This document shows, piece by piece, positions 1 to 64,000 of a stretch of 64,000 bases of DNA. Under the pieces are notes generated by a model. It worked only from the letters and a program-made list of their open reading frames with translations. It had not been told where the DNA came from and searched no databases. Location of the stretch: the NCBI GenBank assembly GCA_023623175.1, contig JAMNXU010000018.1, forward strand, positions 1-64,000. The letters run 5' to 3'. A program made the position numbers and the translations under genes. The first letter of the stretch is position 1, and the number at the start of each line of letters is the position of its first letter. The stretch is from Bacillota bacterium (lineage in GTDB: Bacteria > Bacillota > Clostridia > Acetivibrionales > JAMNXU01).

Positions 1-414
1 TAAGACAATAGAAAATGCAACCTTATACCTTTTTCCTTTCACCTTATCCCTATTTGGAACCGACTTTATTTTAAAAATTACTACAAGAATTAAGGAATAA
101 ATGTTATTAAATGGGATGAAAATATTGAATTTTAGAACCGACTTTATTATATGGAAAGAATTAGGGAAATGGGCATAAGGCGAGAAGGGATAAGGGTTTG
201 AGGGAAAGTCGTTTGGAGCGGAGTTTATTTTAAATATACATTAGTTTCAATGTATAATATTGTTGTATCAATCCCGCAATAGCAGAATAACAATTATATT
301 AACGATACGCTGAATGTTATTTTACTCTGTTCATTGAACGATATGGGTGCAATAATTTCTGAACGGGAATGGCACTCAATGAATTTATGAAACCCTTGCA
401 GGAGGATTTATCTG
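1..414. other. Intergenic leader, no intact gene
   Basis: No gene of supportable length is seen. The segment AGAACCGACTTTATT-like occurs twice (about 56-70 and 134-148), and CCTTATCCCT (42-51) is answered by its inverse AGGGATAAGG (186-195), so this may be the scar of a mobile or repeat element. A short open frame ending at about 375 has no good start. A GGAGG ribosome site at 401-405 serves the next gene. Confidence 0.4.
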
Positions 415-993
415 ATGAAAAAGTACTCTGTACATTTTGAAATATCACGAGGACGTGAAACGAAAAGTGGAGTGCTGGTTTCAGCCAATTACGATTTTTG
501 GGAACCTTTGCTTTCTTACTTTATAAAAAATGTACTAATTTTAGGATTGACTGCTGGAAGGATGAAGATGCAGCAATTGCAAGAGCAGAAGTTTTTGGAA
601 AAATTCTTGGTACAGATATAGAAAATATGAAAGTATTCACGGGAAAAATTACAGAAGAATTTACATTTGAATTAATACATAATCCTTTTGATGAGGAAGG
701 AAAGATAAAGTGGTTCAGCATCTTTCTGATGGATGAGGATAAGCATGTTATCTCAGCGGAGCATTATGGCAGTGAATTTGCTGCTGAGTGCCTGACTGAA
801 GAAGATATTAAATATATCCGTTCTGTTATACCAAAAGATTTTCTTTTTCATGTGTACAATTGCACCAGGGGATAATAACGTAATTTCAAGCAAAGAAAAC
901 AGAGGATTTCTCAAAAGAATGGGAATAGAAGAGGAAATTAATGAAAATAACAACAAGCAGAAAGGGATTGCTTTATGGATCGAAATTTTTTAA
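415..993 (+). pseudogene. Broken gene of unknown family, two compensating frameshifts
   Basis: The gene starts at ATG 415 behind GGAGG at 401-405. The first frame is closed at 621, but from about 498 the next frame reads clearly protein-like sequence (a run containing FRIDCWKDEDAAIARAEV) to a stop at 875. From about 858 the original frame becomes protein-like again (APGDNNVISS, then RGFLKRMGIEEEI) and ends at TAA 991-993. A single ancestral product of about 190 residues interrupted by one shift near 498-560 (T5 and A6 runs) and a second near 860 explains all three segments better than separate small genes. I do not recognise the family. Sequencing error is an alternative, but two indels in one short gene next to other gene debris favour real decay. 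Confidence 0.55.
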
Positions 994-1018
994 AATTCAT
1001 TTGTAGGGGTGAGGCATT

Positions 1019-1483
1019 TTGAAAAAATTTGCTTTTATATGTATCCCGATTGTTTTTGCTTTAATTTTATTGGGATGTTCGGCAGTTTTGAGGACTAATG
1101 ATGATGTTTCAGGGACCAATAATGATAATGACAAATTTACAATGAATGGTTCAGTTGCAATTGGTGCAGCAGAGGATAATAATTTAAATAAAACTAAAAT
1201 TACTTATAATGTTATAATCAGTGGGAAGAAGGAAGATATCAACAGTATATACACCCAGGAACCACTGATTAATGAAGATTATATTGACCTGATGTTAGAA
1301 AATGGCCCTCATAATTCACAAGTAAAAGGAACAGAAAAACCCTATTTAGAAATTACAGGCAGTTTTGTGTTTGACACTACCGGCAAAAGTAAAGAGGAAA
1401 TTGACGCCATGCGCTTATTTCAAGGAATCAAAATAATCGACAAGAATAATAATGAATACATTTTAAAATTTAATAAGAAATAA
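1019..1483 (+). CDS. Small lipoprotein of unknown function
   Basis: A 154-residue secreted protein starting at TTG 1019 behind GGGGTGAG. The N-terminus is a type II signal peptide: MKK, a hydrophobic core and the lipobox LLGC with the lipidated cysteine at residue 20, so the mature protein would sit on the outer face of the membrane. The mature part is hydrophilic, rich in Asn, Asp and Lys, with a linker followed by a compact domain ending in a beta-rich segment. No enzyme motif was found. A strong terminator follows directly, so it is transcribed alone or as the last gene after the broken gene upstream. Function unknown. Confidence 0.75.
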   Translation: MKKFAFICIPIVFALILLGCSAVLRTNDDVSGTNNDNDKFTMNGSVAIGAAEDNNLNKTKITYNVIISGKKEDINSIYTQEPLINEDYIDLMLENGPHNSQVKGTEKPYLEITGSFVFDTTGKSKEEIDAMRLFQGIKIIDKNNNEYILKFNKK

Positions 1484-1500
1484 AGAATTAAAGGTTGCAA

Positions 1501-1544
1501 CCCTTCGGAGTCACTTCAACAAGTGATTCCGAAGGGTTTTTATT
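1501..1544 (+). terminator. Rho-independent terminator
   Basis: A 16-bp stem (1501-1516 with 1521-1536, one G-T wobble) with a CAAC loop is followed by a T-rich tract. It closes the lipoprotein gene. Confidence 0.9.
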
Positions 1545-1671
1545 AAAGCTTTATATAAAAAATTAGGTTACAGAAAAACAGGCAAAAAAAGAGGTTAATG
1601 AACACATGACAATTGTATTTTATGAAAAACAACCGTGTTTTTTACATGGGGGAATAGACCGGGGTAACTAA
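1545..1671 (+). pseudogene. C-terminal remnant of a GNAT acetyltransferase
   Basis: Translation gives ALYKKLGYRKTGKK and, after a shift near 1584-1592 (A7 run), NEHMTIVFYEKQP before a stop at 1669-1671. The LYxKLGYxxTG turn followed by a final TxVFYEK strand is the usual end of GCN5-related N-acetyltransferases. The acetyl-CoA binding core is missing upstream, where the terminator lies instead. It is debris, not a gene. The rest of the gap to 1814 holds nothing I can identify. Confidence 0.5.
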
Positions 1672-1814
1672 AACATTTTTGAATGTGATGAAAACTTGAA
1701 TTATGCTGCAGTGTTGTTCAAAATTAGAGTTGGGGACAAAACAGCAAATAATAATGATCAAACCGGTTACGCAGAATTTAAAAAAGTTTTGCAAACACGA
1801 AAGGAGAAAAATCC

Positions 1815-2915
1815 ATGGAGTTTAAGTTCCTGATGCCCACTGAAATACATTTTGGAATAGATGCGGTGTTAAAGAACAGGGAACTGTTCCGCACGCTGGG
1901 GAAAAAGGCGCTGGTTGTCACGGGAAGGAGTTCAGCGAAGAAGAATGGCTCTTTTGATGACGTGAGCAGGGCGCTTACCGAAACGGGAGTTGAATATGTG
2001 CTCTTCGATGAAGTGGAGGAGAACCCGTCGCTGGAGACCGTGGAAAAAGGGAGCGATTTAGGGAAGAGGAGCAACGTGGACTTCGTCATAGGCATCGGTG
2101 GCGGTTCGCCAATGGATGCAGCGAAAGCCATGGCCGTGTTTATAAAGAACCCCCATATCAACCAGGACAACATATTCAGCGCGGGAAAGCTTGAAAGCCT
2201 TCCTGTGGTGGCCGTTCCCACGACTGCCGGGACCGGATCCGAGGTCACCCCGTACAGCATTGTGACTTCCAACAGGGAAAAGACAAAGAAAAACCTCGGG
2301 CAGATCATTTTCCCGAGATACGCCTTTGTCGACTGCAAGTATACATACAGCCTCCCCTATGACATCACCGTCAACACCGCCATTGACGCTTTCAGCCACC
2401 TGGTCGAAGGGTACCTAAACGCCAACAGCAGTTTTATGTCGGATATTTACGCGGAGAAGGGTTTTGAGCTATTCAGGTACTGCTTTGAAAAACTGGTTAA
2501 CAGGGACCTCGACAGCGAATTCAGGGAAAAGGTCATGCTGGCCTCAGTCCTCGGCGGTGTGCAGATTGCGCAGAACGGAACGTCGCTGCCCCATGGGATG
2601 GGGTACATGCTGACCTATTTCAAGGGGCTTCCCCATGGCCTTGCCAACGGGGTACTGACCATAGAGTACCTGAAAACCTTCAGGGACCGGACAAAGCTCA
2701 ACAGGATGCTTGGCTTCCTGGGCCTCGGCAGTATTGATGAACTGGAAGCGATTTTGAATAAATTGATTGATGTAAAAATTGATATAACCGATGACGAAAT
2801 CAATGAATTCTCCATGAGTTTTGCCGGCAACAAGGACAAACTGAAGAACCACCCGGAGAAAGTTGAGTTTGATGACATCGTCAGAATATACAGGAACAGC
2901 CTGGTGAAGCAATAA
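1815..2915 (+). CDS. Iron-containing alcohol dehydrogenase
   Basis: This 366-residue protein belongs to the group III, metal-dependent alcohol dehydrogenases, which interconvert alcohols and aldehydes or ketones with NAD(P)H in the cytoplasm. GIGGGSPMDAAKAM (residues 93-106) is the nucleotide-binding glycine loop and PTTAGTGSEVTP (135-146) the second nucleotide-contact motif. The metal ligands are visible as D191 and H195 (AIDAFSH), H260 (LPHG) and H274 (LPHG). The start ATG 1815 has AAAGGAG ten bases before it. Length is typical of the family. The substrate cannot be told from sequence; butanol-type dehydrogenases and 1,3-propanediol or lactaldehyde reductases share this fold. It stands alone, without a neighbouring pathway gene. 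Confidence 0.93.
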   Translation: MEFKFLMPTEIHFGIDAVLKNRELFRTLGKKALVVTGRSSAKKNGSFDDVSRALTETGVEYVLFDEVEENPSLETVEKGSDLGKRSNVDFVIGIGGGSPMDAAKAMAVFIKNPHINQDNIFSAGKLESLPVVAVPTTAGTGSEVTPYSIVTSNREKTKKNLGQIIFPRYAFVDCKYTYSLPYDITVNTAIDAFSHLVEGYLNANSSFMSDIYAEKGFELFRYCFEKLVNRDLDSEFREKVMLASVLGGVQIAQNGTSLPHGMGYMLTYFKGLPHGLANGVLTIEYLKTFRDRTKLNRMLGFLGLGSIDELEAILNKLIDVKIDITDDEINEFSMSFAGNKDKLKNHPEKVEFDDIVRIYRNSLVKQ

Positions 2916-2986
2916 AACAGTCCGGCAGTCAAAGGATCGGGCGGGTTGATGAATCAGGGAGACTGATTAATTACAGGAGAGAATCA

Positions 2987-3026
2987 GGAGCGCCAAAAAC
3001 AGGAGTGGAGCGCTAATAACAGGAGT
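2987..3026 (+). repeat. 20-bp tandem repeat (2 copies) before methyltransferase
   Basis: GGAGCGCnAAnAACAGGAGT occurs at 2987-3006 and 3007-3026, and the unit's first seven bases recur at 3037-3043 inside the next gene start. Each copy carries an AGGAG sequence, so the duplication multiplies a possible ribosome-binding site; only the last (3021-3025) is at working distance from the start at 3035. Confidence 0.75.
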
Positions 3027-3034
3027 GTTTTTAC

Positions 3035-3649
3035 TTGGAGCGCAGGCAGGATAAATTGCTTGGTATCAAAACCACGGGCATGAGGGAATGCTCAGGCGGC
3101 AACGTTCATTACAACCGTTATGAAGCGACGCCGTACAAAGCCCTGGACATTCTTTCCGAAAATTATGATTTCAGGGTCACCGACAAGTTCGTGGATTTCG
3201 GGTGCGGCCGGGGAAGGGTGGCGTTTTATATCCACAATCGTTTCAATATCCCGGTGACGGGGATTGAAGCCGATTACAGGACATACATTGAAGCCCTGGA
3301 AAACAGGGAATCGTACTGCATGAAAACGGGACGCGCCGCCAAGAATATTGAAATTATACATGGCCTGGCCCAGGATTATGAAATTGGCAACAGCGACAAC
3401 TGTTTTTACTTTTTCAACCCGTTTTCGGTGCAAATATTCAGGAGAGTTGTCCAGAATATACTGCGCTCCGTGGGAAAAAACAAAAGGACGGTGGACCTGA
3501 TTTTGTTTTACCCCTCGCCCGAATACCGGGATTTTCTCGATACCGAGACACCGTTCAGGGTTGAAAGGGAGATATTGATTCCCGGGGAAAGGGATGAAAG
3601 GGAGAAGTTTATTATCTACAGGCTGCATGAAGGGGATTGGGCTGCATGA
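3035..3649 (+). CDS. Class I SAM-dependent methyltransferase
   Basis: A 204-residue cytoplasmic protein starting at TTG 3035, nine bases after AGGAG. VDFGCGRGR (residues 53-61) is the glycine-rich motif I that holds S-adenosylmethionine, GIEAD (76-80) is the acidic end of strand 2, and FYFFNPF (124-130) is a motif IV in which an Asn-Pro-Phe sequence could be the substrate-facing loop. This resembles small-molecule or RNA/protein methyltransferases of the Methyltransf_25/31 type, but the substrate is not evident. It is separated from the dehydrogenase by 119 bases carrying a tandem repeat, so it may be transcribed with it. No terminator is seen after the gene. Confidence 0.8.
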   Translation: MERRQDKLLGIKTTGMRECSGGNVHYNRYEATPYKALDILSENYDFRVTDKFVDFGCGRGRVAFYIHNRFNIPVTGIEADYRTYIEALENRESYCMKTGRAAKNIEIIHGLAQDYEIGNSDNCFYFFNPFSVQIFRRVVQNILRSVGKNKRTVDLILFYPSPEYRDFLDTETPFRVEREILIPGERDEREKFIIYRLHEGDWAA

Positions 3650-3713
3650 AGCATGAAGAGGATTGAGAGAAGGGATTAGATGGAGTATAAGGAGATATTA
3701 AGGGTGGTAAATT

Positions 3714-3893
3714 ATGAATTTAATGTTGTCGGATTTTTGCAATTTGCATTGCAGTTATTGTTTTGCCAAGGGAGCCATGAGTAAAGCAGCCCAGGAAATG
3801 TCGGAAGAGATGTCGAAAATCCTGTATTTCAATGTTATAGTATTTAATGGCAAAATGCGGCCCATGTTTTGCCCGTTCCGCAATCCCCGGTGA
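3714..3893 (+). pseudogene. Radical SAM N-terminal stub (59 codons)
   Basis: ATG 3714 follows AGGGTGG at 3701-3707. The 59-codon frame begins with a strand and then SDFCNLHCSYCFAKGAM, a textbook CxxxCxxC cluster motif (C9, C13, C16) for the [4Fe-4S] cluster that binds S-adenosylmethionine, followed by an alanine- and glutamate-rich helix as in SPASM-type maturases. After about residue 35 the sequence loses resemblance and stops at 3893. A working radical SAM protein needs roughly 200 more residues, so I read this as a truncated 5' end. A free-standing Cys-rich miniprotein is a less likely alternative. Confidence 0.6.
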
Positions 3894-3922
3894 CCACGGC
3901 AATAACAGGGAGGTTAATTAAT

Positions 3923-4429
3923 ATGAAGAAGTATTTCGCGTATGGAAGCTGCACAAATTATGAATCCTTCAGGGAAACAATGAAAGAAGAAGGATGCGGG
4001 GACAAGTTCCGCGTCTTGGGGATCGGAAAACTGAAGGACTACCGGCTGGCATTTACGAGGCGCTCAATAAAATGGGGCGGAGGCTCGCTGGATATAATTG
4101 AATCGCCCGGGGACTATGTTTTGGGCGTGGTTTATGAAATTCCCGAGGAGGGGATTACGGCGCTCAATCGAAGGGAAGGCGCTCAACCGTTTGCGAATTA
4201 CCACAGGAAAATAGATCTTAAGGTGGAACTGAATAATGAAGAAACGGATGTATTTGCCTACACGGTCGTTGACAAGGATCTCAAAGAAATCGCGCCTCCA
4301 CAGGCATATTTTGACGCGGTGTACGAAGGCCTGGCGGGGCAGGTCCCCCCGGAATACATAAACAAGTACCTCGTGGAGCATTGCAAAAAGCGCTTTGGTA
4401 TAGATTACCTTAAAAACCGTGCAGGATAA
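3923..4429 (+). CDS. Gamma-glutamylcyclotransferase-like (AIG2/GGCT) protein
   Basis: A 168-residue protein beginning YFAYGSC, the YGS loop that binds the gamma-glutamyl group in the GGCT/AIG2 fold, at residues 4-10. A glutamate in LNRREGA (E85) is in place for the catalytic acid/base of gamma-glutamyl or gamma-glutamylamine cyclotransferases. The strand pattern V-F-A-Y-T-V and the C-terminal YINKYLVEHCKKRFG helix are also typical. I chose ATG 3923 because AGGGAGG lies at 3907-3913; an in-frame upstream start would overlap the radical-SAM stub. It would release 5-oxoproline from a gamma-glutamyl compound in the cytosol, exact substrate unknown. Confidence 0.82.
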   Translation: MKKYFAYGSCTNYESFRETMKEEGCGDKFRVLGIGKLKDYRLAFTRRSIKWGGGSLDIIESPGDYVLGVVYEIPEEGITALNRREGAQPFANYHRKIDLKVELNNEETDVFAYTVVDKDLKEIAPPQAYFDAVYEGLAGQVPPEYINKYLVEHCKKRFGIDYLKNRAG

Positions 4430-4461
4430 AAATACTTGCGACCTTAGACACGTATTTTTGT
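4428..4461 (+). terminator. Weak hairpin after the GGCT-like gene
   Basis: TAAAAATAC (4428-4436) pairs with GTATTTTTG (4452-4460) around a 15-base loop and ends in T residues. The stem is AT-rich and short, so termination would be partial. Confidence 0.35.
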
Positions 4462-4489
4462 TATGCTGAAGTTGTATTGAAACAGTTGA

Positions 4490-4750
4490 CGATTACATAT
4501 AACATACGGAGACGGGAGAGCGATTCCGGCCATCAGGGGGTATGCGGAACGCAACCTGGAGAACCTGTCACATAAGGAATATGCTCACTTTAAAAAAGCA
4601 GTCAGCGCGCTGGGAGGAGATATGAGCGATCTTGATGAAGATTTTTATAGAATCCATGGGACCGATGTTTTTTATGATGAAGAATATTTTCAGCAATGCG
4701 GGGAGGTCGTTATAGATGGAAGAATTAGTAGTGTTATTGGAAGAGATTAA
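4490..4750 (+). pseudogene. Truncated reading frame of unknown family
   Basis: The frame is open from 4490 to TAA 4748-4750 (86 codons) and reads protein-like throughout (IPAIRGYAERNLENLSHKEY at 4520-4579, then GGDMSDLDEDFYRIHG). No ATG, GTG or TTG lies at its beginning; the first usable start is ATG 4622 behind GGAGG, giving only 42 residues. The 5' part of a longer gene therefore seems to be missing. It overlaps the next gene by 35 bases in another frame. Family not recognised. Confidence 0.45.
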
Positions 4751-4943
4751 AAACATCCTGCTTGATATTAAGGCAGGTATTAACGATTTGAATGATAAGG
4801 TTGACTCCATTGCCAACGATACAGCCTTGTCAATTTCAGAAATCAACGGGCAACTGGAAACTATAAATACCGCAATAAGCAGCATCGAAAACACAGTAAA
4901 CTCGATTGACTCGACGGTGGAGCAGATTGAGGCTATTATATAG
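4716..4943 (+). CDS. Small coiled-coil protein
   Basis: A 75-residue protein, ATG 4716 with GGGGAGG at 4701-4707. The whole chain is an acidic amphipathic helix with Ile, Leu and Val spaced 3 and 4 apart (IKNILLDIKAGINDLNDKVD, then repeated SI-E-I and TINTAISSIENTV), so it should form a parallel coiled coil. It has no signal peptide, Cys or Trp. Its start overlaps the end of the preceding truncated frame, suggesting that the two once formed a pair. Small proteins of this shape occur in phage and secretion modules, but there is no further evidence for a role. Confidence 0.65.
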   Translation: MEELVVLLEEIKNILLDIKAGINDLNDKVDSIANDTALSISEINGQLETINTAISSIENTVNSIDSTVEQIEAII

Positions 4944-5004
4944 ATTGACTTGATAAAATCGGTTTTTATAGAACAACGTACTTTTAAAAATAAAGATTAC
5001 TGAT

Positions 5005-6516
5005 CCTTGACACTTGAATATGTGAGTTACCAGGATGCATTTACGCTCTACTTCGCTCCTTTATGCCATCAATCTGGCTGCTTGCCTCAGGTTATGGGCA
5101 AAAATACCCAAGCCGGCCCATTTGCGTTTTCCGGTAACCATTGAGCATACTGCGGTTAAGTCCAAACCGACGTTTTAAACAACTGATGCGTCCTTCGATC
5201 CCTGATCGCCATCGTTTAAGTCGTCTGAAGGTAGAGGTGCTTTCAAACTCGGCTCTCTCTTTGGACTTTCTGCCTGACTTCGGAATGCAAATATGCTTAA
5301 CACCGGCTTTGTAGGCTAATGCTTCATTAGCGGTATCATAATACCCCCGGTCAAGTACTATCTCCGTCGGAGCTCTGCCGAACAATGTAATATGCTTCTT
5401 TAGGGCATCTTCAACAAGGACCTTGTCACAAGGATTCCCCTTGTAAAGTTGGTAGCCGGTGATAATACCGCTTTCTGTTTCCTGTATCTGGAGCTTGTAC
5501 CCGAATTCCACTCGCTTTCCAACCTTTCCTCTGACAATGGGACGAGCTTCGGGATCCTTGAGGCTTACGAGCCGGTCGGTAAGTTTTGTGTTCCCATTAT
5601 TTACGGCTTCGCTTTGCTCAATAATTTTCTGAACTTTTTGGATTGCGTCCAATAAGTCGCCACGAAGCTTTAGATCATTCTTCGTCTCAGGAATAAGCTT
5701 TTTTGCTAAACGGTATGCACTGGTCACTACCTTCCGGCCTTCCTTTGCCATATGACTAAATGATTTCCCGAACTTCTGTGCGAGCATTTTCTGTCCTGCG
5801 GCGCAATACTTTGTTAACGGACAGCAAGTAGCCCTTCATTTTATGGATCGATTTTGTGTTTTGTCGGGAAGCCTTCCCACAAGCTTGCTTTATGCGGGCG
5901 ACTGCTTTTGTGATTTTTCTTACGCCTTCTAAAGCAGACCCGCATCTGTAGGGTGGGCAATATTGGCCTCCACTACCGTCGTATCGATCCTGGTCCTCCG
6001 GCCTTTAATCAGTTTCTTCTGTGCCAGGGACTCAAGCAAATTTTGATTTATCTCTTCGATGACTTCTTCTCCGTATTTGGTAGTGATTTTCATTAAGGCT
6101 GTAGGATCTGGCACTTTCTGCTCAAGCGGTATGCGGCAGAAAAATCGATACATGAGGTTATGTGTGACTTCAGGAACAAGATCTTCATAACTCAGTCCCG
6201 TATAATGCTTGAGAAACATCATCTGTATATACACACGAACAGGCACAGTCGGACGTCCGCGCTGGGTATTGAACCGCTCAACTATGGGATTTACAAAGGA
6301 TTCATCTTGCAGAGCTTATCGATTATCTCAAGTTCGGGAGTAAGTTTGTATGCAGCCTCCGGTATAAGGGCTTGAGCTATGGTTGGTCGGTTCCATTCCG
6401 GATAATCGAGTATCAGCACATCTATCACCTTTTGTCAAAATTGCATTTTGTTATATAATTCGATATCCGGTATTGGAATTCCTGTATCAAACTCACATTA
6501 TTCAAGGTTTTCAAGG
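5005..6516 (-). mobile_element. Decayed insertion sequence with terminal inverted repeats
   Basis: The ends are an imperfect inverted repeat: CCTTGA..CTTGAATA.TGTGAGTT at 5005-5028 and its inverse at 6490-6516, which differ by small gaps. One minus-strand transposase gene fills the element. I could not find a convincing target-site duplication outside the repeats. The transposase resembles the ISNCY-like/IS5-superfamily DDE type. Because the transposase is broken in several places the copy cannot move on its own. Confidence 0.75.
5061..6428 (-). pseudogene. DDE transposase, at least four frameshifts
   Basis: On the minus strand the reading starts at GTG 6428 and must change frame near 6310 (from PELEIIDKL to DESFVNPIVERFNTQRGRP), near 5932 (from DTTVVEANIAHPTDAGLL to GVRKITKAVARIKQACGK), near 5785 (to AQKFGKSF) and near 5125 (to WAGLGIFAHNLRQAARLMA, stop at 5061). 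When the pieces are joined they give a product of about 450 residues. DTTVVEANIAHPTDAG and PTEIVLDRGYYD carry the first and second DDE aspartates, and a basic segment RRLKRWRSGIEGRISCLKR carries the final glutamate. The pattern of single-base shifts says that the gene has been drifting without selection. Confidence 0.85.
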
Positions 6517-6568
6517 CCCATTTTATCGGGTGAAACTAAGTTAACAGAACAACAGATCTAATAGGGAG

Positions 6569-7165
6569 GTGAAAATGATGAAAATTAAATTTTTAACAAT
6601 TGGTTTGATTGTAGGGTTAGTCATTTCTTGCGTTTTTACTGCGTTTGCTGACAATAAAGTATTAAAACTAAAAGTTAATAATACTAATGTAAATAGTGCT
6701 ATAATTGAGCAAGACGGAGTTATTTACGTCCCAATTGCAGAAATAGCTGATAGACTTGGTTTAGAAGTAATTAAAGATGAAGTAGCTAATGAAATAAATA
6801 TAAAAAACAAAATAGGGAACAAGAAATATAAAAAATCAACTTTCATGGGCATAGGATATATTACCTTAGATGATGATGACTTATATATTTCAATGAAAGA
6901 TGCTATTGCAAATAGGGAGGTTGTTATGGGACTTATTAATGGTATTCTCTCAACAAGTCCTACACCATCGCCGACTACCGTGGCTAAACCTAAAACATCA
7001 CCATCATCAGGTATTGAACCTACTCCTACACCTGATTTAAAACCGCCAAAAAATGTTATTGTTAATGGGGGAGATGAAGAGGAATTGCCGTCTTTATATA
7101 CAACGACACCTACACCTAATCCAACACCATCAGCAACACCAGATTTAAGCAAACCTCAAATTTGA
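6569..7165 (+). CDS. Exported stalk-domain protein with Pro/Thr-rich tail
   Basis: A 198-residue secreted protein. A signal peptide occupies residues 1-27 (cleavage likely after TAFA). Residues 30-105 match the 'copper amine oxidase N-terminal' or stalk domain so common in Clostridia: a strand pair, then DGVIYVPIAEIADRLGLEV and a repeated KYKKSTFMGIGYITLDD strand unit. This domain is thought to bind cell wall or be a structural spacer, not to oxidise amines. The remaining third is low complexity (PTPSPTT, PTPTPDL, TPTPNPTPSATPD), a typical extracellular linker, and the protein stops without an anchor. ATG 6569 follows AGGGAGGTG; an ATG two codons later is also possible. Codon use is AT-rich like the neighbouring defence genes. 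Confidence 0.75.
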   Translation: MKMMKIKFLTIGLIVGLVISCVFTAFADNKVLKLKVNNTNVNSAIIEQDGVIYVPIAEIADRLGLEVIKDEVANEINIKNKIGNKKYKKSTFMGIGYITLDDDDLYISMKDAIANREVVMGLINGILSTSPTPSPTTVAKPKTSPSSGIEPTPTPDLKPPKNVIVNGGDEEELPSLYTTTPTPNPTPSATPDLSKPQI

Positions 7166-7192
7166 AGCAGGCGTTTTCACCTGCTTCTTTAA
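7164..7192 (+). terminator. Rho-independent terminator
   Basis: GAAGCAGG (7164-7171) pairs with CCTGCTTC (7180-7187), followed by TTTAATT. It overlaps the stop codon of the stalk-domain gene. The remaining gap up to 7529 is AT-rich and shows no other feature. Confidence 0.8.
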
Positions 7193-7529
7193 TTATGCGA
7201 ATTTTGCTATTATAGGGTAAGCGTAAAGCAGAATCGCACATGGTATCTTTTGCTTAATGTTGTTCAATCATTCCAAACCAGGTTGAAAAGGTTGAAAAAC
7301 TCGCAGGAATACATAGGACTACCTCCTGACTCATTTTAAGTCCAGGTTTTCGTCCGCACCCCCGTCCATTTTTATTTTTCAACAAACAGCTATAATTTGT
7401 TTTTTATCATTATAAAAAAGTATTAATAAGTGTTTAAATAAGGTATAATATTTTATAAATTAACAATAAAAAACAAAATATACTAAAATCACAATTTTGT
7501 GCTATTTTTTTAAAACGTGGAGGATACAA

Positions 7530-9827
7530 ATGAGTATAAAGGAAGATTTTTTTAAATACATCGGCGATGAACAAAGCTTTGCAAGATACCAAAGATCATA
7601 CAAACTCATTTTACTCAAATACTTATTCGAGCTCATTGATTCTGAAGGCAAAGCCAGAGAGATCGATATTGCCCGCCGATTTAAAAAATTCTATGAAGAT
7701 AGAAAATCCAGAGGTCTTCATCCTGACGTAAATGTTGATCCACGTATTCAAAATATAGACACATCCACGATAAATCAAGTTATAGCAGTAATAAGAGAAA
7801 ATCCTTTAAGAGCAATAAGTAGCAACGGATTTATTCAAAGGGAAAACATCAATGGTGAGGAATATTATTCTTTTAACCCTGAATTGTTGAAAGAGCTTAC
7901 TGAAAAGGACAAGCAGGAGTTGTCTGAGTTAATAGATAAAAAAATAAAGCTTTATTTTGAAAGAATTGATTCGCGAGAAAATAATATGGGGAGCGGCGAT
8001 TTATTCAAAAAACAATTAGAAGAGTTTATGAACAACTATTTAAGAGCAAGAACATCCGAAGTTTTTGCACGGCATCCGCTAGGTTATTTGATTAGAAATG
8101 AAATACCTAAAAAGATATCTGATCTTCCGTTTATAGATACGAATATTTTTAAAGTTCATGGATCTTGCGGACAGGGTAATTGGGCTGTAGTTCCGTGGGT
8201 TGCTATTCTAAACAAAAACATTACTACCACAACACAGGTGGGCGTATATATTGTGTATCTGTTCTCTGACGATATGAAAAGGCTTTATCTTACTTTAAAT
8301 CAAGGGTGTACGAAACTCAGACAAGAATTAGGCAGCAGAAAAGCCATTGAAAAAATGCAAAACGTATCGAAGTCTGTTAGAAATGCAATAAAAAATACAT
8401 ATTTTAATGCCGACAACAACTTAACAATTGGGAATGAATTTTATGAACAAGGCTGCATTTATTACAAAGAGTACTTAGCAAATTCAATTCCCGAAGATGC
8501 GGTATTATTTGATGACCTTAGAAAAATGGTTGAAATATATAATACCTATTATGATCTATTTATTCAAAATGAACGAGGCACAGAGCAGATGGATGAAAAT
8601 GAGGACAATCAAATTCAAGAGAATGAGCAAGAGGCTGAAAATCAAAATAGAGGTGCATCTAATCAAGTTAGTATTATTGAAGAGTTTAATGTAAAAGACG
8701 AAATTCAAAGAATTTGTGAATATATAAGATCTAAAGGCTTTTCCTATGATGATGAAACCATAATAAACTTCTATCTTTCCCTTAAATCCAAACCCTTTGT
8801 TATACTCGCAGGAACTTCCGGTACGGGAAAGAGCAAATTGGTTAAGCTTTTTGCTGAAGCCATAGGAGCGACATCGGATAATGGAAGGTTTAAATTGATT
8901 CCCGTAAGACCTGATTGGTCCGATTCCACAGATTTGCTGGGTTATAGAGATTTGCACGGCAAATTCCACCCGGGAAGTCTTTTATCTTTCATCAAAGAAG
9001 CAAGCGAACATACGGACCTTCCATATTTTCTTTGCCTTGATGAAATGAATTTGGCAAGGGTGGAATACTATTTCAGCGAAATCCTTTCAATTATGGAAAC
9101 AAGGACTTGGGAGGGGGATAGGATAATAACGGACAGGCTTTTTTCAAAAGAATTCTTTGGAAATGATGAAGAAGCGGCATTGCAGTATCTAAATTTACAT
9201 ATACCTGAGAACCTTTATATAGTCGGCACTGTAAACATGGACGAGACAACGTTCCCGTTCAGCAAAAAGGTATTGGATAGAGCGAATACTATAGAATTTT
9301 CTCATGTTGATCTTGATTTTTTAATAGAAGATACTGAGCAGCCGCCTGTATTGACGCTGCATAATAGCTTTTTGAAAAGTGAATTTATTGTGTTGCAGGA
9401 TTGTAAAATGTTTGAAGACACCATTTTGACATCTGTATCTATTCTTAAAGATATAAATAAAGTGCTTTTAGAAGCGAACCAACAGTTTGGGTATAGAATA
9501 AGAGATGAAGTTTGTTTTTACATGGTAAATAATCAAAATTACGATTTGCTTCCCTTTAACAAAGCCATGGATTATGAAATACTCCAGAAAATACTGCCGA
9601 GAATTCAGGGAAGCAGTATGCCAATAAAAAGATTATTAATAGAATTATTCAAAATATGCATAAACAATAAAGAACAAAATTTCTCGCCGGATAATGCCGA
9701 AGTAAATGAGGAAATGTTCAAGTACATAAATAATAATCCGTCAATACCGTATATGAAATCCGCTCTGAAAATTGCATCCATGATGAGGAGGTTTGAAGAG
9801 GATGGCTTCACCTCTTACTGGATGTAA
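7530..9827 (+). CDS. McrB-like AAA+ NTPase of a two-gene restriction system
   Basis: A 765-residue protein. Residues 1-150 look like a helical, winged-helix-like module, followed by an MrcB N-terminal (DUF3578) domain (about 175-350; WAVVPWVAILN, VYIVYLFSDDMKRLYLTLNQG). An acidic Q/E linker (about 345-380) joins it to an AAA+ motor: Walker A GTSGTGKSK (from 428), the McrB-type insert RPDWSDSTDLLGY, Walker B FLCLDEMNLA (about 500) and sensor VGTVNMDETT (from 565) with the following DRA arginine. McrB rings use GTP to drive a partner nuclease on modified DNA. I chose ATG 7530 because GTGGAGG lies six bases before it. Its last 26 bases overlap the nuclease gene, so the two should be translated together. 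Base composition is much more AT-rich than in housekeeping genes of the window, consistent with acquisition. Confidence 0.88.
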   Translation: MSIKEDFFKYIGDEQSFARYQRSYKLILLKYLFELIDSEGKAREIDIARRFKKFYEDRKSRGLHPDVNVDPRIQNIDTSTINQVIAVIRENPLRAISSNGFIQRENINGEEYYSFNPELLKELTEKDKQELSELIDKKIKLYFERIDSRENNMGSGDLFKKQLEEFMNNYLRARTSEVFARHPLGYLIRNEIPKKISDLPFIDTNIFKVHGSCGQGNWAVVPWVAILNKNITTTTQVGVYIVYLFSDDMKRLYLTLNQGCTKLRQELGSRKAIEKMQNVSKSVRNAIKNTYFNADNNLTIGNEFYEQGCIYYKEYLANSIPEDAVLFDDLRKMVEIYNTYYDLFIQNERGTEQMDENEDNQIQENEQEAENQNRGASNQVSIIEEFNVKDEIQRICEYIRSKGFSYDDETIINFYLSLKSKPFVILAGTSGTGKSKLVKLFAEAIGATSDNGRFKLIPVRPDWSDSTDLLGYRDLHGKFHPGSLLSFIKEASEHTDLPYFLCLDEMNLARVEYYFSEILSIMETRTWEGDRIITDRLFSKEFFGNDEEAALQYLNLHIPENLYIVGTVNMDETTFPFSKKVLDRANTIEFSHVDLDFLIEDTEQPPVLTLHNSFLKSEFIVLQDCKMFEDTILTSVSILKDINKVLLEANQQFGYRIRDEVCFYMVNNQNYDLLPFNKAMDYEILQKILPRIQGSSMPIKRLLIELFKICINNKEQNFSPDNAEVNEEMFKYINNNPSIPYMKSALKIASMMRRFEEDGFTSYWM

Positions 9828-12288
9828 AGAGCAGGATCTTGTTTATATAAAGACGGACAAATTTGACTTAACAATTAAGGGTAAACCCTGCCATCCACGG
9901 GCTGAGGCTCTTTTTAGTTATAGAGATAAGATCTCAACTCTCTCTATTTCATGCAAAGATGTGTTTTCAGTTGAGGTTTTGGATGCAGGTTTTGAAAAGC
10001 AGACAATTTCTGTGGATTCTGAATCTTTGGTCTTACCGGTTATACCGCTGTTTTTTGAACAGCAAAATTATCAAGTCGTAATCGAGAATAACAGCGATTC
10101 TGAATTGTCCTTTTGGCATGACAATATAAATCTGCGTGAAAAAGTGAGTTATGTCGGAAGGAATAAAAGGACATTATCAGGTATTCTCAACTTCGGCAGT
10201 GAAGTTGGTTTTTCAGAAATGTCAATACTCGTTGACGGAACAGTTTATTTGACTATGGCAATAGAAATTTTTCCGTCAAAACTCGACTATCAAAAGGATT
10301 ACTACACTATATTGGCTGATGTTACGAACGAAATATATAACTTAGCATTTGATTTTTTAAAGAAAACTTATTTATTGGCCGGTAGAAGAGAAAATGTGGG
10401 AAATAGCTTAACGGAATTTTTCAGCATTATAAACATAATATTTAAAAAGTTTACTGCAGCCCTTGATATGGTGATAAAAACTCCGCATCATGTTTTAGAA
10501 TGCGAAAGCAATATAGTAAAATTCAATAAGATTAGAAGAGTTAATACTTCAACGATAAAATGGCTGGAAAAGCACCCTGACAATATTTTTATCCATGAAG
10601 GCCGGTATATTCCGTCAAAGGCGTTGGTGATGAAGAAACATATTTCTTATGACACTTTTGAAAATAGATTTGTGAAATATATTCTAAAAGTAATAATTAA
10701 GAAGTTGGATAACATTAAATTAAATTATAGTAAACTAAATAGATATAAAGATGAGCAAGTCTTGCGGAAAATAGAAACCATGCATTCGGAAATTAAGAGG
10801 CGCCTGGAGTTCAGTTTTTTGAGTGATGTCGGCGATTTAAGCCATTTAAATTCATTATCATTAGTTTTAAACATGGCCCCGGGATATAAAGACATTTATA
10901 AATATTATTTAATGCTGCTTAAAGGATTATCATTAAATGGCCAGATCTTTAAAATTTCAATTAAGGATCTTGCTGTTTTGTATGAATATTGGTGCTTTAT
11001 AAAGATAAATAGCATACTTAAAAATAAGTATAAGTTGATAAGACAAGATTTGATTAAGGTTGATAGTACCGGTCTGTTTGTTACTCTGGTTAAAGGCAGA
11101 AATGCACAAGTTACATATGAGAATCCCAAAAACGGAGAGAAATTTACAATAACATATAATCCATTAATAACAGGCATTCCAACTGTATCACAAAAACCGG
11201 ATAATATACTTTCTCTGGAAAAACAGAGATCGCGCATTAAATATGAATATATTTTTGATGCAAAATACAGAGTTAATCCGGCTTTAGAAGGAACGAACTA
11301 TCAGCAAACATATAAGACACCTGGGCCGGAAGAGGATGACATTAATACAATGCATCGATATAGAGACGCTATTGTGTCCGAATCTGCTCAGAAACCAGAT
11401 TTTGAACGGACTGTATTTGGAGCATTTGTTTTATTTCCATATACTAATGAAGATGAATATCAAAATCACCAATTTTATACCAGTATAAACAAGGTCAATG
11501 TCGGCGGCTTGCCGTTTTTGCCCAGTGCGACAAAATTAGTATCGGATCTTCTGGAGGATTTAATAGACGACACTCCGGAATCGGCTTTTGAAAGGAGTAC
11601 ATTACCAATAGGATCTTATGAATTTATAAATGCAATCAATTTTGATGATATGAATGTGCTTGTGGGACCATTGAGAAACAAAGCTCAACTTAAGGTTGCA
11701 TTGGATCATGGTTTTTATCACATGCCATATAAAAATGTAGGGAAAAAGGGAATTTCATTTAAGTACATTGCAATTTACCAATCAGTAAGAGATTTTGGGA
11801 AGGATGCTGGGATAAGTTATTATGGTGAGATAAAGCAATGGGAAATTGTAAAGAGAAGAGAAATAACTGAAATTCCCCGTAACTCAGATGAATTATATGT
11901 GAAATTTATAGTAGAAGAATGGAAAGTATTGCCGAATCCTATAAAACCCAAGGAGTATGGCGTGCGATCACACATTTACACCAATAAGCATTTACTACTA
12001 AACGCTGAATATCTTCCTGAACTGTGTATAAAGAGTCCCGAAGAATACAGGCTCTATTTGGAATTAAAGAGAGTATCTGATGCTGTCGATATCAAGGCGT
12101 CGGATAGGAATTTAGATGATGCTTTGTTGGATTCTTTTGTTTATAACGATGTCCGAATAAGTATTGAAAATGAAAACATAAAAGTCCTTAAGGATGGGGC
12201 GATGAGAACATATTCATTAAAAGATTTCAGAAATAAGCCCAGAACAATAATGTTGCGAATAAAAGAGTTTATTGATCAATATTCGTAA
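9802..12288 (+). CDS. McrC-like DUF2357/PD-(D/E)XK nuclease partner
   Basis: An 828-residue protein starting at ATG 9802, ten bases after AGGAGG that lies within the end of mcrB. The N-terminal half fits DUF2357: beta-rich first 180 residues, then a long helical part containing WLEKHPDN and HISYDTFENRFVKYIL. The C-terminal half fits the PD-(D/E)XK family 7 (formerly DUF524): LYEYWCFIKI (about 393-402) is the conserved helix and YEYIFDAKYRV (about 480-490) carries the D-x-K catalytic centre. Such proteins are the nuclease arm of McrB-type systems, cutting DNA when the AAA+ ring translocates. Whether the target is methylated or otherwise modified DNA cannot be read from the sequence. No DNA methyltransferase lies nearby, as expected for type IV. 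Confidence 0.85.
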   Translation: MASPLTGCKEQDLVYIKTDKFDLTIKGKPCHPRAEALFSYRDKISTLSISCKDVFSVEVLDAGFEKQTISVDSESLVLPVIPLFFEQQNYQVVIENNSDSELSFWHDNINLREKVSYVGRNKRTLSGILNFGSEVGFSEMSILVDGTVYLTMAIEIFPSKLDYQKDYYTILADVTNEIYNLAFDFLKKTYLLAGRRENVGNSLTEFFSIINIIFKKFTAALDMVIKTPHHVLECESNIVKFNKIRRVNTSTIKWLEKHPDNIFIHEGRYIPSKALVMKKHISYDTFENRFVKYILKVIIKKLDNIKLNYSKLNRYKDEQVLRKIETMHSEIKRRLEFSFLSDVGDLSHLNSLSLVLNMAPGYKDIYKYYLMLLKGLSLNGQIFKISIKDLAVLYEYWCFIKINSILKNKYKLIRQDLIKVDSTGLFVTLVKGRNAQVTYENPKNGEKFTITYNPLITGIPTVSQKPDNILSLEKQRSRIKYEYIFDAKYRVNPALEGTNYQQTYKTPGPEEDDINTMHRYRDAIVSESAQKPDFERTVFGAFVLFPYTNEDEYQNHQFYTSINKVNVGGLPFLPSATKLVSDLLEDLIDDTPESAFERSTLPIGSYEFINAINFDDMNVLVGPLRNKAQLKVALDHGFYHMPYKNVGKKGISFKYIAIYQSVRDFGKDAGISYYGEIKQWEIVKRREITEIPRNSDELYVKFIVEEWKVLPNPIKPKEYGVRSHIYTNKHLLLNAEYLPELCIKSPEEYRLYLELKRVSDAVDIKASDRNLDDALLDSFVYNDVRISIENENIKVLKDGAMRTYSLKDFRNKPRTIMLRIKEFIDQYS

Positions 12289-12335
12289 AGTTGGTGAAGG
12301 GAATAAACATCTTAGAAAAGGAAGGAAGCAAAATC

Positions 12336-12821
12336 ATGTTCCGCCCAATGAGAAGATTCAAGCAATTATTATCCCCTGAAGACACAATAGCCGTCATGAG
12401 CCGTTGCAGCCACGGTGTCCTGGCATGTGACGGTGATGATAATTATCCCTATGCAGTGCCGCTGAATTATGTGTTTATCAACAACAAGATTTACTTCCAT
12501 TGTGCCAGGGAAGGGCATAAGATTGATGCCATTATGAAAAATCCGAAAGTGTCCTTTGCCGTTGTTGATGAAGACAGGATCGTGAGCGAGGAATACACCA
12601 GCTATTTTCGCAGTGTCATAGCCTTTGGCAGAGCGAGGATTGTGGAGGGAGACGAACGACTGGACGCGTTCAGGGCATTGGTTGAGAAATATTCCGGCGA
12701 CAGGCCGGAAGAGGAAAAGCAGAAGGAAATCTCCCGGTGTAATCATTCCTATATCATTGCCATTGATATCGAGCACATGACCGGTAAAGAATCCATTGAG
12801 CTTGTGAGGATGAGAATATAG
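12336..12821 (+). CDS. Pyridoxamine 5'-phosphate oxidase-like (NimA-type) flavoprotein
   Basis: A 161-residue split-barrel protein, ATG 12336 behind AAAGGAAGGA. The pattern SHGVLACDGDDNYPYAVPLN, then IYFHCAREGHKIDAI, then VSFAVVDED, and the closing YIIAIDIEHMTGKESIE is that of the nitroimidazole-resistance NimA/Pyrid_ox_like group, which bind FMN or related cofactors. HCAREGHK is the usual phosphate-contacting segment. The product probably reduces a small molecule in the cytosol as a dimer. It has higher GC than the McrBC genes immediately upstream, so the transferred AT-rich block seems to end near 12290. Confidence 0.85.
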   Translation: MFRPMRRFKQLLSPEDTIAVMSRCSHGVLACDGDDNYPYAVPLNYVFINNKIYFHCAREGHKIDAIMKNPKVSFAVVDEDRIVSEEYTSYFRSVIAFGRARIVEGDERLDAFRALVEKYSGDRPEEEKQKEISRCNHSYIIAIDIEHMTGKESIELVRMRI

Positions 12822-13231
12822 CTGCACGACAATTAGTTCCTCATTGCCGCTGCCTGTTCCAAAGCCTGCTGTAGCCCTGTTCCCTGAACTTCAGTCGATC
12901 GCCGGAGAATCACGCGCCAGGTCATTGCAGAAATTACTCCGACGAATGCGTAAAGCCGGGATTTATATATCCAGTACGGAACAATCGCTGAATTGGCTTA
13001 AATCCCTGGTGTGTTTACCCTGCAACATGCCAGGGATTTTTATTTTTGATACCATATGATATCAGAATAATTCTTTCCTTACTAAATATAATCATAATCT
13101 ACATATCTTCCCATGCGTCCTGCTAATAAAATACTAGTAAATACTGCGCGCGAGAGAGGTCTTGAATTATTAACAGGCGTGCGAAAAAACGGGCATTTAC
13201 AAAAAATGATTCAAATTAGGGGGTTTGTGTA
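12822..13231. other. Gap with one hairpin
   Basis: No gene can be supported here. AATCCCTGG (13001-13009) and CCAGGGATT (13030-13038) form a nine-pair stem with a 20-base loop and a T tract to about 13046, a plausible terminator. A 71-codon open frame over 12844-13059 runs through this hairpin and looks like chance. Confidence 0.5.
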
Positions 13232-13591
13232 ATGGCAGAATTAATGCAGGAAAAACCGACCGACACTGAAAAAACCACCGGCGCTTTTGAGCAGGCGGAC
13301 ATTGACAGCAACAAGGCATTAGCCGGGCTTGCCTACCTGATTTTCTTCCTGCCGCTCCTGGCATGTCCGCAGTCAAAATTCGCGAAGTTTCATGCCAACC
13401 AGGCGCTGCTGCTGTTCCTTGTAGCAGTTGTGGGCAATATTGTTTTATCAATTATCCCGATTATCGGGTGGATATTATTGCCCATTTTCAACATTGTTAT
13501 CTTTGTTTTCGCAGTTATCGGCCTTATCAACGGTTTCAACGGCAAGGCAAAGCGTCTGCCGGTTTTCGGAAAGTATGACATATTGAAGTAG
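13232..13591 (+). CDS. DUF4870-type small membrane protein
   Basis: A 119-residue protein, ATG 13232 preceded by TTAGGGGGT. After a charged 28-residue cytoplasmic start it has three to four hydrophobic helices (ALAGLAYLIFFLPLL, ALLLFLVAVVGNIVLSIIPI, GWILLPIFNIVIFVFAVIGL). The KFAKFHANQALLLF sequence between helix 1 and 2 is the signature of the DUF4870/Tic20-like family of short membrane proteins. The biochemical role of the family is not established. Located upstream of a lipoprotein gene with only 46 bases between. Confidence 0.8.
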   Translation: MAELMQEKPTDTEKTTGAFEQADIDSNKALAGLAYLIFFLPLLACPQSKFAKFHANQALLLFLVAVVGNIVLSIIPIIGWILLPIFNIVIFVFAVIGLINGFNGKAKRLPVFGKYDILK

Positions 13592-13637
13592 TTACAACAT
13601 GCCTAAATAGTATTTATTTGAAAAGGTGGACAGGTAA

Positions 13638-14168
13638 ATGAATAAGAAAATTGCAGTGATCCTTTTGATTATATTTGCCTTCTCATTAATAGCAGGTTGC
13701 GGGTCCAGGAAGAGCGTCGGCGAAAAGCTCGGCGAAAAGCTTGGGGAAAAACTTGGTGAAAAACTGATTGAAGAAGCATATAAACAGGCTGCAGGGGTAA
13801 AGGACGCTGATGTGGATGTTGACGGCGATATAATTTCGGTCAAAAACGAAGACGGCTCAAGAATAGTTATTGGCAACACCGAATGGCCGGACAATATTTT
13901 GTTACCCGAATTTAAAAAGGGTAAAATCACCAGTATTATTGAAGACGGCAAAGGTGAGGCAATGATTACAGTTGAGGAAGTGAAACAGAAGGATTTTGAA
14001 GAATATTTTGAAACCATTAAAAAGGAATTTCCTGAAAAAATCCTTGAGCAGCAATCGGAGAACTATGTTTTTTACCAGGGTAACAACTCTGAAGGTCACA
14101 GTGTATTGATACAATATTCCGGTGATCAAAACAATTTCATAATCTACGGTAAGTTGAAAAAGGATTGA
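13638..14168 (+). CDS. Lipoprotein with GEKL repeats
   Basis: A 176-residue predicted lipoprotein: signal peptide with lipobox LIAGC (Cys 21), then four exact GEKL repeats encoded by a 12-bp tandem array (13719-13766), then a soluble domain with IVIGNTEWPDNILLPEFKKG and a repeated beta-strand plan (ITSIIEDGKGEAMITVEE, ENYVFYQGNNSEGHSVLIQY). This beta-rich domain resembles DUF6591-type lipoproteins of Firmicutes, of unknown role. AAAGGTGG ahead of ATG 13638 is the ribosome site. The repeat number could vary between strains by slippage without changing the frame. Confidence 0.8.
   Translation: MNKKIAVILLIIFAFSLIAGCGSRKSVGEKLGEKLGEKLGEKLIEEAYKQAAGVKDADVDVDGDIISVKNEDGSRIVIGNTEWPDNILLPEFKKGKITSIIEDGKGEAMITVEEVKQKDFEEYFETIKKEFPEKILEQQSENYVFYQGNNSEGHSVLIQYSGDQNNFIIYGKLKKD
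13719..13766 (+). repeat. 12-bp tandem repeat, four copies, inside lipoprotein gene
   Basis: GGCGAAAAGCTC-like units at 13719, 13731, 13743 and 13755 each encode Gly-Glu-Lys-Leu. Third-position differences show that the copies have begun to diverge. Confidence 0.9.
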
Positions 14169-14648
14169 TGGTGGGGGGCGGGTCTTTTGCAATAATATTC
14201 AATGAGTGCGGAAGAACCGCCTCCATACCTGTGTCCGGGCATTCAGGGAATTTATATCCTTGTATGACAGGATTGTAAAGGTGCCGGCGATGCCTGAAAA
14301 AGGGTTCAATTTCCCTTATTACCTGAGGATACCCTCCACAAACCTGTTTATCCGGTTCCTGCTGCCACAAACCAGCTGGAGTATACATTGCACGACTAAT
14401 GAATATACTTTCCGGCTCAAGACGAGTATTTCATAAAAACAACGGTCCAGCAAAGCAAACCCGCAGAATTAAGATGTCCTGCGGGTTGTTTTGTTGCCGG
14501 ATGTTTTTGCCGGATGTTTCTATTATGATGTTTCTATTATTTTGAGAGGTATATTATTTACCCGGAGTTATTTTGCTATATTATTATATGAATATATGAA
14601 TCAGGTAAAGCGAGAATATAAAGCAAATATAATACAACGGAGCAAAGA
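14169..14648. other. Gap holding a terminator and a short duplication
   Basis: A hairpin AACCCGCAG (14458-14466) with CTGCGGGTT (14479-14487) followed by GTTTTGTT is a clear terminator. TTGCCGGATGTTT is repeated directly at about 14494-14520, followed by two TTTCTATTAT copies. A 76-codon frame at 14206-14436 has no ribosome site and no family resemblance, so I do not call it. Confidence 0.55.
14458..14494 (+). terminator. Rho-independent terminator
   Basis: A nine-base-pair GC-rich stem with a 12-base loop and a T-rich run. It probably ends transcription from the lipoprotein gene. Confidence 0.75.
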
Positions 14649-15029
14649 GTGATTGCCATGTTCTTTATAGCTTTCTTTGGCATCCAGGACAAGGATAATT
14701 ATATCGGCACGTACAACAATGTCATATGCCCCTCGTGCGAAAGCCTGACGAGGTTCGAAGTTCACAAGTCGTACAGGTATTTCCACGTATTTTTAATACC
14801 GGTCTACCGCTGGAATACCAGGTATTTCGTGAAAACGTCATGCTGCGGCAGAATATACGAACTGGATCCTTACGTCGGGCAGCAGTTTGAACGTAATCCA
14901 AATACCGAGATCAGGAAAGAGAATTTGCGGCCGATAAGCCAATACATGCCTTACAGGTATTGCCCAAACTGCAGGATCAATGTGCCCGGGGAGTACAGTT
15001 ATTGCCCCTATTGCGGCGGGAAACTGTAA
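14649..15029 (+). CDS. Zinc-ribbon protein
   Basis: A 126-residue (GTG 14649) or 123-residue (ATG 14658) protein; neither start has a clear ribosome site. It begins with MFFIAFFGIQDKD, a hydrophobic edge typical of this clostridial family, then the first ribbon CPSC (about residues 28-31) completed by CCG near residue 77, separated by YRYFHVFLIPVYRWNTRYF. The C-terminus has a second ribbon, CPNC and CPYC, in the last 25 residues. Structural zinc binding is expected. No catalytic motif is visible. The 'YFHFFxIPLxxWN' segment may touch the membrane. Confidence 0.78.
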   Translation: MIAMFFIAFFGIQDKDNYIGTYNNVICPSCESLTRFEVHKSYRYFHVFLIPVYRWNTRYFVKTSCCGRIYELDPYVGQQFERNPNTEIRKENLRPISQYMPYRYCPNCRINVPGEYSYCPYCGGKL

Positions 15030-15104
15030 ATGAACGGGAATAAAGTAAATGAGCAGGAATAAAGAAGGTTACAGCGAATTTTTGGAGAGTTAGAAGACAG
15101 TTTT

Positions 15105-16382
15105 GTGAAGGAGCTGTTGAATCAAATGATTGGCAAAAACGGGATACGCGTCATTTATGGCAATGATCCCGGGCAGATGGTGAAAGAGCTGCTCGAGGCC
15201 ATCAGACCCGAGGAGGATATAGACAGGGGCGCGCTCATTGGCATTAAGCCGAATCTTGTCCTCGCAAAGCCCTCGGCTAGCGGGGCGACAACCACCCCGG
15301 AGATCGTGGAGGGCGTCATTGAGTATTTGCAGGCGAAGGGTTTTGACAAGATAGTGATCATGGAAGGCTCATGGGTCGGGGACAGGACTCCTGAGGCGTT
15401 CAGGGTCTGCGGGTACGAAAGGTTGTCGAAGAAATATAATGTGCCGCTCGTCGACCTTCAGAAAGACAGGTACAGGGCATTTGAAGTAAACGGGATGAAA
15501 ATTAACGTTTGTGAGCATGTGGCAAAGGTTGATTACTTGATTAACGTACCCGTGCTTAAGGGCCACTGCCAGACTAATATTACATGTGCGTTGAAGAACA
15601 TGAAAGGGTGCATTCCCGACTTTGAAAAAAGAAGATTTCACTCGATGGGTTTACATAAACCAATTGCATATTTAAACAAGATCATAAAGCAGGACCTCAT
15701 AATCGTTGACGGAATGAACGGCGACCTCAATTTCGAGGAAGGCGGAAACCCGGTACCGATGAACAGGATAATCGCGGGGAAGGACCCGGTGCTTGTGGAC
15801 GCCTACGCGGCTCAGCTGATGGGGTACGACATCAAAGAAATTCCGTATATTTCAATTGCCGAAAGTATCGGCGTAGGTTCGGCAGATTTGGCGAGCGCGG
15901 ATATTGTTGAACTCAACAGTGACATTTTGCCCGGGGGTTGTGCTGACAGAAACGGAGAGGGCAAGATTAAAATGAGACCTTCGGGAAGAGTGCGGCAGCT
16001 GTCACGGTATATTGTCGAGGACAGCGCGTGCTCGGCCTGCTACGGAAGCCTGATCCATGCGCTGGAGAGGCTTGATGAAAAGGGCCTTCTAAGAAGGCTG
16101 AATGAAAAACTGTACATAGGCCAGGGGTTCAGAAACAGGCCTTTTGCCAGGGAAGCAGATAGGCAATTTAATGTCGGAGATACAGGCACGGGAACGGGAG
16201 AAGGATCGGGAACAGGAACGCGGGAAAGAACGGGAGCAGGAACGGAAATGGACGCAGGAGAGGGGATGTGCACGGGAATAGGCATAGGCGCATGCACATC
16301 GGGATTTGCAAGGTGCGTCAGGGGCTGTCCTCCGAAGGCCAGGGATATCGTGGAATATATAGAGAAACATTTGCGTGGATGA
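15105..16382 (+). CDS. DUF362 Fe-S protein with Gly/Thr-rich insert
   Basis: A DUF362 protein of up to 425 residues. The start is GTG 15105 or, with AAGGAG at 15108-15113, ATG 15126. IGIKPNLV, TTTPEIVEGVIEYL, VLKGHCQTNITCALKNMKG and DGMNGDLNFEEGG follow the order of the family, whose members bind an iron-sulfur cluster. The C-terminal cysteine region (CSACYGS, then CVRGCPPKARDI) should hold a cluster but lacks the full ferredoxin pattern. Between the two halves a low-complexity segment of about 30 residues (359-388; GTGTGEGSGTGTRERTGAG) is inserted, encoded by irregular GGAACGGGA-type repeats. Such an insert is unusual in this family. The partner and reaction are unknown; an Fe-S chemistry or carrier role is inferred. 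Confidence 0.82.
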   Translation: MKELLNQMIGKNGIRVIYGNDPGQMVKELLEAIRPEEDIDRGALIGIKPNLVLAKPSASGATTTPEIVEGVIEYLQAKGFDKIVIMEGSWVGDRTPEAFRVCGYERLSKKYNVPLVDLQKDRYRAFEVNGMKINVCEHVAKVDYLINVPVLKGHCQTNITCALKNMKGCIPDFEKRRFHSMGLHKPIAYLNKIIKQDLIIVDGMNGDLNFEEGGNPVPMNRIIAGKDPVLVDAYAAQLMGYDIKEIPYISIAESIGVGSADLASADIVELNSDILPGGCADRNGEGKIKMRPSGRVRQLSRYIVEDSACSACYGSLIHALERLDEKGLLRRLNEKLYIGQGFRNRPFAREADRQFNVGDTGTGTGEGSGTGTRERTGAGTEMDAGEGMCTGIGIGACTSGFARCVRGCPPKARDIVEYIEKHLRG

Positions 16383-16480
16383 AAAGGTGCATGTATGAAG
16401 TAATGCATGTAGGAAGCAGTGCATGATGAAAATGGCATGACGAAAAAGTGCATGATGAAGAAGTGCATGGATGAAGAGGG
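16376..16480 (+). repeat. Degenerate GTGCATGATGAA repeats
   Basis: From the stop of the DUF362 gene the sequence repeats (G)TGCATG(A)TGAA-like units six or seven times with variable spacing (16388, 16404, 16420, 16432, 16449, 16463). The array keeps no open frame in register. The remaining gap to 16612 shows nothing else. Confidence 0.6.
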
Positions 16481-16612
16481 GAACGTCTGCGCGAAATGGC
16501 GGTGATACGAGTTAATATTGACTTTGCTGCCACTATATGTTATCGTGAAGGGCAAATTGAAAAAAGAAAAAAACTAATTTAAATTTGATAAAAGAAACAG
16601 AGGGAGACTTCA

Positions 16613-17392
16613 ATGAATAGCAAAGTTGTACTGGTCCTTGTCGACGGAATGGTCCCGGAAAGCCTTGAAGCCTGCGGGCATGGTTTCGTGCCCGGATTTC
16701 TTGAAAAAAGCATTTCAATTATGAATGCGCGGACTGTAATGCCGTCTTCAACCCTGCCATGCCATATGTCGCTATTCCACAGTGTATTGCCCCAACGCCA
16801 CGGCATATTGACAAATACTTATGTTCCCCAGGTAAGGCCGATTGCCGGATTGTTTGAACTGCTCAAAAAATGCGGCAGAACCACCGCAACGTTTTACAAC
16901 TGGGAGCAGCTGCGCGACTTGTCGCGCCCGGGATCGCTGTCATATTCCCATTACATTTCCCAGTATGATTACGAAAATACCGACAGCCGGTTGACGGATT
17001 CCGCCATTGATTACATAAACGAAAAATCACCGGATTTCGTATTTATATACCTTGGCAACACCGACGAGATCGGTCATAAGTACGGCTGGATGTCGAAGGA
17101 GTACCTGGATGCCGTGAACATTGCCTGGAGCTGTATTGAGAGGATATATAACGGCATATCCGGCGAATACACGATAATTGTGACGGCCGATCACGGCGGA
17201 CATGATTATACGCACGGAACCGAGCTCGATTCTGACATGACAATTCCCATAATTATCAGGAGCAGCGTGCCGTGCAGGGCGTCGGACAGGGCGAAGGACG
17301 CGAGCATCATTGACATTGCGCCTACAATTGCAGAAATAATGGGCGTAGAGCCGGACAGCGACTGGAAGGGCGAAAGCCTGGTTTGCCGGTGA
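16613..17392 (+). CDS. Alkaline phosphatase-fold phosphodiesterase/nucleotide pyrophosphatase
   Basis: A 259-residue cytoplasmic protein of the type I phosphodiesterase/NPP branch of the alkaline phosphatase superfamily. The two-metal centre is visible: D11 in LVDGM, nucleophile T47 in PSSTLPCH, D and H in GNTDEIGHKYG, D-H in TADHGGHD and the last His in THGTELD. The domain is compact and lacks a signal peptide, so the substrate is an intracellular phosphodiester or phosphonate. Start ATG 16613 follows AGAGGGAGA. A weak hairpin follows the gene (17419-17457). The neighbouring DUF362 gene does not clarify the pathway. Confidence 0.85.
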   Translation: MNSKVVLVLVDGMVPESLEACGHGFVPGFLEKSISIMNARTVMPSSTLPCHMSLFHSVLPQRHGILTNTYVPQVRPIAGLFELLKKCGRTTATFYNWEQLRDLSRPGSLSYSHYISQYDYENTDSRLTDSAIDYINEKSPDFVFIYLGNTDEIGHKYGWMSKEYLDAVNIAWSCIERIYNGISGEYTIIVTADHGGHDYTHGTELDSDMTIPIIIRSSVPCRASDRAKDASIIDIAPTIAEIMGVEPDSDWKGESLVCR

Positions 17393-17418
17393 GATGTGTG
17401 CTCTTTTTGTTGTTTTTG

Positions 17419-17457
17419 AATTGACCGGGGAACAGTCCATGGGACGGTCAATTTTAT
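17419..17457 (+). terminator. Hairpin after phosphodiesterase gene
   Basis: AATTGACCG (17419-17427) pairs with CGGTCAATT (17444-17452), with partly paired GGGA/TCCC inside, then TTATTAT. The loop region contains GGGGAACAGTCC and GGGACGG, resembling the dispersed GGGACA repeat family. Confidence 0.65.
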
Positions 17458-17512
17458 TATGTTCAATGTCTAATGAATTGGTTAATTCTATTAAAAACCG
17501 GGAAAATAATCG

Positions 17513-17671
17513 TTGACAAAACGGTTAACCAACCGGATGAAAAACAGGCCGGAAAAGAGCCGGCTGAAAAGCAGGCTGGAAAAAGAGCTGGCTAAAAAAG
17601 GCTGGAAAAAGAGTCGGCCAAGGCGGGCTGGAAAAAGAGCCGGCAAAAACAGGCCGCGAAAAGGAGGATGA
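17513..17671 (+). repeat. GGCTGGAAAAAGAG repeat array with a basic 52-codon frame
   Basis: From about 17528 to 17655 the sequence GCCGGAAAAGAG / GCTGGAAAAAGAG recurs six times. One frame stays open from TTG 17513 to TGA 17669 and would encode a 52-residue, extremely basic peptide (Arg and Lys over half, with segments such as KSRPRRAGKRAGKNRPRKGG). The TTG has no convincing ribosome site and the stop overlaps the ribosome site of the rubrerythrin gene. Array or leader peptide are both possible; I regard it mainly as repeat DNA. Confidence 0.45.
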
Positions 17672-17674
17672 ACG

Positions 17675-18169
17675 ATGAGCGAAAGCAAAACGATGAAAAA
17701 CCTGATGGAAGCATTTGCCGGGGAATCCCAGGCTAACAGGAAGTATCTGGCTTATGCCAGGCAGGCTGAAAAAGAAGGAAAACTCAATGCCGCCAAGCTG
17801 TTCAGGGCAGCGGCCGATGCTGAAACACTGCATGCCATGAGATTGTTTGAAGTTGCAGGAAAGGTTGGCTCTACGGAGGAAAACCTGAAAGACGGTGTTG
17901 CAGGCGAGACCTATGAGTTTGAGCAGATGTATCCTCCGTTCGTGAAGGAAGCTGAAGCTGAAGGAAACAAGGCGGCAGCCATGGCCTTCACCTTTGCGAT
18001 GAAGGCGGAAGAGGTTCACGCAAGGCTCTACAGGGAAGCATTGGAGAACCTTGGCCAGACGGAGGAAGTGTTTTATTATCTCTGCCCGGTATGCGGGAAT
18101 ATTGAAAAGTCCGTTCCGGAGAAATGCAGCATTTGCGGCGCCCCCGGAAGCAAGTTTATCAAGTACTGA
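17675..18169 (+). CDS. rbr: Rubrerythrin
   Basis: A 164-residue cytoplasmic non-heme iron protein that reduces hydrogen peroxide in anaerobes. Residues 1-130 form the four-helix diiron domain with EAFAGESQANRKY, ADAETLHAMR and a second half MKAEEVHARLY supplying the Glu and His ligands. The C-terminus is a rubredoxin-type iron site with C137PVC140 and C151SIC154. Its length and order are standard for small clostridial rubrerythrins. ATG 17675 follows AAGGAGG. The electron donor is not encoded here. A strong terminator follows and the next gene, bacteriohemerythrin, is convergent, giving a small oxygen-defence cluster. Confidence 0.95.
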   Translation: MSESKTMKNLMEAFAGESQANRKYLAYARQAEKEGKLNAAKLFRAAADAETLHAMRLFEVAGKVGSTEENLKDGVAGETYEFEQMYPPFVKEAEAEGNKAAAMAFTFAMKAEEVHARLYREALENLGQTEEVFYYLCPVCGNIEKSVPEKCSICGAPGSKFIKY

Positions 18170-18197
18170 TTAATACTGATTAAAGAAACTCAAAATA

Positions 18198-18252
18198 ATA
18201 CACATCCCTCATCGTGGAATTTACCGGTTACGTTGAGGGGTGTGTATTTTTT
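18198..18252. terminator. Bidirectional terminator between rubrerythrin and bacteriohemerythrin
   Basis: ATACACATCCCTCA (18198-18211) pairs with TGAGGGGTGTGTAT (18234-18247, one G-T pair), with T6 after and A-rich sequence before, so it can end transcripts from both convergent genes. Confidence 0.85.
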
Positions 18253-18265
18253 AATATATATACAC

Positions 18266-18673
18266 TCATGAACCGAGAGTCTTCACATAGTCGCCTATTT
18301 TCTTGTCCATGTTCTTGATGTGGTTTGTAAGCCAGTTAATAACCATCTTGTTGGCATTGATAATTACCAGGATATTGCCGCCGGAGCTTTCATATTCGCT
18401 TTTCAGCCTGGCGAGTTCATTGACAAAGTTTGCATGGGCCTTCTTCTGGGCTTCAATTTCCGGGTAGCGGATTTCCTCCATGTAAGCTTCTTCATCCCTG
18501 AAATGCTGTTTTGTATATTCATCCAGGAATCCAAGCATTTTATCAATATAGTCCCTTGCTCTCCGTTCTTTCCCGGCTTCAAACAGTTCGTTTGCCATTT
18601 CAAACCAGATTTTGTGCTGCTCGTCAATGTGATCCACGCCGACCGACAGGTCAGGAGTCCAAACGATTGGCAT
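18266..18673 (-). CDS. Bacteriohemerythrin
   Basis: A 135-residue diiron oxygen-binding protein. The ligand set is in place: H18 and D21..H25 region (DHIDEQH), H58 with E62/E63 (KQHFRDEEAYM), H80 (KKAHANF) and H117 with D121 (NHIKNMDKKI). The start codon at 18673 is preceded on the minus strand by GGAAGGAGGGTC. Such proteins carry or sense O2 in the cytosol, often handing it to reductive scavengers. Its position, tail-to-tail with rubrerythrin, supports an oxidative-stress role. No membrane or signalling domain is attached. Confidence 0.93.
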   Translation of the reverse strand: MPIVWTPDLSVGVDHIDEQHKIWFEMANELFEAGKERRARDYIDKMLGFLDEYTKQHFRDEEAYMEEIRYPEIEAQKKAHANFVNELARLKSEYESSGGNILVIINANKMVINWLTNHIKNMDKKIGDYVKTLGS

Positions 18674-18837
18674 AATGACCCTCCTTCCGGAATATGTCTT
18701 TTGGAATAAATATCTATTAAGATGATTTTACAGGTTTTCTCATGCAAATTCAATAGATTGGCAGAATAATGGCGAAATGTGTCGTGGGCATATGTTAAAA
18801 ATTCGGTGGTAAGCCCGGAAAAAAGGCGGAATAAATA

Positions 18838-18866
18838 TTGGCAATAAAATAATTTTTGATTATAAT
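18838..18866 (+). promoter_or_regulatory. Sigma-A promoter of the MarR-esterase operon
   Basis: TTGGCA (18838-18843) and TATAAT (18861-18866) are separated by exactly 17 bases. This is a near-consensus housekeeping promoter 94 bases upstream of the MarR gene. Confidence 0.8.
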
Positions 18867-18886
18867 AGTTTATATACGAAACTATT
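18864..18886 (+). promoter_or_regulatory. Palindromic MarR-type operator
   Basis: AATAGTTT (18864-18871) and AAACTATT (18879-18886) form a perfect inverted repeat with a seven-base centre. It overlaps the -10 box and the presumed start of transcription, and a further GAAACTAT half-site lies at 18894-18901. The size and place are what a MarR dimer would use to repress its own operon; binding is inferred. Confidence 0.6.
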
Positions 18887-18959
18887 TTAATATGAAACTA
18901 TAATTACACTCGACATAATTTATTATTCCTGAAACATTAACACCGTTTGGAGGTAGTGC

Positions 18960-19481
18960 ATGATGGTGCAGCAAAAAGGAGCGCGTCTGCTGCATTCCTG
19001 CTTGAATATGAGAAGACAGTTGAACAGGCTGCTGAGCAACGGAGACCTCACCCAGGGGGAGTACCTGGTATTGCGGAATCTGTGGCTCTCAGGCAGTGAC
19101 TCGGATCCCAGCCTGCCGGGTTCCCGCAGCGAAGGACATAATAAAGGAAGGCACGTTAAAGCTGCTGATCTTTCGGATATGCTTGAATTGTCAAGGCCGT
19201 CAATTACCCGCATTCTCAATGACCTGGAACACAGGGGATTCATCACGCGAAGCATTGACAAGAAAGACAGGAGGAGTATAAGGATTGAACTGACCCAGGC
19301 TGGTGCTGAAGCCCTTGAAAAGGCGAACAGGAGGATACTGGGCATTGCCGAAAGGCTTGTTGTTTCACTGGGCGAAACCGATACGGATAAACTGATTGAG
19401 CTCATGGACAGGCTTGCGGAAATTTACAGGGAACTGCTTGAAGAAAGGCGGGGTGAAAGCGATGAGCAAAACAGCGAATGA
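18960..19481 (+). CDS. MarR-family transcriptional regulator
   Basis: A 173-residue regulator, ATG 18960 behind TTGGAGG. After the first helix (ARLLHSCLNMRRQLNRLL) and the TQGEYLVLRNLW helix there is a 25-residue hydrophilic insertion (SGSDSDPSLPGSRSEGHNK), then the winged helix: AADLSDMLELSRPSITRILN, HRGFITRSIDKKDRRSIRIE (about 68-112), then the dimerisation helices. The wing residues DKKDRR are typical. It likely represses its own operon through the palindrome over the promoter and may respond to a ligand processed by the esterase. Its 3' end overlaps the esterase gene by 20 bases. Confidence 0.9.
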   Translation: MMVQQKGARLLHSCLNMRRQLNRLLSNGDLTQGEYLVLRNLWLSGSDSDPSLPGSRSEGHNKGRHVKAADLSDMLELSRPSITRILNDLEHRGFITRSIDKKDRRSIRIELTQAGAEALEKANRRILGIAERLVVSLGETDTDKLIELMDRLAEIYRELLEERRGESDEQNSE

Positions 19482-20760
19482 GAAGGATAGAAGCAAAGGG
19501 ATGGCGGGCAAAAGCGATGGTATGGCGGAAAACAGGAAGGGGATTGCCGGAAACAAGGCAGATATTGCTGAAGCACGGGAATGGATTGCCGGAAACAGTG
19601 CAGATATCGCGAAAGACAGTAAGGTGATAGCTGGAAACAGGGGAGAGGTCGCTGAAAACAGAAAAGAGGTTGCAGGAGACGGTGAAGGGATTGCAGGGAG
19701 CAGAAAAGCGATTACAGAAGACAGAGAAGAGATTATTGGAGACAGAAAAGCGATTGTAAAAAACCGGGAAGAACTTGCCAATAGCAGGAAACATCTTATT
19801 GAAAACGGAAAAGAAATTTCTGATAACAGGGAAAAGATTATTAAACGCGGTAGAAAAAAGTCCGCCATTTGGATTGCGCTATTGATACTGGTTGCCGCCG
19901 TGGCAGCCGGAGGTTTTTGGCTTGCGTCCGGGGATCGCAAGAATGAAACTTTTATGCAGGGCATTTTGACAATCGGTGGCAACAGCAACATCAGGCTGCT
20001 GAAACAATTGAATGACAACTGGAAGCTGCCCGGGGATTATTCCCTGGAAGTCATCGAGGCTGGCGGGCTTGTAATGGAATGGGTGCAGAAAAAAGACGCC
20101 AAGCCCGACAAGGCAATACTGCAGCTCCACGGAGGTGCTTACACCCGTTCACTGAAGGATAACGGGACGACATACCGCCGCTCAGCGGTGCAATACGCCA
20201 GGTTGAGCGGAGCGGGAGTTCTGACCGTGGATTACCGCGTTGCCCCGGAACATCCTTATCCCGCTGCATTGGAAGATGCCGTCCGGGCATATGAATGGCT
20301 CCTGGACCAGGGATATCTGCCTGAAAATACCATAATAGCGGGAGATTCCGCCGGTGGAGGACTGACGCTGGCGACCGCCCTTTATATCAGGGATAACGAC
20401 ATGCCGATGCCAGCGGCGCTGATAACCATGTCCGCATGGACAAATCTTAAGTACAGGCGCTGGATTCCCCCTTATGCAGGAGATGATCGCGCTGACAATC
20501 CTTATATTTCACCGTTCTACGGGGAGTTTCACGATTTTCCTCCCATGCTGATGCAGGTGGGCGGGGATGAAATGCTTCTGGACGACACTGTAAAAGTCGC
20601 GCAGAAAGCCAGGGAAGCGGGAGTCGCGGTGGTGCAGACAACATACCCCGGCATGTTCCACGTGTTCCAGATGCTTTTTCCGGAATTGCCCGACGCCAAC
20701 AGGGCGTGGGAAGAAGTGGAGGCGTTTATAAAAACCGTTTACGGCACCGCTGCCAATTGA
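19462..20760 (+). CDS. Membrane-anchored alpha/beta hydrolase with heptad-repeat N-terminus
   Basis: A 432-residue protein, ATG 19462. Residues about 13-130 are 15 or more seven-residue repeats of the type GIAGNKADIAE / VIAGNRGEVAE / AITEDREEIIG, a long coiled coil. A single membrane helix (134-156, AIWIALLILVAAVAAGGFWL) follows, with the basic RGRKK on its N-terminal side, so the coil should be cytoplasmic and the enzyme outside. The enzyme is an alpha/beta-hydrolase of the hormone-sensitive-lipase (fold-3) type: oxyanion HGGAY (from 223), nucleophile GDSAGGG (S296), acid in GGDEMLLDD (about 368) and H399 in FHVF. It would hydrolyse short acyl esters. The repeat-plus-esterase arrangement is not one I know. 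Confidence 0.85.
   Translation: MSKTANEKDRSKGMAGKSDGMAENRKGIAGNKADIAEAREWIAGNSADIAKDSKVIAGNRGEVAENRKEVAGDGEGIAGSRKAITEDREEIIGDRKAIVKNREELANSRKHLIENGKEISDNREKIIKRGRKKSAIWIALLILVAAVAAGGFWLASGDRKNETFMQGILTIGGNSNIRLLKQLNDNWKLPGDYSLEVIEAGGLVMEWVQKKDAKPDKAILQLHGGAYTRSLKDNGTTYRRSAVQYARLSGAGVLTVDYRVAPEHPYPAALEDAVRAYEWLLDQGYLPENTIIAGDSAGGGLTLATALYIRDNDMPMPAALITMSAWTNLKYRRWIPPYAGDDRADNPYISPFYGEFHDFPPMLMQVGGDEMLLDDTVKVAQKAREAGVAVVQTTYPGMFHVFQMLFPELPDANRAWEEVEAFIKTVYGTAAN
19498..19852 (+). repeat. Diverged 21-bp repeats coding for heptads
   Basis: The 5' part of the esterase gene consists of imperfect 21-bp units (GGAAACAGG/GAAAACAGA..GATTGCCG type), so the protein repeat arose by tandem DNA duplication and later diverged by substitutions that keep the I/V-A-x-N/D-R pattern. 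Confidence 0.7.
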
Positions 20761-21078
20761 AAAAGAAGCGACAGGCAGTCGGAGCAGGAACCCGATAATA
20801 TTCTGCCGGATACTGGATATAAACAGGCCGAAAAACTTGCTGAACAGAAGTCATAACTTCTCCTTATATTCAGGTGTCGGATGTGGGCACGGGACCGGGT
20901 TCGGTGCCGTTGGGGATTATTGAGTATTATCGTGCTTTGTCGGAGAGCTTTTCCGATATTCCATTTTCAGTGAGTTTTACATTAAATGTAAATCGGACAG
21001 TGAAAGCGTTTATTTGGGGATAGGGGAAAATACCAGGATTACAATAGATTATTAACGATTATTAACGGAGGGATTTAT
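20761..21078. promoter_or_regulatory. Gap with a 17-bp palindrome before DUF1848 gene
   Basis: TTTACATT (20976-20983) and AATGTAAA (20985-20992) form a perfect inverted repeat around one base, 87 bases upstream of the DUF1848 start. It could be an operator. Nothing else is recognised in this gap. Confidence 0.35.
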
Positions 21079-21975
21079 TTGATTCTAAGTGTCAGCCGCA
21101 GGACTGACATACCTGCATTTTATTCCGAATGGTTTTTCAACCGCCTGAAAGAAGGATATGTGCTGGTTCGCAATCCCATGAACCATCGCCAGGTAAGCAA
21201 AGTAACGCTGAATCCCGATGTTGTGGACTGCATTGTTTTCTGGACAAAGGATCCTGCCAACATGCTCGACAAATTGGATTTGTTAAAGGAATATAATTAT
21301 TATTTTCTAATCACCGTCAATCCCTACGGCAGTCAAATTGAGAGGAATGTCCCGCAAAAGGAAAATATCATTGAATCCTTCCGGAGGCTGTCAGCCTTGA
21401 TTGGGAAAAAGAGAACGGTGTGGAGGTATGACCCGATCATTTTAACAGACAAAATTGATATTGATTACCACAGGGAACATTTCGACAAACTGGCCGCAAG
21501 GCTCAGGGATTATACCGAACGATGCATTATCAGCTTCATGGACTTGTACAGGAAGACTGAAAGGAACATGAAAAGGCTTAATGCCGTTGCCATAAATGAG
21601 CACGATATGCTGGAAACAGCGAAGATTCTTGCAGATATAGCTTCAGGTCATGGCTTGAAAATCGGGGCATGCTGTGAGCCTATGGACCTGTCGCCGGTTG
21701 GGATAGAGCGGGCCCGGTGCATAGACGCCAGGCTGATTGCGGAGATACTGGGGGAGAACATAAGCATTCCGAAGGATAAAAATCAGAGAGATATATGCGG
21801 TTGTGCTGCCAGTATTGATATCGGGGCCTACAACACCTGTAAACACGGGTGCCTGTATTGCTATGCCAATTACAGCGACAAAGCCGTAGCAAACAACATA
21901 ATGAAGCATGATCCCGGATCGCCGGTGCTCATCGGCAATGTAGAACCCGGAGACATTATTACGGAGAGAACATAG
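21079..21975 (+). CDS. DUF1848 family Fe-S protein
   Basis: A 298-residue protein starting at TTG 21079 behind ACGGAGGG. It matches DUF1848 from the opening ILSVSRRTDIPAFYSEWF through DCIVFWTKDP and the WRYDPI segment. Near the C-terminus CGCAASIDIGAYNTC leads into CKHGCLYCYAN, a CxxxCxxC motif (C254, C258, C261) as in radical SAM and photolyase-type Fe-S enzymes, here placed at the end of the chain instead of the beginning. CGC (about 237-239) may add ligands. The family's reaction is not established. It has its own double terminator downstream and no operon partner. Confidence 0.88.
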   Translation: MILSVSRRTDIPAFYSEWFFNRLKEGYVLVRNPMNHRQVSKVTLNPDVVDCIVFWTKDPANMLDKLDLLKEYNYYFLITVNPYGSQIERNVPQKENIIESFRRLSALIGKKRTVWRYDPIILTDKIDIDYHREHFDKLAARLRDYTERCIISFMDLYRKTERNMKRLNAVAINEHDMLETAKILADIASGHGLKIGACCEPMDLSPVGIERARCIDARLIAEILGENISIPKDKNQRDICGCAASIDIGAYNTCKHGCLYCYANYSDKAVANNIMKHDPGSPVLIGNVEPGDIITERT

Positions 21976-21999
21976 GACAGGGGCCTCCCTGTCCTGTTT
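21974..21999 (+). terminator. Terminator 1 after DUF1848 gene
   Basis: AGGACAGGG (21974-21982) pairs with CCCTGTCCT (21987-21995) over a GCCT loop, followed by GTTT. The stem overlaps the stop codon. It resembles the GGGACA repeat but is self-contained. Confidence 0.7.
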
Positions 22000-22036
22000 C
22001 AGCGTTTATTACGATGCCGAGGCTGTACCACATGGC

Positions 22037-22068
22037 AAAAAGCATCTACTAATTGTAGATGCTTTTTT
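22037..22068 (+). terminator. Terminator 2 after DUF1848 gene
   Basis: A 13-bp stem AAAAAGCATCTAC with GTAGATGCTTTTTT around TAATT, ending in T6. Confidence 0.9.
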
Positions 22069-22107
22069 AACTTCATTTTTCGGTGTCTAAACGGATCTTT
22101 CAGGTTG

Positions 22108-22145
22108 TTGACACAGCAATATTAATTGCATATTATATAATTATA
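22108..22145 (+). promoter_or_regulatory. Promoter of the ferredoxin-ArsR operon with AT palindrome
   Basis: TTGACA (22108-22113), 17 bases, TATTAT (22131-22136). The -10 box runs into ATATAATTATAT (22134-22145), a perfect 12-bp palindrome, and further TATAAT-rich repeats. ArsR-family dimers bind such AT-rich palindromes at the -10 region, so autorepression by the operon's third gene is plausible. Confidence 0.65.
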
Positions 22146-22236
22146 TTATAATATACTAATATAGAAATCTCCAAATCCGTCTTAAATCATCACGCTGTTA
22201 AATGTTAAACAGTGTAATTTAATGAAGGAGGATGGC

Positions 22237-22446
22237 ATGAGAAAGGCAGTTGTCAAACAAACGGAATGCGTGGCCTGCGGGGTTTGCGCAAAAACCTGTC
22301 CGCGCAGGGCTATATCCATTTTTCACGGGATTTACGCAACGGTCAGCGAGGAGCTGTGCATTGGATGCAGAAAGTGCGAAAAAGCGTGCCCCGCTTCGGT
22401 AATTGAAGTTGTGCAGAAGGAACCGGCGAAAAGAGAGGCTGTTTAA
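22237..22446 (+). CDS. 2[4Fe-4S] ferredoxin-type protein
   Basis: A 69-residue electron carrier. CVACGVCAKTCP and CIGCRKCEKACP are two complete [4Fe-4S] cluster motifs. ATG 22237 is used because AAGGAGG lies at 22225-22231; the ATG at 22222 would place the ribosome site inside the gene. It is the first gene of an operon with a membrane Fe-S protein (22 bases downstream) and an ArsR regulator, so it probably shuttles electrons to or from that membrane protein. Confidence 0.9.
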   Translation: MRKAVVKQTECVACGVCAKTCPRRAISIFHGIYATVSEELCIGCRKCEKACPASVIEVVQKEPAKREAV

Positions 22447-22468
22447 TGAGAAAGTGGGAGGTTGAATA

Positions 22469-23041
22469 ATGAAAAAGTGGAATGATTATTTGTGGATATT
22501 CTCTGCAGTATATTTAATTTCAGGTTTTTTCAACATCCTGTTTGCGTGGGTGGGACTGATTTGCTTTGTTACTCCGCTGCTTCTTTCAATAATGGGAAAG
22601 GGGAAAATATACTGCAACAGCTATTGCGGAAGAGGGCAGCTGTTTCAATTGCTGGGAGGCAGGCTTGGGCTTTCTTCCAACCGCAGCATACCGGCATTTA
22701 TAAGAAGCAGATGGTTTCGTTACGGCTTTCTGGCGTTTTTCATGACCATGTTCATGATAATGCTTTTTTCCACTTTCCTGGTTTTCAACGGAACCAATAG
22801 TTTGAAAGAGGTTGTTACAATTTTGTGGACCATTAAACTCCCATGGAACTGGACCAATACCGCCATGGTGCCGCCATGGGTTGCCCAGTTCGCCTTTGGT
22901 TTCTACAGTGTCATGCTTACGTCCACAATACTGGGACTGCTAACCATGTTTTTTTTCAAACCCCGTTCATGGTGCGTTTATTGTCCGATGGGCACGATGA
23001 CCCAGGGTATAAGTGTGCTCAGGTACAGGGGAAAAAACTGA
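22469..23041 (+). CDS. Membrane protein with NapH/NosR-like cysteine motifs
   Basis: A 190-residue protein with four to five membrane helices (residues 7-40, 75-98, about 108-125, 142-165). Short cysteine motifs lie at the membrane faces: CNSYCGRGQLF (about 50-60) and SWCVYCPMGTMTQ (about 170-182). This is the layout of the 4Fe-4S binding membrane family related to NapH, NosR and CcoG, but each motif has only two cysteines, so one cluster would be shared or atypical. GGGAGG precedes ATG 22469. With the ferredoxin it could move electrons across or along the membrane; acceptor unknown. Confidence 0.78.
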   Translation: MKKWNDYLWIFSAVYLISGFFNILFAWVGLICFVTPLLLSIMGKGKIYCNSYCGRGQLFQLLGGRLGLSSNRSIPAFIRSRWFRYGFLAFFMTMFMIMLFSTFLVFNGTNSLKEVVTILWTIKLPWNWTNTAMVPPWVAQFAFGFYSVMLTSTILGLLTMFFFKPRSWCVYCPMGTMTQGISVLRYRGKN

Positions 23042-23125
23042 TTAAATTTAGAGCATAAATAAGTTGGATAAATTGGATAAATTAGAGTACAAAAGAATCA
23101 GGTACAGAAAGCAGGTGCATATTAG

Positions 23126-23419
23126 ATGGAGCGGCAGGCAAAGGAAATAGCCGATTTGCTTAAAGTCCTGGCAAACCAGCACAGGTTGCTGGTTTTGTGC
23201 CATTTGATTGAAAGGCCGATGAATGTCACCGAGTTGCATGAAAAGATACCTGGCATATCCCAGTCGGCACTGTCCCAGAACCTCGCGCTGCTGAAAGCAT
23301 ACGGCATTATTGATTCCGACAGGCACGGCCTTCAGAATGTCTACCACATTAATGATGAAAGGATTAAAAAGGTGATACAAACGCTGAGGGAAACTTATTG
23401 CAGGCCTGATAATAAATGA
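23126..23419 (+). CDS. ArsR-family transcriptional regulator
   Basis: A 97-residue winged-helix protein. KEIADLLKVLANQHRLLVLCHL is the characteristic first helices, VTELHEKIPGISQSALSQNLALLKAYGII the recognition helix-turn-helix, followed by the wing RHGLQNVYHIND. The metal-binding ELCVCD motif of ArsR proper is replaced by ELHEKI, so it should not sense arsenic; Cys in LVLCHL and TYCRP may serve redox or sulfur sensing as in BigR/SqrR-like relatives. Third gene of the ferredoxin operon, separated by a short repeat (TTGGATAAA twice at about 23060-23082). Confidence 0.88.
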   Translation: MERQAKEIADLLKVLANQHRLLVLCHLIERPMNVTELHEKIPGISQSALSQNLALLKAYGIIDSDRHGLQNVYHINDERIKKVIQTLRETYCRPDNK

Positions 23420-23554
23420 ATTCCAGTTTTGTTGCCGATGTTATTGCCGTTGGGTAGATATTGATGTAAAATATAGCATGTCAACGGCAAAATCTTTGAT
23501 TAATTTCAAAACACATATTTCGAAAAGATTATGAAGCTTCTTTTGGGGGTAGTT

Positions 23555-25387
23555 ATGAGAAAAGGGCTTATATTCTTTTTATGCTTTATTCTGATCTTTG
23601 CGACAGTTTCTTCATCATTCCCGGCAAATGCGCAGTATACCTCATCTAGCCTGAAAGACAGGACAATTGAGGAAATAATTCAAAAATACAAGGAAGCGCC
23701 TTTTGATTTTGACATGTACAAATCCGTTGAATACGATGTCGAACCCAGCGCGAAAGCTCCTTACAATGCCGGCAAGGTAAAGGCTGAATACCTGCAGGAG
23801 GCGCTGAACTGTGTAAATCTTATCCGGTTCGTGGCAGGCCTGCCCGGTGATATTGAACTCGACGATACATATGTCAGTTATGCACAGCATGGAGCTGTTA
23901 CATTAAAAGCCGTTGACAAGCTGACCCATTACCCGGACAAGCCTTCGGACATGCCGCAGGATTTCTTCAACAGGGGATATACCGGTACATCCAGTTCCAA
24001 CGCGGGCTGGGGTTTTTCGAATATTGTAAAAAGCCTGCTGGCTTACATGGAGGATTCGGACCAATACAACATTGAAATGGTTGGGCATCGCCAGTGGCTG
24101 CTGAACCCGCCGATGAAAAAGATTGGTTTCGGTTATTACGGTGATTATACGACCACCTACGTATTTGATCATTCCCGCGTTGAAAGGATCGAGTATGATT
24201 ATATTGCATGGCCCGCGAAAAATTATATGCCGATTGATTTAATACCTGCCGGTAACGACAGCATATATGCATGGTCGGTGCACCTCGGCGATGCTTATGA
24301 TATGCCGTCGATTGACAATGTAACAGTCACCCTTACGCGGAAAAATGACGGCAAGGTGTGGAAGATAAGCAAAAACAGCGCATCTTCCGGCGGAAAAACC
24401 TATTTTAACGTTACAAACTGGGGATGCCTCAGGAAAACAATAATTTTCCGGCCGGCTCTCGGGGAAACAGAAACATACAGGGAAGGCGACATATATAATG
24501 TCCGCATTACGGGATTGACAAAAGGCGGCAGGCCGGCGGAAATAAGCTATTCCGTTGAATTTTTCAGGCTGTTTAAGCCTGAGCCCGTAAAAGCCGGTCT
24601 TGATGAAGGCACTTACTTCAACAGCGCGACTGTATCATTTTCCTGCGACACCCCCGGGGCCAGGATTATTTACACAACCGACGGCTCGGACCCCAGGGTA
24701 CGCGGATATGTTTACAGGGAGCCTGTAAAGATAACCGAAAGTACCACGTTTAAAGTTGTGGCTACCCGGTATAATTCGTACAGCGAAGTATCCACATTTT
24801 CTTATAAAATCGAACCTGTCAGCGACTGGGCGGAGGCGGATATTAAAAAGGCTTTGTCAGCGCAGCTGGTTCCGCCGGCGCTGCAGGGGAAATACAAGGA
24901 AAATACGACGCGCAGCGATTTTTGCAAGCTTGCCGTGAATCTCCTCGTCAGGGTAATGGGCAAGCCACTGAATGAAATATTAAAGGAAAAGGGAGTAACG
25001 GTAAGGGAAGATTCGTTCAGCGACACGTCCGATTATGAAATACTGGCGGCCAATGCCCTCGGTATCGTAAAAGGCATCGGCAACGGCCTGTTTAACCCCA
25101 ACGGCATGATTACGCGACAGGAAGCAGCCGTTATGCTGACGCGCACCGCCAACGTCATGGGGATAAATAAACCGAACGCCTCGCCGGAAACCTTTGTGGA
25201 CAGCAATCAGTTTGCCGCATGGGCAAAAGATGGTATCATCTTTGTTTCCTCGCTGCTTGATTCCAAAACCGGCAAAAAGGTGATGGGCGGCGTCGGGAAT
25301 AACAGGTTTTCGCCGCTTGAAAGCTACACAAGGGAGCAGTCGATTATTACGATGCTGAGACTGTACAATGTTGCGCAAAGCAGATAA
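23555..25387 (+). CDS. Secreted CAP-domain protein with chitobiase-like and SLH domains
   Basis: A 610-residue surface protein. I prefer ATG 23555 (TTGGGGGT six bases before it) over ATG 23531. Signal peptide 1-27 ends FPANA. Residues 70-210 form a CAP/SCP domain (LNCVNLIRFVAGLP, YAQHGAVTL, VGHRQWLLNPPMKKIGFG). A beta-sandwich follows; residues 345-415 match the chitobiase/beta-hexosaminidase C-terminal domain (ARIIYTTDGSDPR..YREPVKITESTTFKVVA). The last 180 residues are SLH repeats (FSDTSDYEILAANALGIVKG; FVDSNQFAAWAKDGIIF; REQSIITMLRLYN) that anchor to secondary cell-wall polysaccharide. Enzymatic role of bacterial CAP domains is unclear. Confidence 0.88.
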   Translation: MRKGLIFFLCFILIFATVSSSFPANAQYTSSSLKDRTIEEIIQKYKEAPFDFDMYKSVEYDVEPSAKAPYNAGKVKAEYLQEALNCVNLIRFVAGLPGDIELDDTYVSYAQHGAVTLKAVDKLTHYPDKPSDMPQDFFNRGYTGTSSSNAGWGFSNIVKSLLAYMEDSDQYNIEMVGHRQWLLNPPMKKIGFGYYGDYTTTYVFDHSRVERIEYDYIAWPAKNYMPIDLIPAGNDSIYAWSVHLGDAYDMPSIDNVTVTLTRKNDGKVWKISKNSASSGGKTYFNVTNWGCLRKTIIFRPALGETETYREGDIYNVRITGLTKGGRPAEISYSVEFFRLFKPEPVKAGLDEGTYFNSATVSFSCDTPGARIIYTTDGSDPRVRGYVYREPVKITESTTFKVVATRYNSYSEVSTFSYKIEPVSDWAEADIKKALSAQLVPPALQGKYKENTTRSDFCKLAVNLLVRVMGKPLNEILKEKGVTVREDSFSDTSDYEILAANALGIVKGIGNGLFNPNGMITRQEAAVMLTRTANVMGINKPNASPETFVDSNQFAAWAKDGIIFVSSLLDSKTGKKVMGGVGNNRFSPLESYTREQSIITMLRLYNVAQSR

Positions 25388-25958
25388 GGCATGCTCAATT
25401 TGCTATATATAAAATATGTTAAATTAATACGTTAAACTGGATCGTACTCAATAAACATAAAGTGCCTGCATATTCTGTGCTGAATTTATGCAGGCACTTT
25501 TTTTGACCCTACGTAAATATACTTCAATTCCATCAACTCGACCCATGTTGAGAGTGCAATCTTGACCAGAAACAATCCCCCTTATAGGAGATTCTTCAAA
25601 TGTCCGGTGGAAAATTCGTTCATGCTTAATCACCTTTCAATTTTGCTCAAAATTTAATTCTAAATATTTAATTGTATGGTATCATATGGATGATAATCTG
25701 TAAAATTGATAGATTCTATAATAATTATTTTATTAAATAAAATCGATAGTTAGTGTGTGCAATGGAATTACGACAAATAAAATCTTTTGTACACAGGTGC
25801 TTTGTCAAAAAACAAATGGATGTCCTCAGCACTTAATGCCTTTATCGACTTGTTGAATGAAATGAAGCTGTAACATCAATAGAAGAACAGGGTAGGACAA
25901 AGGACGGAGAACAGTCCCATGTCCTGCCCCGTCATGCAGACTATTTCCTACCCCTGCT
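25388..25958. other. Gap with terminator, a LysR-like stub and a repeat copy
   Basis: A strong terminator lies at 25460-25505. ATG 25762 opens MELRQIKSFV, the classical beginning of LysR-type regulators, but stops at 25836 after 24 codons, so it is at most a relic. Bases 25890-25930 hold one diverged copy of the GGGACA repeat. A 61-codon minus-strand frame (25633-25448) runs into the terminator and is not called. Confidence 0.45.
25460..25505. terminator. Rho-independent terminator
   Basis: AAGTGCCTGCA (25460-25470) pairs with TGCAGGCACTT (25489-25499), followed by T7. It closes the CAP-SLH gene. Confidence 0.9.
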
Positions 25959-26663
25959 TTACGACGTTGGCCTATGCTGGCCGTAATAGGCATTTTTGCC
26001 GTGCTTGCGGAAGTAATGCCTGTCCAGGAGTTCCTGCTGCATCGGGGGAATCCGGGGATTCATAAGCTGGTTCTGCCACGCCATGAAAGCCAGTTCTTCG
26101 AGAACGACGGCATTATGCACAGCCTCATGGGCGTCTTTTCCCCATGTAAACGGCCCGTGGCTGAATACCAGGACGCCGGGAATGGAACCGGGGTCCTTGT
26201 CCCGGAACGTTTCCACGATTACTTTGCCCGTTTCGGCTTCATAATCCCCGTTTATTTCTTCCGGCGTCATGGGACGGGTGCAGGGGACTGCACCGTAAAA
26301 ATAGTCGGCATGGGTAGTACCCAGAGGAGGGATCGGCATGCCTGCCTGGGCATAAATCGTGGCCCAGCGGCTGTGAGTATGCACGATGCCGCCTATATCC
26401 CTGAAAGCGCGATATAATGACAGGTGGGTCGCTGTATCGGAGGAAGGGTTTAATTTTCCCTCTACTGTTTGTCCCGTGACCAGGTCCACGACCACCATAT
26501 CCCCGGGCTTCATTTCCTCGTATTTCACCCCCGAAGGCTTGATAACCACAAGGCCTTTTTCACGGTCTATTCCCGAAACATTGCCCCATGTGAACAGTAC
26601 AAGACCATACCTGGGCAACAACATGTTTGCTTCAAAAACTTCCTGCTTCAATTTTTCCAACAT
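25959..26663 (-). CDS. araD: L-ribulose-5-phosphate 4-epimerase
   Basis: A 234-residue class II aldolase-fold enzyme that converts L-ribulose 5-phosphate into D-xylulose 5-phosphate, the last step before the pentose phosphate pathway. [22 protein letters not shown] and the zinc-binding [10 protein letters not shown] (two His) plus FSHGPFTWG (third His) are the standard motifs; [15 protein letters not shown] carries the catalytic Asp. Ribosome site GGAAGGGAC precedes the start at 26663. Third gene of the araBAD operon, 232 bases after araA; the gap contains only AT-rich direct repeats. Confidence 0.96.
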
Positions 26664-26895
26664 GTTTGTCCCTTCCTGAATACTCTCTTCATATTCTCTG
26701 TTAGCCTGAGTTTGTTTAATTCGTTAAGGTTTATTTATTCACTCAGGTTTTTGCAATAACATGTAATAAGCTGATGCAATCATGTAACAAGCTATAAAAT
26801 CATTTTTAAAGTTTTACTCAAATCCCATTTTTGGGGTTTACTAATCCTCTTTTTAAGTTTACTTTAATCCTCATTTTAAAGTAACTCTTAAATCT
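26664..26895 (-). repeat. AT-rich spacer between araA and araD
   Basis: CATGTAAYAAGCT occurs twice (26760 and 26783 areas) and TTTAAG/AAGTTTACTTTAATCCTCATTTTAA-type words are repeated between 26809 and 26900. No gene or clear terminator is seen, so read-through from araA to araD is likely. Confidence 0.45.
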
Positions 26896-28371
26896 TCATT
26901 TTAACTTCCATGCCAGGTCTGCCAGGAACAAATCCTTTTCGAGCTGGTCAACAGTTGTGTCTTTGTTTATATGCACAAACTCGATACCCATCATGCGCGC
27001 CCAGTCTTTCATCTGTTCCGCCGTGACATCGTAACTTAACACGGTATGATGGGCGCCCCCGGCAATAATCCACGCTTCAATGCCGGTGATCATGTCGGGC
27101 ATGGGCTTCCATGTTACACGCGCCACGGGCAGATTGGGCATGGGCAGAGCCGGTTTAACACATTCGATATCCTGGCATATCAGGCGCAGGCGGCCCCCCA
27201 TGTCCACGAGGCTGACCACTATTGCGTTGCCGGCTTTTCCTTCAAACACCAGTCGCGCCGGTGGATTTTTCCCGCCGATGCCCAGTGGATGAACTTCTAT
27301 GCGGGGCCTTGCCGCAGCAATGCTGGGGCATACCTCGAGCATATGGGCGCCAAGGGTGTATTCGCCGCCGCCCGTCAGCTCATAGGTGTAGTCTTCCATG
27401 AAGGACGTTCCGCCCTGCATTCCCTCGGTCATGGCTTTCAGAATTGCTGTCATGGCAGCGGTTTTCCAGTCTCCTTCCGCGCCGAAACCGTATCCCTGCT
27501 CCATCAGGCGCTGGGTGGCAAGACCGGGCAGTTGCTCCAAGCCGTACAGGTTTTCAAAGGTGTTGCTGAATCCCTGGCAGCCTTCCCTGTCAAGCATGCG
27601 CTTTATTGCGATTTCTTCTTTTGCCTGGTAGCGCACGGCTTCCAAGTTATCCGTGGCAAAGTCGTACCTGTCTCGATATTCTTTCAGAAGAGCATCGACC
27701 TCGGCATCGGTTACCGCATTGATATATTCAACGAGCTCGCCGACAGGCCATGTATTTACCTGCCAGCCCAACATGATCTGCGCTTCCACCTTGTCTCCCT
27801 CGGTGACGGCCACGTTGCGCATGTTGTCCCCGAAGCGCATTATTTTTATTTTCTTGCTGAATACCGCTCCGACGGCCGCCCTCATCCAGTCGCCGATACG
27901 TTTCTGAACATCCTCGTCGCGCCAGTACCCGGCAATCACCTTGCGCGGCTTGCGCAGGCGCGCGCCGAGAAATCCGTGCTCACGGTCGCCGTGGGCTGAC
28001 TGGTTGAGGTTCATGAAATCCATGTCTATTTCTTCATTAGGTATTTGCCTGTTATACTGGGTGGCGAGATGCAAATAGGGTTTTTGCAAATCCCTCAGGC
28101 CTTCTATCCACATTTTGCTTGGGCTGAAAGTGTGCATCCATGTTATCACGCCGGCGCAATTGTCATTGTAATTGGCCTCTTTCACTACCTTGCTGATCTC
28201 CTCCGGCGTTTTGGCCGTTACCTTGTAAACAATCCTGCAGGGAAGACGTCCTCCCGCATTGAGTTCTTCGGCCATCTCAGCAGCCCTGGACGCGACCGTT
28301 TCCAGCACTTCGGGGCCGTAAAGGAACTGGCTGCCAACAACAAACCAAAATTCATAATCTTTCATAGCCAT
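26896..28371 (-). CDS. araA: L-arabinose isomerase
   Basis: A 491-residue enzyme that interconverts L-arabinose and L-ribulose, using Mn2+. The chain opens DYEFWFVVGSQFLYG, and GVITWMHTFSPSKMWI, ATQYNREIP-like ATQYNRQIP, DMDFMNLNQSAHGDREHGF and the metal-binding E and H in GGTSFMEDYTY and GAHMLEVCPS are all present. Length matches the family. AAGGAG lies ten bases before ATG 28371. Between araB (26 bases upstream) and araD in the operon; cytoplasmic. Confidence 0.97.
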   Translation of the reverse strand: MAMKDYEFWFVVGSQFLYGPEVLETVASRAAEMAEELNAGGRLPCRIVYKVTAKTPEEISKVVKEANYNDNCAGVITWMHTFSPSKMWIEGLRDLQKPYLHLATQYNRQIPNEEIDMDFMNLNQSAHGDREHGFLGARLRKPRKVIAGYWRDEDVQKRIGDWMRAAVGAVFSKKIKIMRFGDNMRNVAVTEGDKVEAQIMLGWQVNTWPVGELVEYINAVTDAEVDALLKEYRDRYDFATDNLEAVRYQAKEEIAIKRMLDREGCQGFSNTFENLYGLEQLPGLATQRLMEQGYGFGAEGDWKTAAMTAILKAMTEGMQGGTSFMEDYTYELTGGGEYTLGAHMLEVCPSIAAARPRIEVHPLGIGGKNPPARLVFEGKAGNAIVVSLVDMGGRLRLICQDIECVKPALPMPNLPVARVTWKPMPDMITGIEAWIIAGGAHHTVLSYDVTAEQMKDWARMMGIEFVHINKDTTVDQLEKDLFLADLAWKLK

Positions 28372-28397
28372 TTGCCGTCGTCTCCTTCTTGATGATT

Positions 28398-29999
28398 TTA
28401 GCGGATATGCGCAACCGCGGCCTTTTCAACCGCGAGGCCCGCGCGGTACCTTTTCATGAATTCATTGAAGCCCTCAACGTCTTTTTTGTCGGGCTCCGCC
28501 CTGTTGCCGGCATTGCCGGCGAAAACCCTGTCAGCGAGGTAATCTTCCAGGGTCTCTCCTTCGTTCCTGTTTGCCATATATGCGGCGAGAAGCGCCATTC
28601 CCCATGGACCGCCTTCTCCGGCCGTTTTCATCACGCTGACGGGCGTGTTCAGCGCGGCAGCCATAAGTTTTTGTCCAACATCCCCGGTCTTGAAGAAACC
28701 CCCGTGGCCCATCATCGAGTCAATTTGCACTTTTTCGGTTTCAAGCAGGATATCCATGCCCAGCCTTAGCGTGGCCAGCGCGGAGAAAATCTGTGTGCGG
28801 GCAAAATTGGCGAAAGTGAAGTTCGCGTCAGGCAATCTCACAAACAGGGGCCGGCCTTCCTCGAGCCCCGTGATGGGCTCACCGGAGAAGTAATTGTATG
28901 AAACCAGTCCGCCGCAATCGCCGTCCCCCTTCAAAGCCTCGTAAAACATTGCTTCCAATGCCTGTTCAAAGGTGCACGGCTTACCCAGAGCTTCGGCGAA
29001 GCCGCACAGCATCCTTGCCCATTCATCTATATCAGAGCTGCAGTTGTTGCAGTGCACCATTGCTACCGGTTTTCCTGTCGGAGTGGTGACCATGTCCACT
29101 TCTTCGTAAACCCGGGACAATGTCTTTTCCAGTACAATCATGGCGAAGATCGATGTTCCGGCAGATATGTTTCCGGTCTTAACAGCCACGCTGTTGGTTG
29201 CTGCCATTCCTGTTCCAGCGTCGCCCTCGGGCGGCGCCATCGGAACGCCTGCACGGAGTCTGCCGCTGGGATCAAGCAGTTTTGCGCCTTCATCGGTAAG
29301 TACTCCTGCCCGGTCACCGGCATTCAATACTTTCGGCAGAATCTGGCGCAGCTTCCACGGATAATTTCTCGACGCGATTAAAGCGTCAAATTGCTCAATC
29401 ATCTTACTGTCATAGTCGTTCGTGGCACTGTCAACAGGGAATACGCCTGAAGCGTCGCCAACGCCCAGTACTTTCTCGCCTGACAGCTGCCAATGGACAT
29501 ATCCTGCCAGGGTGGTTATAAAATCAATGTCTGCTACATGGGGTTCTCCGTTCAGAATTGCCTGGTAGAGGTGAGCTATACTCCAGCGCTGGGGAATGTT
29601 AAATCCAAACAGGGAGGTCAATTCCGCCGCCGCCTTTTCCGTTATCGTATTGCGCCATGTACGATATGGAACCAGCAGCGTGCCTTTTTTGTCAAAGGGC
29701 AGGTATCCGTGCATCATGGCTGAAAATCCAAGAGCTTTCAGGCTGGTAATTTCCACGCCATAATTCTCCGCCACCTCTTTACACAGGTTGCGGTAACTTT
29801 CCTGGATACCCGTCCAGACATCTTCCAGTCGATAGGTCCATATTCCCTGATCATACCGATTCTGCCAGGCATGACTGCCGGAAGCGATCGGATTGTGGCT
29901 GTCGTCTATCAATACTGCCTTGATCCTCGTGGATCCCAGCTCGATTCCAAGTACCGCCTGACCGTCCGAAATGAGTTTCCTTACTTTTTCCAGATTCAC
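28398..29999 (-). CDS. araB: Ribulokinase (FGGY-family carbohydrate kinase)
   Basis: A 533-residue FGGY kinase that phosphorylates L-ribulose with ATP. The N-terminal ATPase loop [16 protein letters not shown] (about 17-32), the substrate domain ([21 protein letters not shown]), the second ATPase phosphate loop [10 protein letters not shown] and the C-terminal adenosine motif ([26 protein letters not shown]) are intact. It belongs to the shorter clostridial AraB type rather than the 560-residue enterobacterial one. It starts at GTG 29999 with AGGGGTGAT before it and is first in the operon, behind the palindromic operator. Confidence 0.9.
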
Positions 30000-30045
30000 G
30001 GATGATCACCCCTCTGACTTGCATAATCCCACTTATGTCCAGTTA

Positions 30046-30074
30046 ATTGTATCATACAACTACAATTTCTGTAA
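30046..30074 (-). promoter_or_regulatory. araBAD promoter with AraR-like operator
   Basis: On the minus strand TTACAG (30074-30069), 17 bases, TACAAT (30051-30046). The 13-bp palindrome TTGTATCATACAA (30047-30059) covers the -10 box. Its TTGTAT/ATACAA arms resemble the core of GntR-type AraR operators of Bacilli and Clostridia; the regulator itself is not in this window. Confidence 0.6.
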
Positions 30075-30089
30075 GATAGCAAATGTGGT

Positions 30090-30137
30090 GGGACAGGGGT
30101 GGGACAGGGGGACGGTTCTCATGTCCCGCCCGGTGAC
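30090..30137. repeat. GGGACA hairpin repeat copy
   Basis: GGGACAGGGGTGGGACAGG followed by GGACGGTTCTCATGTCCC: one full copy in the inverted orientation plus a duplicated head. It lies between the divergent araB and chemoreceptor genes. Confidence 0.75.
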
Positions 30138-30279
30138 ATGTGAAAGATATGGGAATTGCATGGAATGCGGTAGGTGTTTGTCGAATATTTTTATAATTTG
30201 TTGAAATTTGTCACCCGCGTTTTTGTCCGAAAATATTAAAGCAATGCAAGTCATATCAAGGCAATCTGGAGGCGATATA

Positions 30280-32120
30280 GTGGTAAGGGAAAGAAGGGCA
30301 AACAAGCTGTCCATACGGTTTTCTCTTTTAATGCACGCCGTATTTGCAGTAAACTGCATAGCCGGCCTGGTGGACGAAAAAATCCCGCAGACACCCCTGT
30401 TCGTCGTAGTTGCGACAGGACTTCTGAGCTGCATCGTTTTGCTTTCCCTGTACAAGTCAAACAGGGAATCAGGGCTGATTAAATATATCGCTTTGGCCGG
30501 GGTCTACGCAAGCCATGTATACCTTGCGCTGGCGACGGATATTTCGCTTAACGGGTTTATTGTGTTCATAGTGCTGATAATGATTTCGCTCATGTTCCTC
30601 GACAGGATACTGACAATGTCGGTCCTGGCAATTTCGGCGCTGACCCATGCAGGCCTGGTTTTCCTTGAAATGTACAGTAACCTGGCAGCGGGCGAAAATT
30701 TGGCATTAACGGAGATACTGACGCATGTTGCGGCTTTGGTTGTCTTTGTCCTGATAGCGTTCGGTTCGCTTAAGATATACGTGGAAACGGCGAAAACGTT
30801 AAAGGCCGACACGGCTACAAAAACGGAAGGGTTTAAGCATGTCGGCGATATGGCTGATTACATATATGAAATGATAAGTCGCCTGGGCACCGAAATAGAA
30901 ATACTAAAAAACGGAAGCAACGAGTTCAGGCAGTCGCTGAACGGGGTAACAGCGGCTATTGACAGTATAGCCGAAGGTTCAATAAGCGTGGTATCCGATA
31001 CCGAAAAAATAGCGCACCACATATCCGAGCTGGAAAAAGCGCTTTCCGACAATAATGGGCATATAAAACAAGTTGCAAGGAACATGGAAGAAATAATTGA
31101 CAACAAGAACCAGGGCCTGCAGCTCATGAATGAATTAAGAAGGCAGTCCGCGGAAACATCGGGGCGATTGCCGAGATAGACAAAATGATAAGCGAAACCA
31201 ATGAAACTACAAACAAGATCATTTCAGCAGGGGAAACCATAAGGCAGATCTCCACGCAAACCAGGCTTCTTGCCCTGAATGCGGCCATTGAAGCGTCGAG
31301 GGCCGGGGAAACCAGCAGGGGATTTGCAGTGATAGCCGAGCAGATAAGGAATTTGTCTGATGAAACCAACAAGTACCTCGAAGAAATACAGGATTACACC
31401 AAGGTACTTGCTGAAAACGTTGACAGCGCCGTCGGCGCGCTCGACAGGGTAAAGGCGGCCATGGAAAATGAATTGGAAGACGTAAAGAAGATGGATGGCC
31501 TGTTGGATAAAATTAATGCATCCACCACGTCGACACAGGATTACATTGTCCTTGTGAATAAATCCTCGGATACAATCCTTGAACAGACAACCAGGATCAA
31601 GGAGTCGATTGAAAGCCTGTATGCCGCCAACCAGGAATGCGCGGCCAATACTTCGCAGTCATCCACCAATATGCAAAACCAGGCGCCTTACGTGGAATCC
31701 ATAATCAACCTGATCAACAACCTGTGCGGAATGGTCTACAGCCTCAGGGACAAATCCATGGAAATCAAGATGCTGATAGACGCAGGACTCCTGGTGGATT
31801 ATCTTGAAAAGGAAGGTTACAGCAATGAAAACCTCGTAAAGGCATGCCGGAAGCTGAACCTGACAACGGCATATGTGGCTGACAGAACGGGGTATGTGCA
31901 TTACTGCAACGAGGAAATAGGCAGGGGCGTAAACCTGTTTGAGTTTGACAGCAGCCTCAGGCAGCTGCTGGACGGCGTTGATTACGTCGCCACGCCGATA
32001 AAGAAAAGGGTTGAAGACGGAAAAACATACAAATTTCTGTCCATTTACAGAAACAACTGGATTTATGAGGTCGGCCTGGACCTGACCCGGACAGCTTTGG
32101 ATCAAACCGGGACGAACTGA
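30280..32120 (+). pseudogene. Methyl-accepting chemotaxis protein, one-base frameshift
   Basis: GTG 30280 follows GGAGG at 30268-30272. Residues 15-170 contain five to six membrane helices without a large extracellular loop. A coiled coil leads to the signalling domain, but the first frame ends at 31179. Adding one G to the G4 run 31161-31164 joins SAETSG to AIAEIDKMISETNETTNK and the MCP hairpin TRLLALNAAIEASRAGETSR, restoring a product of about 613 residues that ends at 32120. After the signalling coil comes an unusual C-terminal globular domain (about 150 residues; TTAYVADRTGYVHYCNEEIG, then FLSIYRNNWIYEVGLDL), like a small ligand or heme-binding PAS/cache fold. Either an assembly error or a fresh inactivating mutation; both halves look well conserved. 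Confidence 0.8.
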
Positions 32121-32144
32121 TTTGCCGGCCAGGAGCGAACTGAA

Positions 32145-32354
32145 TTGCGATCTGATCTAAAGCCGGTGCGGGAAACAGGCCGGACCGGGATAGGCAGCAT
32201 TGACCAGAGTTTGAATAAAAGTTATAGTAATGAAAGCAGAGGTAATGAAAGCGGCAGTGATGAATATAGCAGTAATGAAAGCAGCAGTAGTGAAAGCAGC
32301 AAGTGCGATAATTGTTTCGTTAATTGTTTTTTATCAAGGGGGGTTAAGAAATAA
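32145..32354 (+). CDS. Ser/Asn/Glu-rich repeat miniprotein (doubtful)
   Basis: A 69-codon frame whose middle (about 32218-32300) is a degenerate 12-bp array AGTAATGAAAGC / AGCAGTGATGAA coding for S-N-E-S and S-S-E-S steps, ending CDNCFVNCFLSRGVKK. It has no clear ribosome site and its stop touches the start of the next gene. It may be only a repeat array; low confidence as a gene. Confidence 0.3.
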   Translation: MRSDLKPVRETGRTGIGSIDQSLNKSYSNESRGNESGSDEYSSNESSSSESSKCDNCFVNCFLSRGVKK

Positions 32355-32543
32355 ATGGCTTGTGAATCCAGGACAGTCTGCACCTGTACATATCCCTGTT
32401 CAAGGCGGGGAAAATGCTGTGAATGCGTTGCTTACCACCGTAAAAACGGGGAAGTTCCCGGATGCTTCTTTTCCAAGGCCGGGGAAAAAACCTGGGACAG
32501 ATCTATAAAATATCTTTATGAAGATTATAAAAAGAACAGGTAA
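32355..32543 (+). CDS. DUF6485 cysteine-rich small protein
   Basis: A 62-residue protein with CTCTYPCSRRGKCCECVAYH near its start: six cysteines in 16 residues, then GEVPGCFF and a final AGEKTWDRSIKYLYEDY helix. This is the pattern of the DUF6485 family of anaerobes, which probably bind a metal through the cysteines; no function is established. AAGGGGGG lies about 12 bases before ATG 32355. Single gene with AT-rich repeats after it. Confidence 0.82.
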   Translation: MACESRTVCTCTYPCSRRGKCCECVAYHRKNGEVPGCFFSKAGEKTWDRSIKYLYEDYKKNR

Positions 32544-32608
32544 TATCCATAAATAATAAAAAGAACAAGAAATATACATAAATGCGAACATGCAATATAC
32601 ATAAATGC
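32531..32608 (+). repeat. AAAAAGAACA..ATACATAAAT repeats
   Basis: The unit AAAAAGAACAGGTAATATCCATAAAT-like appears at 32531 and 32556, and its second half (CAATATACATAAATGC) again at 32592, so about 2.5 imperfect copies. The rest of the gap to 32774 shows nothing recognisable. Confidence 0.65.
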
Positions 32609-32774
32609 CTGTGTACTAACTTAATGCACCAATGACGGCCTGACAAGGAAATGTACCATTACAGTTCGGTAAAGTAGAGAACTGTATCCTTCAATTATTA
32701 TGCCATATTTGACCATGTATTACATTTGACCTTGCCGGACGCGCAATTAACGGTCAGAAAGGGGAACCCATACA

Positions 32775-33809
32775 ATGAAAAATGAATACATGACGCCAAA
32801 AGAACGCGTAATGGCCGTTTTCAGGGGCGAGGAATACGACAGGATTCCCGTTATAAATCCGACTTCGCTGGCCACGGTGGAATGCATGGAGATATCGGGA
32901 GCCCGATTCCCCGAGGTGCACACCGATACTGAGAAAATGGCAGCGCTGGCGGCTACCGGCCATGATGTCATAGGCTTTGACACGGTCGCTCCGTATTTCA
33001 GCGTTCAGCAGGAAGCCGCGGCGCTGGGATGCGAAGTGGACTGGGGAGCGATTGATTCCATGCCTGCGATTAAAACCAACCCCATAAAGGAACCCGATCA
33101 GTTCAGGTTGCCTGAAGATTTCCTGGACAGAAAACCTATAAAAACTGTCCTGGACGCAATAAAGCTGCTGAAAAAGAAATACGGCGACACGGTGGTGGTT
33201 GTGGGAAAGGTAATGGGGCCGTGGACGCTGTCCTACCATTTGCACGGAGTCCAGGATTTTTTAATTGAAACGCTACTTGAGCCCGAAAAGGTTCGCGGTT
33301 TTCTTGACGTATTCAAGGAAGTGTCGCTGAAGTTCGCCCTGGCGCAGTTCGAAGCGGGCGTGGACATGCTGACGTGGGCGGATCACGCCACGGGTGATCT
33401 CATAAGCGGAAAAATGTATGCAGATTTCCTTTTGCCCGTTCACAGGCAGATAACCGAAATTCTGAAGAAGAACATGCCGAAGTACATACCGGTAGTGCTC
33501 CATACATGCGGAAACACGCTTGACAGGATGCATTATTTCGCAGAAACGGGGTTTGACGCTTTCCACTTTGATTCCAAGAACGATCCGCGCAAAGCCCTTG
33601 AAATAATGAGCGACAAAATGCTGCTCACGGGATGTGTCAACAATCCCAAGACCCTGCTGAACGGTACTCCGGAAGATGTGCGGCAGGAGGTAATAAGCAT
33701 TATTGAAGCAGGTATAAGGCTCATTTCTCCTGAATGCGCAATTCCGTTAAGGGTGCCCAATAAAAACCTGGTGGCCATCGTGGAGACCGTTAAATCCTGT
33801 GAATTTTGA
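32775..33809 (+). CDS. MtaA/CmuA-type (uroporphyrinogen decarboxylase fold) methyltransferase
   Basis: A 344-residue protein of the UroD superfamily, in the MtaA/CmuA branch that moves methyl groups between a corrinoid protein and a thiol. The opening TPKERVMAVFRGEEYDRIPV is shared by the superfamily. The zinc site typical of MtaA is visible as H-x-C in VLHTCGNTLDRMHYFA (about 237-239) and a distant Cys in SPECAIP (about 322). VVGKVMGPWTLSYHLHG and GVDMLTWADHATGDLIS are substrate-pocket loops. No corrinoid protein or methyltransferase partner lies nearby, so the methyl donor and acceptor are unknown. ATG 32775 follows AAAGGGG. Closed by a terminator. Confidence 0.85.
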   Translation: MKNEYMTPKERVMAVFRGEEYDRIPVINPTSLATVECMEISGARFPEVHTDTEKMAALAATGHDVIGFDTVAPYFSVQQEAAALGCEVDWGAIDSMPAIKTNPIKEPDQFRLPEDFLDRKPIKTVLDAIKLLKKKYGDTVVVVGKVMGPWTLSYHLHGVQDFLIETLLEPEKVRGFLDVFKEVSLKFALAQFEAGVDMLTWADHATGDLISGKMYADFLLPVHRQITEILKKNMPKYIPVVLHTCGNTLDRMHYFAETGFDAFHFDSKNDPRKALEIMSDKMLLTGCVNNPKTLLNGTPEDVRQEVISIIEAGIRLISPECAIPLRVPNKNLVAIVETVKSCEF

Positions 33810-33852
33810 ACTTCATATCGCCGAAAACCTGGACTGCATTTCGCTGGTAACC

Positions 33853-33890
33853 GATCCCCGTCGTGTCGAAAGGCATGTCGGGGATTGTTT
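33853..33890 (+). terminator. Terminator after the MtaA-like gene
   Basis: ATCCCCG (33854-33860) pairs with CGGGGAT (33879-33885), partly extended inward, and is followed by TGTTTATTATT. The gap from here to 34259 is AT-rich with no further feature recognised. Confidence 0.7.
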
Positions 33891-34259
33891 ATTATTGAAG
33901 TTAAATTAAGGAATGTTAAGAAAAATGTCTAAAATTATCTAACTTATGTTTTACAAATATTATAAATTGGTATATTTATATAGATTATTGCAGTTATTTA
34001 ACCTGTTAACATGCTAAACCGTTAAAATATTACGGGCACTATAAATACCAACAAAAATTGAAATAATATAGTAAGTTGAAAAAATAAAGCAAAAGAAGTT
34101 ATAATAATTTCTACTGCTGATTTTAAGGTTTCAGCAGGGGTTTTGGCCGTTTTTGGCGGTTTTTGTAAACAGTTGGGACGAAAATATATTTGATTTGTCG
34201 GATAGAAAGGCATCAAAACTTCGATCCGCATAATATTGTGATGGCTATAAGGGGTTACT

Positions 34260-35861
34260 ATGGATCTGGGGACCATAATTTTAATGCTCGCAGTCGGTTC
34301 TTTCCTGTTTGGATTGCTGCTGGTGGTGTTTAAATATAAAAAAAGCAATCCTCAGGAAGTTCCGTTCTGGATAATGGCAAAATTTCTGCAGGCAGCGGGC
34401 TCGTTAATCCTTTATCACAGGACGGGCAGTTACGATGCATTGACTATGGTGGCAAATGCGTTATTGCTGTCGGGTTGCGCCTATGAAACCTGGACTATCC
34501 GGGTTTTGTGCGGAAAGACAGTCAAACGCAGGCTGCACGTATCAGTAACGATGGCGCTTGTAGTTGCCTGCCTGGCAACGCTGTATATAGCCGCGCCTTT
34601 CCGTGCGGCATTAATTTGTTTCCTTCAAAGCGTGTTTTACATTTTACCGGGCGTGTTTTTATTCTACAGGTCAGAATTTAGAACATTCCTGAGAAAGCTT
34701 CTCGGCATATGTTATTTTGTGACCGGTTCTGCGTTTTTGTTATGCACTTTTGCATGCCTGATTTTTAACGAAGACGTTGCCGGACTCAGGGAAATCCCGT
34801 TATTTGCCATAATACCGACGATAAGTTTCTGCCAGTTCTTAATCAGCGGATATATAATGCTGATGCTTGCCAAGGAACGAAGCGACATGCAGATTATGGA
34901 GATTCAGAAAGCCCTGGAAAAAACCGAAACGAAGTTCCAGAGAATTGTCGAAACGGCCATTGAAGGAATTCTCATTTTCGATAAACAGTTCCGGATTACC
35001 TTTGCCAATAACAACATGGCTACGATCCTCGGATACACGATAGAAGAAATGATCGGAAGGTCATATATTTCATTTTTTCCTGTAAGCCATCTCGATGTGT
35101 ATTATCAGCAGGAAGCCCTCAGGAAAAAGGGAGCCGGTTCGGTTTATGAATGCTGCCTGCTGAGAAAGGACGGAAAGATACACTGGTTCCTGATTTCTGC
35201 AAAACCCATATTTGATGAACAGGGGAATTTCGACGGCTCCTTCGCCATGCTGACGGATATAAACGAAAGAAAGGAAATGGAGCTCCTGCTGGAAGAGTCC
35301 AACCGCCGGCTGACGGAGCTGAGCAACCAGGACAGCCTGACGGGAATTGCGAACAGAAGGTGTTTCGACGCGACCCTCGAACGAGAATATTCGAGACTTA
35401 AACGTTCCCATTCAAAGTTATCAATAATATTGATCGATATTGACTATTTCAAGGATTACAACGATTTTTACGGCCATGTAATGGGAGACGAATGCCTGCG
35501 CCTGATAGGCAGGGCGCTTTCCCGGTGCATAAACCGTTCGGTAGACCTTGCTGCGCGCTATGGTGGCGAGGAATTTGCATGCATATTGCCTGATACTGAC
35601 ATTAATACCGCGGTCAAGATAGCCGAGAACATTAGGCAGCAGATTCATGACTTGAAAATCGAACACAAAAAATCCCTTGTTTCGAAGTATGTCACCGCGA
35701 GCTTCGGAGTGACCACCGTTGAATACTCGCCTGAAACAGCGCTTGAGGAAATAGTGGCTACGGCTGACAGGCTTCTGTATAAAGCCAAGGTTTCAGGACG
35801 CAACAGGATAGAATTTGCCGAATTTTCCGATTTAATGAAAAAATCATTCCCCCAATTTTAA
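34260..35861 (+). CDS. Membrane PAS-GGDEF diguanylate cyclase
   Basis: A 533-residue c-di-GMP synthase. The first 215 residues have about seven membrane helices resembling a 7TM sensor. A PAS domain (about 225-345; VETAIEGILIFDKQFRITFA, LRKDGKIHWFLISAKPI) is followed by a GGDEF domain: DSLTGIANRRCFD, ILIDIDYFKDYNDFYGH, and the active site GGEEF at 435-439. An RSVD inhibitory-site motif sits nine residues before it (426-429), so product inhibition is expected. ATG 34260 follows AAGGGG. It should turn membrane or redox cues into c-di-GMP, opposed by the EAL protein at 46495. Confidence 0.92.
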   Translation: MDLGTIILMLAVGSFLFGLLLVVFKYKKSNPQEVPFWIMAKFLQAAGSLILYHRTGSYDALTMVANALLLSGCAYETWTIRVLCGKTVKRRLHVSVTMALVVACLATLYIAAPFRAALICFLQSVFYILPGVFLFYRSEFRTFLRKLLGICYFVTGSAFLLCTFACLIFNEDVAGLREIPLFAIIPTISFCQFLISGYIMLMLAKERSDMQIMEIQKALEKTETKFQRIVETAIEGILIFDKQFRITFANNNMATILGYTIEEMIGRSYISFFPVSHLDVYYQQEALRKKGAGSVYECCLLRKDGKIHWFLISAKPIFDEQGNFDGSFAMLTDINERKEMELLLEESNRRLTELSNQDSLTGIANRRCFDATLEREYSRLKRSHSKLSIILIDIDYFKDYNDFYGHVMGDECLRLIGRALSRCINRSVDLAARYGGEEFACILPDTDINTAVKIAENIRQQIHDLKIEHKKSLVSKYVTASFGVTTVEYSPETALEEIVATADRLLYKAKVSGRNRIEFAEFSDLMKKSFPQF

Positions 35862-35995
35862 TATTTAATGTGCCGTGGCAGGATTATACTGGTATAATTG
35901 AAATTAGGTTACAGGGTTATATAAAAAATTATATAAAATCCTTGAATATGAATACAGGAGCGGTTCCGGCGACGCCGGCGCAAGGGGGGTTAGTC

Positions 35996-36721
35996 ATGTT
36001 GAAAATTATAAATTCAAGGCAGAAAAATGCCCTTATTCTCAAGCTCTGCATCGTTGCAGTAACCGCTTTGGCTCTCTTGTCGGCATGTGGAGCGAAAACG
36101 GAACAAAGCGGGCTTCCCGAAGGATTCGTCTATGTTACCGATGTAATTCCCACTGTACAACTGGATATGCGCTATGCGGGAGAGGACAATTTTGTCGGGG
36201 CGGTTGTTGACGGTTACGAAGCGCCTAAGGCTATTTTGACGGAAGAAGCGGCCCAGGCGCTGAAAAAGGCGGCCGACATCCTGGAAGAGCAGGGGTATTA
36301 CATTAAAATATTCGATGCCTACCGGCCGCAAAGGGCAGTCAACCATTTTATTCGCTGGGCGAAAGACCTTGATGACACGAGGATGAAAGAGAAATATTAC
36401 CCTGACCTGGACAAGTCGGTTTTATTTGAACTCGGCTATATTGCCGAAAAATCGGGCCATTCACGCGGAAGCACCGTTGACCTTACGATCGTTGACAAGG
36501 AGACCGGCGAAGAACTGGACATGGGCAGCGGATTTGACTTCTTTGGCGAAATTTCCCACCACGGCACTGACTTGATTACACCCGAGCAGGAGAGAAATCG
36601 CAACATTCTCAGGGATGCCATGGTGGAAGCGGGTTTCGAGGTGTATCCCGAGGAATGGTGGCATTACAAGCTGAAGGATGAACCCTATCCGGACACCTAT
36701 TTTGATTTTCCTGTAAAATAG
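35996..36721 (+). CDS. VanX/DdpX-type D-Ala-D-Ala dipeptidase lipoprotein
   Basis: A 241-residue zinc peptidase. ATG 35996 has CAAGGGGGG seven bases before it. A lipoprotein signal ends at LLSAC (Cys 31). The catalytic domain shows the VanX plan: VYVTDVIPTVQLDMRYAGED, the Arg-bearing IFDAYRPQRA, the zinc motif SGHSRGSTVD (from 153; H155 and D162) and EEWWHY with the base Glu and third ligand (about 219-222). Such enzymes hydrolyse D-alanyl-D-alanine. An exported form without vanH or vanA neighbours points to cell-wall recycling or nutrition, not vancomycin resistance. A GGGACA repeat cluster follows. Confidence 0.9.
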   Translation: MLKIINSRQKNALILKLCIVAVTALALLSACGAKTEQSGLPEGFVYVTDVIPTVQLDMRYAGEDNFVGAVVDGYEAPKAILTEEAAQALKKAADILEEQGYYIKIFDAYRPQRAVNHFIRWAKDLDDTRMKEKYYPDLDKSVLFELGYIAEKSGHSRGSTVDLTIVDKETGEELDMGSGFDFFGEISHHGTDLITPEQERNRNILRDAMVEAGFEVYPEEWWHYKLKDEPYPDTYFDFPVK

Positions 36722-36741
36722 CATGTACACGGTAACCAGGT

Positions 36742-37025
36742 ACGAGGTGACGGTTCTCTTGTCCCGGGAATGGGGCAAGAGAACCGTCTCTGTGTCCCAG
36801 GGGAATGTATCACGGGAGCGGGAGATGGGAACTGCTCCCATGTCCTAATGCGTGTGTGGGACAAGAGAACCGTCCCCGTGTCCCAAGAGAACCGTCCCCG
36901 TGTCCCAAGAGAACCGTCCCCGTGTCCCAATGCGTGTGTGGGACAAGAGAACCGTCCCCGTGTCCCACGGGAGAACCGTCCCCCTGTCCCGGGAATGGGA
37001 CAGGAGAACCGTCCCCTTGTCCCAG
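36742..37025. repeat. Cluster of eight GGGACA hairpin repeat copies
   Basis: The core AGAGAACCGTCCCCGTGTCCC recurs in forward direction at about 36778, 36862, 36885, 36908, 36948, 36971 and 37003, and once inverted at 36746-36766. Pairs of copies form head-to-tail runs, and GGGACA...TGTCCC ends let each copy fold. Two CAATGCGTGTGTGGGAC linkers are also repeated. The region codes for nothing supportable. Confidence 0.9.
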
Positions 37026-37100
37026 CGTACCTGTGTGCAAAAACGTGTAATTTAACAATGAATTTACAGGATAATTTGTCCTGGACGTGAAAAAAGGTAC

Positions 37101-37130
37101 TTGACAAAGCAAAAGTTGGATTAATAAAAT
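37101..37130 (+). promoter_or_regulatory. Promoter of the sugar-nucleotide/GT operon
   Basis: TTGACA (37101-37106), 18 bases, TAAAAT (37125-37130), a strong vegetative promoter placed immediately before the CIRCE element. Confidence 0.7.
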
Positions 37131-37134
37131 ATTA

Positions 37135-37161
37135 TCAGCACTCATCGATAACGAGTGCTAA
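37135..37161 (+). promoter_or_regulatory. CIRCE element (HrcA operator)
   Basis: TCAGCACTC (37135-37143), nine bases, GAGTGCTAA (37153-37161): the right arm is the CIRCE consensus and the left arm has one mismatch (TCAGC for TTAGC). CIRCE is bound by HrcA and normally controls groESL and dnaK. Here it begins five bases after the -10 box of the operon with the nucleotidyltransferase and glycosyltransferase, which should make this operon heat- or misfolding-responsive. Confidence 0.88.
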
Positions 37162-37162
37162 T

Positions 37163-37204
37163 AAAAGCGTAAGAAGCCTTTTACCGGTTTTGAGCGCTTT
37201 TTTT
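37163..37204 (+). terminator. Leader hairpin/possible attenuator
   Basis: AAAAGCG (37163-37169) pairs with CGCTTTT (37195-37201) followed by more T, with a 25-base loop. It lies between the CIRCE element and the first gene, so it may stop part of the transcripts. The stem is short. Confidence 0.4.
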
Positions 37205-37249
37205 AATTGTTTTTAATAAATGCAATAAAAAGGTAAGGGAGGTATACAC

Positions 37250-38296
37250 ATGAAGGCATTGTTTTTAGCGGGTGGATTTGGTAAACGGTTAAGACCGATT
37301 ACAAACTACTTGCCTAAACCAATGGTGCCGGTAATGGGGAAGCCTCTGCTTGAAAGGAACATTGAAAGGTTAAAAAGGTACGGTGTTGATGAAATTGTAC
37401 TGAGTACCTGCTACAAGCCCAAAATTATTGAAAGGTATTTCGGGGACGGTAGCAGGTTAGGCGTGAAAATCAGCTACCTTTGCGAGGACGTGCCGCTGGG
37501 CACGGCCGGCGCGATCAAAAACGCGCAGGACTTTTTCAATGACACTTTTCTTGTGTTCAACGCGGATATACTGAGCGATATCGATATTTCCGACATGATT
37601 CGTTTTCACAGGGAAAAGGGGGCGCTGGCAACCATTGCCGCGGTACAGGTCGACAACCCCCAGGATTACGGCGTGATTGAGCATGATGAACAGGGCTACA
37701 TTACGGCTTTCAAGGAAAAGCCCAAGCCTCACGAGAGCAGCTCGAATCTTATCAATGCGGGCATATATATATTCGAACCGCAAATCCTGGATGAAATTCC
37801 GGGCGGAAGGCCCGTGTCCGTTGAGAGGGAAATATACCCGCTTCTGCTCCGGAAGGGGTACAGGATGGCGGTATATAATAAATGTTCTTATTGGCTTGAC
37901 CTCGGCACCCCTGAGAAATATTTCAAGGCGCACAGGGACATTCTCGAAGGATTGCTGCAGATTGGCAACATCGATTTCAGGAGGAATATGAAATACATCA
38001 GCAAAACGGCAAGGATAAGCGCCGGGGTGGAAGTGATCGGACCTGCGTATATAGGAGATAATGTTGAAATCGGACCCGGTTCCGTCATTGGTCCGTGCGC
38101 GGTACTGTGCGATTCATCATCCATAGGGCAGGGGGCCAGGATCGTTCGGAGCGTGATATGGGACAATGTACGCATCGAAAGCGGCGCTACGATAATTAAC
38201 TCGGTGATATTATCCAACTGCAGGATCGACAGAAACAGCCGGAAACTCAATGCAGTGCTGGCGCAGGATCATGCCAGGCCCCTTATGGCTGTTTGA
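37250..38296 (+). CDS. NDP-sugar (mannose-1-phosphate guanylyltransferase-like) pyrophosphorylase
   Basis: A 348-residue enzyme that activates a sugar phosphate to its NDP-sugar. KALFLAGGFGKRLRPIT is the nucleotide-binding loop, followed by LPKPMVPVMGKPLLE, VPLGTAGAIKNA, FLVFNADILSDID (metal Asp) and FKEKPKPHESSSNLINAGIYI. The C-terminal hundred residues are a left-handed beta-helix (IGDNVEIGPGSVIGP, IGQGARIVRSVIWDNVRIESG). This two-domain architecture is closest to GDP-mannose pyrophosphorylases; glucose-1-phosphate thymidylyltransferases are the main alternative. GGGAGG precedes ATG 37250. First gene of the CIRCE operon. Confidence 0.9.
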   Translation: MKALFLAGGFGKRLRPITNYLPKPMVPVMGKPLLERNIERLKRYGVDEIVLSTCYKPKIIERYFGDGSRLGVKISYLCEDVPLGTAGAIKNAQDFFNDTFLVFNADILSDIDISDMIRFHREKGALATIAAVQVDNPQDYGVIEHDEQGYITAFKEKPKPHESSSNLINAGIYIFEPQILDEIPGGRPVSVEREIYPLLLRKGYRMAVYNKCSYWLDLGTPEKYFKAHRDILEGLLQIGNIDFRRNMKYISKTARISAGVEVIGPAYIGDNVEIGPGSVIGPCAVLCDSSSIGQGARIVRSVIWDNVRIESGATIINSVILSNCRIDRNSRKLNAVLAQDHARPLMAV

Positions 38297-38371
38297 TGTA
38301 TTCAGGCTTATGCCGCGCTGGACAGGAACAGAGATTTTTGCAGATATCGAGAAGAAACAGGAGGTGTTGGA

Positions 38372-39547
38372 ATGGTTGCAAACAAGGGACTAAATGTGGC
38401 ATTTTTAAGCACCTATCCTCCGAGGGAATGTGGAATTGCTACGTTTACCCAGGATCTTGCGAGGGAACTGGATAAGATAAAAATTCTCGGCAGGCCGAAG
38501 GTCATTGCTGTCAGCAATGACCGATATACATACGGTGACAGGGTTATCATGGAGCTTTGGCAGCATGACAGGGAAAGCTATGTGGAAGCTGCCAAAGCCA
38601 TCAACAATTCAAATATAGATGTTCTTGTGATTGAGCACGAGTACGGGATATTCGGCGGAGACTCGGGCGAATACATCCTCGACCTGGCTGATAACCTGCA
38701 AATACCCTTTGTAACCACCGTGCATACCGTACTGACCGAACCAAGTGAAAAACAAAGGGAAATATTAAAGAAGCTGGGGGAAAAGAGCGCAGCGGTTGTT
38801 ACGATGGCACGGAATACGATACCCGTTCTGCGTGATGTTTACGGCATAGACCCGTCAAGGATTGAAGTTATCCCCCATGGAGTGCCGCACAGGGTTCTTG
38901 AACCGAGGGAGAAGCTCAAAGAAAGATACGGTCTTGCGGGCAGGAGTGTTGTCAGTACTTTCGGCCTCATTAGCCCCGGAAAAGGCCTTGAATATGGAAT
39001 TGAGGCCATTGCCAGGGTCGCCCGCGACCACAGGGAAGTAATTTACCTGATTCTCGGGCAAACTCACCCCTGTATCAAAAAGGAATACGGTGAATCCTAC
39101 AGGGAAAAGCTCGAGGAAATGGTGAACGATCTCGGCGTCCGCGACCATGTTAAGTTTGTCAACAGGTATCTTACAAAGGACGAAATAATCCAATACCTGC
39201 ATATATCGGACATCTACATGACTCCGTATCTCGGAAGAGACCAGGCTGTCAGCGGAACGCTGGCCTATGCCGTAGGGTACGGCAAAGCCATCGTGTCAAC
39301 ACCTTACAGCTATGCAAGGGAAATGCTCGCCGATGGAAGGGGCCTCCTCGCGGAGTTTAAAGACTTCGAATCGCTGGCAGAACATATCAGGTTCATCCTG
39401 GAAAATCCGGAAGAGAGAAAGGAAATGGAAAGGCGCACCCTGAGCTTCGGCAGGACGATGATGTGGGAAAACGTTGCAAGGCAATATTTAAGGCTTTTTA
39501 TTGACACTCTCGATGAAATCAGGACCAAGGAAAATATGGTGATATAA
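38372..39547 (+). CDS. GT4-family glycosyltransferase
   Basis: A 391-residue GT-B enzyme. The N-domain begins VAFLSTYPPRECGIATFTQDL, with EHEYGIFGGD and TTVHTVLTEPSEKQ; the C-domain holds VIPHGVPHRV, STFGLISPGKGLEYGIEAI and the donor-binding YLGRDQAVSGTLAYAVGYGKAIVSTPY with the E-x7-E-like retaining pocket. It probably transfers mannose or glucose from the NDP-sugar made by the previous gene to a soluble or polymeric acceptor. ACAGGAGGTG lies before ATG 38372. No membrane anchor is present. Confidence 0.9.
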   Translation: MVANKGLNVAFLSTYPPRECGIATFTQDLARELDKIKILGRPKVIAVSNDRYTYGDRVIMELWQHDRESYVEAAKAINNSNIDVLVIEHEYGIFGGDSGEYILDLADNLQIPFVTTVHTVLTEPSEKQREILKKLGEKSAAVVTMARNTIPVLRDVYGIDPSRIEVIPHGVPHRVLEPREKLKERYGLAGRSVVSTFGLISPGKGLEYGIEAIARVARDHREVIYLILGQTHPCIKKEYGESYREKLEEMVNDLGVRDHVKFVNRYLTKDEIIQYLHISDIYMTPYLGRDQAVSGTLAYAVGYGKAIVSTPYSYAREMLADGRGLLAEFKDFESLAEHIRFILENPEERKEMERRTLSFGRTMMWENVARQYLRLFIDTLDEIRTKENMVI

Positions 39548-39574
39548 AAAATATTGATAATACTGGGTGAAATA

Positions 39575-40675
39575 ATGAGCAGAGTCATGTTTAATACACT
39601 CATAAATGAAACTTCCGTAAAAGATACTCCAGTAAAAGACACTCCAGTAAAAGATAACCACATTTTCCGCCTGACCGATGATACGGGAATGCTGCAGCAC
39701 TCGAAGTATACTTTGCCCGATCCCGGCCACGGGTACACCACCGACGACAATGCCAGGGCCCTGATTATGGCGCTGATGCTTTATGAAAGGTACGGCAGGA
39801 AAGAATATCTCGACCTTGCTTACCGATACGCCTCCTTTTTGCTGAATGCGCAAAATGAAAGGGGCAAATTCAGGAACTTCATGGGGTATGACAGGAAATG
39901 GCTCGAGGAAGAAGGTTCGGAGGATTGCTTCGGAAGATGCCTGTGGGCCCTGGGGTTTGCCCTTTCCTGCGGGAATACGCCCAAGGGACTTAAGTACGGC
40001 CTTTCGCACATTTTACAGAGAGCGTTGCCCAATGCGGCCAATCTCAAATCACCCAGGGCTAAAGCATACTCGATTGTCGGCCTTGCATGCCTCGGAGGCG
40101 AAGCTGAAACCGGCATCGTACGCGAACTGGCGCAGTCCCTCTGCGACCAGTATGATATGTATAGAGACAGTGACTGGAAATGGTTTGAGAATATTATCTC
40201 GTATTGCAATTATGTGATGCCGTGGTCCCTGGTAAAGGCCTACAGGATTACCGGGGAAGAAAAATTCCTTGACGTGGCCGTGGAAAGCCTCGGTTTTCTC
40301 AGCGAGGTAACATTCAAAAACGGGTATTTCAAGCCCGTGGGGTGCCACGGATGGTTCGTAAAGGGAGGCCAGTCGGCGGAATACGACGAGCAGGCCGTGG
40401 AGGCGTGCGAGGGAGTCCTTGCTTACCTGGAAGCCTTTGAAGTGACAGGCAAAACGGATTATCTGGAAAAGGCCGTAAAGTGCTATGAATGGTACCTGGG
40501 TTCCAATTCCCTGGGAACAAGCCTTGTTGATCATGAAACCGGCGGCTGCTACGACGGCCTTACACAATACGGACTCAACCTGAACATGGGTGCTGAAAGC
40601 CTTATTTCATATGTTATCGCGTATCTGAGAATCTCGGGTATTGAAGCAGAAAAAGCTTTTCAACTGAAGCATTGA
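39575..40675 (+). CDS. Alpha/alpha-toroid protein linked to the glycosyltransferase
   Basis: A 366-residue protein starting at ATG 39575 (or TTG 39554), 27 bases after the GT gene. It is helical and Trp/Tyr-rich: HGYTTDDNARALIMALMLYE, EDCFGRCLWALGFAL, WKWFENIISYCNYVMPWSLVKAY, GCHGWFVKGGQSAEYDEQAVE, YDGLTQYGLNLNMGAES. This is the (alpha/alpha)6 barrel plan of glycoside hydrolases and epimerases such as those found beside GT4 mannosyltransferases. Acidic residues in TTDDN and EYDEQ may be catalytic. A short 15-bp tandem repeat encodes VKDTP twice near the start (39617-39646). Reaction unproven. Confidence 0.72.
   Translation: MSRVMFNTLINETSVKDTPVKDTPVKDNHIFRLTDDTGMLQHSKYTLPDPGHGYTTDDNARALIMALMLYERYGRKEYLDLAYRYASFLLNAQNERGKFRNFMGYDRKWLEEEGSEDCFGRCLWALGFALSCGNTPKGLKYGLSHILQRALPNAANLKSPRAKAYSIVGLACLGGEAETGIVRELAQSLCDQYDMYRDSDWKWFENIISYCNYVMPWSLVKAYRITGEEKFLDVAVESLGFLSEVTFKNGYFKPVGCHGWFVKGGQSAEYDEQAVEACEGVLAYLEAFEVTGKTDYLEKAVKCYEWYLGSNSLGTSLVDHETGGCYDGLTQYGLNLNMGAESLISYVIAYLRISGIEAEKAFQLKH
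39617..39658 (+). repeat. 15-bp coding tandem repeat
   Basis: GTAAAAGAYACTCCA at 39617-39631 and 39632-39646, followed by a partial third copy, encoding Val-Lys-Asp-Thr-Pro. Confidence 0.85.
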
Positions 40676-41091
40676 GGATATTACATCATTTTTTTCTTTT
40701 TTTATTTTTATAAAATTTCTTGAGTTATTCATCCCTATATAATACAATTATACTCGGGGTTTTTTCATTTCCCTATTCAAGGTTATATGCAGAGACGGTT
40801 CCCTGACGGGACACAGGGAGGTTTTCATGTTACGGAATGCAGGTCGGTTTTCACGTCCCGCCTGCCTCTCATATATGGAAGGCGAGGATGATCTTATGTC
40901 TTGCCGGCCTGTCATATTTATGCAAAAAACATTACCCGGAATGTAAAAACGTTGCCTGAAAAGCAAAAACCATTAAATCCGCAGGATCTGAAAAATCAGA
41001 AACTCAAAAGCCGATTAAATTGAGTAAATTGAAAAAGTGCCGATTAATAAGCCTGCAATAAATCTGCGCATTAAAATTGAAAAAAGGACTG
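40676..41091. repeat. Gap with a diverged GGGACA repeat
   Basis: Bases 40792-40862 contain GAGACGGTTCCCTGACGGGACACAGGG and GTCGGTTTTCACGTCCCG, a decayed pair of the GGGACA repeats. The rest is AT-rich; no gene or clean terminator is seen. Confidence 0.55.
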
Positions 41092-42585
41092 ATGTTCTTG
41101 AGCGTACTGTTTGACAAAGTAAAAGAAGTGCTTTATTCCGTATTGCCGATTACCATAATTGTATTGATTCTTAATTTTACAATAGCGCCCCTCAACATAC
41201 TGCTGCTTATAAGGTTTTTTATCGGAACGATTCTGATTATTCTTGGGTTGTCCATTTTCCTGCTGGGAGTTGACAACGGAATCACTCCCATAGGAAACAA
41301 CATGGGATCTACGATTGTCAAAACAAACAAGCTGTGGATAGTCGTCGCCGGCGGCATGATCCTTGGATTCTTTATCTCTATAGCCGAGCCCGACCTGCAT
41401 ATCCTTGCGGGGCAGGTAGACTTTGTCACTTCAGGGCTGATATCGAAGTTCAGCATTGTTCTTGTGGTTTCGATCGGTATAGGCGTAATGATTTCGCTGG
41501 GTTTTGTAAGAATCGTCTACAACATAAAGCTGCATAAGTTTCTGACGATTACTTATGTGTTAATTCTGATACTTGCATTCTTTACAACCAGTGAATTTCT
41601 TGCAATTTCCTTTGACGCGTCGGGGGCGACGACAGGCGCGATGACCGTTCCGTTCATACTGGCTCTTGCCGCGGGTGTTTCTTCGCTGAAAAAAGACAGC
41701 AAGGCTTCCGAGGAAGACAGTTTCGGCCTTGTCGGAATCGCTTCGGCCGGCGCTATCATAGGCGTGATGATCATGAGCGTTATTTCTAAAACCGATAAAA
41801 TCACTGCAACCCTCGAGTACAGCGAATTGACGACATCATCAATTTTTCGTCCCTTTATTGAGCAAATAGGCCCGGTGTCGTTTGACGTGATTATGGCGAT
41901 GCTTCCAATAATCGTGATTTTCCTCGTTTTCCAGAAGGTAGCGTTCAGGTTGTCAAGGAGAGCCCTGAGAAAGGTTCTCATAGGTCTGCTGTTTACATTT
42001 GTGGGATTTATAATGTTCCTGGTCGGAGTTAACGGCGGCTTTATGGATGTGGGCTCAAGGATAGGCAATATGGTGGCGTCGAATGAAAACAAGTATTTCC
42101 TTGTCATTGCGGGATTCCTGCTCGGATTTGTCACTGTAATGGCGGAACCGGCCGTTCATGTCCTGACTCACCAGATTGAGGATGTAACCAGCGGATATGT
42201 AAAAAGGAGCGCCGTGACGATCTTTCTTGCCGTGGGCATCGGGATAGCGGTCGCGCTGTCGATGGTGAGGATACTTGTACCCGGTGTGAAGCTGTGGCAT
42301 TACCTGCTGCCGGGATATATAATATCGATAGCCATGAGCTATTTCGTACCTGAACTGTTCGTGGGAATCGCATTTGACTCGGGAGGCGTAGCGTCCGGTC
42401 CCATGACGGCCACGTTCATACTGGCTTTTGCCCAGGGCGCGGCTGAAGCGATAGAAGGCGCAAATGTACTGGTGGACGGTTTCGGAATGATTGCCATGGT
42501 TGCGCTGATGCCGCTGATTGCGCTGCAGATACTGGGACTGATCTTCAAGGTTAAATCAAGAAAGCAAAATGCTGAAAGCGAGTAA
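41092..42585 (+). CDS. DUF1538 membrane protein, internally duplicated
   Basis: A 497-residue integral membrane protein with about 12 helices. Two homologous halves are visible: GVDNGITPIGNNMGSTIV..ISIAEPDLHILAGQVDFVTSG..ISFDASGATTGAMTVPF in the first and GVNGGFMDVGSRIGNMVA..VTVMAEPAVHVLTHQIEDVTSG..IAFDSGGVASGPMTATF in the second, the DUF1538 repeat. Conserved Glu-Pro and Asp-x-Gly/Ala-x-x-x-Gly in membrane segments look like a transport path. Function is not established; ion or small-solute transport is inferred. AAAAAGGA lies before ATG 41092 (TTG 41077 possible). The PII-like gene downstream suggests regulation by nitrogen or nucleotide state. Confidence 0.85.
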   Translation: MFLSVLFDKVKEVLYSVLPITIIVLILNFTIAPLNILLLIRFFIGTILIILGLSIFLLGVDNGITPIGNNMGSTIVKTNKLWIVVAGGMILGFFISIAEPDLHILAGQVDFVTSGLISKFSIVLVVSIGIGVMISLGFVRIVYNIKLHKFLTITYVLILILAFFTTSEFLAISFDASGATTGAMTVPFILALAAGVSSLKKDSKASEEDSFGLVGIASAGAIIGVMIMSVISKTDKITATLEYSELTTSSIFRPFIEQIGPVSFDVIMAMLPIIVIFLVFQKVAFRLSRRALRKVLIGLLFTFVGFIMFLVGVNGGFMDVGSRIGNMVASNENKYFLVIAGFLLGFVTVMAEPAVHVLTHQIEDVTSGYVKRSAVTIFLAVGIGIAVALSMVRILVPGVKLWHYLLPGYIISIAMSYFVPELFVGIAFDSGGVASGPMTATFILAFAQGAAEAIEGANVLVDGFGMIAMVALMPLIALQILGLIFKVKSRKQNAESE

Positions 42586-42901
42586 AGGGATAATACTAAT
42601 AATGCAACCTAACGCGACCAGGCGGCGAACAGAATGGATGTGGTGTTCCCGGGAGATTTACCGTTATTGGCGGGAAATAACAAAGAAATATAAATAGAAA
42701 TATAAATATGACGACTAAATTGCGAAGATTTTATCCAAATTGATTATTGAAATAAATTGAATTTTGTGAGTAAATTGAAACAATAGCTTGAAAAGATAAT
42801 TATTAAGAAGATATATATAATGTTAATGTTGCCTAAATTATATTTAGTGCAAAACAGTGAACCGCAGATTGTGCGTGAAAAAGAGAGGAAGCGTATTATC
42901 T
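42586..42901. other. AT-rich gap between DUF1538 and PII-like genes
   Basis: AAATATAAATAGAAATATAAATATG at about 42687 is a short direct repeat. No terminator or gene was identified, so the two genes may be co-transcribed. Confidence 0.4.
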
Positions 42902-43588
42902 ATGTCCAATGCTGAAATGTTTGAATTTGAACAGATTTGCATTATTGTAAATTTCGGACTGGGAAGCAAGGTACTGCGTGCAGCCAGGAATTACGGCATT
43001 TCCGGGGGAACCGTGTTGCTCGGAAAAGGAACCGTGCACAGCCGCATTTTGGACTTTTTGGGCATATACGACATAAGGAAGGAAATCATTTTGCTGGTTG
43101 CCGACAAAAAGACGGCTCAGCAGGCCCTTGAAAAACTGGACCAGGAATTTAAGTTCGAAAAACCCCACCATGGCATAGCGTTTACGATGTCTGTCCGTTC
43201 CCTGATCGGGAAAAGGACTTACAAGGATAGCTGCAATTTGGCGGATAGCAGTAATTTAGCGGAAGAAAGAGGTGCGGATGATACCATGTACCACGCGATA
43301 TATGTTATCGTAGACAGGGGAAAGGCGGAATACGTCATTGATGCTGCGACCAGGGCAGGCTCCAAGGGCGGCACAATAATCAATGCAAGGGGCGCTGGAG
43401 TCCACGAGACCGGCAAGCTGTTTTCGATGGATATTGAGCCCGAGAAGGAGATTGTGCTGATACTTGCGGAAAAAGAGCATACGGAGCCTATCGTGGCATC
43501 GATCAGGGAAGAACTTAAGCTCGACGAGCCCGGAAAGGGAATTCTCTTTATACAGGACGTAAACAAAACTTACGGGTTGTACAGGTAA
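42902..43588 (+). CDS. Double-domain PII-like protein
   Basis: A 228-residue protein made of two ferredoxin-like PII-type domains. Each begins with an interrupted strand (ICIIVNFGLGSKVLRAARNYGISGGTVLLGKGT; HAIYVIVDRGKAEYVIDAATRAGSKGGTIINARGAG) and ends with EIILLVADKKTAQQALEKL or EIVLILAEKEHTEPIVASI. The turn GISGGTVLLGKGT / GSKGGTIINARGA corresponds to the T-loop base of PII family sensors. Residues 102-125 are a hydrophilic linker. PII-like sensors bind nucleotides and control a neighbouring transporter, here DUF1538. ATG 42902 has AGAGAGGA 12 bases before it; GTG 42857 is an alternative. Confidence 0.82.
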   Translation: MSNAEMFEFEQICIIVNFGLGSKVLRAARNYGISGGTVLLGKGTVHSRILDFLGIYDIRKEIILLVADKKTAQQALEKLDQEFKFEKPHHGIAFTMSVRSLIGKRTYKDSCNLADSSNLAEERGADDTMYHAIYVIVDRGKAEYVIDAATRAGSKGGTIINARGAGVHETGKLFSMDIEPEKEIVLILAEKEHTEPIVASIREELKLDEPGKGILFIQDVNKTYGLYR

Positions 43589-43637
43589 TGGGCTGGCAAG
43601 ACCGGCCATGCAAAATACATGAAAAAGAGGCGGGATT

Positions 43638-44636
43638 ATGAAAAGGTATGGATTCAATTTTCTGTGGATGTTCGCGAAAAGCAAGTGGCATCCGGAACCC
43701 TCGGAGCCGAATCTGCGTGAACTTGAGTTCATTGCGGAAGAAGGTTTTGACCTTGTGAGGATTCCGACTGACTATCGCTTCTGGACCCATGATTTCGATT
43801 ATCTGCACCCGGATGAAAGGGTGCTTGAATACATCGATCGATACATAGAAACGTGCAACTCTTTCGGACTGCACGTATGCCTCAATCTACATCGCGCGCC
43901 GGGCTACTGTGTTAATTCGCCCCAGGAGGAAAAGCACAACCTGTGGCGCGATCCCGAAGCGCAGGAAGGTTTCTATTTCTTGTGGAGAACCTTTGCAGAG
44001 CGATATCGCGGCATATCGGGCGACAAGCTGAGCTTTGACCTTGTCAACGAGCCCGGAAACATCCCGCCGACCCATCCCTGCACTCGTGAAGACCATGAGA
44101 AAGTGATACGCAGAACAATAGATGAGATTCGCAGTATTGACCCGTCAAGACCCATTGTCATCGACGGTTTTGACGGTGGTTGGAACGCTCTGCCCGAGCT
44201 CGCCGATGTCGGCGCGATCCACAGCGGGCGTGGTTATTTTCCCAACCAGATAACTCACTATCACGCCGAATGGGTGGCCGGGGCAGACAAGTATGAGCTG
44301 CCCGAATATCCCGGAATGGTAGCACCCGGCTTATACGTGGACCGCGAGAAGTTGAGCCGCTTCTACGACCCGTGGCGCGAAGTGGAGAAAAAAGGTGTGG
44401 AAATTCACATCGGCGAATTTGGCTGCTACAACAAGCTGCCGAATGACATTACGCTGCGCTGGTTTGAAGACCTCGTCAGCGTTTTTGCCGAGAACGGGTG
44501 GGGCTACTGCCTGTGGAATTTCAGGGGATCATTCGGCGTGGTTGAGCACGGCCGTCCCGGTACAAAATACGAGGAGTACAAGGGGTTCAAGGTTGACCGC
44601 GCACTGCTCGACATCCTGAAAAGCGGTATGCGCTGA
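43638..44636 (+). CDS. GH5-family glycoside hydrolase (cellulase family), cytoplasmic
   Basis: A 332-residue (beta/alpha)8 glycosidase with no signal peptide or carbohydrate-binding module. The conserved GH5 marks are LVRIPTDYRFW, CLNLHRAPGY, FDLVNEPG with the acid/base E138, THYHAEWVA and IHIGEFGCY with nucleophile E260, followed by GYCLWNFRG. It should cleave beta-linked oligosaccharides taken up by the cell; manno- or gluco-configured substrates cannot be separated. ATG 43638 is preceded by GAGGCGGG. It ends four bases from the convergent dehydrogenase gene, with no terminator between. Confidence 0.9.
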   Translation: MKRYGFNFLWMFAKSKWHPEPSEPNLRELEFIAEEGFDLVRIPTDYRFWTHDFDYLHPDERVLEYIDRYIETCNSFGLHVCLNLHRAPGYCVNSPQEEKHNLWRDPEAQEGFYFLWRTFAERYRGISGDKLSFDLVNEPGNIPPTHPCTREDHEKVIRRTIDEIRSIDPSRPIVIDGFDGGWNALPELADVGAIHSGRGYFPNQITHYHAEWVAGADKYELPEYPGMVAPGLYVDREKLSRFYDPWREVEKKGVEIHIGEFGCYNKLPNDITLRWFEDLVSVFAENGWGYCLWNFRGSFGVVEHGRPGTKYEEYKGFKVDRALLDILKSGMR

Positions 44637-44640
44637 AATT

Positions 44641-45594
44641 TTAATATCCAGCGCTCCTGTCTACTACATTCTTCAGGCTCCTGCCGTTCATGAAGGCATC
44701 GAGGTTATCGGCGCATATCTTCATAATGCGCTCATAGGTTTCCGGCAGGTTAAAACCGCCCGACACGTGGGGCGTGATGATCGCGTTTTTTATTTTCCAC
44801 AGCCTGTGGTTTTCCGGGAGCGGTTCGGGGTCGGTCACGTCGAGGGCCGCGCCGAGCAGATGCCCGCTTTCAAGAGCGTCGCAGAGAGCTTCGGTGTCGA
44901 CGGCGCTGCCGCGTCCCACGTTAATAAGTACTGCGTCCTTTTTCATAAGCTTCAATGTTTCGCGATTGATTATTTTTTTCGTCAGTTCCGTTTCCGGCAG
45001 GCTCATCGCCACAATATCGGCGCGCGGCAGCAAATCCGCAAGACTGTCCATCCGGTGGAGTTCGTCGAGGTAACCGGGCTTGTCGGTATTTTTGCGCCTT
45101 ACTCCAATGGTATACGCGCCGAGGGCTTTCAGGCGCCGCGCAAATTCGCTGCCTATATCACCGGCGCCGAGAATAAGCGCAGTGGAGCCGTAAACCGCCT
45201 TCACGGAACCCATGCCGGCCCATTTGCCTTCTGACTGGTTGTCCCTGTATAAATGGAGTTTTTTATAAAGCATGAGCAAGACTCCGAGCATGTACTCTGA
45301 TATGGCAAGACCGTATGCTCCCCTGGCATTGGTCAGCACCGCGCTCTCGGGGAGCACTTCGCAGGAGGCGTATTCGCCCACTCCCGCGCTGGAAAGCTGC
45401 AGCCATTCAATTTTTTCCGATCCCTTGAGCATGGAGACCGGGGGATTGCCGATTATAACATTCGCGTTCCGGACCTGCTCCAAGGTCAGGTTGCGCCTCT
45501 GGGCATAAATGAATTTAGCGTTGGGCGCCTTTTCTTCGAGAATTTTTCTGTGTTCTTCATCGACCGGTACCAGTACAAGTATTGTTTTCTTCAT
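44641..45594 (-). CDS. D-isomer-specific 2-hydroxyacid dehydrogenase
   Basis: A 317-residue NAD-dependent dehydrogenase. ALILGAGDIGSEFARRLKALG is the dinucleotide fold, NVGRGSAVDTEAL contains the substrate-binding Arg, DVTDPEPLPENHRLW the catalytic Glu and IITPHVSGG the catalytic His. The order and length fit the glyoxylate/phosphoglycerate dehydrogenase-like group; substrate unknown. The start ATG 45594 has GGGAGTTGG before it; a frame extension of 12 codons upstream has no ribosome site. Confidence 0.9.
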   Translation of the reverse strand: MKKTILVLVPVDEEHRKILEEKAPNAKFIYAQRRNLTLEQVRNANVIIGNPPVSMLKGSEKIEWLQLSSAGVGEYASCEVLPESAVLTNARGAYGLAISEYMLGVLLMLYKKLHLYRDNQSEGKWAGMGSVKAVYGSTALILGAGDIGSEFARRLKALGAYTIGVRRKNTDKPGYLDELHRMDSLADLLPRADIVAMSLPETELTKKIINRETLKLMKKDAVLINVGRGSAVDTEALCDALESGHLLGAALDVTDPEPLPENHRLWKIKNAIITPHVSGGFNLPETYERIMKICADNLDAFMNGRSLKNVVDRSAGY

Positions 45595-46494
45595 CTTAAC
45601 CAACTCCCTGTTGTTTCCTGGTTTTTGCACCGTTTACAAACCCTGTCTTATTAGTTCGGCTTTATTAACTGTCTTGCCAGCTGGATTTTACAGATTGTAT
45701 ATTACTGCCTGTATTTTTATTAGCTCTGTTCATTAACTCAATTATATTAACTTCATTGTAATTGTGGATTGCCTTCCGGTGCTGTTACTGCGGGCATGTA
45801 ATTTGCCTTGATTTTACTGCATATGCATGCCCTGGCCATATATAATATATATTTTATATGCCATTTCGGAATCCTGCAAACGCTCATTGCAGGACAATTG
45901 ATCTTTTAATCACATCTTTTAATCAGGTCATGGAGGTGCAAAAAGCAGCCGGAGCAAGCGTTGGAACAGTCTTTCAGCCCCTGGATACAGATCATGCTGT
46001 TGCCTGGTCATGTAGTTCCTGATCAAGATTATTCCCAGTCATGATAATCCCTGTAATGATAATTTCTTATAATGATATTTCTTGTAATGATAATTTTTAT
46101 AATGATAATTCTTGATAATTACGCTCCCTCTTCAATGATTTCATCAGGAATATATCCATGTATAATTTTTAGCAAAAATTTATAAAAACTTGAATTTTGA
46201 CAAAAAACGACTTGAATTATTTGGCATGTTTGATATACTTTTTATTATTAATTAATATTAGAGTGTCGAACCAGGAAGAACTTTGTCGTCTATTGACACT
46301 GCCTGAAAAATCGGAGTTTAGTCATAGTTTTAGTTTAATAATAAGGGAACGAGAACGGTATTTATTTTTAATTAAAGAGGGAAACAGCATTGATTGAAGA
46401 AACAGGCAAGGAACAGCATTGGATAACAGACGGGGAAAGGCACGAGCTGAAGTAAAGCGAAAAACAAAGCAAAGGTTGAAGAAGGAGTGTTACG
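45595..46494. other. 900-bp gap with repeats and a promoter
   Basis: TCCTGCA (45872 area) and TGCAGGA form a hairpin around AACGCTCAT. At about 46035-46110 the word TAATGATAATTTCT or close variants occur five times, a direct repeat array with roughly 17-base period. A promoter lies at 46212-46239. A 66-codon frame at 46197-46397 overlaps that promoter and is not called. Confidence 0.5.
46212..46239 (+). promoter_or_regulatory. Putative promoter of the EAL gene
   Basis: TTGAAT (46212-46217), 16 bases, TATACT (46234-46239), 255 bases before the EAL gene. The long leader has no recognised riboswitch. Confidence 0.45.
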
Positions 46495-48996
46495 ATGCCA
46501 ATAAAGGTTTTGGTTGTTGGCAATGTAGCAACGGACGTATCATATATTAAAAGCAGGAAAAGAGGATACAGCATATTGACCGTGCGCGAAGGGGCTGAAG
46601 CCAGAAAGATCCTTAATGAAAGTGGCGATATCAGCATTCTTGTACTTGACACGGGCAAATACGGCGCAATTGCTGCGGAGATTCTCGAATTCATCAACGG
46701 CAATGATAAATTCGGGAAATTGAAGACAGTAGTACTGACTGAAAGCGATGAACAGGAAAAATTTATTGCAAAACTCTGTTCCGGCACAGTGAGCTTTATA
46801 CGCAAACCGGTTTCAGCAGACGCGCTCAGGGCCATAATCGATCTGAGCGTTGAACTGTTGCGCGATGAGCAGAAGCTTGAACAAACGGCGGAAAAGACGA
46901 TAACCTTTGACATGATTTTCAACCAGGCACCCATCGGCATAGCAATCATACACGGTGCCGATCCGATGCTTTCCAATGAAGACGATATTAAAATAAACTC
47001 GACCTATGAACAAATCATAGGCAGAAATGAAGAGGAGCTCAACAGGCTCGGATGGAAAAACGTTATACACCCCGATGATTTGGAAGAATACATGGAAAAT
47101 TTCAAAAAGCTCCAGTCGGGTGAAATCAGGAGTTTTTCAATGGATCAGCGGTATATCAGGCCCGATGGCTCCATTGTATGGGCTCATAAGACCGTTGCGC
47201 CGATCGAAACAGAAAATGACCGGCAATTCAGCTATATCTGCCTTGTCCAGGACATTACTGAAAGCAAGAGTTTCAAAGATGCACTGACCGAGAGCGAACG
47301 CAGCAAATCAGTTTTGCTTTCCCATCTTCCGGGTCTTGCGTACCGGTGTAATTATGACCCCGAGTGGACAATGCAGTATGTTTCCCAGGGATGCTACAAC
47401 CTCACGGGCTATCCGCCTGAAAGCCTGCTGTACAACAGGGATCTGTCCTATAATGACCTCATCTCGCCTGAATACCGCCAGACTTTGTGGGAAAAATGGA
47501 AGCAGGTTCTTGCTGAGAGGAAGCAGTTCAAGCATGAATATGAGATAATCACTGCCACCGGTGAGAAAAAATGGGTCCTTGAGATGGGACAGGGCATTTT
47601 TAACGAAAAAGGGGAAGTTGAAGCGCTCGAAGGTATTGTTCTTGATATTTCGGACCGTAAAGCCATTGAAGATGCATTGAAATTCAATCTTGAACACGAC
47701 CGGTGGACAGGCCTGTACAACCGCGAATACCTCGTTTCATTGCTTGAGAGGGACTCCCGGGAGAAAAAATATGAAAAAAGAGCGCTGATCGCCGTTAACC
47801 TGAGCACGGCCGAATTATTGGCCACCAAGTACGGCTTTCAGTATACGCAGAACCTGATTAAAAAGGCGGCAGAGGCGTTAAAACGTTATTGTAACGGAAA
47901 CCGGATGCTGTTCAATACCAGCCAGAACCGTTTTACTTTTTACATAACAGGCTATAAAGACAAAAACGAGCTCGAGGAATTCGGACATACCATAGCGAAT
48001 ACGCTGGAGTCACTGCTCATAATGGAGAGAATCAGCGGGGGCATTGGAATTCTTGAAATTGACCCGGAAAACATTCTCGAACCCGAACTGCTCTTAAGGC
48101 GGATTCTCGTAGCCTCGGAACGGGCTATCAGTTTGATTGGAAAGGATTTTGGAGTCTGTTTCTATGACGAAGAGCTGGAGGCGTTTATTAATCGCGAAAT
48201 GGACATAACCGAAGCCCTCAACAATGTGGTGGCGGCGGACAGCGGAGTTAAAAAAGATTTCCTGTTTCTGCAGTTTCAGCCGATAGTGAATTTGAAAACC
48301 GGTGAGGTATGCAGCTTCGAGGCATTGGCAAGACTGTGGACTGAAAAGCTCGGACTTGTCCCGGCCCTGGAGTTCATTCCCATTGCCGAGAAAACCAAGC
48401 TTATAATCCCCATCGGCGAAAAAGTGATTGTCAACGCTTTGCGCTTTTTAAAACGCTTAAATGAACTTGGTTATCACAATGTCGGCATCACGGTCAATAT
48501 ATCCGTTATACAGCTGTTGAACCAGGATTTTGCGGACAGGGCCCTGGAATTGATAAACTCCATGGAGCTTGATCCGCGACTGATTGGTTTTGAGATTACG
48601 GAATCGGTATTTTCCTTCGATTATGATATTATCAACAATAATATTAAAAAATTGAGGAAAGCCGGCGTTTTTATAGCGATTGACGATTTCGGAACCGGGT
48701 ATTCCACTTTTGTCCGGGAAAAGGAATTGAAAGTGGATTTTATTAAAATTGATAAATACTTTATTGACGATTTGTTAAATTGCACGGACAAGGCCATTAC
48801 AAGCGATATTATTTCCATGGCCCATAAACTGGGTCACGGCACGGTAGCCGAAGGAGTGGAACATGAGGCACAGCTCCGGTATTTGAAACAGCACAACTGC
48901 GACAAGATACAGGGATACCTGGTCAGCAAACCGCTGGATGAAGAGGATGCGATTAGATTTTTAGACAGTAATTTTAAGAATTTGCTTGGTAATTAG
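46495..48996 (+). CDS. Receiver-PAS-PAS-degenerate GGDEF-EAL c-di-GMP phosphodiesterase
   Basis: An 833-residue soluble protein, ATG 46495 behind GAAGGAG. Residues 1-120 are a receiver-like domain (ILVLDTGKYG, VVLTES, IRKPVS). Two PAS domains follow (about 135-265 and 275-395; PDGSIVWAHKTVAPI; ATGEKKWVLEMGQGIF). The GGDEF domain (about 400-555) is degenerate: the signature position reads TSQNRF, so it should not make c-di-GMP. The EAL domain (575-825) is complete: EALARL at 609, VNISVIQLL, FEITES, IDDFGTGYS, DFIKIDKYFI, AEGVEHEAQ and QGYLVSKPL, so hydrolysis is expected. It opposes the two cyclases of this window. Confidence 0.92.
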   Translation: MPIKVLVVGNVATDVSYIKSRKRGYSILTVREGAEARKILNESGDISILVLDTGKYGAIAAEILEFINGNDKFGKLKTVVLTESDEQEKFIAKLCSGTVSFIRKPVSADALRAIIDLSVELLRDEQKLEQTAEKTITFDMIFNQAPIGIAIIHGADPMLSNEDDIKINSTYEQIIGRNEEELNRLGWKNVIHPDDLEEYMENFKKLQSGEIRSFSMDQRYIRPDGSIVWAHKTVAPIETENDRQFSYICLVQDITESKSFKDALTESERSKSVLLSHLPGLAYRCNYDPEWTMQYVSQGCYNLTGYPPESLLYNRDLSYNDLISPEYRQTLWEKWKQVLAERKQFKHEYEIITATGEKKWVLEMGQGIFNEKGEVEALEGIVLDISDRKAIEDALKFNLEHDRWTGLYNREYLVSLLERDSREKKYEKRALIAVNLSTAELLATKYGFQYTQNLIKKAAEALKRYCNGNRMLFNTSQNRFTFYITGYKDKNELEEFGHTIANTLESLLIMERISGGIGILEIDPENILEPELLLRRILVASERAISLIGKDFGVCFYDEELEAFINREMDITEALNNVVAADSGVKKDFLFLQFQPIVNLKTGEVCSFEALARLWTEKLGLVPALEFIPIAEKTKLIIPIGEKVIVNALRFLKRLNELGYHNVGITVNISVIQLLNQDFADRALELINSMELDPRLIGFEITESVFSFDYDIINNNIKKLRKAGVFIAIDDFGTGYSTFVREKELKVDFIKIDKYFIDDLLNCTDKAITSDIISMAHKLGHGTVAEGVEHEAQLRYLKQHNCDKIQGYLVSKPLDEEDAIRFLDSNFKNLLGN

Positions 48997-49060
48997 GAAT
49001 TTGCTTAGTAATAGCAGGCAATTTGCCAGTAGTTGCAAGGGATTTGCCCGATTTAGCGCA

Positions 49061-49090
49061 CCGAACTCACTGAGTTCGGCTTATTTTTTG
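49061..49090 (+). terminator. Rho-independent terminator
   Basis: CCGAACTCA (49061-49069) and TGAGTTCGG (49071-49079) form a perfect stem with a single-base centre, then TTATTTTTT. It ends the EAL transcript. Confidence 0.8.
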
Positions 49091-49206
49091 TGCTTGTTTG
49101 TGTACTTGTTTACACGGCAAGGGGATTTATCCCGCAAGGATTTCATAATACCCGGAGAGCTGGCAGAAAAGATACAAAAGAAGATAACATTAATAAAAAA
49201 TAACAC

Positions 49207-49228
49207 TTAACAACTCTGTAACATCTTT
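49207..49228 (+). promoter_or_regulatory. 11-bp direct repeat, probable response-regulator site
   Basis: TTAACAACTCT (49207-49217) is followed without gap by GTAACATCTTT (49218-49228). The same arrangement precedes the exported protein gene at 51521-51542. OmpR/PhoP-type regulators bind such directly repeated, helical-phase half-sites, so this suggests autoregulation of the two-component operon. Confidence 0.5.
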
Positions 49229-49317
49229 ATGCTAGTATTTTACTATATAAAATTTTATCGTGCATCGCCATTACATTGCACAGTCTAATTCATTAATTAA
49301 TTCTGGGAAGTGGAATA

Positions 49318-49977
49318 ATGGCCAACATAATGGTTGTGGAAGACGAAACCGCGATTGCCGACCTGATTTTGCTCAATCTGAAACTGGTGGGGCATAATGG
49401 TTTTCACGTCGGCAACGGCAATGACGTGATCAATAGTATTCAAGAATTTAAACCGGATTTGATCATCCTGGACGTTATGCTGCCGGGAAAAGACGGGTTT
49501 GAGCTGATGAAGGAAATCGAGCCGCTTGGAATTCCCGTGATTTTTTTGACGGCAAAGGAGGCGCTGACTGACAAAATCAAGGGGCTCAGGCTCGGAGCCG
49601 ACGACTACATGGTCAAGCCTTTCGCTACCGTTGAGTTGATTGCAAGGATAGACGCGGTTTTGAAACGGTATAAGACCAGTAACAATGTTTTTGTGCTCGA
49701 CAACCTCGAAGTTCGTTTGGATGAGCATGTCGTCCTGCTGAACAATGAACCGGTTGATCTGACGGCAAAGGAGTATTCGCTTCTCGAGGTCCTGGTCCGC
49801 AACAAGAACATTGCGCTTTCGCGCGAAAAGCTGCTCGAGGAAGTTTGGGGTTTTGATTATGTCGGCGACAGCCGCACAGTCGATGTACATATACAGAAAC
49901 TGAGGAAAAAGCTTCATCTGGAAGACCGCATCAAAACCATATTCAAAGTGGGATACAGGCTGGAGGTGCCCAGATGA
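49318..49977 (+). CDS. OmpR-family response regulator
   Basis: A 219-residue regulator. Receiver: MVVEDETAIADLI (acidic pocket), LIILDVMLPGKDG with the phosphorylated D53, VIFLTAK and KPFAT. DNA-binding domain: LTAKEYSLLEVLVRNKNIALSREKLLEEVWG, SRTVDVHIQKLRKKL and VGYRLE. It overlaps the sensor kinase gene by four bases (ATGA), so the two form one unit. It probably binds the 11-bp direct repeats before its own gene and before the gene at 51625. Confidence 0.95.
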   Translation: MANIMVVEDETAIADLILLNLKLVGHNGFHVGNGNDVINSIQEFKPDLIILDVMLPGKDGFELMKEIEPLGIPVIFLTAKEALTDKIKGLRLGADDYMVKPFATVELIARIDAVLKRYKTSNNVFVLDNLEVRLDEHVVLLNNEPVDLTAKEYSLLEVLVRNKNIALSREKLLEEVWGFDYVGDSRTVDVHIQKLRKKLHLEDRIKTIFKVGYRLEVPR

Positions 49978-51437
49978 GGTTTTGGCAGAAGGCGTTTTTA
50001 TGCACAATCGTTGTTTTCCTGGTTGCATTTGATTTGGTAACCTTTCTTCTTGTAAAGAAAAGCTACTCGCTGAACAGGGAAAACATATATGCCCTGGCTG
50101 AGAACGAGAGGAATATCATACAGAAATCGCTTTACGAAAGACTTTTTAACATCTCCGGTTATTATGCGGACTTAAATGCGGACAACCTGAAAATGTATGT
50201 GTCTCCCTATGGAGCTTATTACAAGGATCAGAAAATCTACATGGAGCTTTATAAAGGCAACGTTCCTGTTTATTCCAATTTTCCGCATACCATGGAGGGT
50301 TCATCAAAAAACTTGCCTGAAAATTCAATAGGAAATTCAACAGGAAATTCAATGGAAGGGAGACCGGAACTGGACATTGAACCGGGTCAGAAAAGCACCG
50401 TGGAAAGGACGGTGGGAGGTATCAGCTATTTGTTTATTACCGGTTACCTGGGAGAGCCCTTTTCTGATCTTAAATTTGTGTATATTAAGGATATACAGGA
50501 TTTGACGGATTACAGGAATAAAATGCTGAATTACGCAGTCGTTATCAGTGTTATCGTGTCCGGCATTCTTTCTGTGCTTATAATAGCAATGCTGCTGAAA
50601 CTGACGGCACCCATCCGGAAACTGAACCGAACTGCAAAGGAAATTGCCGACGGGCATTATCAAAAACGTGTTGAAGTAAAAAGCAGGGATGAAATTGGAG
50701 AATTTGCGAGCAATTTCAATGCCATGGCCGATTCGGTGGAAGCCCACATAAGAAAACTGTCTGAATTGACCGAGGAACGGCAGAGGTTCATCAATAACCT
50801 CGCCCATGAAATGCGAACGCCGGTAACAGCCATAATCGGGTACGCTGAGTTTCTGAAATGCGCCAATTATAGCCGTGAAGAAGGCATAAAAGCCATTGAC
50901 TATATTATTCACCAGGGCGAGAGAATGAAGAACATGGCAAGCAAGCTGCTGGACCTGTCCCGCCTTAACAATGCGGACATAGAATTAGAAACGGTTGACG
51001 TGGGGGAAATTATTGAAAATGTTGAACAAACGCTGATGCAAAGCATCAATGAGAAGAAAGTCAATATAACAAAGGACTTGCAGGTGACTGAAATCGAGGG
51101 TGACAAGGATTTGATGGAATCTTTCATGCAAAATGTCATCGAAAATGCCGTCAGGGCGCTGCCGGCAGGCGGTAAAGTTGAAATAAAAACCTATGATAAC
51201 GGAAAAGAATCGATCCTTTCCGTTTCTGACAACGGTATGGGAATGAGTGAAGACGAGCTGAAGAAAATATTTGAGCCGTTCTACCGTGTGGACAAATCGA
51301 GATCTAGGGCTTATGGAGGTGCAGGATTGGGCTTGGCTTTGTGCAAGAGGATTTGCGAGCTCCATAATGCCGAAATGAATATAACTTCAAAACCGGGAGC
51401 CGGGACAAGAGTGGAGGCCAAATTTCAGAAGCAGTGA
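49974..51437 (+). CDS. Membrane sensor histidine kinase
   Basis: A 487-residue kinase. Helix 1 (about 7-28) and helix 2 (about 181-205) enclose an extracellular sensor of roughly 150 residues with a Ser/Asn repeat (SIGNSTGNSMEG). HAMP (LTAPIRKLNRTAKEIADG), HisKA with phosphorylated H278 in NNLAHEMRTPVTAIIGYAEF, then the ATPase boxes VIENAVRALPAGG, SVSDNGMGMSEDEL and GAGLGLALCKRI. Partner of the overlapping response regulator. The signal is unknown; the target probably includes the exported protein downstream. Confidence 0.95.
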   Translation: MRFWQKAFLCTIVVFLVAFDLVTFLLVKKSYSLNRENIYALAENERNIIQKSLYERLFNISGYYADLNADNLKMYVSPYGAYYKDQKIYMELYKGNVPVYSNFPHTMEGSSKNLPENSIGNSTGNSMEGRPELDIEPGQKSTVERTVGGISYLFITGYLGEPFSDLKFVYIKDIQDLTDYRNKMLNYAVVISVIVSGILSVLIIAMLLKLTAPIRKLNRTAKEIADGHYQKRVEVKSRDEIGEFASNFNAMADSVEAHIRKLSELTEERQRFINNLAHEMRTPVTAIIGYAEFLKCANYSREEGIKAIDYIIHQGERMKNMASKLLDLSRLNNADIELETVDVGEIIENVEQTLMQSINEKKVNITKDLQVTEIEGDKDLMESFMQNVIENAVRALPAGGKVEIKTYDNGKESILSVSDNGMGMSEDELKKIFEPFYRVDKSRSRAYGGAGLGLALCKRICELHNAEMNITSKPGAGTRVEAKFQKQ

Positions 51438-51520
51438 AGGCAGAAAATACAGTAAAGGCAGAAAAAGCGAAAAATGCAGTAAAAGCAGCAAATAAAAAAA
51501 TGAACGGGGAAATTGCATTT

Positions 51521-51542
51521 TTTACAACTCTTTTACAACTTG
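51521..51542 (+). promoter_or_regulatory. 11-bp direct repeat before exported-protein gene
   Basis: TTTACAACTCT (51521-51531) and TTTACAACTTG (51532-51542), an 11-bp direct repeat matching that at 49207. A TATAAT lies at 51573-51578 without a good -35 box, as expected for an activated promoter. Confidence 0.55.
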
Positions 51543-51624
51543 ATAAAAACCCTGTGACATGACAGCTTTAATTATAATACTGCAGCTGCTGCACAATATA
51601 TGAATTTAAAAGGAGTGTTTAGTC

Positions 51625-52293
51625 ATGAACAAGATAACAAAGATACTTACGGGAACCGCAGTGACGATAGCGCTCGGGGTGGGATTAATTCTCGGAAATG
51701 CCGCGCTTGTTTCTTTTGCCATGGGAACAGATAATCCTGTAACTAAGCCGGTGATTGAACCAGATTCATCAGCAAATCCTGGGGCCAGAACCGGTAATGT
51801 AGTTGTAATGGGTAACATGACGAGCAGAATAACTTATATGGCCAGGGGATGGGAAAACCTGCCTGGGGATAAGGCAGATGATGTTCTCAACCTGCAGATA
51901 GAAGAAAAGGAGCGTTTGCTTAAGGAAAAACTTAGAGCCAGCGGGTTTACGGAAGAAGAAATCGCCATGAGGATAGAAGAAATAAGAAACGCGCTTAAAA
52001 ATCCCGTTTATGTGGAAGGTAAACCGGGGGCAAACGACATTGCCGCTGAGAAAGCCGTTGAAATTGCCAGGTCGGCCATTATGGAAAAGTACGCCCTGAC
52101 GGACGATACCCTCAAACGTTTCAGTATCTACTCGGGATTCAATGTAGCTGATCCTGAAAATCCAAAGTGGCATGTCAGTTTCTACCCGACAGACAAGGCG
52201 GATTATGCGGAAATTGGCTGCTACAATGTGATTCTTGACCCCGTTACAGGAAAAATTATCAGTATTACATCTGCAGCCGACGGCAGAGGATAA
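51625..52293 (+). CDS. Exported protein, probable target of the adjacent two-component system
   Basis: A 222-residue protein. A signal peptide or anchor covers residues 8-33 (TGTAVTIALGVGLILGNAAL). After a spacer comes a helical segment rich in charge (NLQIEEKERLLKEKLRASGFTEEEIAMRIEEIRNALKN), then a PepSY-like beta domain AAEKAVEIARSAIMEKYALTDD...KWHVSFYPTDKAD...YNVILDPVTGKIISI. PepSY-like domains are thought to inhibit or bind exported partners. ATG 51625 has AAAGGAG. A terminator follows. Role unknown, stress-envelope function inferred. Confidence 0.75.
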   Translation: MNKITKILTGTAVTIALGVGLILGNAALVSFAMGTDNPVTKPVIEPDSSANPGARTGNVVVMGNMTSRITYMARGWENLPGDKADDVLNLQIEEKERLLKEKLRASGFTEEEIAMRIEEIRNALKNPVYVEGKPGANDIAAEKAVEIARSAIMEKYALTDDTLKRFSIYSGFNVADPENPKWHVSFYPTDKADYAEIGCYNVILDPVTGKIISITSAADGRG

Positions 52294-52322
52294 CGGTATG
52301 ATTGATATTGAATAAAATACAG

Positions 52323-52356
52323 CCATCCCTATACTTTTAATAGGGATGGTTTTTTA
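52323..52356 (+). terminator. Rho-independent terminator
   Basis: CCATCCCTAT (52323-52332) pairs with ATAGGGATGG (52340-52349), loop ACTTTTA, tail T6. Confidence 0.92.
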
Positions 52357-52366
52357 TATTACAAAA

Positions 52367-52410
52367 ATGTCACACGAAATGCCTGAAATGTCACATGAAT
52401 CAATGTCGCC
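52367..52410 (+). promoter_or_regulatory. ATGTCACA direct repeats before BceAB-type genes
   Basis: ATGTCACA occurs at 52367-52374 and 52388-52395, exactly 21 bases (two helix turns) apart, with ATGTCGCC at 52403-52410. They lie 62-105 bases before the ABC transporter start and may be the site of the BceR-type regulator encoded at 55644. Confidence 0.45.
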
Positions 52411-52471
52411 GCAGCCTGGGCCGCGCTAACATATAGTTGAAAAAGAAACAGGAAACCGGGAGGTTATTGTG

Positions 52472-53236
52472 ATGGAGTTATTGAAGGTTATCGGTATAAA
52501 GAAAACATATACAACCCGTTTCGGCGGAAACCAGGTGCAGGCGCTGAAAGGCGTTACATTTACCGTGGAAGCCGGAGAATTCATAGCAATCATGGGCGAA
52601 TCGGGCTCGGGGAAGACCACGCTTCTGAATATTCTCGCGGCGCTGGACAAGCCGACGGCGGGACAGGTGATCCTGGAAGGACGGGAACTTTCGGGCATAA
52701 AAGACAAGGAGCTCGCGGCTTTCCGGCGCAACAACCTTGGATTTGTATTCCAGGAATTTAACCTGCTCGACACGTTTTCAATCCGGGATAATATTTTGCT
52801 TCCGCTTGTGCTGGGAGGAAAAAGCGTCGCGGAAATGAAAAAAAGACTGATTCCGGTTGTGCAGTCCCTTGGGATTGAAGGAATCCTGGATAAGTTCCCC
52901 TATGAGGTTTCCGGGGGAGAAAAGCAGCGCACGGCCGTAGCCCGCGCGTTGATCACGAATCCGAAACTGATCCTGGCCGATGAACCAACGGGAGCGCTGG
53001 ATTCCCATTCCTCCGACGAACTGCTGAGGACATTTGCAAGGATAAATGAGAGCGGCCAGACCATACTGATGGTTACCCATTCCGTCAATGCCGCATCCAG
53101 CGCCAGGAGGGTCCTGTTCATCCGCGACGGCGTGATATTCCACCAGATTTACCGCGGAGACGCAACGCGCGAACAGTTCTATCAGAAAATTTCCGACACT
53201 CTCACGATGCTGAGGACCGGGGGTGAGAGGAAATGA
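52472..53236 (+). CDS. BceA-type ABC transporter ATPase
   Basis: A 254-residue ATPase. Walker A GESGSGKTTLLN (from about 42), Q-loop FVFQEFNLLDTFS, signature SGGEKQRTAVARAL, Walker B LILADEPTGALD and H-switch VTHSVNAA are all intact. It is of the MacB/Bce class, which use the energy to remove peptide antibiotics from lipid II-cycle intermediates. ATG 52472 is eight bases after GGGAGG; GTG 52469 is possible. It overlaps the permease gene by four bases. Confidence 0.93.
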   Translation: MELLKVIGIKKTYTTRFGGNQVQALKGVTFTVEAGEFIAIMGESGSGKTTLLNILAALDKPTAGQVILEGRELSGIKDKELAAFRRNNLGFVFQEFNLLDTFSIRDNILLPLVLGGKSVAEMKKRLIPVVQSLGIEGILDKFPYEVSGGEKQRTAVARALITNPKLILADEPTGALDSHSSDELLRTFARINESGQTILMVTHSVNAASSARRVLFIRDGVIFHQIYRGDATREQFYQKISDTLTMLRTGGERK

Positions 53237-55299
53237 AAACGGGATTCAAAACAGCTTTTTATTTTAAACTGGCGCTGAACAATATAAGAAAAAATTATCG
53301 TTTTTTTGTGCCCCGTATTCTCACGGGAGCCGGATTGCTCGGCTGCTTCTATATTGTTTTCACGCTGGCCATGGACGAACGCCTTGCCCAGGTTCGCGGA
53401 GGCACTTATATACCGACGATCATGGGATTGGGCACTTATGTCATGGCGCTGCTATCGTTCATACTGATGCTGTACACGAACAGCTTTCTTATGAAACAGA
53501 GAAAACGCGAGTTTGGCATGTACAATGTCCTTGGTATGGAAAAGCGGCATGTGGGAAGGGTTATTTTGCATGAAATGATGATTGGCGGTTTCATCTCCGT
53601 TGCGTTGGGTCTGGTGTTCGGCATCCTTTTCTACAAACTGAGCTCGCTGCTTATATGCAGGTTGCTTGGTGTGGATGTTATCCTCGGATTTTATTTCATC
53701 AGGCTCAAAACGCTGATTCCTCCCGCAATATTCTTTATACTGCTGGATACGCTCACGTATTTGTTCAACAGGATCAGCATTGCGCGACTAAAGCCCGTTG
53801 AGCTTATAAATAGCAGCCACACCGGCGAAAGGGAGCCGAAGGTGAAATGGCTTATACTGGTTGTCGGAATTATCACCCTTTCAGCCGGCTATTACATCGC
53901 GCTTACAACAAAAAGTCCTCTTGAAGCGCTGTACCTGTTTTTTTTTGCCGTAATACTTGTAATTGCCGGCACCTACTGCCTGTTTGTGTCCGGGAGCATA
54001 TTCATATTGAAATTACTGAAGAAAAACGAGAGATTTTATTATAACAAAAACCATATGACAGCTGTTTCGGGGCTCCTTTACAGGATGAAGCAGAATGCGG
54101 TCGGGCTTGCGTCGATTGCGATTCTCGCAACAGGCGTGCTCGTTATGATTTCCACCACGGTAAGCCTTTACTCGGGAATGCAGCAAACACTGGACCAGAA
54201 CTACCCGTATCATCTTTATATTTCAGCAGGTTATGAAGATAAAGAGGGAAATGTGGTGCAAATACCCCGGGAGCTGCTGGCTCAAATAGTTGAAGAAGCT
54301 GCCCGTGAATACGGAGTGGGCATCAGGTCCGTGGAAATGCAAAGATACCTGCAGGTTGCCTATATGTATGAAAAAGGAGCCTTTACTTCCACCGTGCCCC
54401 GGGTTTTTGATCTGAATTTTGGAAATGTGGCGAATGTCACCTTTATCACCCGTGATGAGTATGAGAACCTGACCGGTGCAAAGCTTGAACTTGATAAAGG
54501 AGAAATCGCTGTTTGCGCCATTTCCACCAAGTTCGGGGACAGGGGAATCACTAACGGGTTCCTCACGATTGACGGGAAGACTTACCGGGTTGCAATGACC
54601 CTGAAGTCCTTTCCGGTACAGGACAGGATGTCCACGACAGTAAATTGCTACGGCATAATTGTCAGCGATAACGAAACGCTTGATGAAATATATGAATCAC
54701 AGAAAGAGGCATATGATGTGAGAGCTTCGGAATATATAAACCAGCTGGCGGTTTTGTACGCTGATACTCAAAAGGCATGCGACGCAGGGCAGGCAATGCA
54801 TGACACCATCTGGAGGAAGCTGTTTGCCGCCTACAGGGATCAGGAGGAGAATATCGGTTCATGGAGAATAGATTTTGATTCGCTGTGGGACGCGAGGGAA
54901 TACATCTACGGAATGTACGGGACGCTGCTGTTTCTCGGCATACTTCTCGGGTTTGTGTGCATGTTTGCCACGGTGCTCATCATTTACTACAAGCAGATTT
55001 CGGAGGGTTACGAGGACAGGAACAGGTACCAGATAATGCAGAAAATAGGCATGGGGCCTGATGAAGTCAGGAAGAGCATTCAGCGCCAGATACTGATGGT
55101 GTTTTTCCTGCCGCTCGTTGTGGCGGGAGTGCATACGGCCTTTGCTTTCCCGATCCTTGAAAAACTGTTGCACATACTGCTTCTTTCGAGCACATGGCTT
55201 TTTGTGGGCTGCAGCATAATTGTATATGTAGTTTTTGCTGTCGTGTATGTATTGATTTATGCCGGTACCGCAAAGGTATATTACCAGATAGTGCGTTAA
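53233..55299 (+). CDS. BceB-type ABC transporter permease
   Basis: A 688-residue FtsX-like permease of the antimicrobial-peptide type, with ten predicted membrane helices. The first FtsX unit covers LSFILMLYTNSFLMKQRKREFGMYNVLGMEKRHVGRVILHE, and a large extracellular domain of about 230 residues (about 315-545) lies between helices 7 and 8, the usual ligand-sensing part of BceB. The last helices repeat the FtsX pattern (LGFVCMFATVLIIYYKQISEGYEDRNRYQIMQK..). It should form a sensory complex with the kinase at 56542. Confidence 0.93.
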   Translation: MKTGFKTAFYFKLALNNIRKNYRFFVPRILTGAGLLGCFYIVFTLAMDERLAQVRGGTYIPTIMGLGTYVMALLSFILMLYTNSFLMKQRKREFGMYNVLGMEKRHVGRVILHEMMIGGFISVALGLVFGILFYKLSSLLICRLLGVDVILGFYFIRLKTLIPPAIFFILLDTLTYLFNRISIARLKPVELINSSHTGEREPKVKWLILVVGIITLSAGYYIALTTKSPLEALYLFFFAVILVIAGTYCLFVSGSIFILKLLKKNERFYYNKNHMTAVSGLLYRMKQNAVGLASIAILATGVLVMISTTVSLYSGMQQTLDQNYPYHLYISAGYEDKEGNVVQIPRELLAQIVEEAAREYGVGIRSVEMQRYLQVAYMYEKGAFTSTVPRVFDLNFGNVANVTFITRDEYENLTGAKLELDKGEIAVCAISTKFGDRGITNGFLTIDGKTYRVAMTLKSFPVQDRMSTTVNCYGIIVSDNETLDEIYESQKEAYDVRASEYINQLAVLYADTQKACDAGQAMHDTIWRKLFAAYRDQEENIGSWRIDFDSLWDAREYIYGMYGTLLFLGILLGFVCMFATVLIIYYKQISEGYEDRNRYQIMQKIGMGPDEVRKSIQRQILMVFFLPLVVAGVHTAFAFPILEKLLHILLLSSTWLFVGCSIIVYVVFAVVYVLIYAGTAKVYYQIVR

Positions 55300-55374
55300 G
55301 GAAGGGAGAATCAAATAAACTTAACAGATCGTTTTGACCAGGTAATTTTAATATTTGACCGAGTATTTTGGTTT

Positions 55375-55525
55375 TTATTACGTAATTTCGGTTGAGTAAT
55401 TCATAAGTAATTCAATTGTGTAGTTCAATTGAGTAATTTGATTGAGTAGTTCAATTGAGTGATTCAGTTTAATAGTACAATTGAGTGGTTTAATTGAGGA
55501 ATTCGATTGAGTATTTTGGTTAAGT
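55375..55525 (+). repeat. TTCAATTGAGTAGTT-type tandem array
   Basis: About nine imperfect units of 14-16 bases (TAATTCAATTGTGTAGTTCAATTGAG..) run between the permease and the regulator gene. Each contains CAATTG or a close variant, so the array holds many overlapping palindromes. No coding frame crosses it. Confidence 0.8.
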
Positions 55526-55643
55526 ATGATTATGATGTATTATGTGAATGAGGATTTATGACTGTTGATTTAATGTATAAATGACTTAAGATTAAACCAT
55601 ATACACACAAATGCCGGGTGCCGGGGACCCTGGAGGGATGAGA

Positions 55644-56315
55644 ATGTACCGGATTTTGCTGGTGGAGGACGATTTTTCTCTTGCCGACGCAATGAAAAAG
55701 CAGCTTGAAAGCTGGGGAAACGAGGTTTGCGTTGTTACCGATTTTCAGAATGTGATGTCCGCATTCCATGAATACCAGCCTCATTTGGTCCTGCTCGATA
55801 TAATGCTGCCGTTTTACAATGGCTATTACTGGTGCAACGAGATACGGCGCGTCTCCAACGTCCCGGTCGTTTTTATCTCCTCCGCCTCGGACAATATGAA
55901 TATTGTCATGGCGATCAACATGGGCGGTGACGACTTTATTACAAAACCCGTGGACCCGATGGTGCTTACGGCCAAAATACAGGCTTTGCTTCGCCGCACC
56001 TACGAAATAGGCGACAGCGCTCCTATAATTGAATTCCACGGAGCGGTGCTGAATCTGAATGATCATTCCGTTGTTTTTCGCGGAAGACGCCTGGAATTGA
56101 CAAGAAATGAGTTCCGCATCCTGCACACGCTCCTTGAGAACAAGGGAAAGATTGTAAGCCGCGATCAGCTGATGACGAGGCTTTGGCAGGATGACTGCTA
56201 CGTGGAGGAGAACACACTGACGGTAAATGTGGCGAGACTTCGAAGAAAGCTCGAAGAATTCGGGCTTTCCGATGTTATCATCACAAAGCCGGGAAGCGGG
56301 TATATGGCGAAGTGA
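55644..56315 (+). CDS. BceR-type response regulator
   Basis: A 223-residue OmpR-family regulator. ATG 55644 is six bases after GGAGGG. LLVEDDFSLADAMKK, LVLLDIMLPFYNGY (phospho-Asp about 50), VVFISSASDNMNIVMAINMGGDDFITKPVD, then the winged helix LTRNEFRILHTLLENKGKIVSRDQLM, NTLTVNVARLRRKL and GSGYMA. The sequence follows the BceR/GraR group and its partner kinase lies 226 bases downstream. It likely controls the transporter upstream. Confidence 0.93.
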   Translation: MYRILLVEDDFSLADAMKKQLESWGNEVCVVTDFQNVMSAFHEYQPHLVLLDIMLPFYNGYYWCNEIRRVSNVPVVFISSASDNMNIVMAINMGGDDFITKPVDPMVLTAKIQALLRRTYEIGDSAPIIEFHGAVLNLNDHSVVFRGRRLELTRNEFRILHTLLENKGKIVSRDQLMTRLWQDDCYVEENTLTVNVARLRRKLEEFGLSDVIITKPGSGYMAK

Positions 56316-56541
56316 AAAGCGGGATAAAAATAATTCAGGGGAATTTGGGTTGCAACCAATTTGGGGATTTATCTTAATTTAAAAATTTAAAGATTAAAAG
56401 TAATAAATGGGGAGACGTTAAGCGTGATAAACGGGTAATGACCCCATTTACACTGAGTCCAGACCCGGGATTATCAGAAGTAATGTGTTGAAGTAATGAA
56501 TTAAAGGCGGGAAGATCGACGAAAATGAAAGGAAAAGCAAG

Positions 56542-57582
56542 ATGAAAGGCACAACGAAGAAGAACCGGACATGGGCGGTTTTTGCAGACTGCCTGAAAAA
56601 ACACCGTGCAACGGCGCTGGTGTTTGCGGTTTATACGGTCATCAGCCTGGTTATTTTCAGCCTTTACAACCTGGTTTTGGAGCCGTTCATGTATGCCGCA
56701 GTCCTCATCGGCTTTTTTGTTGCGGCCCTTTTTTGCATAGACTTTGCCAAAGAGCTGAACAGGGCGGCAGGAAGGGAACGCGCGCTGGCATCCTTAGGCG
56801 CGCAAATAAGCGAATTGCCGCCGGCGAATTCACTGGCCGAAGCGGATTACAGGGAAATGCTCCGTGTTTTGGGCAAAAGGCTGGAAGAATTGACTGCAAA
56901 TTTTGAAAACGAGCACCAGGATATGCTTGACTACTTTACTGCATGGGTACATCAGATTAAAACGCCCATTGCGGTCATGCGGCTGAGGATAGGCGGCGAA
57001 GACACGGATGAACACCGCGCGCTGGCGGCCGAGCTGTTCCGGATAGAACAATATGTGGACATGGTGCTCCAGTATATACGCCTCGGCAGCGAGACGAACG
57101 ACCTGGTAATAAAGGAATACAGCCTTGACGAACTTATACGCGATTCCGTCAGGAAGTACGCCGGGCAGTTTATATACAGAAAAGTGAAACTGGAATATGA
57201 GCCGACCGACCTTAAGATTGTGACGGATCGCAAATGGTTTTCATGCATCATTGAACAAATTTTGTCCAACGCAATCAAGTATACTCCCGAGGGAACGGTG
57301 ACAATCCGCGTGAGCGACGAAGGCATCCTGCGGATCAGCGATACGGGCATCGGCATTGCTGCCGAGGACCTTCCGCGCATTTTTGAAATGGGGTATACGG
57401 GCAGCAACGGAAGAATGGAGGAGCGGCTCGGTCAAAAATCCAGCGGGCTCGGGCTTTATCTTTGCAAAAAAGCGGCAGACATGCTGTCGATTCCTGTAAA
57501 TGTTGAAAGCGCTCCCGGAAGAGGAAGCACATTTATCCTGGACCTGAGGCAAAAACGAAACGGAAAAATTTTCTATACATGA
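56542..57582 (+). CDS. BceS-type intramembrane-sensing histidine kinase
   Basis: A 346-residue kinase with two membrane helices (about 25-45 and 50-70) and almost no extracellular loop, the mark of intramembrane-sensing kinases that listen to a Bce transporter. Phosphorylated H137 lies in WVHQIKTPIAVM. ATPase boxes: QILSNAIKYTPEG, ISDTGIGIAAEDLPRIFEMGYTG and SSGLGLYLCKKAA. It completes a BceAB-BceRS module for detecting and resisting lipid II-binding peptides such as bacitracin; the actual ligand is unknown. Confidence 0.94.
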   Translation: MKGTTKKNRTWAVFADCLKKHRATALVFAVYTVISLVIFSLYNLVLEPFMYAAVLIGFFVAALFCIDFAKELNRAAGRERALASLGAQISELPPANSLAEADYREMLRVLGKRLEELTANFENEHQDMLDYFTAWVHQIKTPIAVMRLRIGGEDTDEHRALAAELFRIEQYVDMVLQYIRLGSETNDLVIKEYSLDELIRDSVRKYAGQFIYRKVKLEYEPTDLKIVTDRKWFSCIIEQILSNAIKYTPEGTVTIRVSDEGILRISDTGIGIAAEDLPRIFEMGYTGSNGRMEERLGQKSSGLGLYLCKKAADMLSIPVNVESAPGRGSTFILDLRQKRNGKIFYT

Positions 57583-57659
57583 GGCAAAACACGAGCTCAT
57601 CAGATCTCTGAAATGCGGATAACTGTGGTGGTACATTGATATCGTCCCAGTGGCCATAT

Positions 57660-57733
57660 GGGACAGAAGAACCGTCCCCGTGTCCCACCTTGGGACAAGA
57701 GAACCGTCCCCGTGTCCCAGTCCCCGTGTCCCA
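57660..57733 (+). repeat. GGGACA repeat cluster (2.5 copies)
   Basis: GGGACAGAAGAACCGTCC.. and GGGACAAGAGAACCGTCC.. each followed by CCGTGTCCC, then a third 3' half (CCCCGTGTCCC). Almost identical to copies at 36.8-37.0 kb. Confidence 0.9.
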
Positions 57734-57762
57734 AGCATCAATAGGAAAGAGAGGTTGAGAAT

Positions 57763-58863
57763 ATGGATATTAAGCAAAGCGGAATCAATGTCCGGCAACT
57801 TGACAAGGCAATGGAAATAAATGAAGCGGATTCCACCGGCATTGCGTGGTATTCGCCGATGGAGTCACCTTTCAGGCTGAGCGGCTTTCCATGGATAGCC
57901 GTTGACAGGGTATACAGGAGATTGCCTTTGAATATTAATCCGGGTGTGCCTGAAATCGTAAGTATCCTGGCAAACTGTACGGCAGGAGGGCAGGTAAGCT
58001 TTCGCACAAATTCCAGGAAGCTTGTTCTGAAAGTCGAATTGGCAGGCGTTGCAAATATGTGCCACATGCCGGCGACGGGACAGTGCGGTTTCGACTGTTA
58101 CCTGGGAGAGCCGGGAAAAAGGTTCTTTTACAGCGCCACAAAATATGATCATTCAAAAAGTACATATGAATGTACGCTTTTTGATTTCCCGAACAGGGAG
58201 GTCAGGGAAGTGCTGCTGAATTTCCCCCTTTACCAGGGTGTAAAAAGTGTGTTTGTAGGACTGGATTCCGATGCGGAGATTTTTGAGCCCACACCCTTTG
58301 CAATTGACAAGCCGGTTGTTATTTACGGCACATCCATAACCCAGGGAGGGTGCGCATCAAGACCGGGAATGGCTTATACCAATATTTTAAGCAGGAATTT
58401 GAATGTACCGGTTGTCAATTTGGGTTTTTCGGGCAACGGAAAAGGAGATCCCGGGGTTGCTGAGATTATTGCGGGTATTCCCGAACTCGCCTGCGTGGTG
58501 CTGGATTACGAGGCCAATGCCACTGCCGACGGTTTGCTCGAAAAAACACTGGCTAAGTTCTTTGGAATCATAAGGGAGAAGCATCCGACAGTCCCGATCC
58601 TGATTGTTTCGAAAATCCGCTATGCGATTATGAATTTCAGTGAAGAGGCCTTGAATCGCGCAAATTACCTCAGGGATTTCCAGCGCAGTTTTGTTGAAGA
58701 GCAACGGAAACAGGGTGATGCCAACGTCCATTTCCTTGACGGTTCTACGCTGCTTGGCGATAAATTTGATGAATGTACAGTCGACGGAGTGCATCCGACA
58801 GACCTGGGTTTCGCGAGAATGGCAGAAAATCTCGAGCCGGTTTTAAGAGATCTTATCTTTTAG
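57763..58863 (+). CDS. Two-domain SGNH-family esterase
   Basis: A 366-residue protein without a signal peptide. The N-terminal 170 residues form a beta-sandwich as in SGNH_hydro GxlI-N-type enzymes. The catalytic domain has block I VVIYGTSITQGG (nucleophile S191), block II VVNLGFSGNGKGD, block III VVLDYEANAT (in place of GxND) and block V VDGVHPTDLGF with D341 and H344. It should remove acyl groups from sugars inside the cell. ATG 57763 follows AGAGAGG. A terminator closes it. Confidence 0.88.
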   Translation: MDIKQSGINVRQLDKAMEINEADSTGIAWYSPMESPFRLSGFPWIAVDRVYRRLPLNINPGVPEIVSILANCTAGGQVSFRTNSRKLVLKVELAGVANMCHMPATGQCGFDCYLGEPGKRFFYSATKYDHSKSTYECTLFDFPNREVREVLLNFPLYQGVKSVFVGLDSDAEIFEPTPFAIDKPVVIYGTSITQGGCASRPGMAYTNILSRNLNVPVVNLGFSGNGKGDPGVAEIIAGIPELACVVLDYEANATADGLLEKTLAKFFGIIREKHPTVPILIVSKIRYAIMNFSEEALNRANYLRDFQRSFVEEQRKQGDANVHFLDGSTLLGDKFDECTVDGVHPTDLGFARMAENLEPVLRDLIF

Positions 58864-58891
58864 TTACGCATGTTTTAGTTTACAGGTTAGT

Positions 58892-58928
58892 ATACGGGGA
58901 ACGGTTCAAGGATCGTTCCCCGTATTTA
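58892..58928 (+). terminator. Rho-independent terminator
   Basis: ATACGGGGAACG (58892-58903) pairs perfectly with CGTTCCCCGTAT (58914-58925), followed by TTTA. The 310-base gap that follows to 59240 shows no other feature. Confidence 0.88.
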
Positions 58929-59240
58929 CAGGTTTTTACAGTTTCAGCTCCCTGGAATGAGATTTACAAGTTGCGACGTGTCGGCAGGGTGAAGTCTAAC
59001 GATTGAAATGAGAGAAAAAAGCAAAACGAGCGACAGGATTCGCAAAATTTTTATTACATCGAAACACAAACATTTATTTTATGCCTATAATTTTGTAGAA
59101 TATAAATTAGCCTGTTAATTATTAATTTTTTTTATATCATTTACAGTTAGGAGTGAATGATAGAGATTATAACGATACCGGAATATTAAAGAGAAGTTTT
59201 CCCGCAACCATTTGGGAGGGCCGATACGGAGAGCAAAACT

Positions 59241-60437
59241 ATGAACCAGTGGGGAAATGCTATACTAAACGTATATTCAATTGCCATTATATTAGTTATA
59301 TTTTTTCATGCTTCCAGATTTTTCAGAAAGGAAAATTTGTCGGACAGGCTTTTTATTCTTTTGTTAAAAAGTACTGTTCTTATGCTGATTTCAGATACAC
59401 TGAGCAGGTTTGACGGCAAAGCTTCCGTTGTTTATCCTGTTCTTAATCACGTGGGAAACTTCGTTGTTTATCTGATGAGTCCTGTTTTGCCTTCGTTGTG
59501 GGTGGCCTATGTCCACATCCAGGTATTTCATGATGAAAACAGGGTTCGGCGGTTGTTTTATCCTCTTCTGGCCATTAATGTATTAAACGCTGTTACACTT
59601 ATTGTATTTCAGTTTTTTGGGTGGATTTATAACATTGATTCAGAAAATATTTACCACAGGGGCCCGTTGTTCTGGTTTCCTGCTTCTTTTGCCATTGTTT
59701 TGATTATATGGGCTTTGTTCATAATTTTCAGGAATCATAAAAGACTGGGCAGGAAAGGGTTATTGTCCCTCTGCATGTTTTCGGTTTTGCCTGCGGTTGG
59801 TACTTTCCTTCAAATAGCGCTTTACGGGTATTCGCTGATTATGAGCTTCGTGGTCCTTTCGCTGCTGATAGTATTCCTTAACATCCTGAACAACAGCCTG
59901 AATACCGATTATTTAACCGGTGTCAGCAACCGCAAAAAGCTTGACGCTTATTTAAAAGAAAAAGTCAGGATGAGCAATGAGAAAAAGAGCTTCTCAGCGA
60001 TTTTGATTGATATAGATAATTTTAAACGGATTAATGATACCTTCGGGCACGATATGGGGGACGACGCCCTGGAGACGGCGGCCAAACTCATTAAAAGCTG
60101 CCTAAGGGCAAATGACTTCATAGCGCGCTACGGCGGCGATGAATTTTGCATCGTTCTCGACATTTCGAGCCAGGACGATCTGGAAGCCCTGGTCCGCCGC
60201 ATCAGGAAGCGCCTTGAAGAATACAACCGGTCCGGATCCAACATTTTCGAACTTGATTTCAGCATGGGCTATGCAGTGTATGACCACAGGACCCATACAA
60301 GCGTCAGGGAATTTCTCAAGGAAATAGACATGCTGATGTACCAGGACAAATATTCGTCAAAACGAAATGATGGAAGTGATCCTGTGGATTTCCACTGCAG
60401 CGGACAGCAGGCTGCTGATAAAAATAAAGAAGGCTAA
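59241..60437 (+). CDS. Membrane GGDEF diguanylate cyclase
   Basis: A 398-residue protein. Residues 1-215 contain six or seven membrane helices; then DYLTGVSNRKKLDAYL, ILIDIDNFKRINDTFGHDMGD and the active site GGDEF at 298-302, with an RAND inhibitory site nine residues before it. The tail (about 375-398) is hydrophilic. The membrane part likely senses an unknown signal. ATG 59241 has a weak GGAG. Second active-looking cyclase in the window. Confidence 0.92.
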   Translation: MNQWGNAILNVYSIAIILVIFFHASRFFRKENLSDRLFILLLKSTVLMLISDTLSRFDGKASVVYPVLNHVGNFVVYLMSPVLPSLWVAYVHIQVFHDENRVRRLFYPLLAINVLNAVTLIVFQFFGWIYNIDSENIYHRGPLFWFPASFAIVLIIWALFIIFRNHKRLGRKGLLSLCMFSVLPAVGTFLQIALYGYSLIMSFVVLSLLIVFLNILNNSLNTDYLTGVSNRKKLDAYLKEKVRMSNEKKSFSAILIDIDNFKRINDTFGHDMGDDALETAAKLIKSCLRANDFIARYGGDEFCIVLDISSQDDLEALVRRIRKRLEEYNRSGSNIFELDFSMGYAVYDHRTHTSVREFLKEIDMLMYQDKYSSKRNDGSDPVDFHCSGQQAADKNKEG

Positions 60438-60445
60438 TAAATGCA

Positions 60446-60485
60446 AACATTAAGCGTGCTTTTTCGAAAGCACGCTTAATGTTTT
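60446..60485 (+). terminator. Terminator after GGDEF gene
   Basis: AACATTAAGCGTGCTTT with AAAGCACGCTTAATGTT forms a 17-bp stem around a short loop and ends in TTTT. Its right half starts the repeat array below. Confidence 0.9.
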
Positions 60486-60628
60486 GATTTGTTGAAAAGC
60501 ATACTTAAAGTATTGATTTATTTGAAGCACACTATAAATTTTGATTTATTTAAAAGCACACTTAAATTGATTTATTTAAAAGTACACTTAATGTTTTAAT
60601 TTTTCAGAAGCACAATTAAAGTTTTATA
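60446..60628 (+). repeat. GATTTATTTRAAAGCACACTTAA repeat array
   Basis: Six imperfect copies of a 25-33-base unit (AAGCACGCTTAATGTTTTGATTTGTTG / AAGCATACTTAAAGTATTGATTTATTTG / AAGCACAC...) run from the terminator to the end of the convergent chemoreceptor gene. The unit is the right half of the terminator stem plus its T tract, so the array may have arisen by duplication of the terminator. Confidence 0.8.
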
Positions 60629-62100
60629 AAATCGCAAGTATCCAGCAATTCCTGGCTCAGGCTCTTCAATTGCTGCGCCGATTGCGAAATCCTGTCTATG
60701 AGTTCATGCTCCATGGAAATGGTTGATACTATTTCTTCGGTGGTTGCCGTGTTTTCCTCGGTTACTGCTACGGCTGCCTCGATCTGTTCGCTGAGCCGGC
60801 GGAAATCCGTTGTGGTTTTCAGTATTGTCTCCATGTTGTTTTTCAGCTTTTCATTGATAAGGTCAAAGGATTCCTTCATTGAGCTGAAAGACCGGGTAAT
60901 CGCCTCGAGCAGGGACTTCCCGTCTTCAACGGCTTTCTGGCCTTTATGGGATTTTTCCTGGGCAGTTTTTGATTTTTCTGATATGCGCTCTGTCACTTCC
61001 GTAATACGTGAAGCAATTTCAGCGCTCTGCTCAGCAAGTTTGCGGATTTCTTCGGCGACAACGGCAAATCCTTTCCCGTGTTCCCCTGCGCGGGCGGCTT
61101 CTATGGAAGCGTTCAGGGCCAGCAAATTGGTCTGGCTTGCAATGTTTTCAATATCGAGCAGCAGGGAATCAATCATCTGAAGATTTTCCTGCAGATCGTC
61201 CACGGTTGAGGTAGTGGTCTGTACCGAATCGTTTAAAGTGTTCATGTATTCGGCGACCTGGTTAACCTTTTGCCAGTTTTCATGCATATCACTGTTCATT
61301 TTCTGGGATTCGGATGCCACCTGCTGTGATACTTCCGCCGTTTTTTCCATGTTGTTAAGCGAATCCACCACTACATTATTTATATGGGTTATATTTTGCG
61401 CCTCGGAGCTTATGGCATCGGCCATCTGCTCCACCGATTCCAGGATGGACTGGCTCTCCGCGCGGATTTTTTCCATATTGGATTTTACTTCTTCGGTATT
61501 GTCATTCAGCGTTGCGGCGCTTTGTTCAATTGTGTGAAGGAGATTCGTCAATTGCTCCACGAGCCTGCGGGATTCCTGTTCTTTCTGGGTGGCGGCCTGT
61601 ATCAGCCTGTTGCCGGCGTCTGTCAAAAAGCGTAAAGCGGCCAGGCTGCCGAAAAGGGCCGCATAGACGGTAATCAGCGCCGGTATGCTATACTCGCTGC
61701 CTAAAAACTTGTCCGGGGCGACGATGTATAAAGCAATTACGTATAAAGTGACAATTCCGCCGAAAATCAAGATCATCAGCCTGTCAAAATAGAGGCCGAT
61801 CATCATTATGGTGAAGAATATTATGTAGTGCTTGTTCAGGGCGAACTTATCCAGGTAGAACAGGGCGGCGATGACCGTTAGCGGCAGAAAACCGAAAAGA
61901 AAGCCCTTCACGCGGTCAGAAACAGGCAGAAAATAGTTTGCTGTGGCCAGGGCGCCTATCAGGAGACCGGATATAATAAACATCCTGCTGGCGTCGAAAC
62001 CTCTCTGGTAGATTAGGGAACCGACGATCGTAACTATGAGCGCATAAGTTAAAAACAAATTCACACGGTGAACCTTTTTGCAGTGGGTACGATAATCCAT
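60616..62100 (-). CDS. Methyl-accepting chemotaxis protein
   Basis: A 494-residue receptor on the minus strand. GGGAGG lies ten bases before ATG 62100 (GTG 62106 also possible). Five to six membrane helices in the first 165 residues have only short loops, as in the receptor at 30280. The cytoplasmic part has the MCP hairpin [20 protein letters not shown] and [19 protein letters not shown] with flanking coiled coils of E/Q methylation type. It should control the flagellar kinase CheA, whose genes lie elsewhere. It is intact, unlike the first receptor. Confidence 0.93.
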
Positions 62101-62344
62101 GGACACGCTACCTCCCTGATATATTCCTCTATATTCCCCGAAACACTCAGTGCCGGAATCGATTTATTAACCTTCATTTCTGGATATTGAACCGAACCTG
62201 CTGTTTGCACCGGAACCTGCTAAATATATCGGCATTTTATTTACGCGCTTTGAAGCCTTTTTAACAAAAATTCCGCGGCATTTATATGGTATAATTGTAC
62301 TTTGCAGGCATATTTCGTGATTTTAAGGAAGGAGCAGGTAAAGC

Positions 62345-62824
62345 TTGATAATAGGGGTTATTTCCGATACCCACGGCAGAATGCATGATAAAGCGATCAG
62401 GGCGCTGAAAGACAGCGATATCATCATTCACGCGGGGGATATCGGCAGTTCGCAAATTCTCGAAGAGTTGAGGAAAATCGCACCGGTTTACGCGGTAAAA
62501 GGAAATAACGACAGGGACAGGTGGGCGTGGGAACTTCCGCTGACACAGGCAGTGGAGGCGGGAGGCAGGCTGATTTATGTTATACATCAGCTCGACATGC
62601 TGGACCTCGATGTCCGCGCCGCGGGAATTGACATCGTGATTTACGGGCATTCCCATGTTCCGGGGAAGGAAGAGAGGAATGGCGTGTTGTATTTCAATCC
62701 CGGAAGCGCGGGTCCCAGGCGTTTCAGTCTGCCCGTGTGTGCCGGAAAGATAGAGATTGACGACGACGGATTAAAAGCATTCTGGATTGATTTAAATTCA
62801 TTCATGTTGCGCCGCATTGATTAA
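62345..62824 (+). CDS. YfcE-type metallophosphoesterase
   Basis: A 159-residue calcineurin-like phosphodiesterase beginning at TTG 62345. The dimetal ligands are in ISDTHG (D8, H10), HAGDIG (D34), KGNNDRD (N56), VIHQ (His about 79) and YGHSHVPG (His about 102, 104), with FNPGSAGPRR closing the site. This is the MJ0936/YfcE type that hydrolyses small phosphodiesters. AAGGAGC is the ribosome site. In many Firmicutes this gene follows rdgB and rph, but neither is seen here. Confidence 0.92.
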   Translation: MIIGVISDTHGRMHDKAIRALKDSDIIIHAGDIGSSQILEELRKIAPVYAVKGNNDRDRWAWELPLTQAVEAGGRLIYVIHQLDMLDLDVRAAGIDIVIYGHSHVPGKEERNGVLYFNPGSAGPRRFSLPVCAGKIEIDDDGLKAFWIDLNSFMLRRID

Positions 62825-63115
62825 TATTGCCTGTTGTATTGCCTGTCCTGTGACTGGATTATTAAATAATAAATAATATTGCATGTATTGCCTGCCCGGT
62901 GGCCGGATTATTAAATAAATATTGAATTACTGCCTGCCCGTATCTGAATTATTAAATAAATATTGCCTGTTCTGCCTGTTCTATGGCCGAATTATTAAAT
63001 AATTTGCATTTCCCGCCTGTTCTGCGGCTGGATTATTGTGATTAATTTTACCTGTCCCGTGGCTGAATTGTTATGATTAATATTGCCTGCCCTGCAACTA
63101 AATTATTATTTTAAG
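62825..63115 (+). repeat. ATTGCCTGTCCTGTGGCTGGATTATTAA-type repeat array
   Basis: About seven imperfect units of 30-50 bases share TTGCCTGYYCTGTGGCYGGATTATTAAATAA. Unit length differs by deletions. The array sits between two unrelated genes and contains no ORF or promoter I can support. Confidence 0.8.
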
Positions 63116-63175
63116 GATTGTTATAAGCGTATGCCGACAGGGTAATATGTAAAATAACATGTTAAGAACAGCAAA

Positions 63176-63240
63176 ATAATAAGCGGCAAAAAAGCGGCAA
63201 AAATCTGCGGCAAATACCTGGTATGCGGCAAATATCAATA
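63176..63240 (+). repeat. GCGGCAAA repeats
   Basis: AAGCGGCAAAAAAGCGGCAAAAATCTGCGGCAAATAC..TGCGGCAAATATC: GCGGCAAA occurs four times, spaced 11 to 22 bases. Confidence 0.75.
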
Positions 63241-63314
63241 TGTAGTACATTTTTTGAAATACTTCGCTGTTTTTTAAGATACTTTCGCTACTTTTTTCAA
63301 TGGAGGCGATTTGC

Positions 63315-63836
63315 TTGATTCTTTCAGGTCTTGAAATCAAAAAGCATATCGGCGGCGACATTATTATAGACCCGTTTGATGAAAAATACCTTAACCCCAA
63401 CAGCTATAACCTCAGGCTGCACAACGAGCTCCTGGTCTATGAAGACGAGGTCCTGGACATGAAAAAGCCCAACAGGACCAAAAAGATTATAATCCCCGAG
63501 GACGGTCTTGTGCTCGAACCCGGAAGGCTGTATCTCGGCAGGACGATGGAATACACGAAAACCGAAAAGTTTGTGCCCATGCTCGAGGGGCGTTCTTCCG
63601 TAGGACGGCTGGGGCTTAACATCCATGTGACCGCGGGATTCGGCGATGTCGGCTTCAGTGGTTACTGGACGCTCGAAATACATTGCGTCCAGCCCGTGAG
63701 AATTTACCCGGGGGTTGAAATCTGCCAGATTTATTACCATACCATCGAAGGGGATTACATAAAATACTACAACGGAAAATACCAGAATAATACCGGCATC
63801 CAGCCAAGCCTCATGTACAGGGATTTTGAAGAATAA
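63315..63836 (+). CDS. dcd: dCTP deaminase
   Basis: A 173-residue trimeric enzyme that deaminates dCTP to dUTP for dTMP synthesis. ILSGLEIKKHI begins the family; NPNSYNLRL, EPGRLYLGRT, LEGRSSVGRLGL (from about 90, nucleotide contact) and AGFGDVGFSGYWTLEIH with the catalytic Glu (about 121) are present, ending in QNNTGIQPSLMYRD. TTG 63315 is eight bases after GGAGG at 63302-63306; the in-frame ATG 63300 would bury that site. Length matches clostridial forms, monofunctional type (bifunctional dCTP deaminase/dUTPase not excluded). Confidence 0.95.
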   Translation: MILSGLEIKKHIGGDIIIDPFDEKYLNPNSYNLRLHNELLVYEDEVLDMKKPNRTKKIIIPEDGLVLEPGRLYLGRTMEYTKTEKFVPMLEGRSSVGRLGLNIHVTAGFGDVGFSGYWTLEIHCVQPVRIYPGVEICQIYYHTIEGDYIKYYNGKYQNNTGIQPSLMYRDFEE

Positions 63837-64000
63837 TGCAGGAACACGACGACGGTTCCCGGTCCTGATACAGGACATGGAATTTGAGGATGGCGCATGA
63901 AAACCGCCGCCGTGCCTTGCTTCCCGGGAAGGGAAAAACATTTCTTTTCCCGGTTAATCCGTAACGCTGTTAAGGATTTCAGCATAGGTGGGTATTCTCC
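63837..64000. other. Gap at window end with a repeat remnant
   Basis: Bases 63850-63880 carry GACGGTTCCCGGTCC..GGACATG, a diverged copy of the GGGACA repeat. TTCCCGGGAAGGGAAAA at about 63922 is a small hairpin. No gene can be supported. Confidence 0.45.

Follow-up and report, generated by a model that had tools for sequence, protein, structure and literature searches.

Organization of the esterase locus

The analysed window is a stretch of 64,000 nucleotides of a bacterium of the Bacillota (assembly GCA_023623175.1, contig JAMNXU010000018.1, positions 1 to 64,000). It carries a gene of a putative hormone-sensitive lipase (HSL)-type esterase, which overlaps with a preceding gene of a MarR-family regulator (Table 1); a MarR-type gene likewise runs into the start of the esterase gene in eight ortholog loci. 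The ORF, its coordinates and the order of its domains agree with the initial annotation of this DNA, as judged from the sequence and Pfam matches. Related loci were drawn from bacterial and archaeal genomes, plus relatives, and 16 orthologs were aligned with the window protein (alignment A2; 61-72% identity, with best tblastn segments of up to 79%).

Table 1. Features of the esterase locus (window positions)
Feature	Position	Strand	Remarks
MarR-family regulator	18960..19481	+	Pfam MarR, E = 3e-12; 3′ end shares 20 bp with the esterase start
Shine-Dalgarno-like GGGGTGA	19450..19456	+	From the sequence; spacing to ATG of 5 nt
Esterase gene	19462..20760	+	432 aa; heptad tail within the n-region, followed by signal anchor and HSL-type hydrolase
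Heptad array, aa 14-132	19501..19857	+	17 in-register 21-bp units, i.e. 17 heptads; consensus ATTGCTGAAAACAGGGAAGAG (IAENREE); none in readable orthologs
Predicted membrane helix/signal anchor, aa 136-154	19867..19923	+	Hydropathy and flanking charge; AlphaFold2 helix 134-155; KRGRKK directly before
HGG oxyanion-hole motif, aa 223-225	20128..20136	+	Invariant in alignment A2
Nucleophile Ser296 in GDSAG	20347..20349	+	Invariant in alignment A2
Glu370, probable catalytic acid (inference)	20569..20571	+	Invariant in alignment A2; adjoining Asp369 varies
Catalytic His400	20659..20661	+	Invariant in alignment A2

The hydrolase domain matches Pfam Abhydrolase_3 (E = 4e-43), and EstD11 and EstE5 are among the closest structures, both by sequence and by fold. 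It has the features of the bacterial HSL-type (family IV) enzymes: a GDSAG nucleophile, an upstream HGG motif, a C-terminal His and the alpha/beta-hydrolase fold, all of which it has in common with the family IV esterases EstD11, EstE5 and Aes72. The clade of the window enzyme differs from these three proteins in having a signal anchor and an apparent gap between the motifs WTNL and PYISP, and the heptad tail is found in the window member alone. Judged by its sequence, the protein is an ordinary MarR-linked, signal-anchored HSL-type esterase, placed within the HSL superfamily but outside the named GESAG_HSLs subfamily (NCBIfam NF058651), whose curated whole-protein cut-off of 430 bits is not reached by its score of 186.6 bits.

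The phmmer match to the esterase splits near residues 330-338. Compared with canonical HSL-type esterases, approximately 25 residues between WTNL and PYISP appear to be missing throughout the clade (window 20440-20520, alignment A2). Since the same short stretch is present in all of the aligned orthologs, it seems to characterize the clade rather than to reflect damage.

Sequence and predicted structure of the heptad tail

The array spans 357 bp and encodes 119 residues (slightly more than the approximately 115 given in the initial annotation, which had otherwise recognized the tail), in consecutive in-frame units with no indels and no stop codons. The identity of the array DNA with itself is 0.58 at a shift of 21 bp and 0.64 at a shift of 42 bp, whereas 5000 codon shuffles averaged 0.32, with 0.41 as the highest value. 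The array lies above all of the shuffles, which points to duplication beyond chance, as had been proposed from the 21-bp repeats; the larger value at 42 bp indicates a duplication unit of two heptads in addition to that of 21 bp. The mean pairwise identity of the 21-bp units is only 56%, and the array can therefore be regarded as old and degenerate. Among adjacent and next-but-one units, the closest pair is 90% identical.

At the protein level, position a of the heptad is occupied by I (11), M (2), V (2) or L (2), i.e. by I/V/L/M in all 17 units, and position d by N (8), D (4), S (2), K, A or R (1 each), i.e. by N/D/S in 14 of 17. Position b is mostly A, position e is mostly R, and G is found at position c in 7 of the 17 heptads. 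The best PDB match to aa 1-133 is the stalk of UspA1 (2qih; phmmer E = 2e-4), which bears out the earlier description of these heptads as being of the adhesin-stalk type. In the stalks of trimeric adhesins, N at position d forms an N@d layer, e.g. in the OMP100 heptad IAENKKA (PMC4786415). The tail shares with the stalks of UspA1, OMP100 and SadA the I/V at a and the N at d; it differs from them in its predicted cytoplasmic location, in being R-rich at e and in its apparent origin by local duplication. Scans of the esterase protein against Pfam and NCBIfam revealed no YadA-type or other autotransporter anchor, the C-terminus being the hydrolase. Because this anchor is missing, the likeness to trimeric autotransporters is, from the sequence, a resemblance only.

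The net charge is +5 over the 12 residues preceding the membrane helix and 0 after it. At the same place, the N-terminus of one ortholog (L033) reads as a cleavable signal peptide and that of another (L030) as a lipobox-like sequence, which argues for an exported enzyme and hence for a cytoplasmic tail. These observations favor the topology put forward initially, in which the enzyme faces outward and the tail lies in the cytoplasm; the tail is also presumably translated and helical.

Helical structure was predicted in two single-chain AlphaFold2 runs, in line with the initial suggestion of a coiled coil. The full-length run with an alignment gave two helices (residues 18-70 and 77-129) with a break near GDGEG and a pLDDT of about 45-83 over the repeat, the first half of this model being at low pLDDT. 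The run on aa 1-165 alone gave a single helix (residues 4-162) with a mean pLDDT of 85, a value to be read in the light of the fact that repetitive sequences without an alignment are readily over-predicted as helix. The predicted helix bears on a quite different fold, a left-handed beta-roll of the ice-binding or YadA-head type, to which the tail has a weak Pfam match (LbR_Ice_bind, E = 0.0027, below the cut-off of that family) and a weak PDB match (an ice recrystallisation inhibition protein). Both models are helical with no strand, and the heptads offer one hydrophobic residue per seven, surrounded by A, E, K and R; this fold, which we rejected, has a negligible probability.

We also inspected the array for signs of constraint. 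In a neutral star simulation, which ignores shared ancestry among the units, 3.4 stop codons were expected against none seen (P = 0.03), and a hydrophobic residue at position a in 17 of 17 units had P = 0.002. The pN/pS ratio among the units is no different in the sense frame (0.72) than in the other frames of the six (0.66-0.84), so that coding selection is argued from the frame, the stops and position a only. Selection, as a minimum against disruption, appears to have screened the frame and the hydrophobic register. The 56% identity of the units implies long persistence, which fits an adaptive role as well.

Distribution of the tail and of tandem arrays

The tail is absent from all 17 readable orthologs, in which a short n-region, basic in most of these proteins, is followed at once by a membrane or signal segment, with no repeat. 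This number comprises the 16 aligned proteins and L003; L004 duplicates L023, and L019, L029 and L032 were excluded from the count because they have no clearly readable start codon. The tail thus appears, from these alignments, to be an insertion between the initial MSK... and the membrane helix, in a single lineage only. No second copy or relative of it was found in the same genome, and 57 other genomes of the order yielded no convincing relative, the only matches being two of ~22 bits within a single 1479-aa ORF. A search of the literature for esterases with coiled-coil tails or for lineage-specific coding minisatellites retrieved nothing directly on point. In a Lachnospiraceae relative of the esterase (L071), a short EK-rich repeat precedes the hydrolase domain and is possibly an independent N-terminal expansion.

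That homologues do without the repeat is what would be seen if it were untranslated, due to a wrongly assigned start or a dead gene, or if it were an artefact of assembly. We consider this very unlikely. The annotated ATG is preceded by a strong Shine-Dalgarno sequence, and a scan from codon 55 to the membrane helix detected no ATG, GTG or TTG; consequently, any anchored protein that is translated from a standard start must include at least 11 heptads, and a wholly tail-free product of such a start is ruled out. The frame is open throughout and the catalytic residues are intact, which argues against a dead gene. No two adjacent or next-but-one units exceed 90% identity, making collapse or expansion during assembly unlikely. 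Both a downstream start and an assembly artefact were therefore rejected. The initial annotation had set against its own reading the case of a repeat that homologues lack and that is not expressed: the homologues do lack it, but no standard start ahead of the membrane helix bypasses the whole of it.

Several other proteins of this genome contain in-frame repeats. Two of them are encoded by conserved genes of the window. In the DUF362 protein (window 15105-16382), the cysteine-rich C-terminal part contains a repeat insert of 42 residues, rich in Gly, Thr and Glu, that three orthologs with 66-68% identity lack. The protein encoded at 39578-40672 (C5-epimerase-C match) carries additional VKDTP pentads close to the N-terminus, which five orthologs with 65-73% identity do not have, and an FHA/DUF6382 protein of another locus (L105:18094-19998) has a long linker of 6-residue (18-bp) LxKEKx repeats. 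The heptad-tailed esterase is therefore, as far as these sequences indicate, neither a described family nor any family: all readable orthologs are tail-less, the tail is present in one genome only, and the other in-frame inserts have unrelated periods. The sequence reading of the initial annotation is accurate, and its proposal of a new protein architecture is not supported, since the feature is confined to one lineage (17 readable orthologs being tail-less).

Degenerate tandem arrays are abundant in this genome. Their density (TRF score ≥80) was determined in a 379-kb sample of the genome, taken as stretches, and in the window, where it amounts to 10.3 and 17.2 arrays per 100 kb, respectively. 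The corresponding values are 0.8 in G002, 1.9 in the ortholog loci and 3.0 in the Lachnospiraceae loci. Among five further members of the order (80 kb each), four have 0 to 3.7 arrays per 100 kb and one (G039) has 11.2, a density like that of this genome, so that the enrichment is not unique. With ORFs called by a simple, greedy procedure, the period is a multiple of 3 in 13 of 18 arrays inside ORFs and in 24 of 72 outside (Fisher p = 0.006). This bias, together with the inserts in other genes, is the pattern expected from indiscriminate duplication followed by a frame filter. The window has two further arrays: a 26-bp array upstream of a rubrerythrin gene (17541-17666) and a 16/29-bp array that covers and follows the DUF362 stop codon (16378-16477).

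Origin and possible role of the tail

We consider it probable that the tail originated by a lineage-specific, in-frame expansion of a minisatellite within a permissive cytoplasmic segment, the n-region of the esterase's signal anchor, and that it resembles adhesin stalks by convergence. A purine-rich segment of ~21 bp (also 42 bp) just past the start codon would have been duplicated repeatedly in frame, giving rise to the 119-residue tail. The insertion site would tolerate this: the overlapping MarR gene has already ended there, and the DNA encodes the n-region of the signal anchor, on the cytoplasmic side. Arrays of many other periods would have been generated by this process at other places in the genome. 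As 21 bp correspond to exactly one heptad, the product would be a long, stalk-like helix in which I/V occupy a and N/D/S occupy d, and the likeness to the N@d stalks of trimeric adhesins would arise by convergence. By its sequence, the array qualifies as a coding minisatellite, consisting of tandem in-frame units missing from the orthologs. It has in common with bacterial intragenic minisatellites the in-frame arrangement at a permissive position and an intragenic period divisible by three, and differs from them in that its units are old and divergent; the comparison covered a single genome of the family.

The sequence likeness to UspA1 could also mean that the heptads were captured from the gene of a trimeric autotransporter, a phage fibre or another stalk. 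No heptad relatives were found in phages, and no convincing ones in 57 other genomes of the order or in PHROGs; moreover, the units look locally duplicated, with their periodicity of 21 and 42 bp, and the genome builds arrays of other kinds in place. Horizontal capture was rejected as extremely improbable.

Alternatively, the tail would be a functional coiled coil inside the cell, presumably trimeric and parallel, with N@d layers; it would oligomerise the surface esterase or link it to a cytoplasmic partner, and selection would maintain it. The regular occupation of positions a (17/17) and d (14/17), the UspA1 stalk as the top PDB match, the helix predicted by AlphaFold2 and the retention of frame and register in spite of the divergence of the units to 56% identity all speak for such a role. 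There are also precedents: in DUF3782 and DUF1640, as predicted for the window protein, a prokaryotic coiled-coil stalk is attached to an enzyme domain or else to an integral membrane protein (PMC4786415), but these constitute families, nonads and beta-layers occurring in some of them, and no sequence relation to the tail was found. Against this role, all readable orthologs evidently work without a tail, the inserts of 5-, 6- and other residue periods in the same genome are not coiled-coil-like, G stands at position c in 7 of 17 heptads, and pLDDT is low in the first half of the full-length model. We therefore regard a functional coiled coil as rather unlikely, and it is doubtful that, in this clostridial lineage, a 21-bp minisatellite gave rise de novo to a trimeric N@d coiled coil which now functionally clusters the surface esterase from the cytoplasmic side. 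If minisatellite expansion is the origin, oligomerisation of the enzyme by the tail may occur, but is not required by the evidence.

The tail represents a clear case of a long, apparently structured segment appearing in one lineage (17 heptads, against none in orthologs at 61-72% identity), and other genes of the same genome contain inserts of apparently the same origin with different periods. If the tail oligomerises, a sequence resembling a trimeric stalk can arise solely by the duplication of a short DNA segment, and a clustering trimer would be a natural example of a fibre-like domain derived from simple DNA repeats. If it does not, the tail calls for caution in inferring function from repeats of this kind.

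The genome also contains a dispersed repeat, GAACCGTCCCCNTGTCCC, present in 224 copies (106 forward and 118 reverse) and found once in 39 relatives from the order; no paper containing this repeat was found in a literature search. In the window it occurs at 36837-37024 and 57659-57733. At one locus (L166), copies of CCGTCCC are arranged as inverted pairs on both flanks of a Y1_Tnp gene, and GAACCGTCCCCNTGTCCC looks, by its sequence, like a REP-type family with its transposase.
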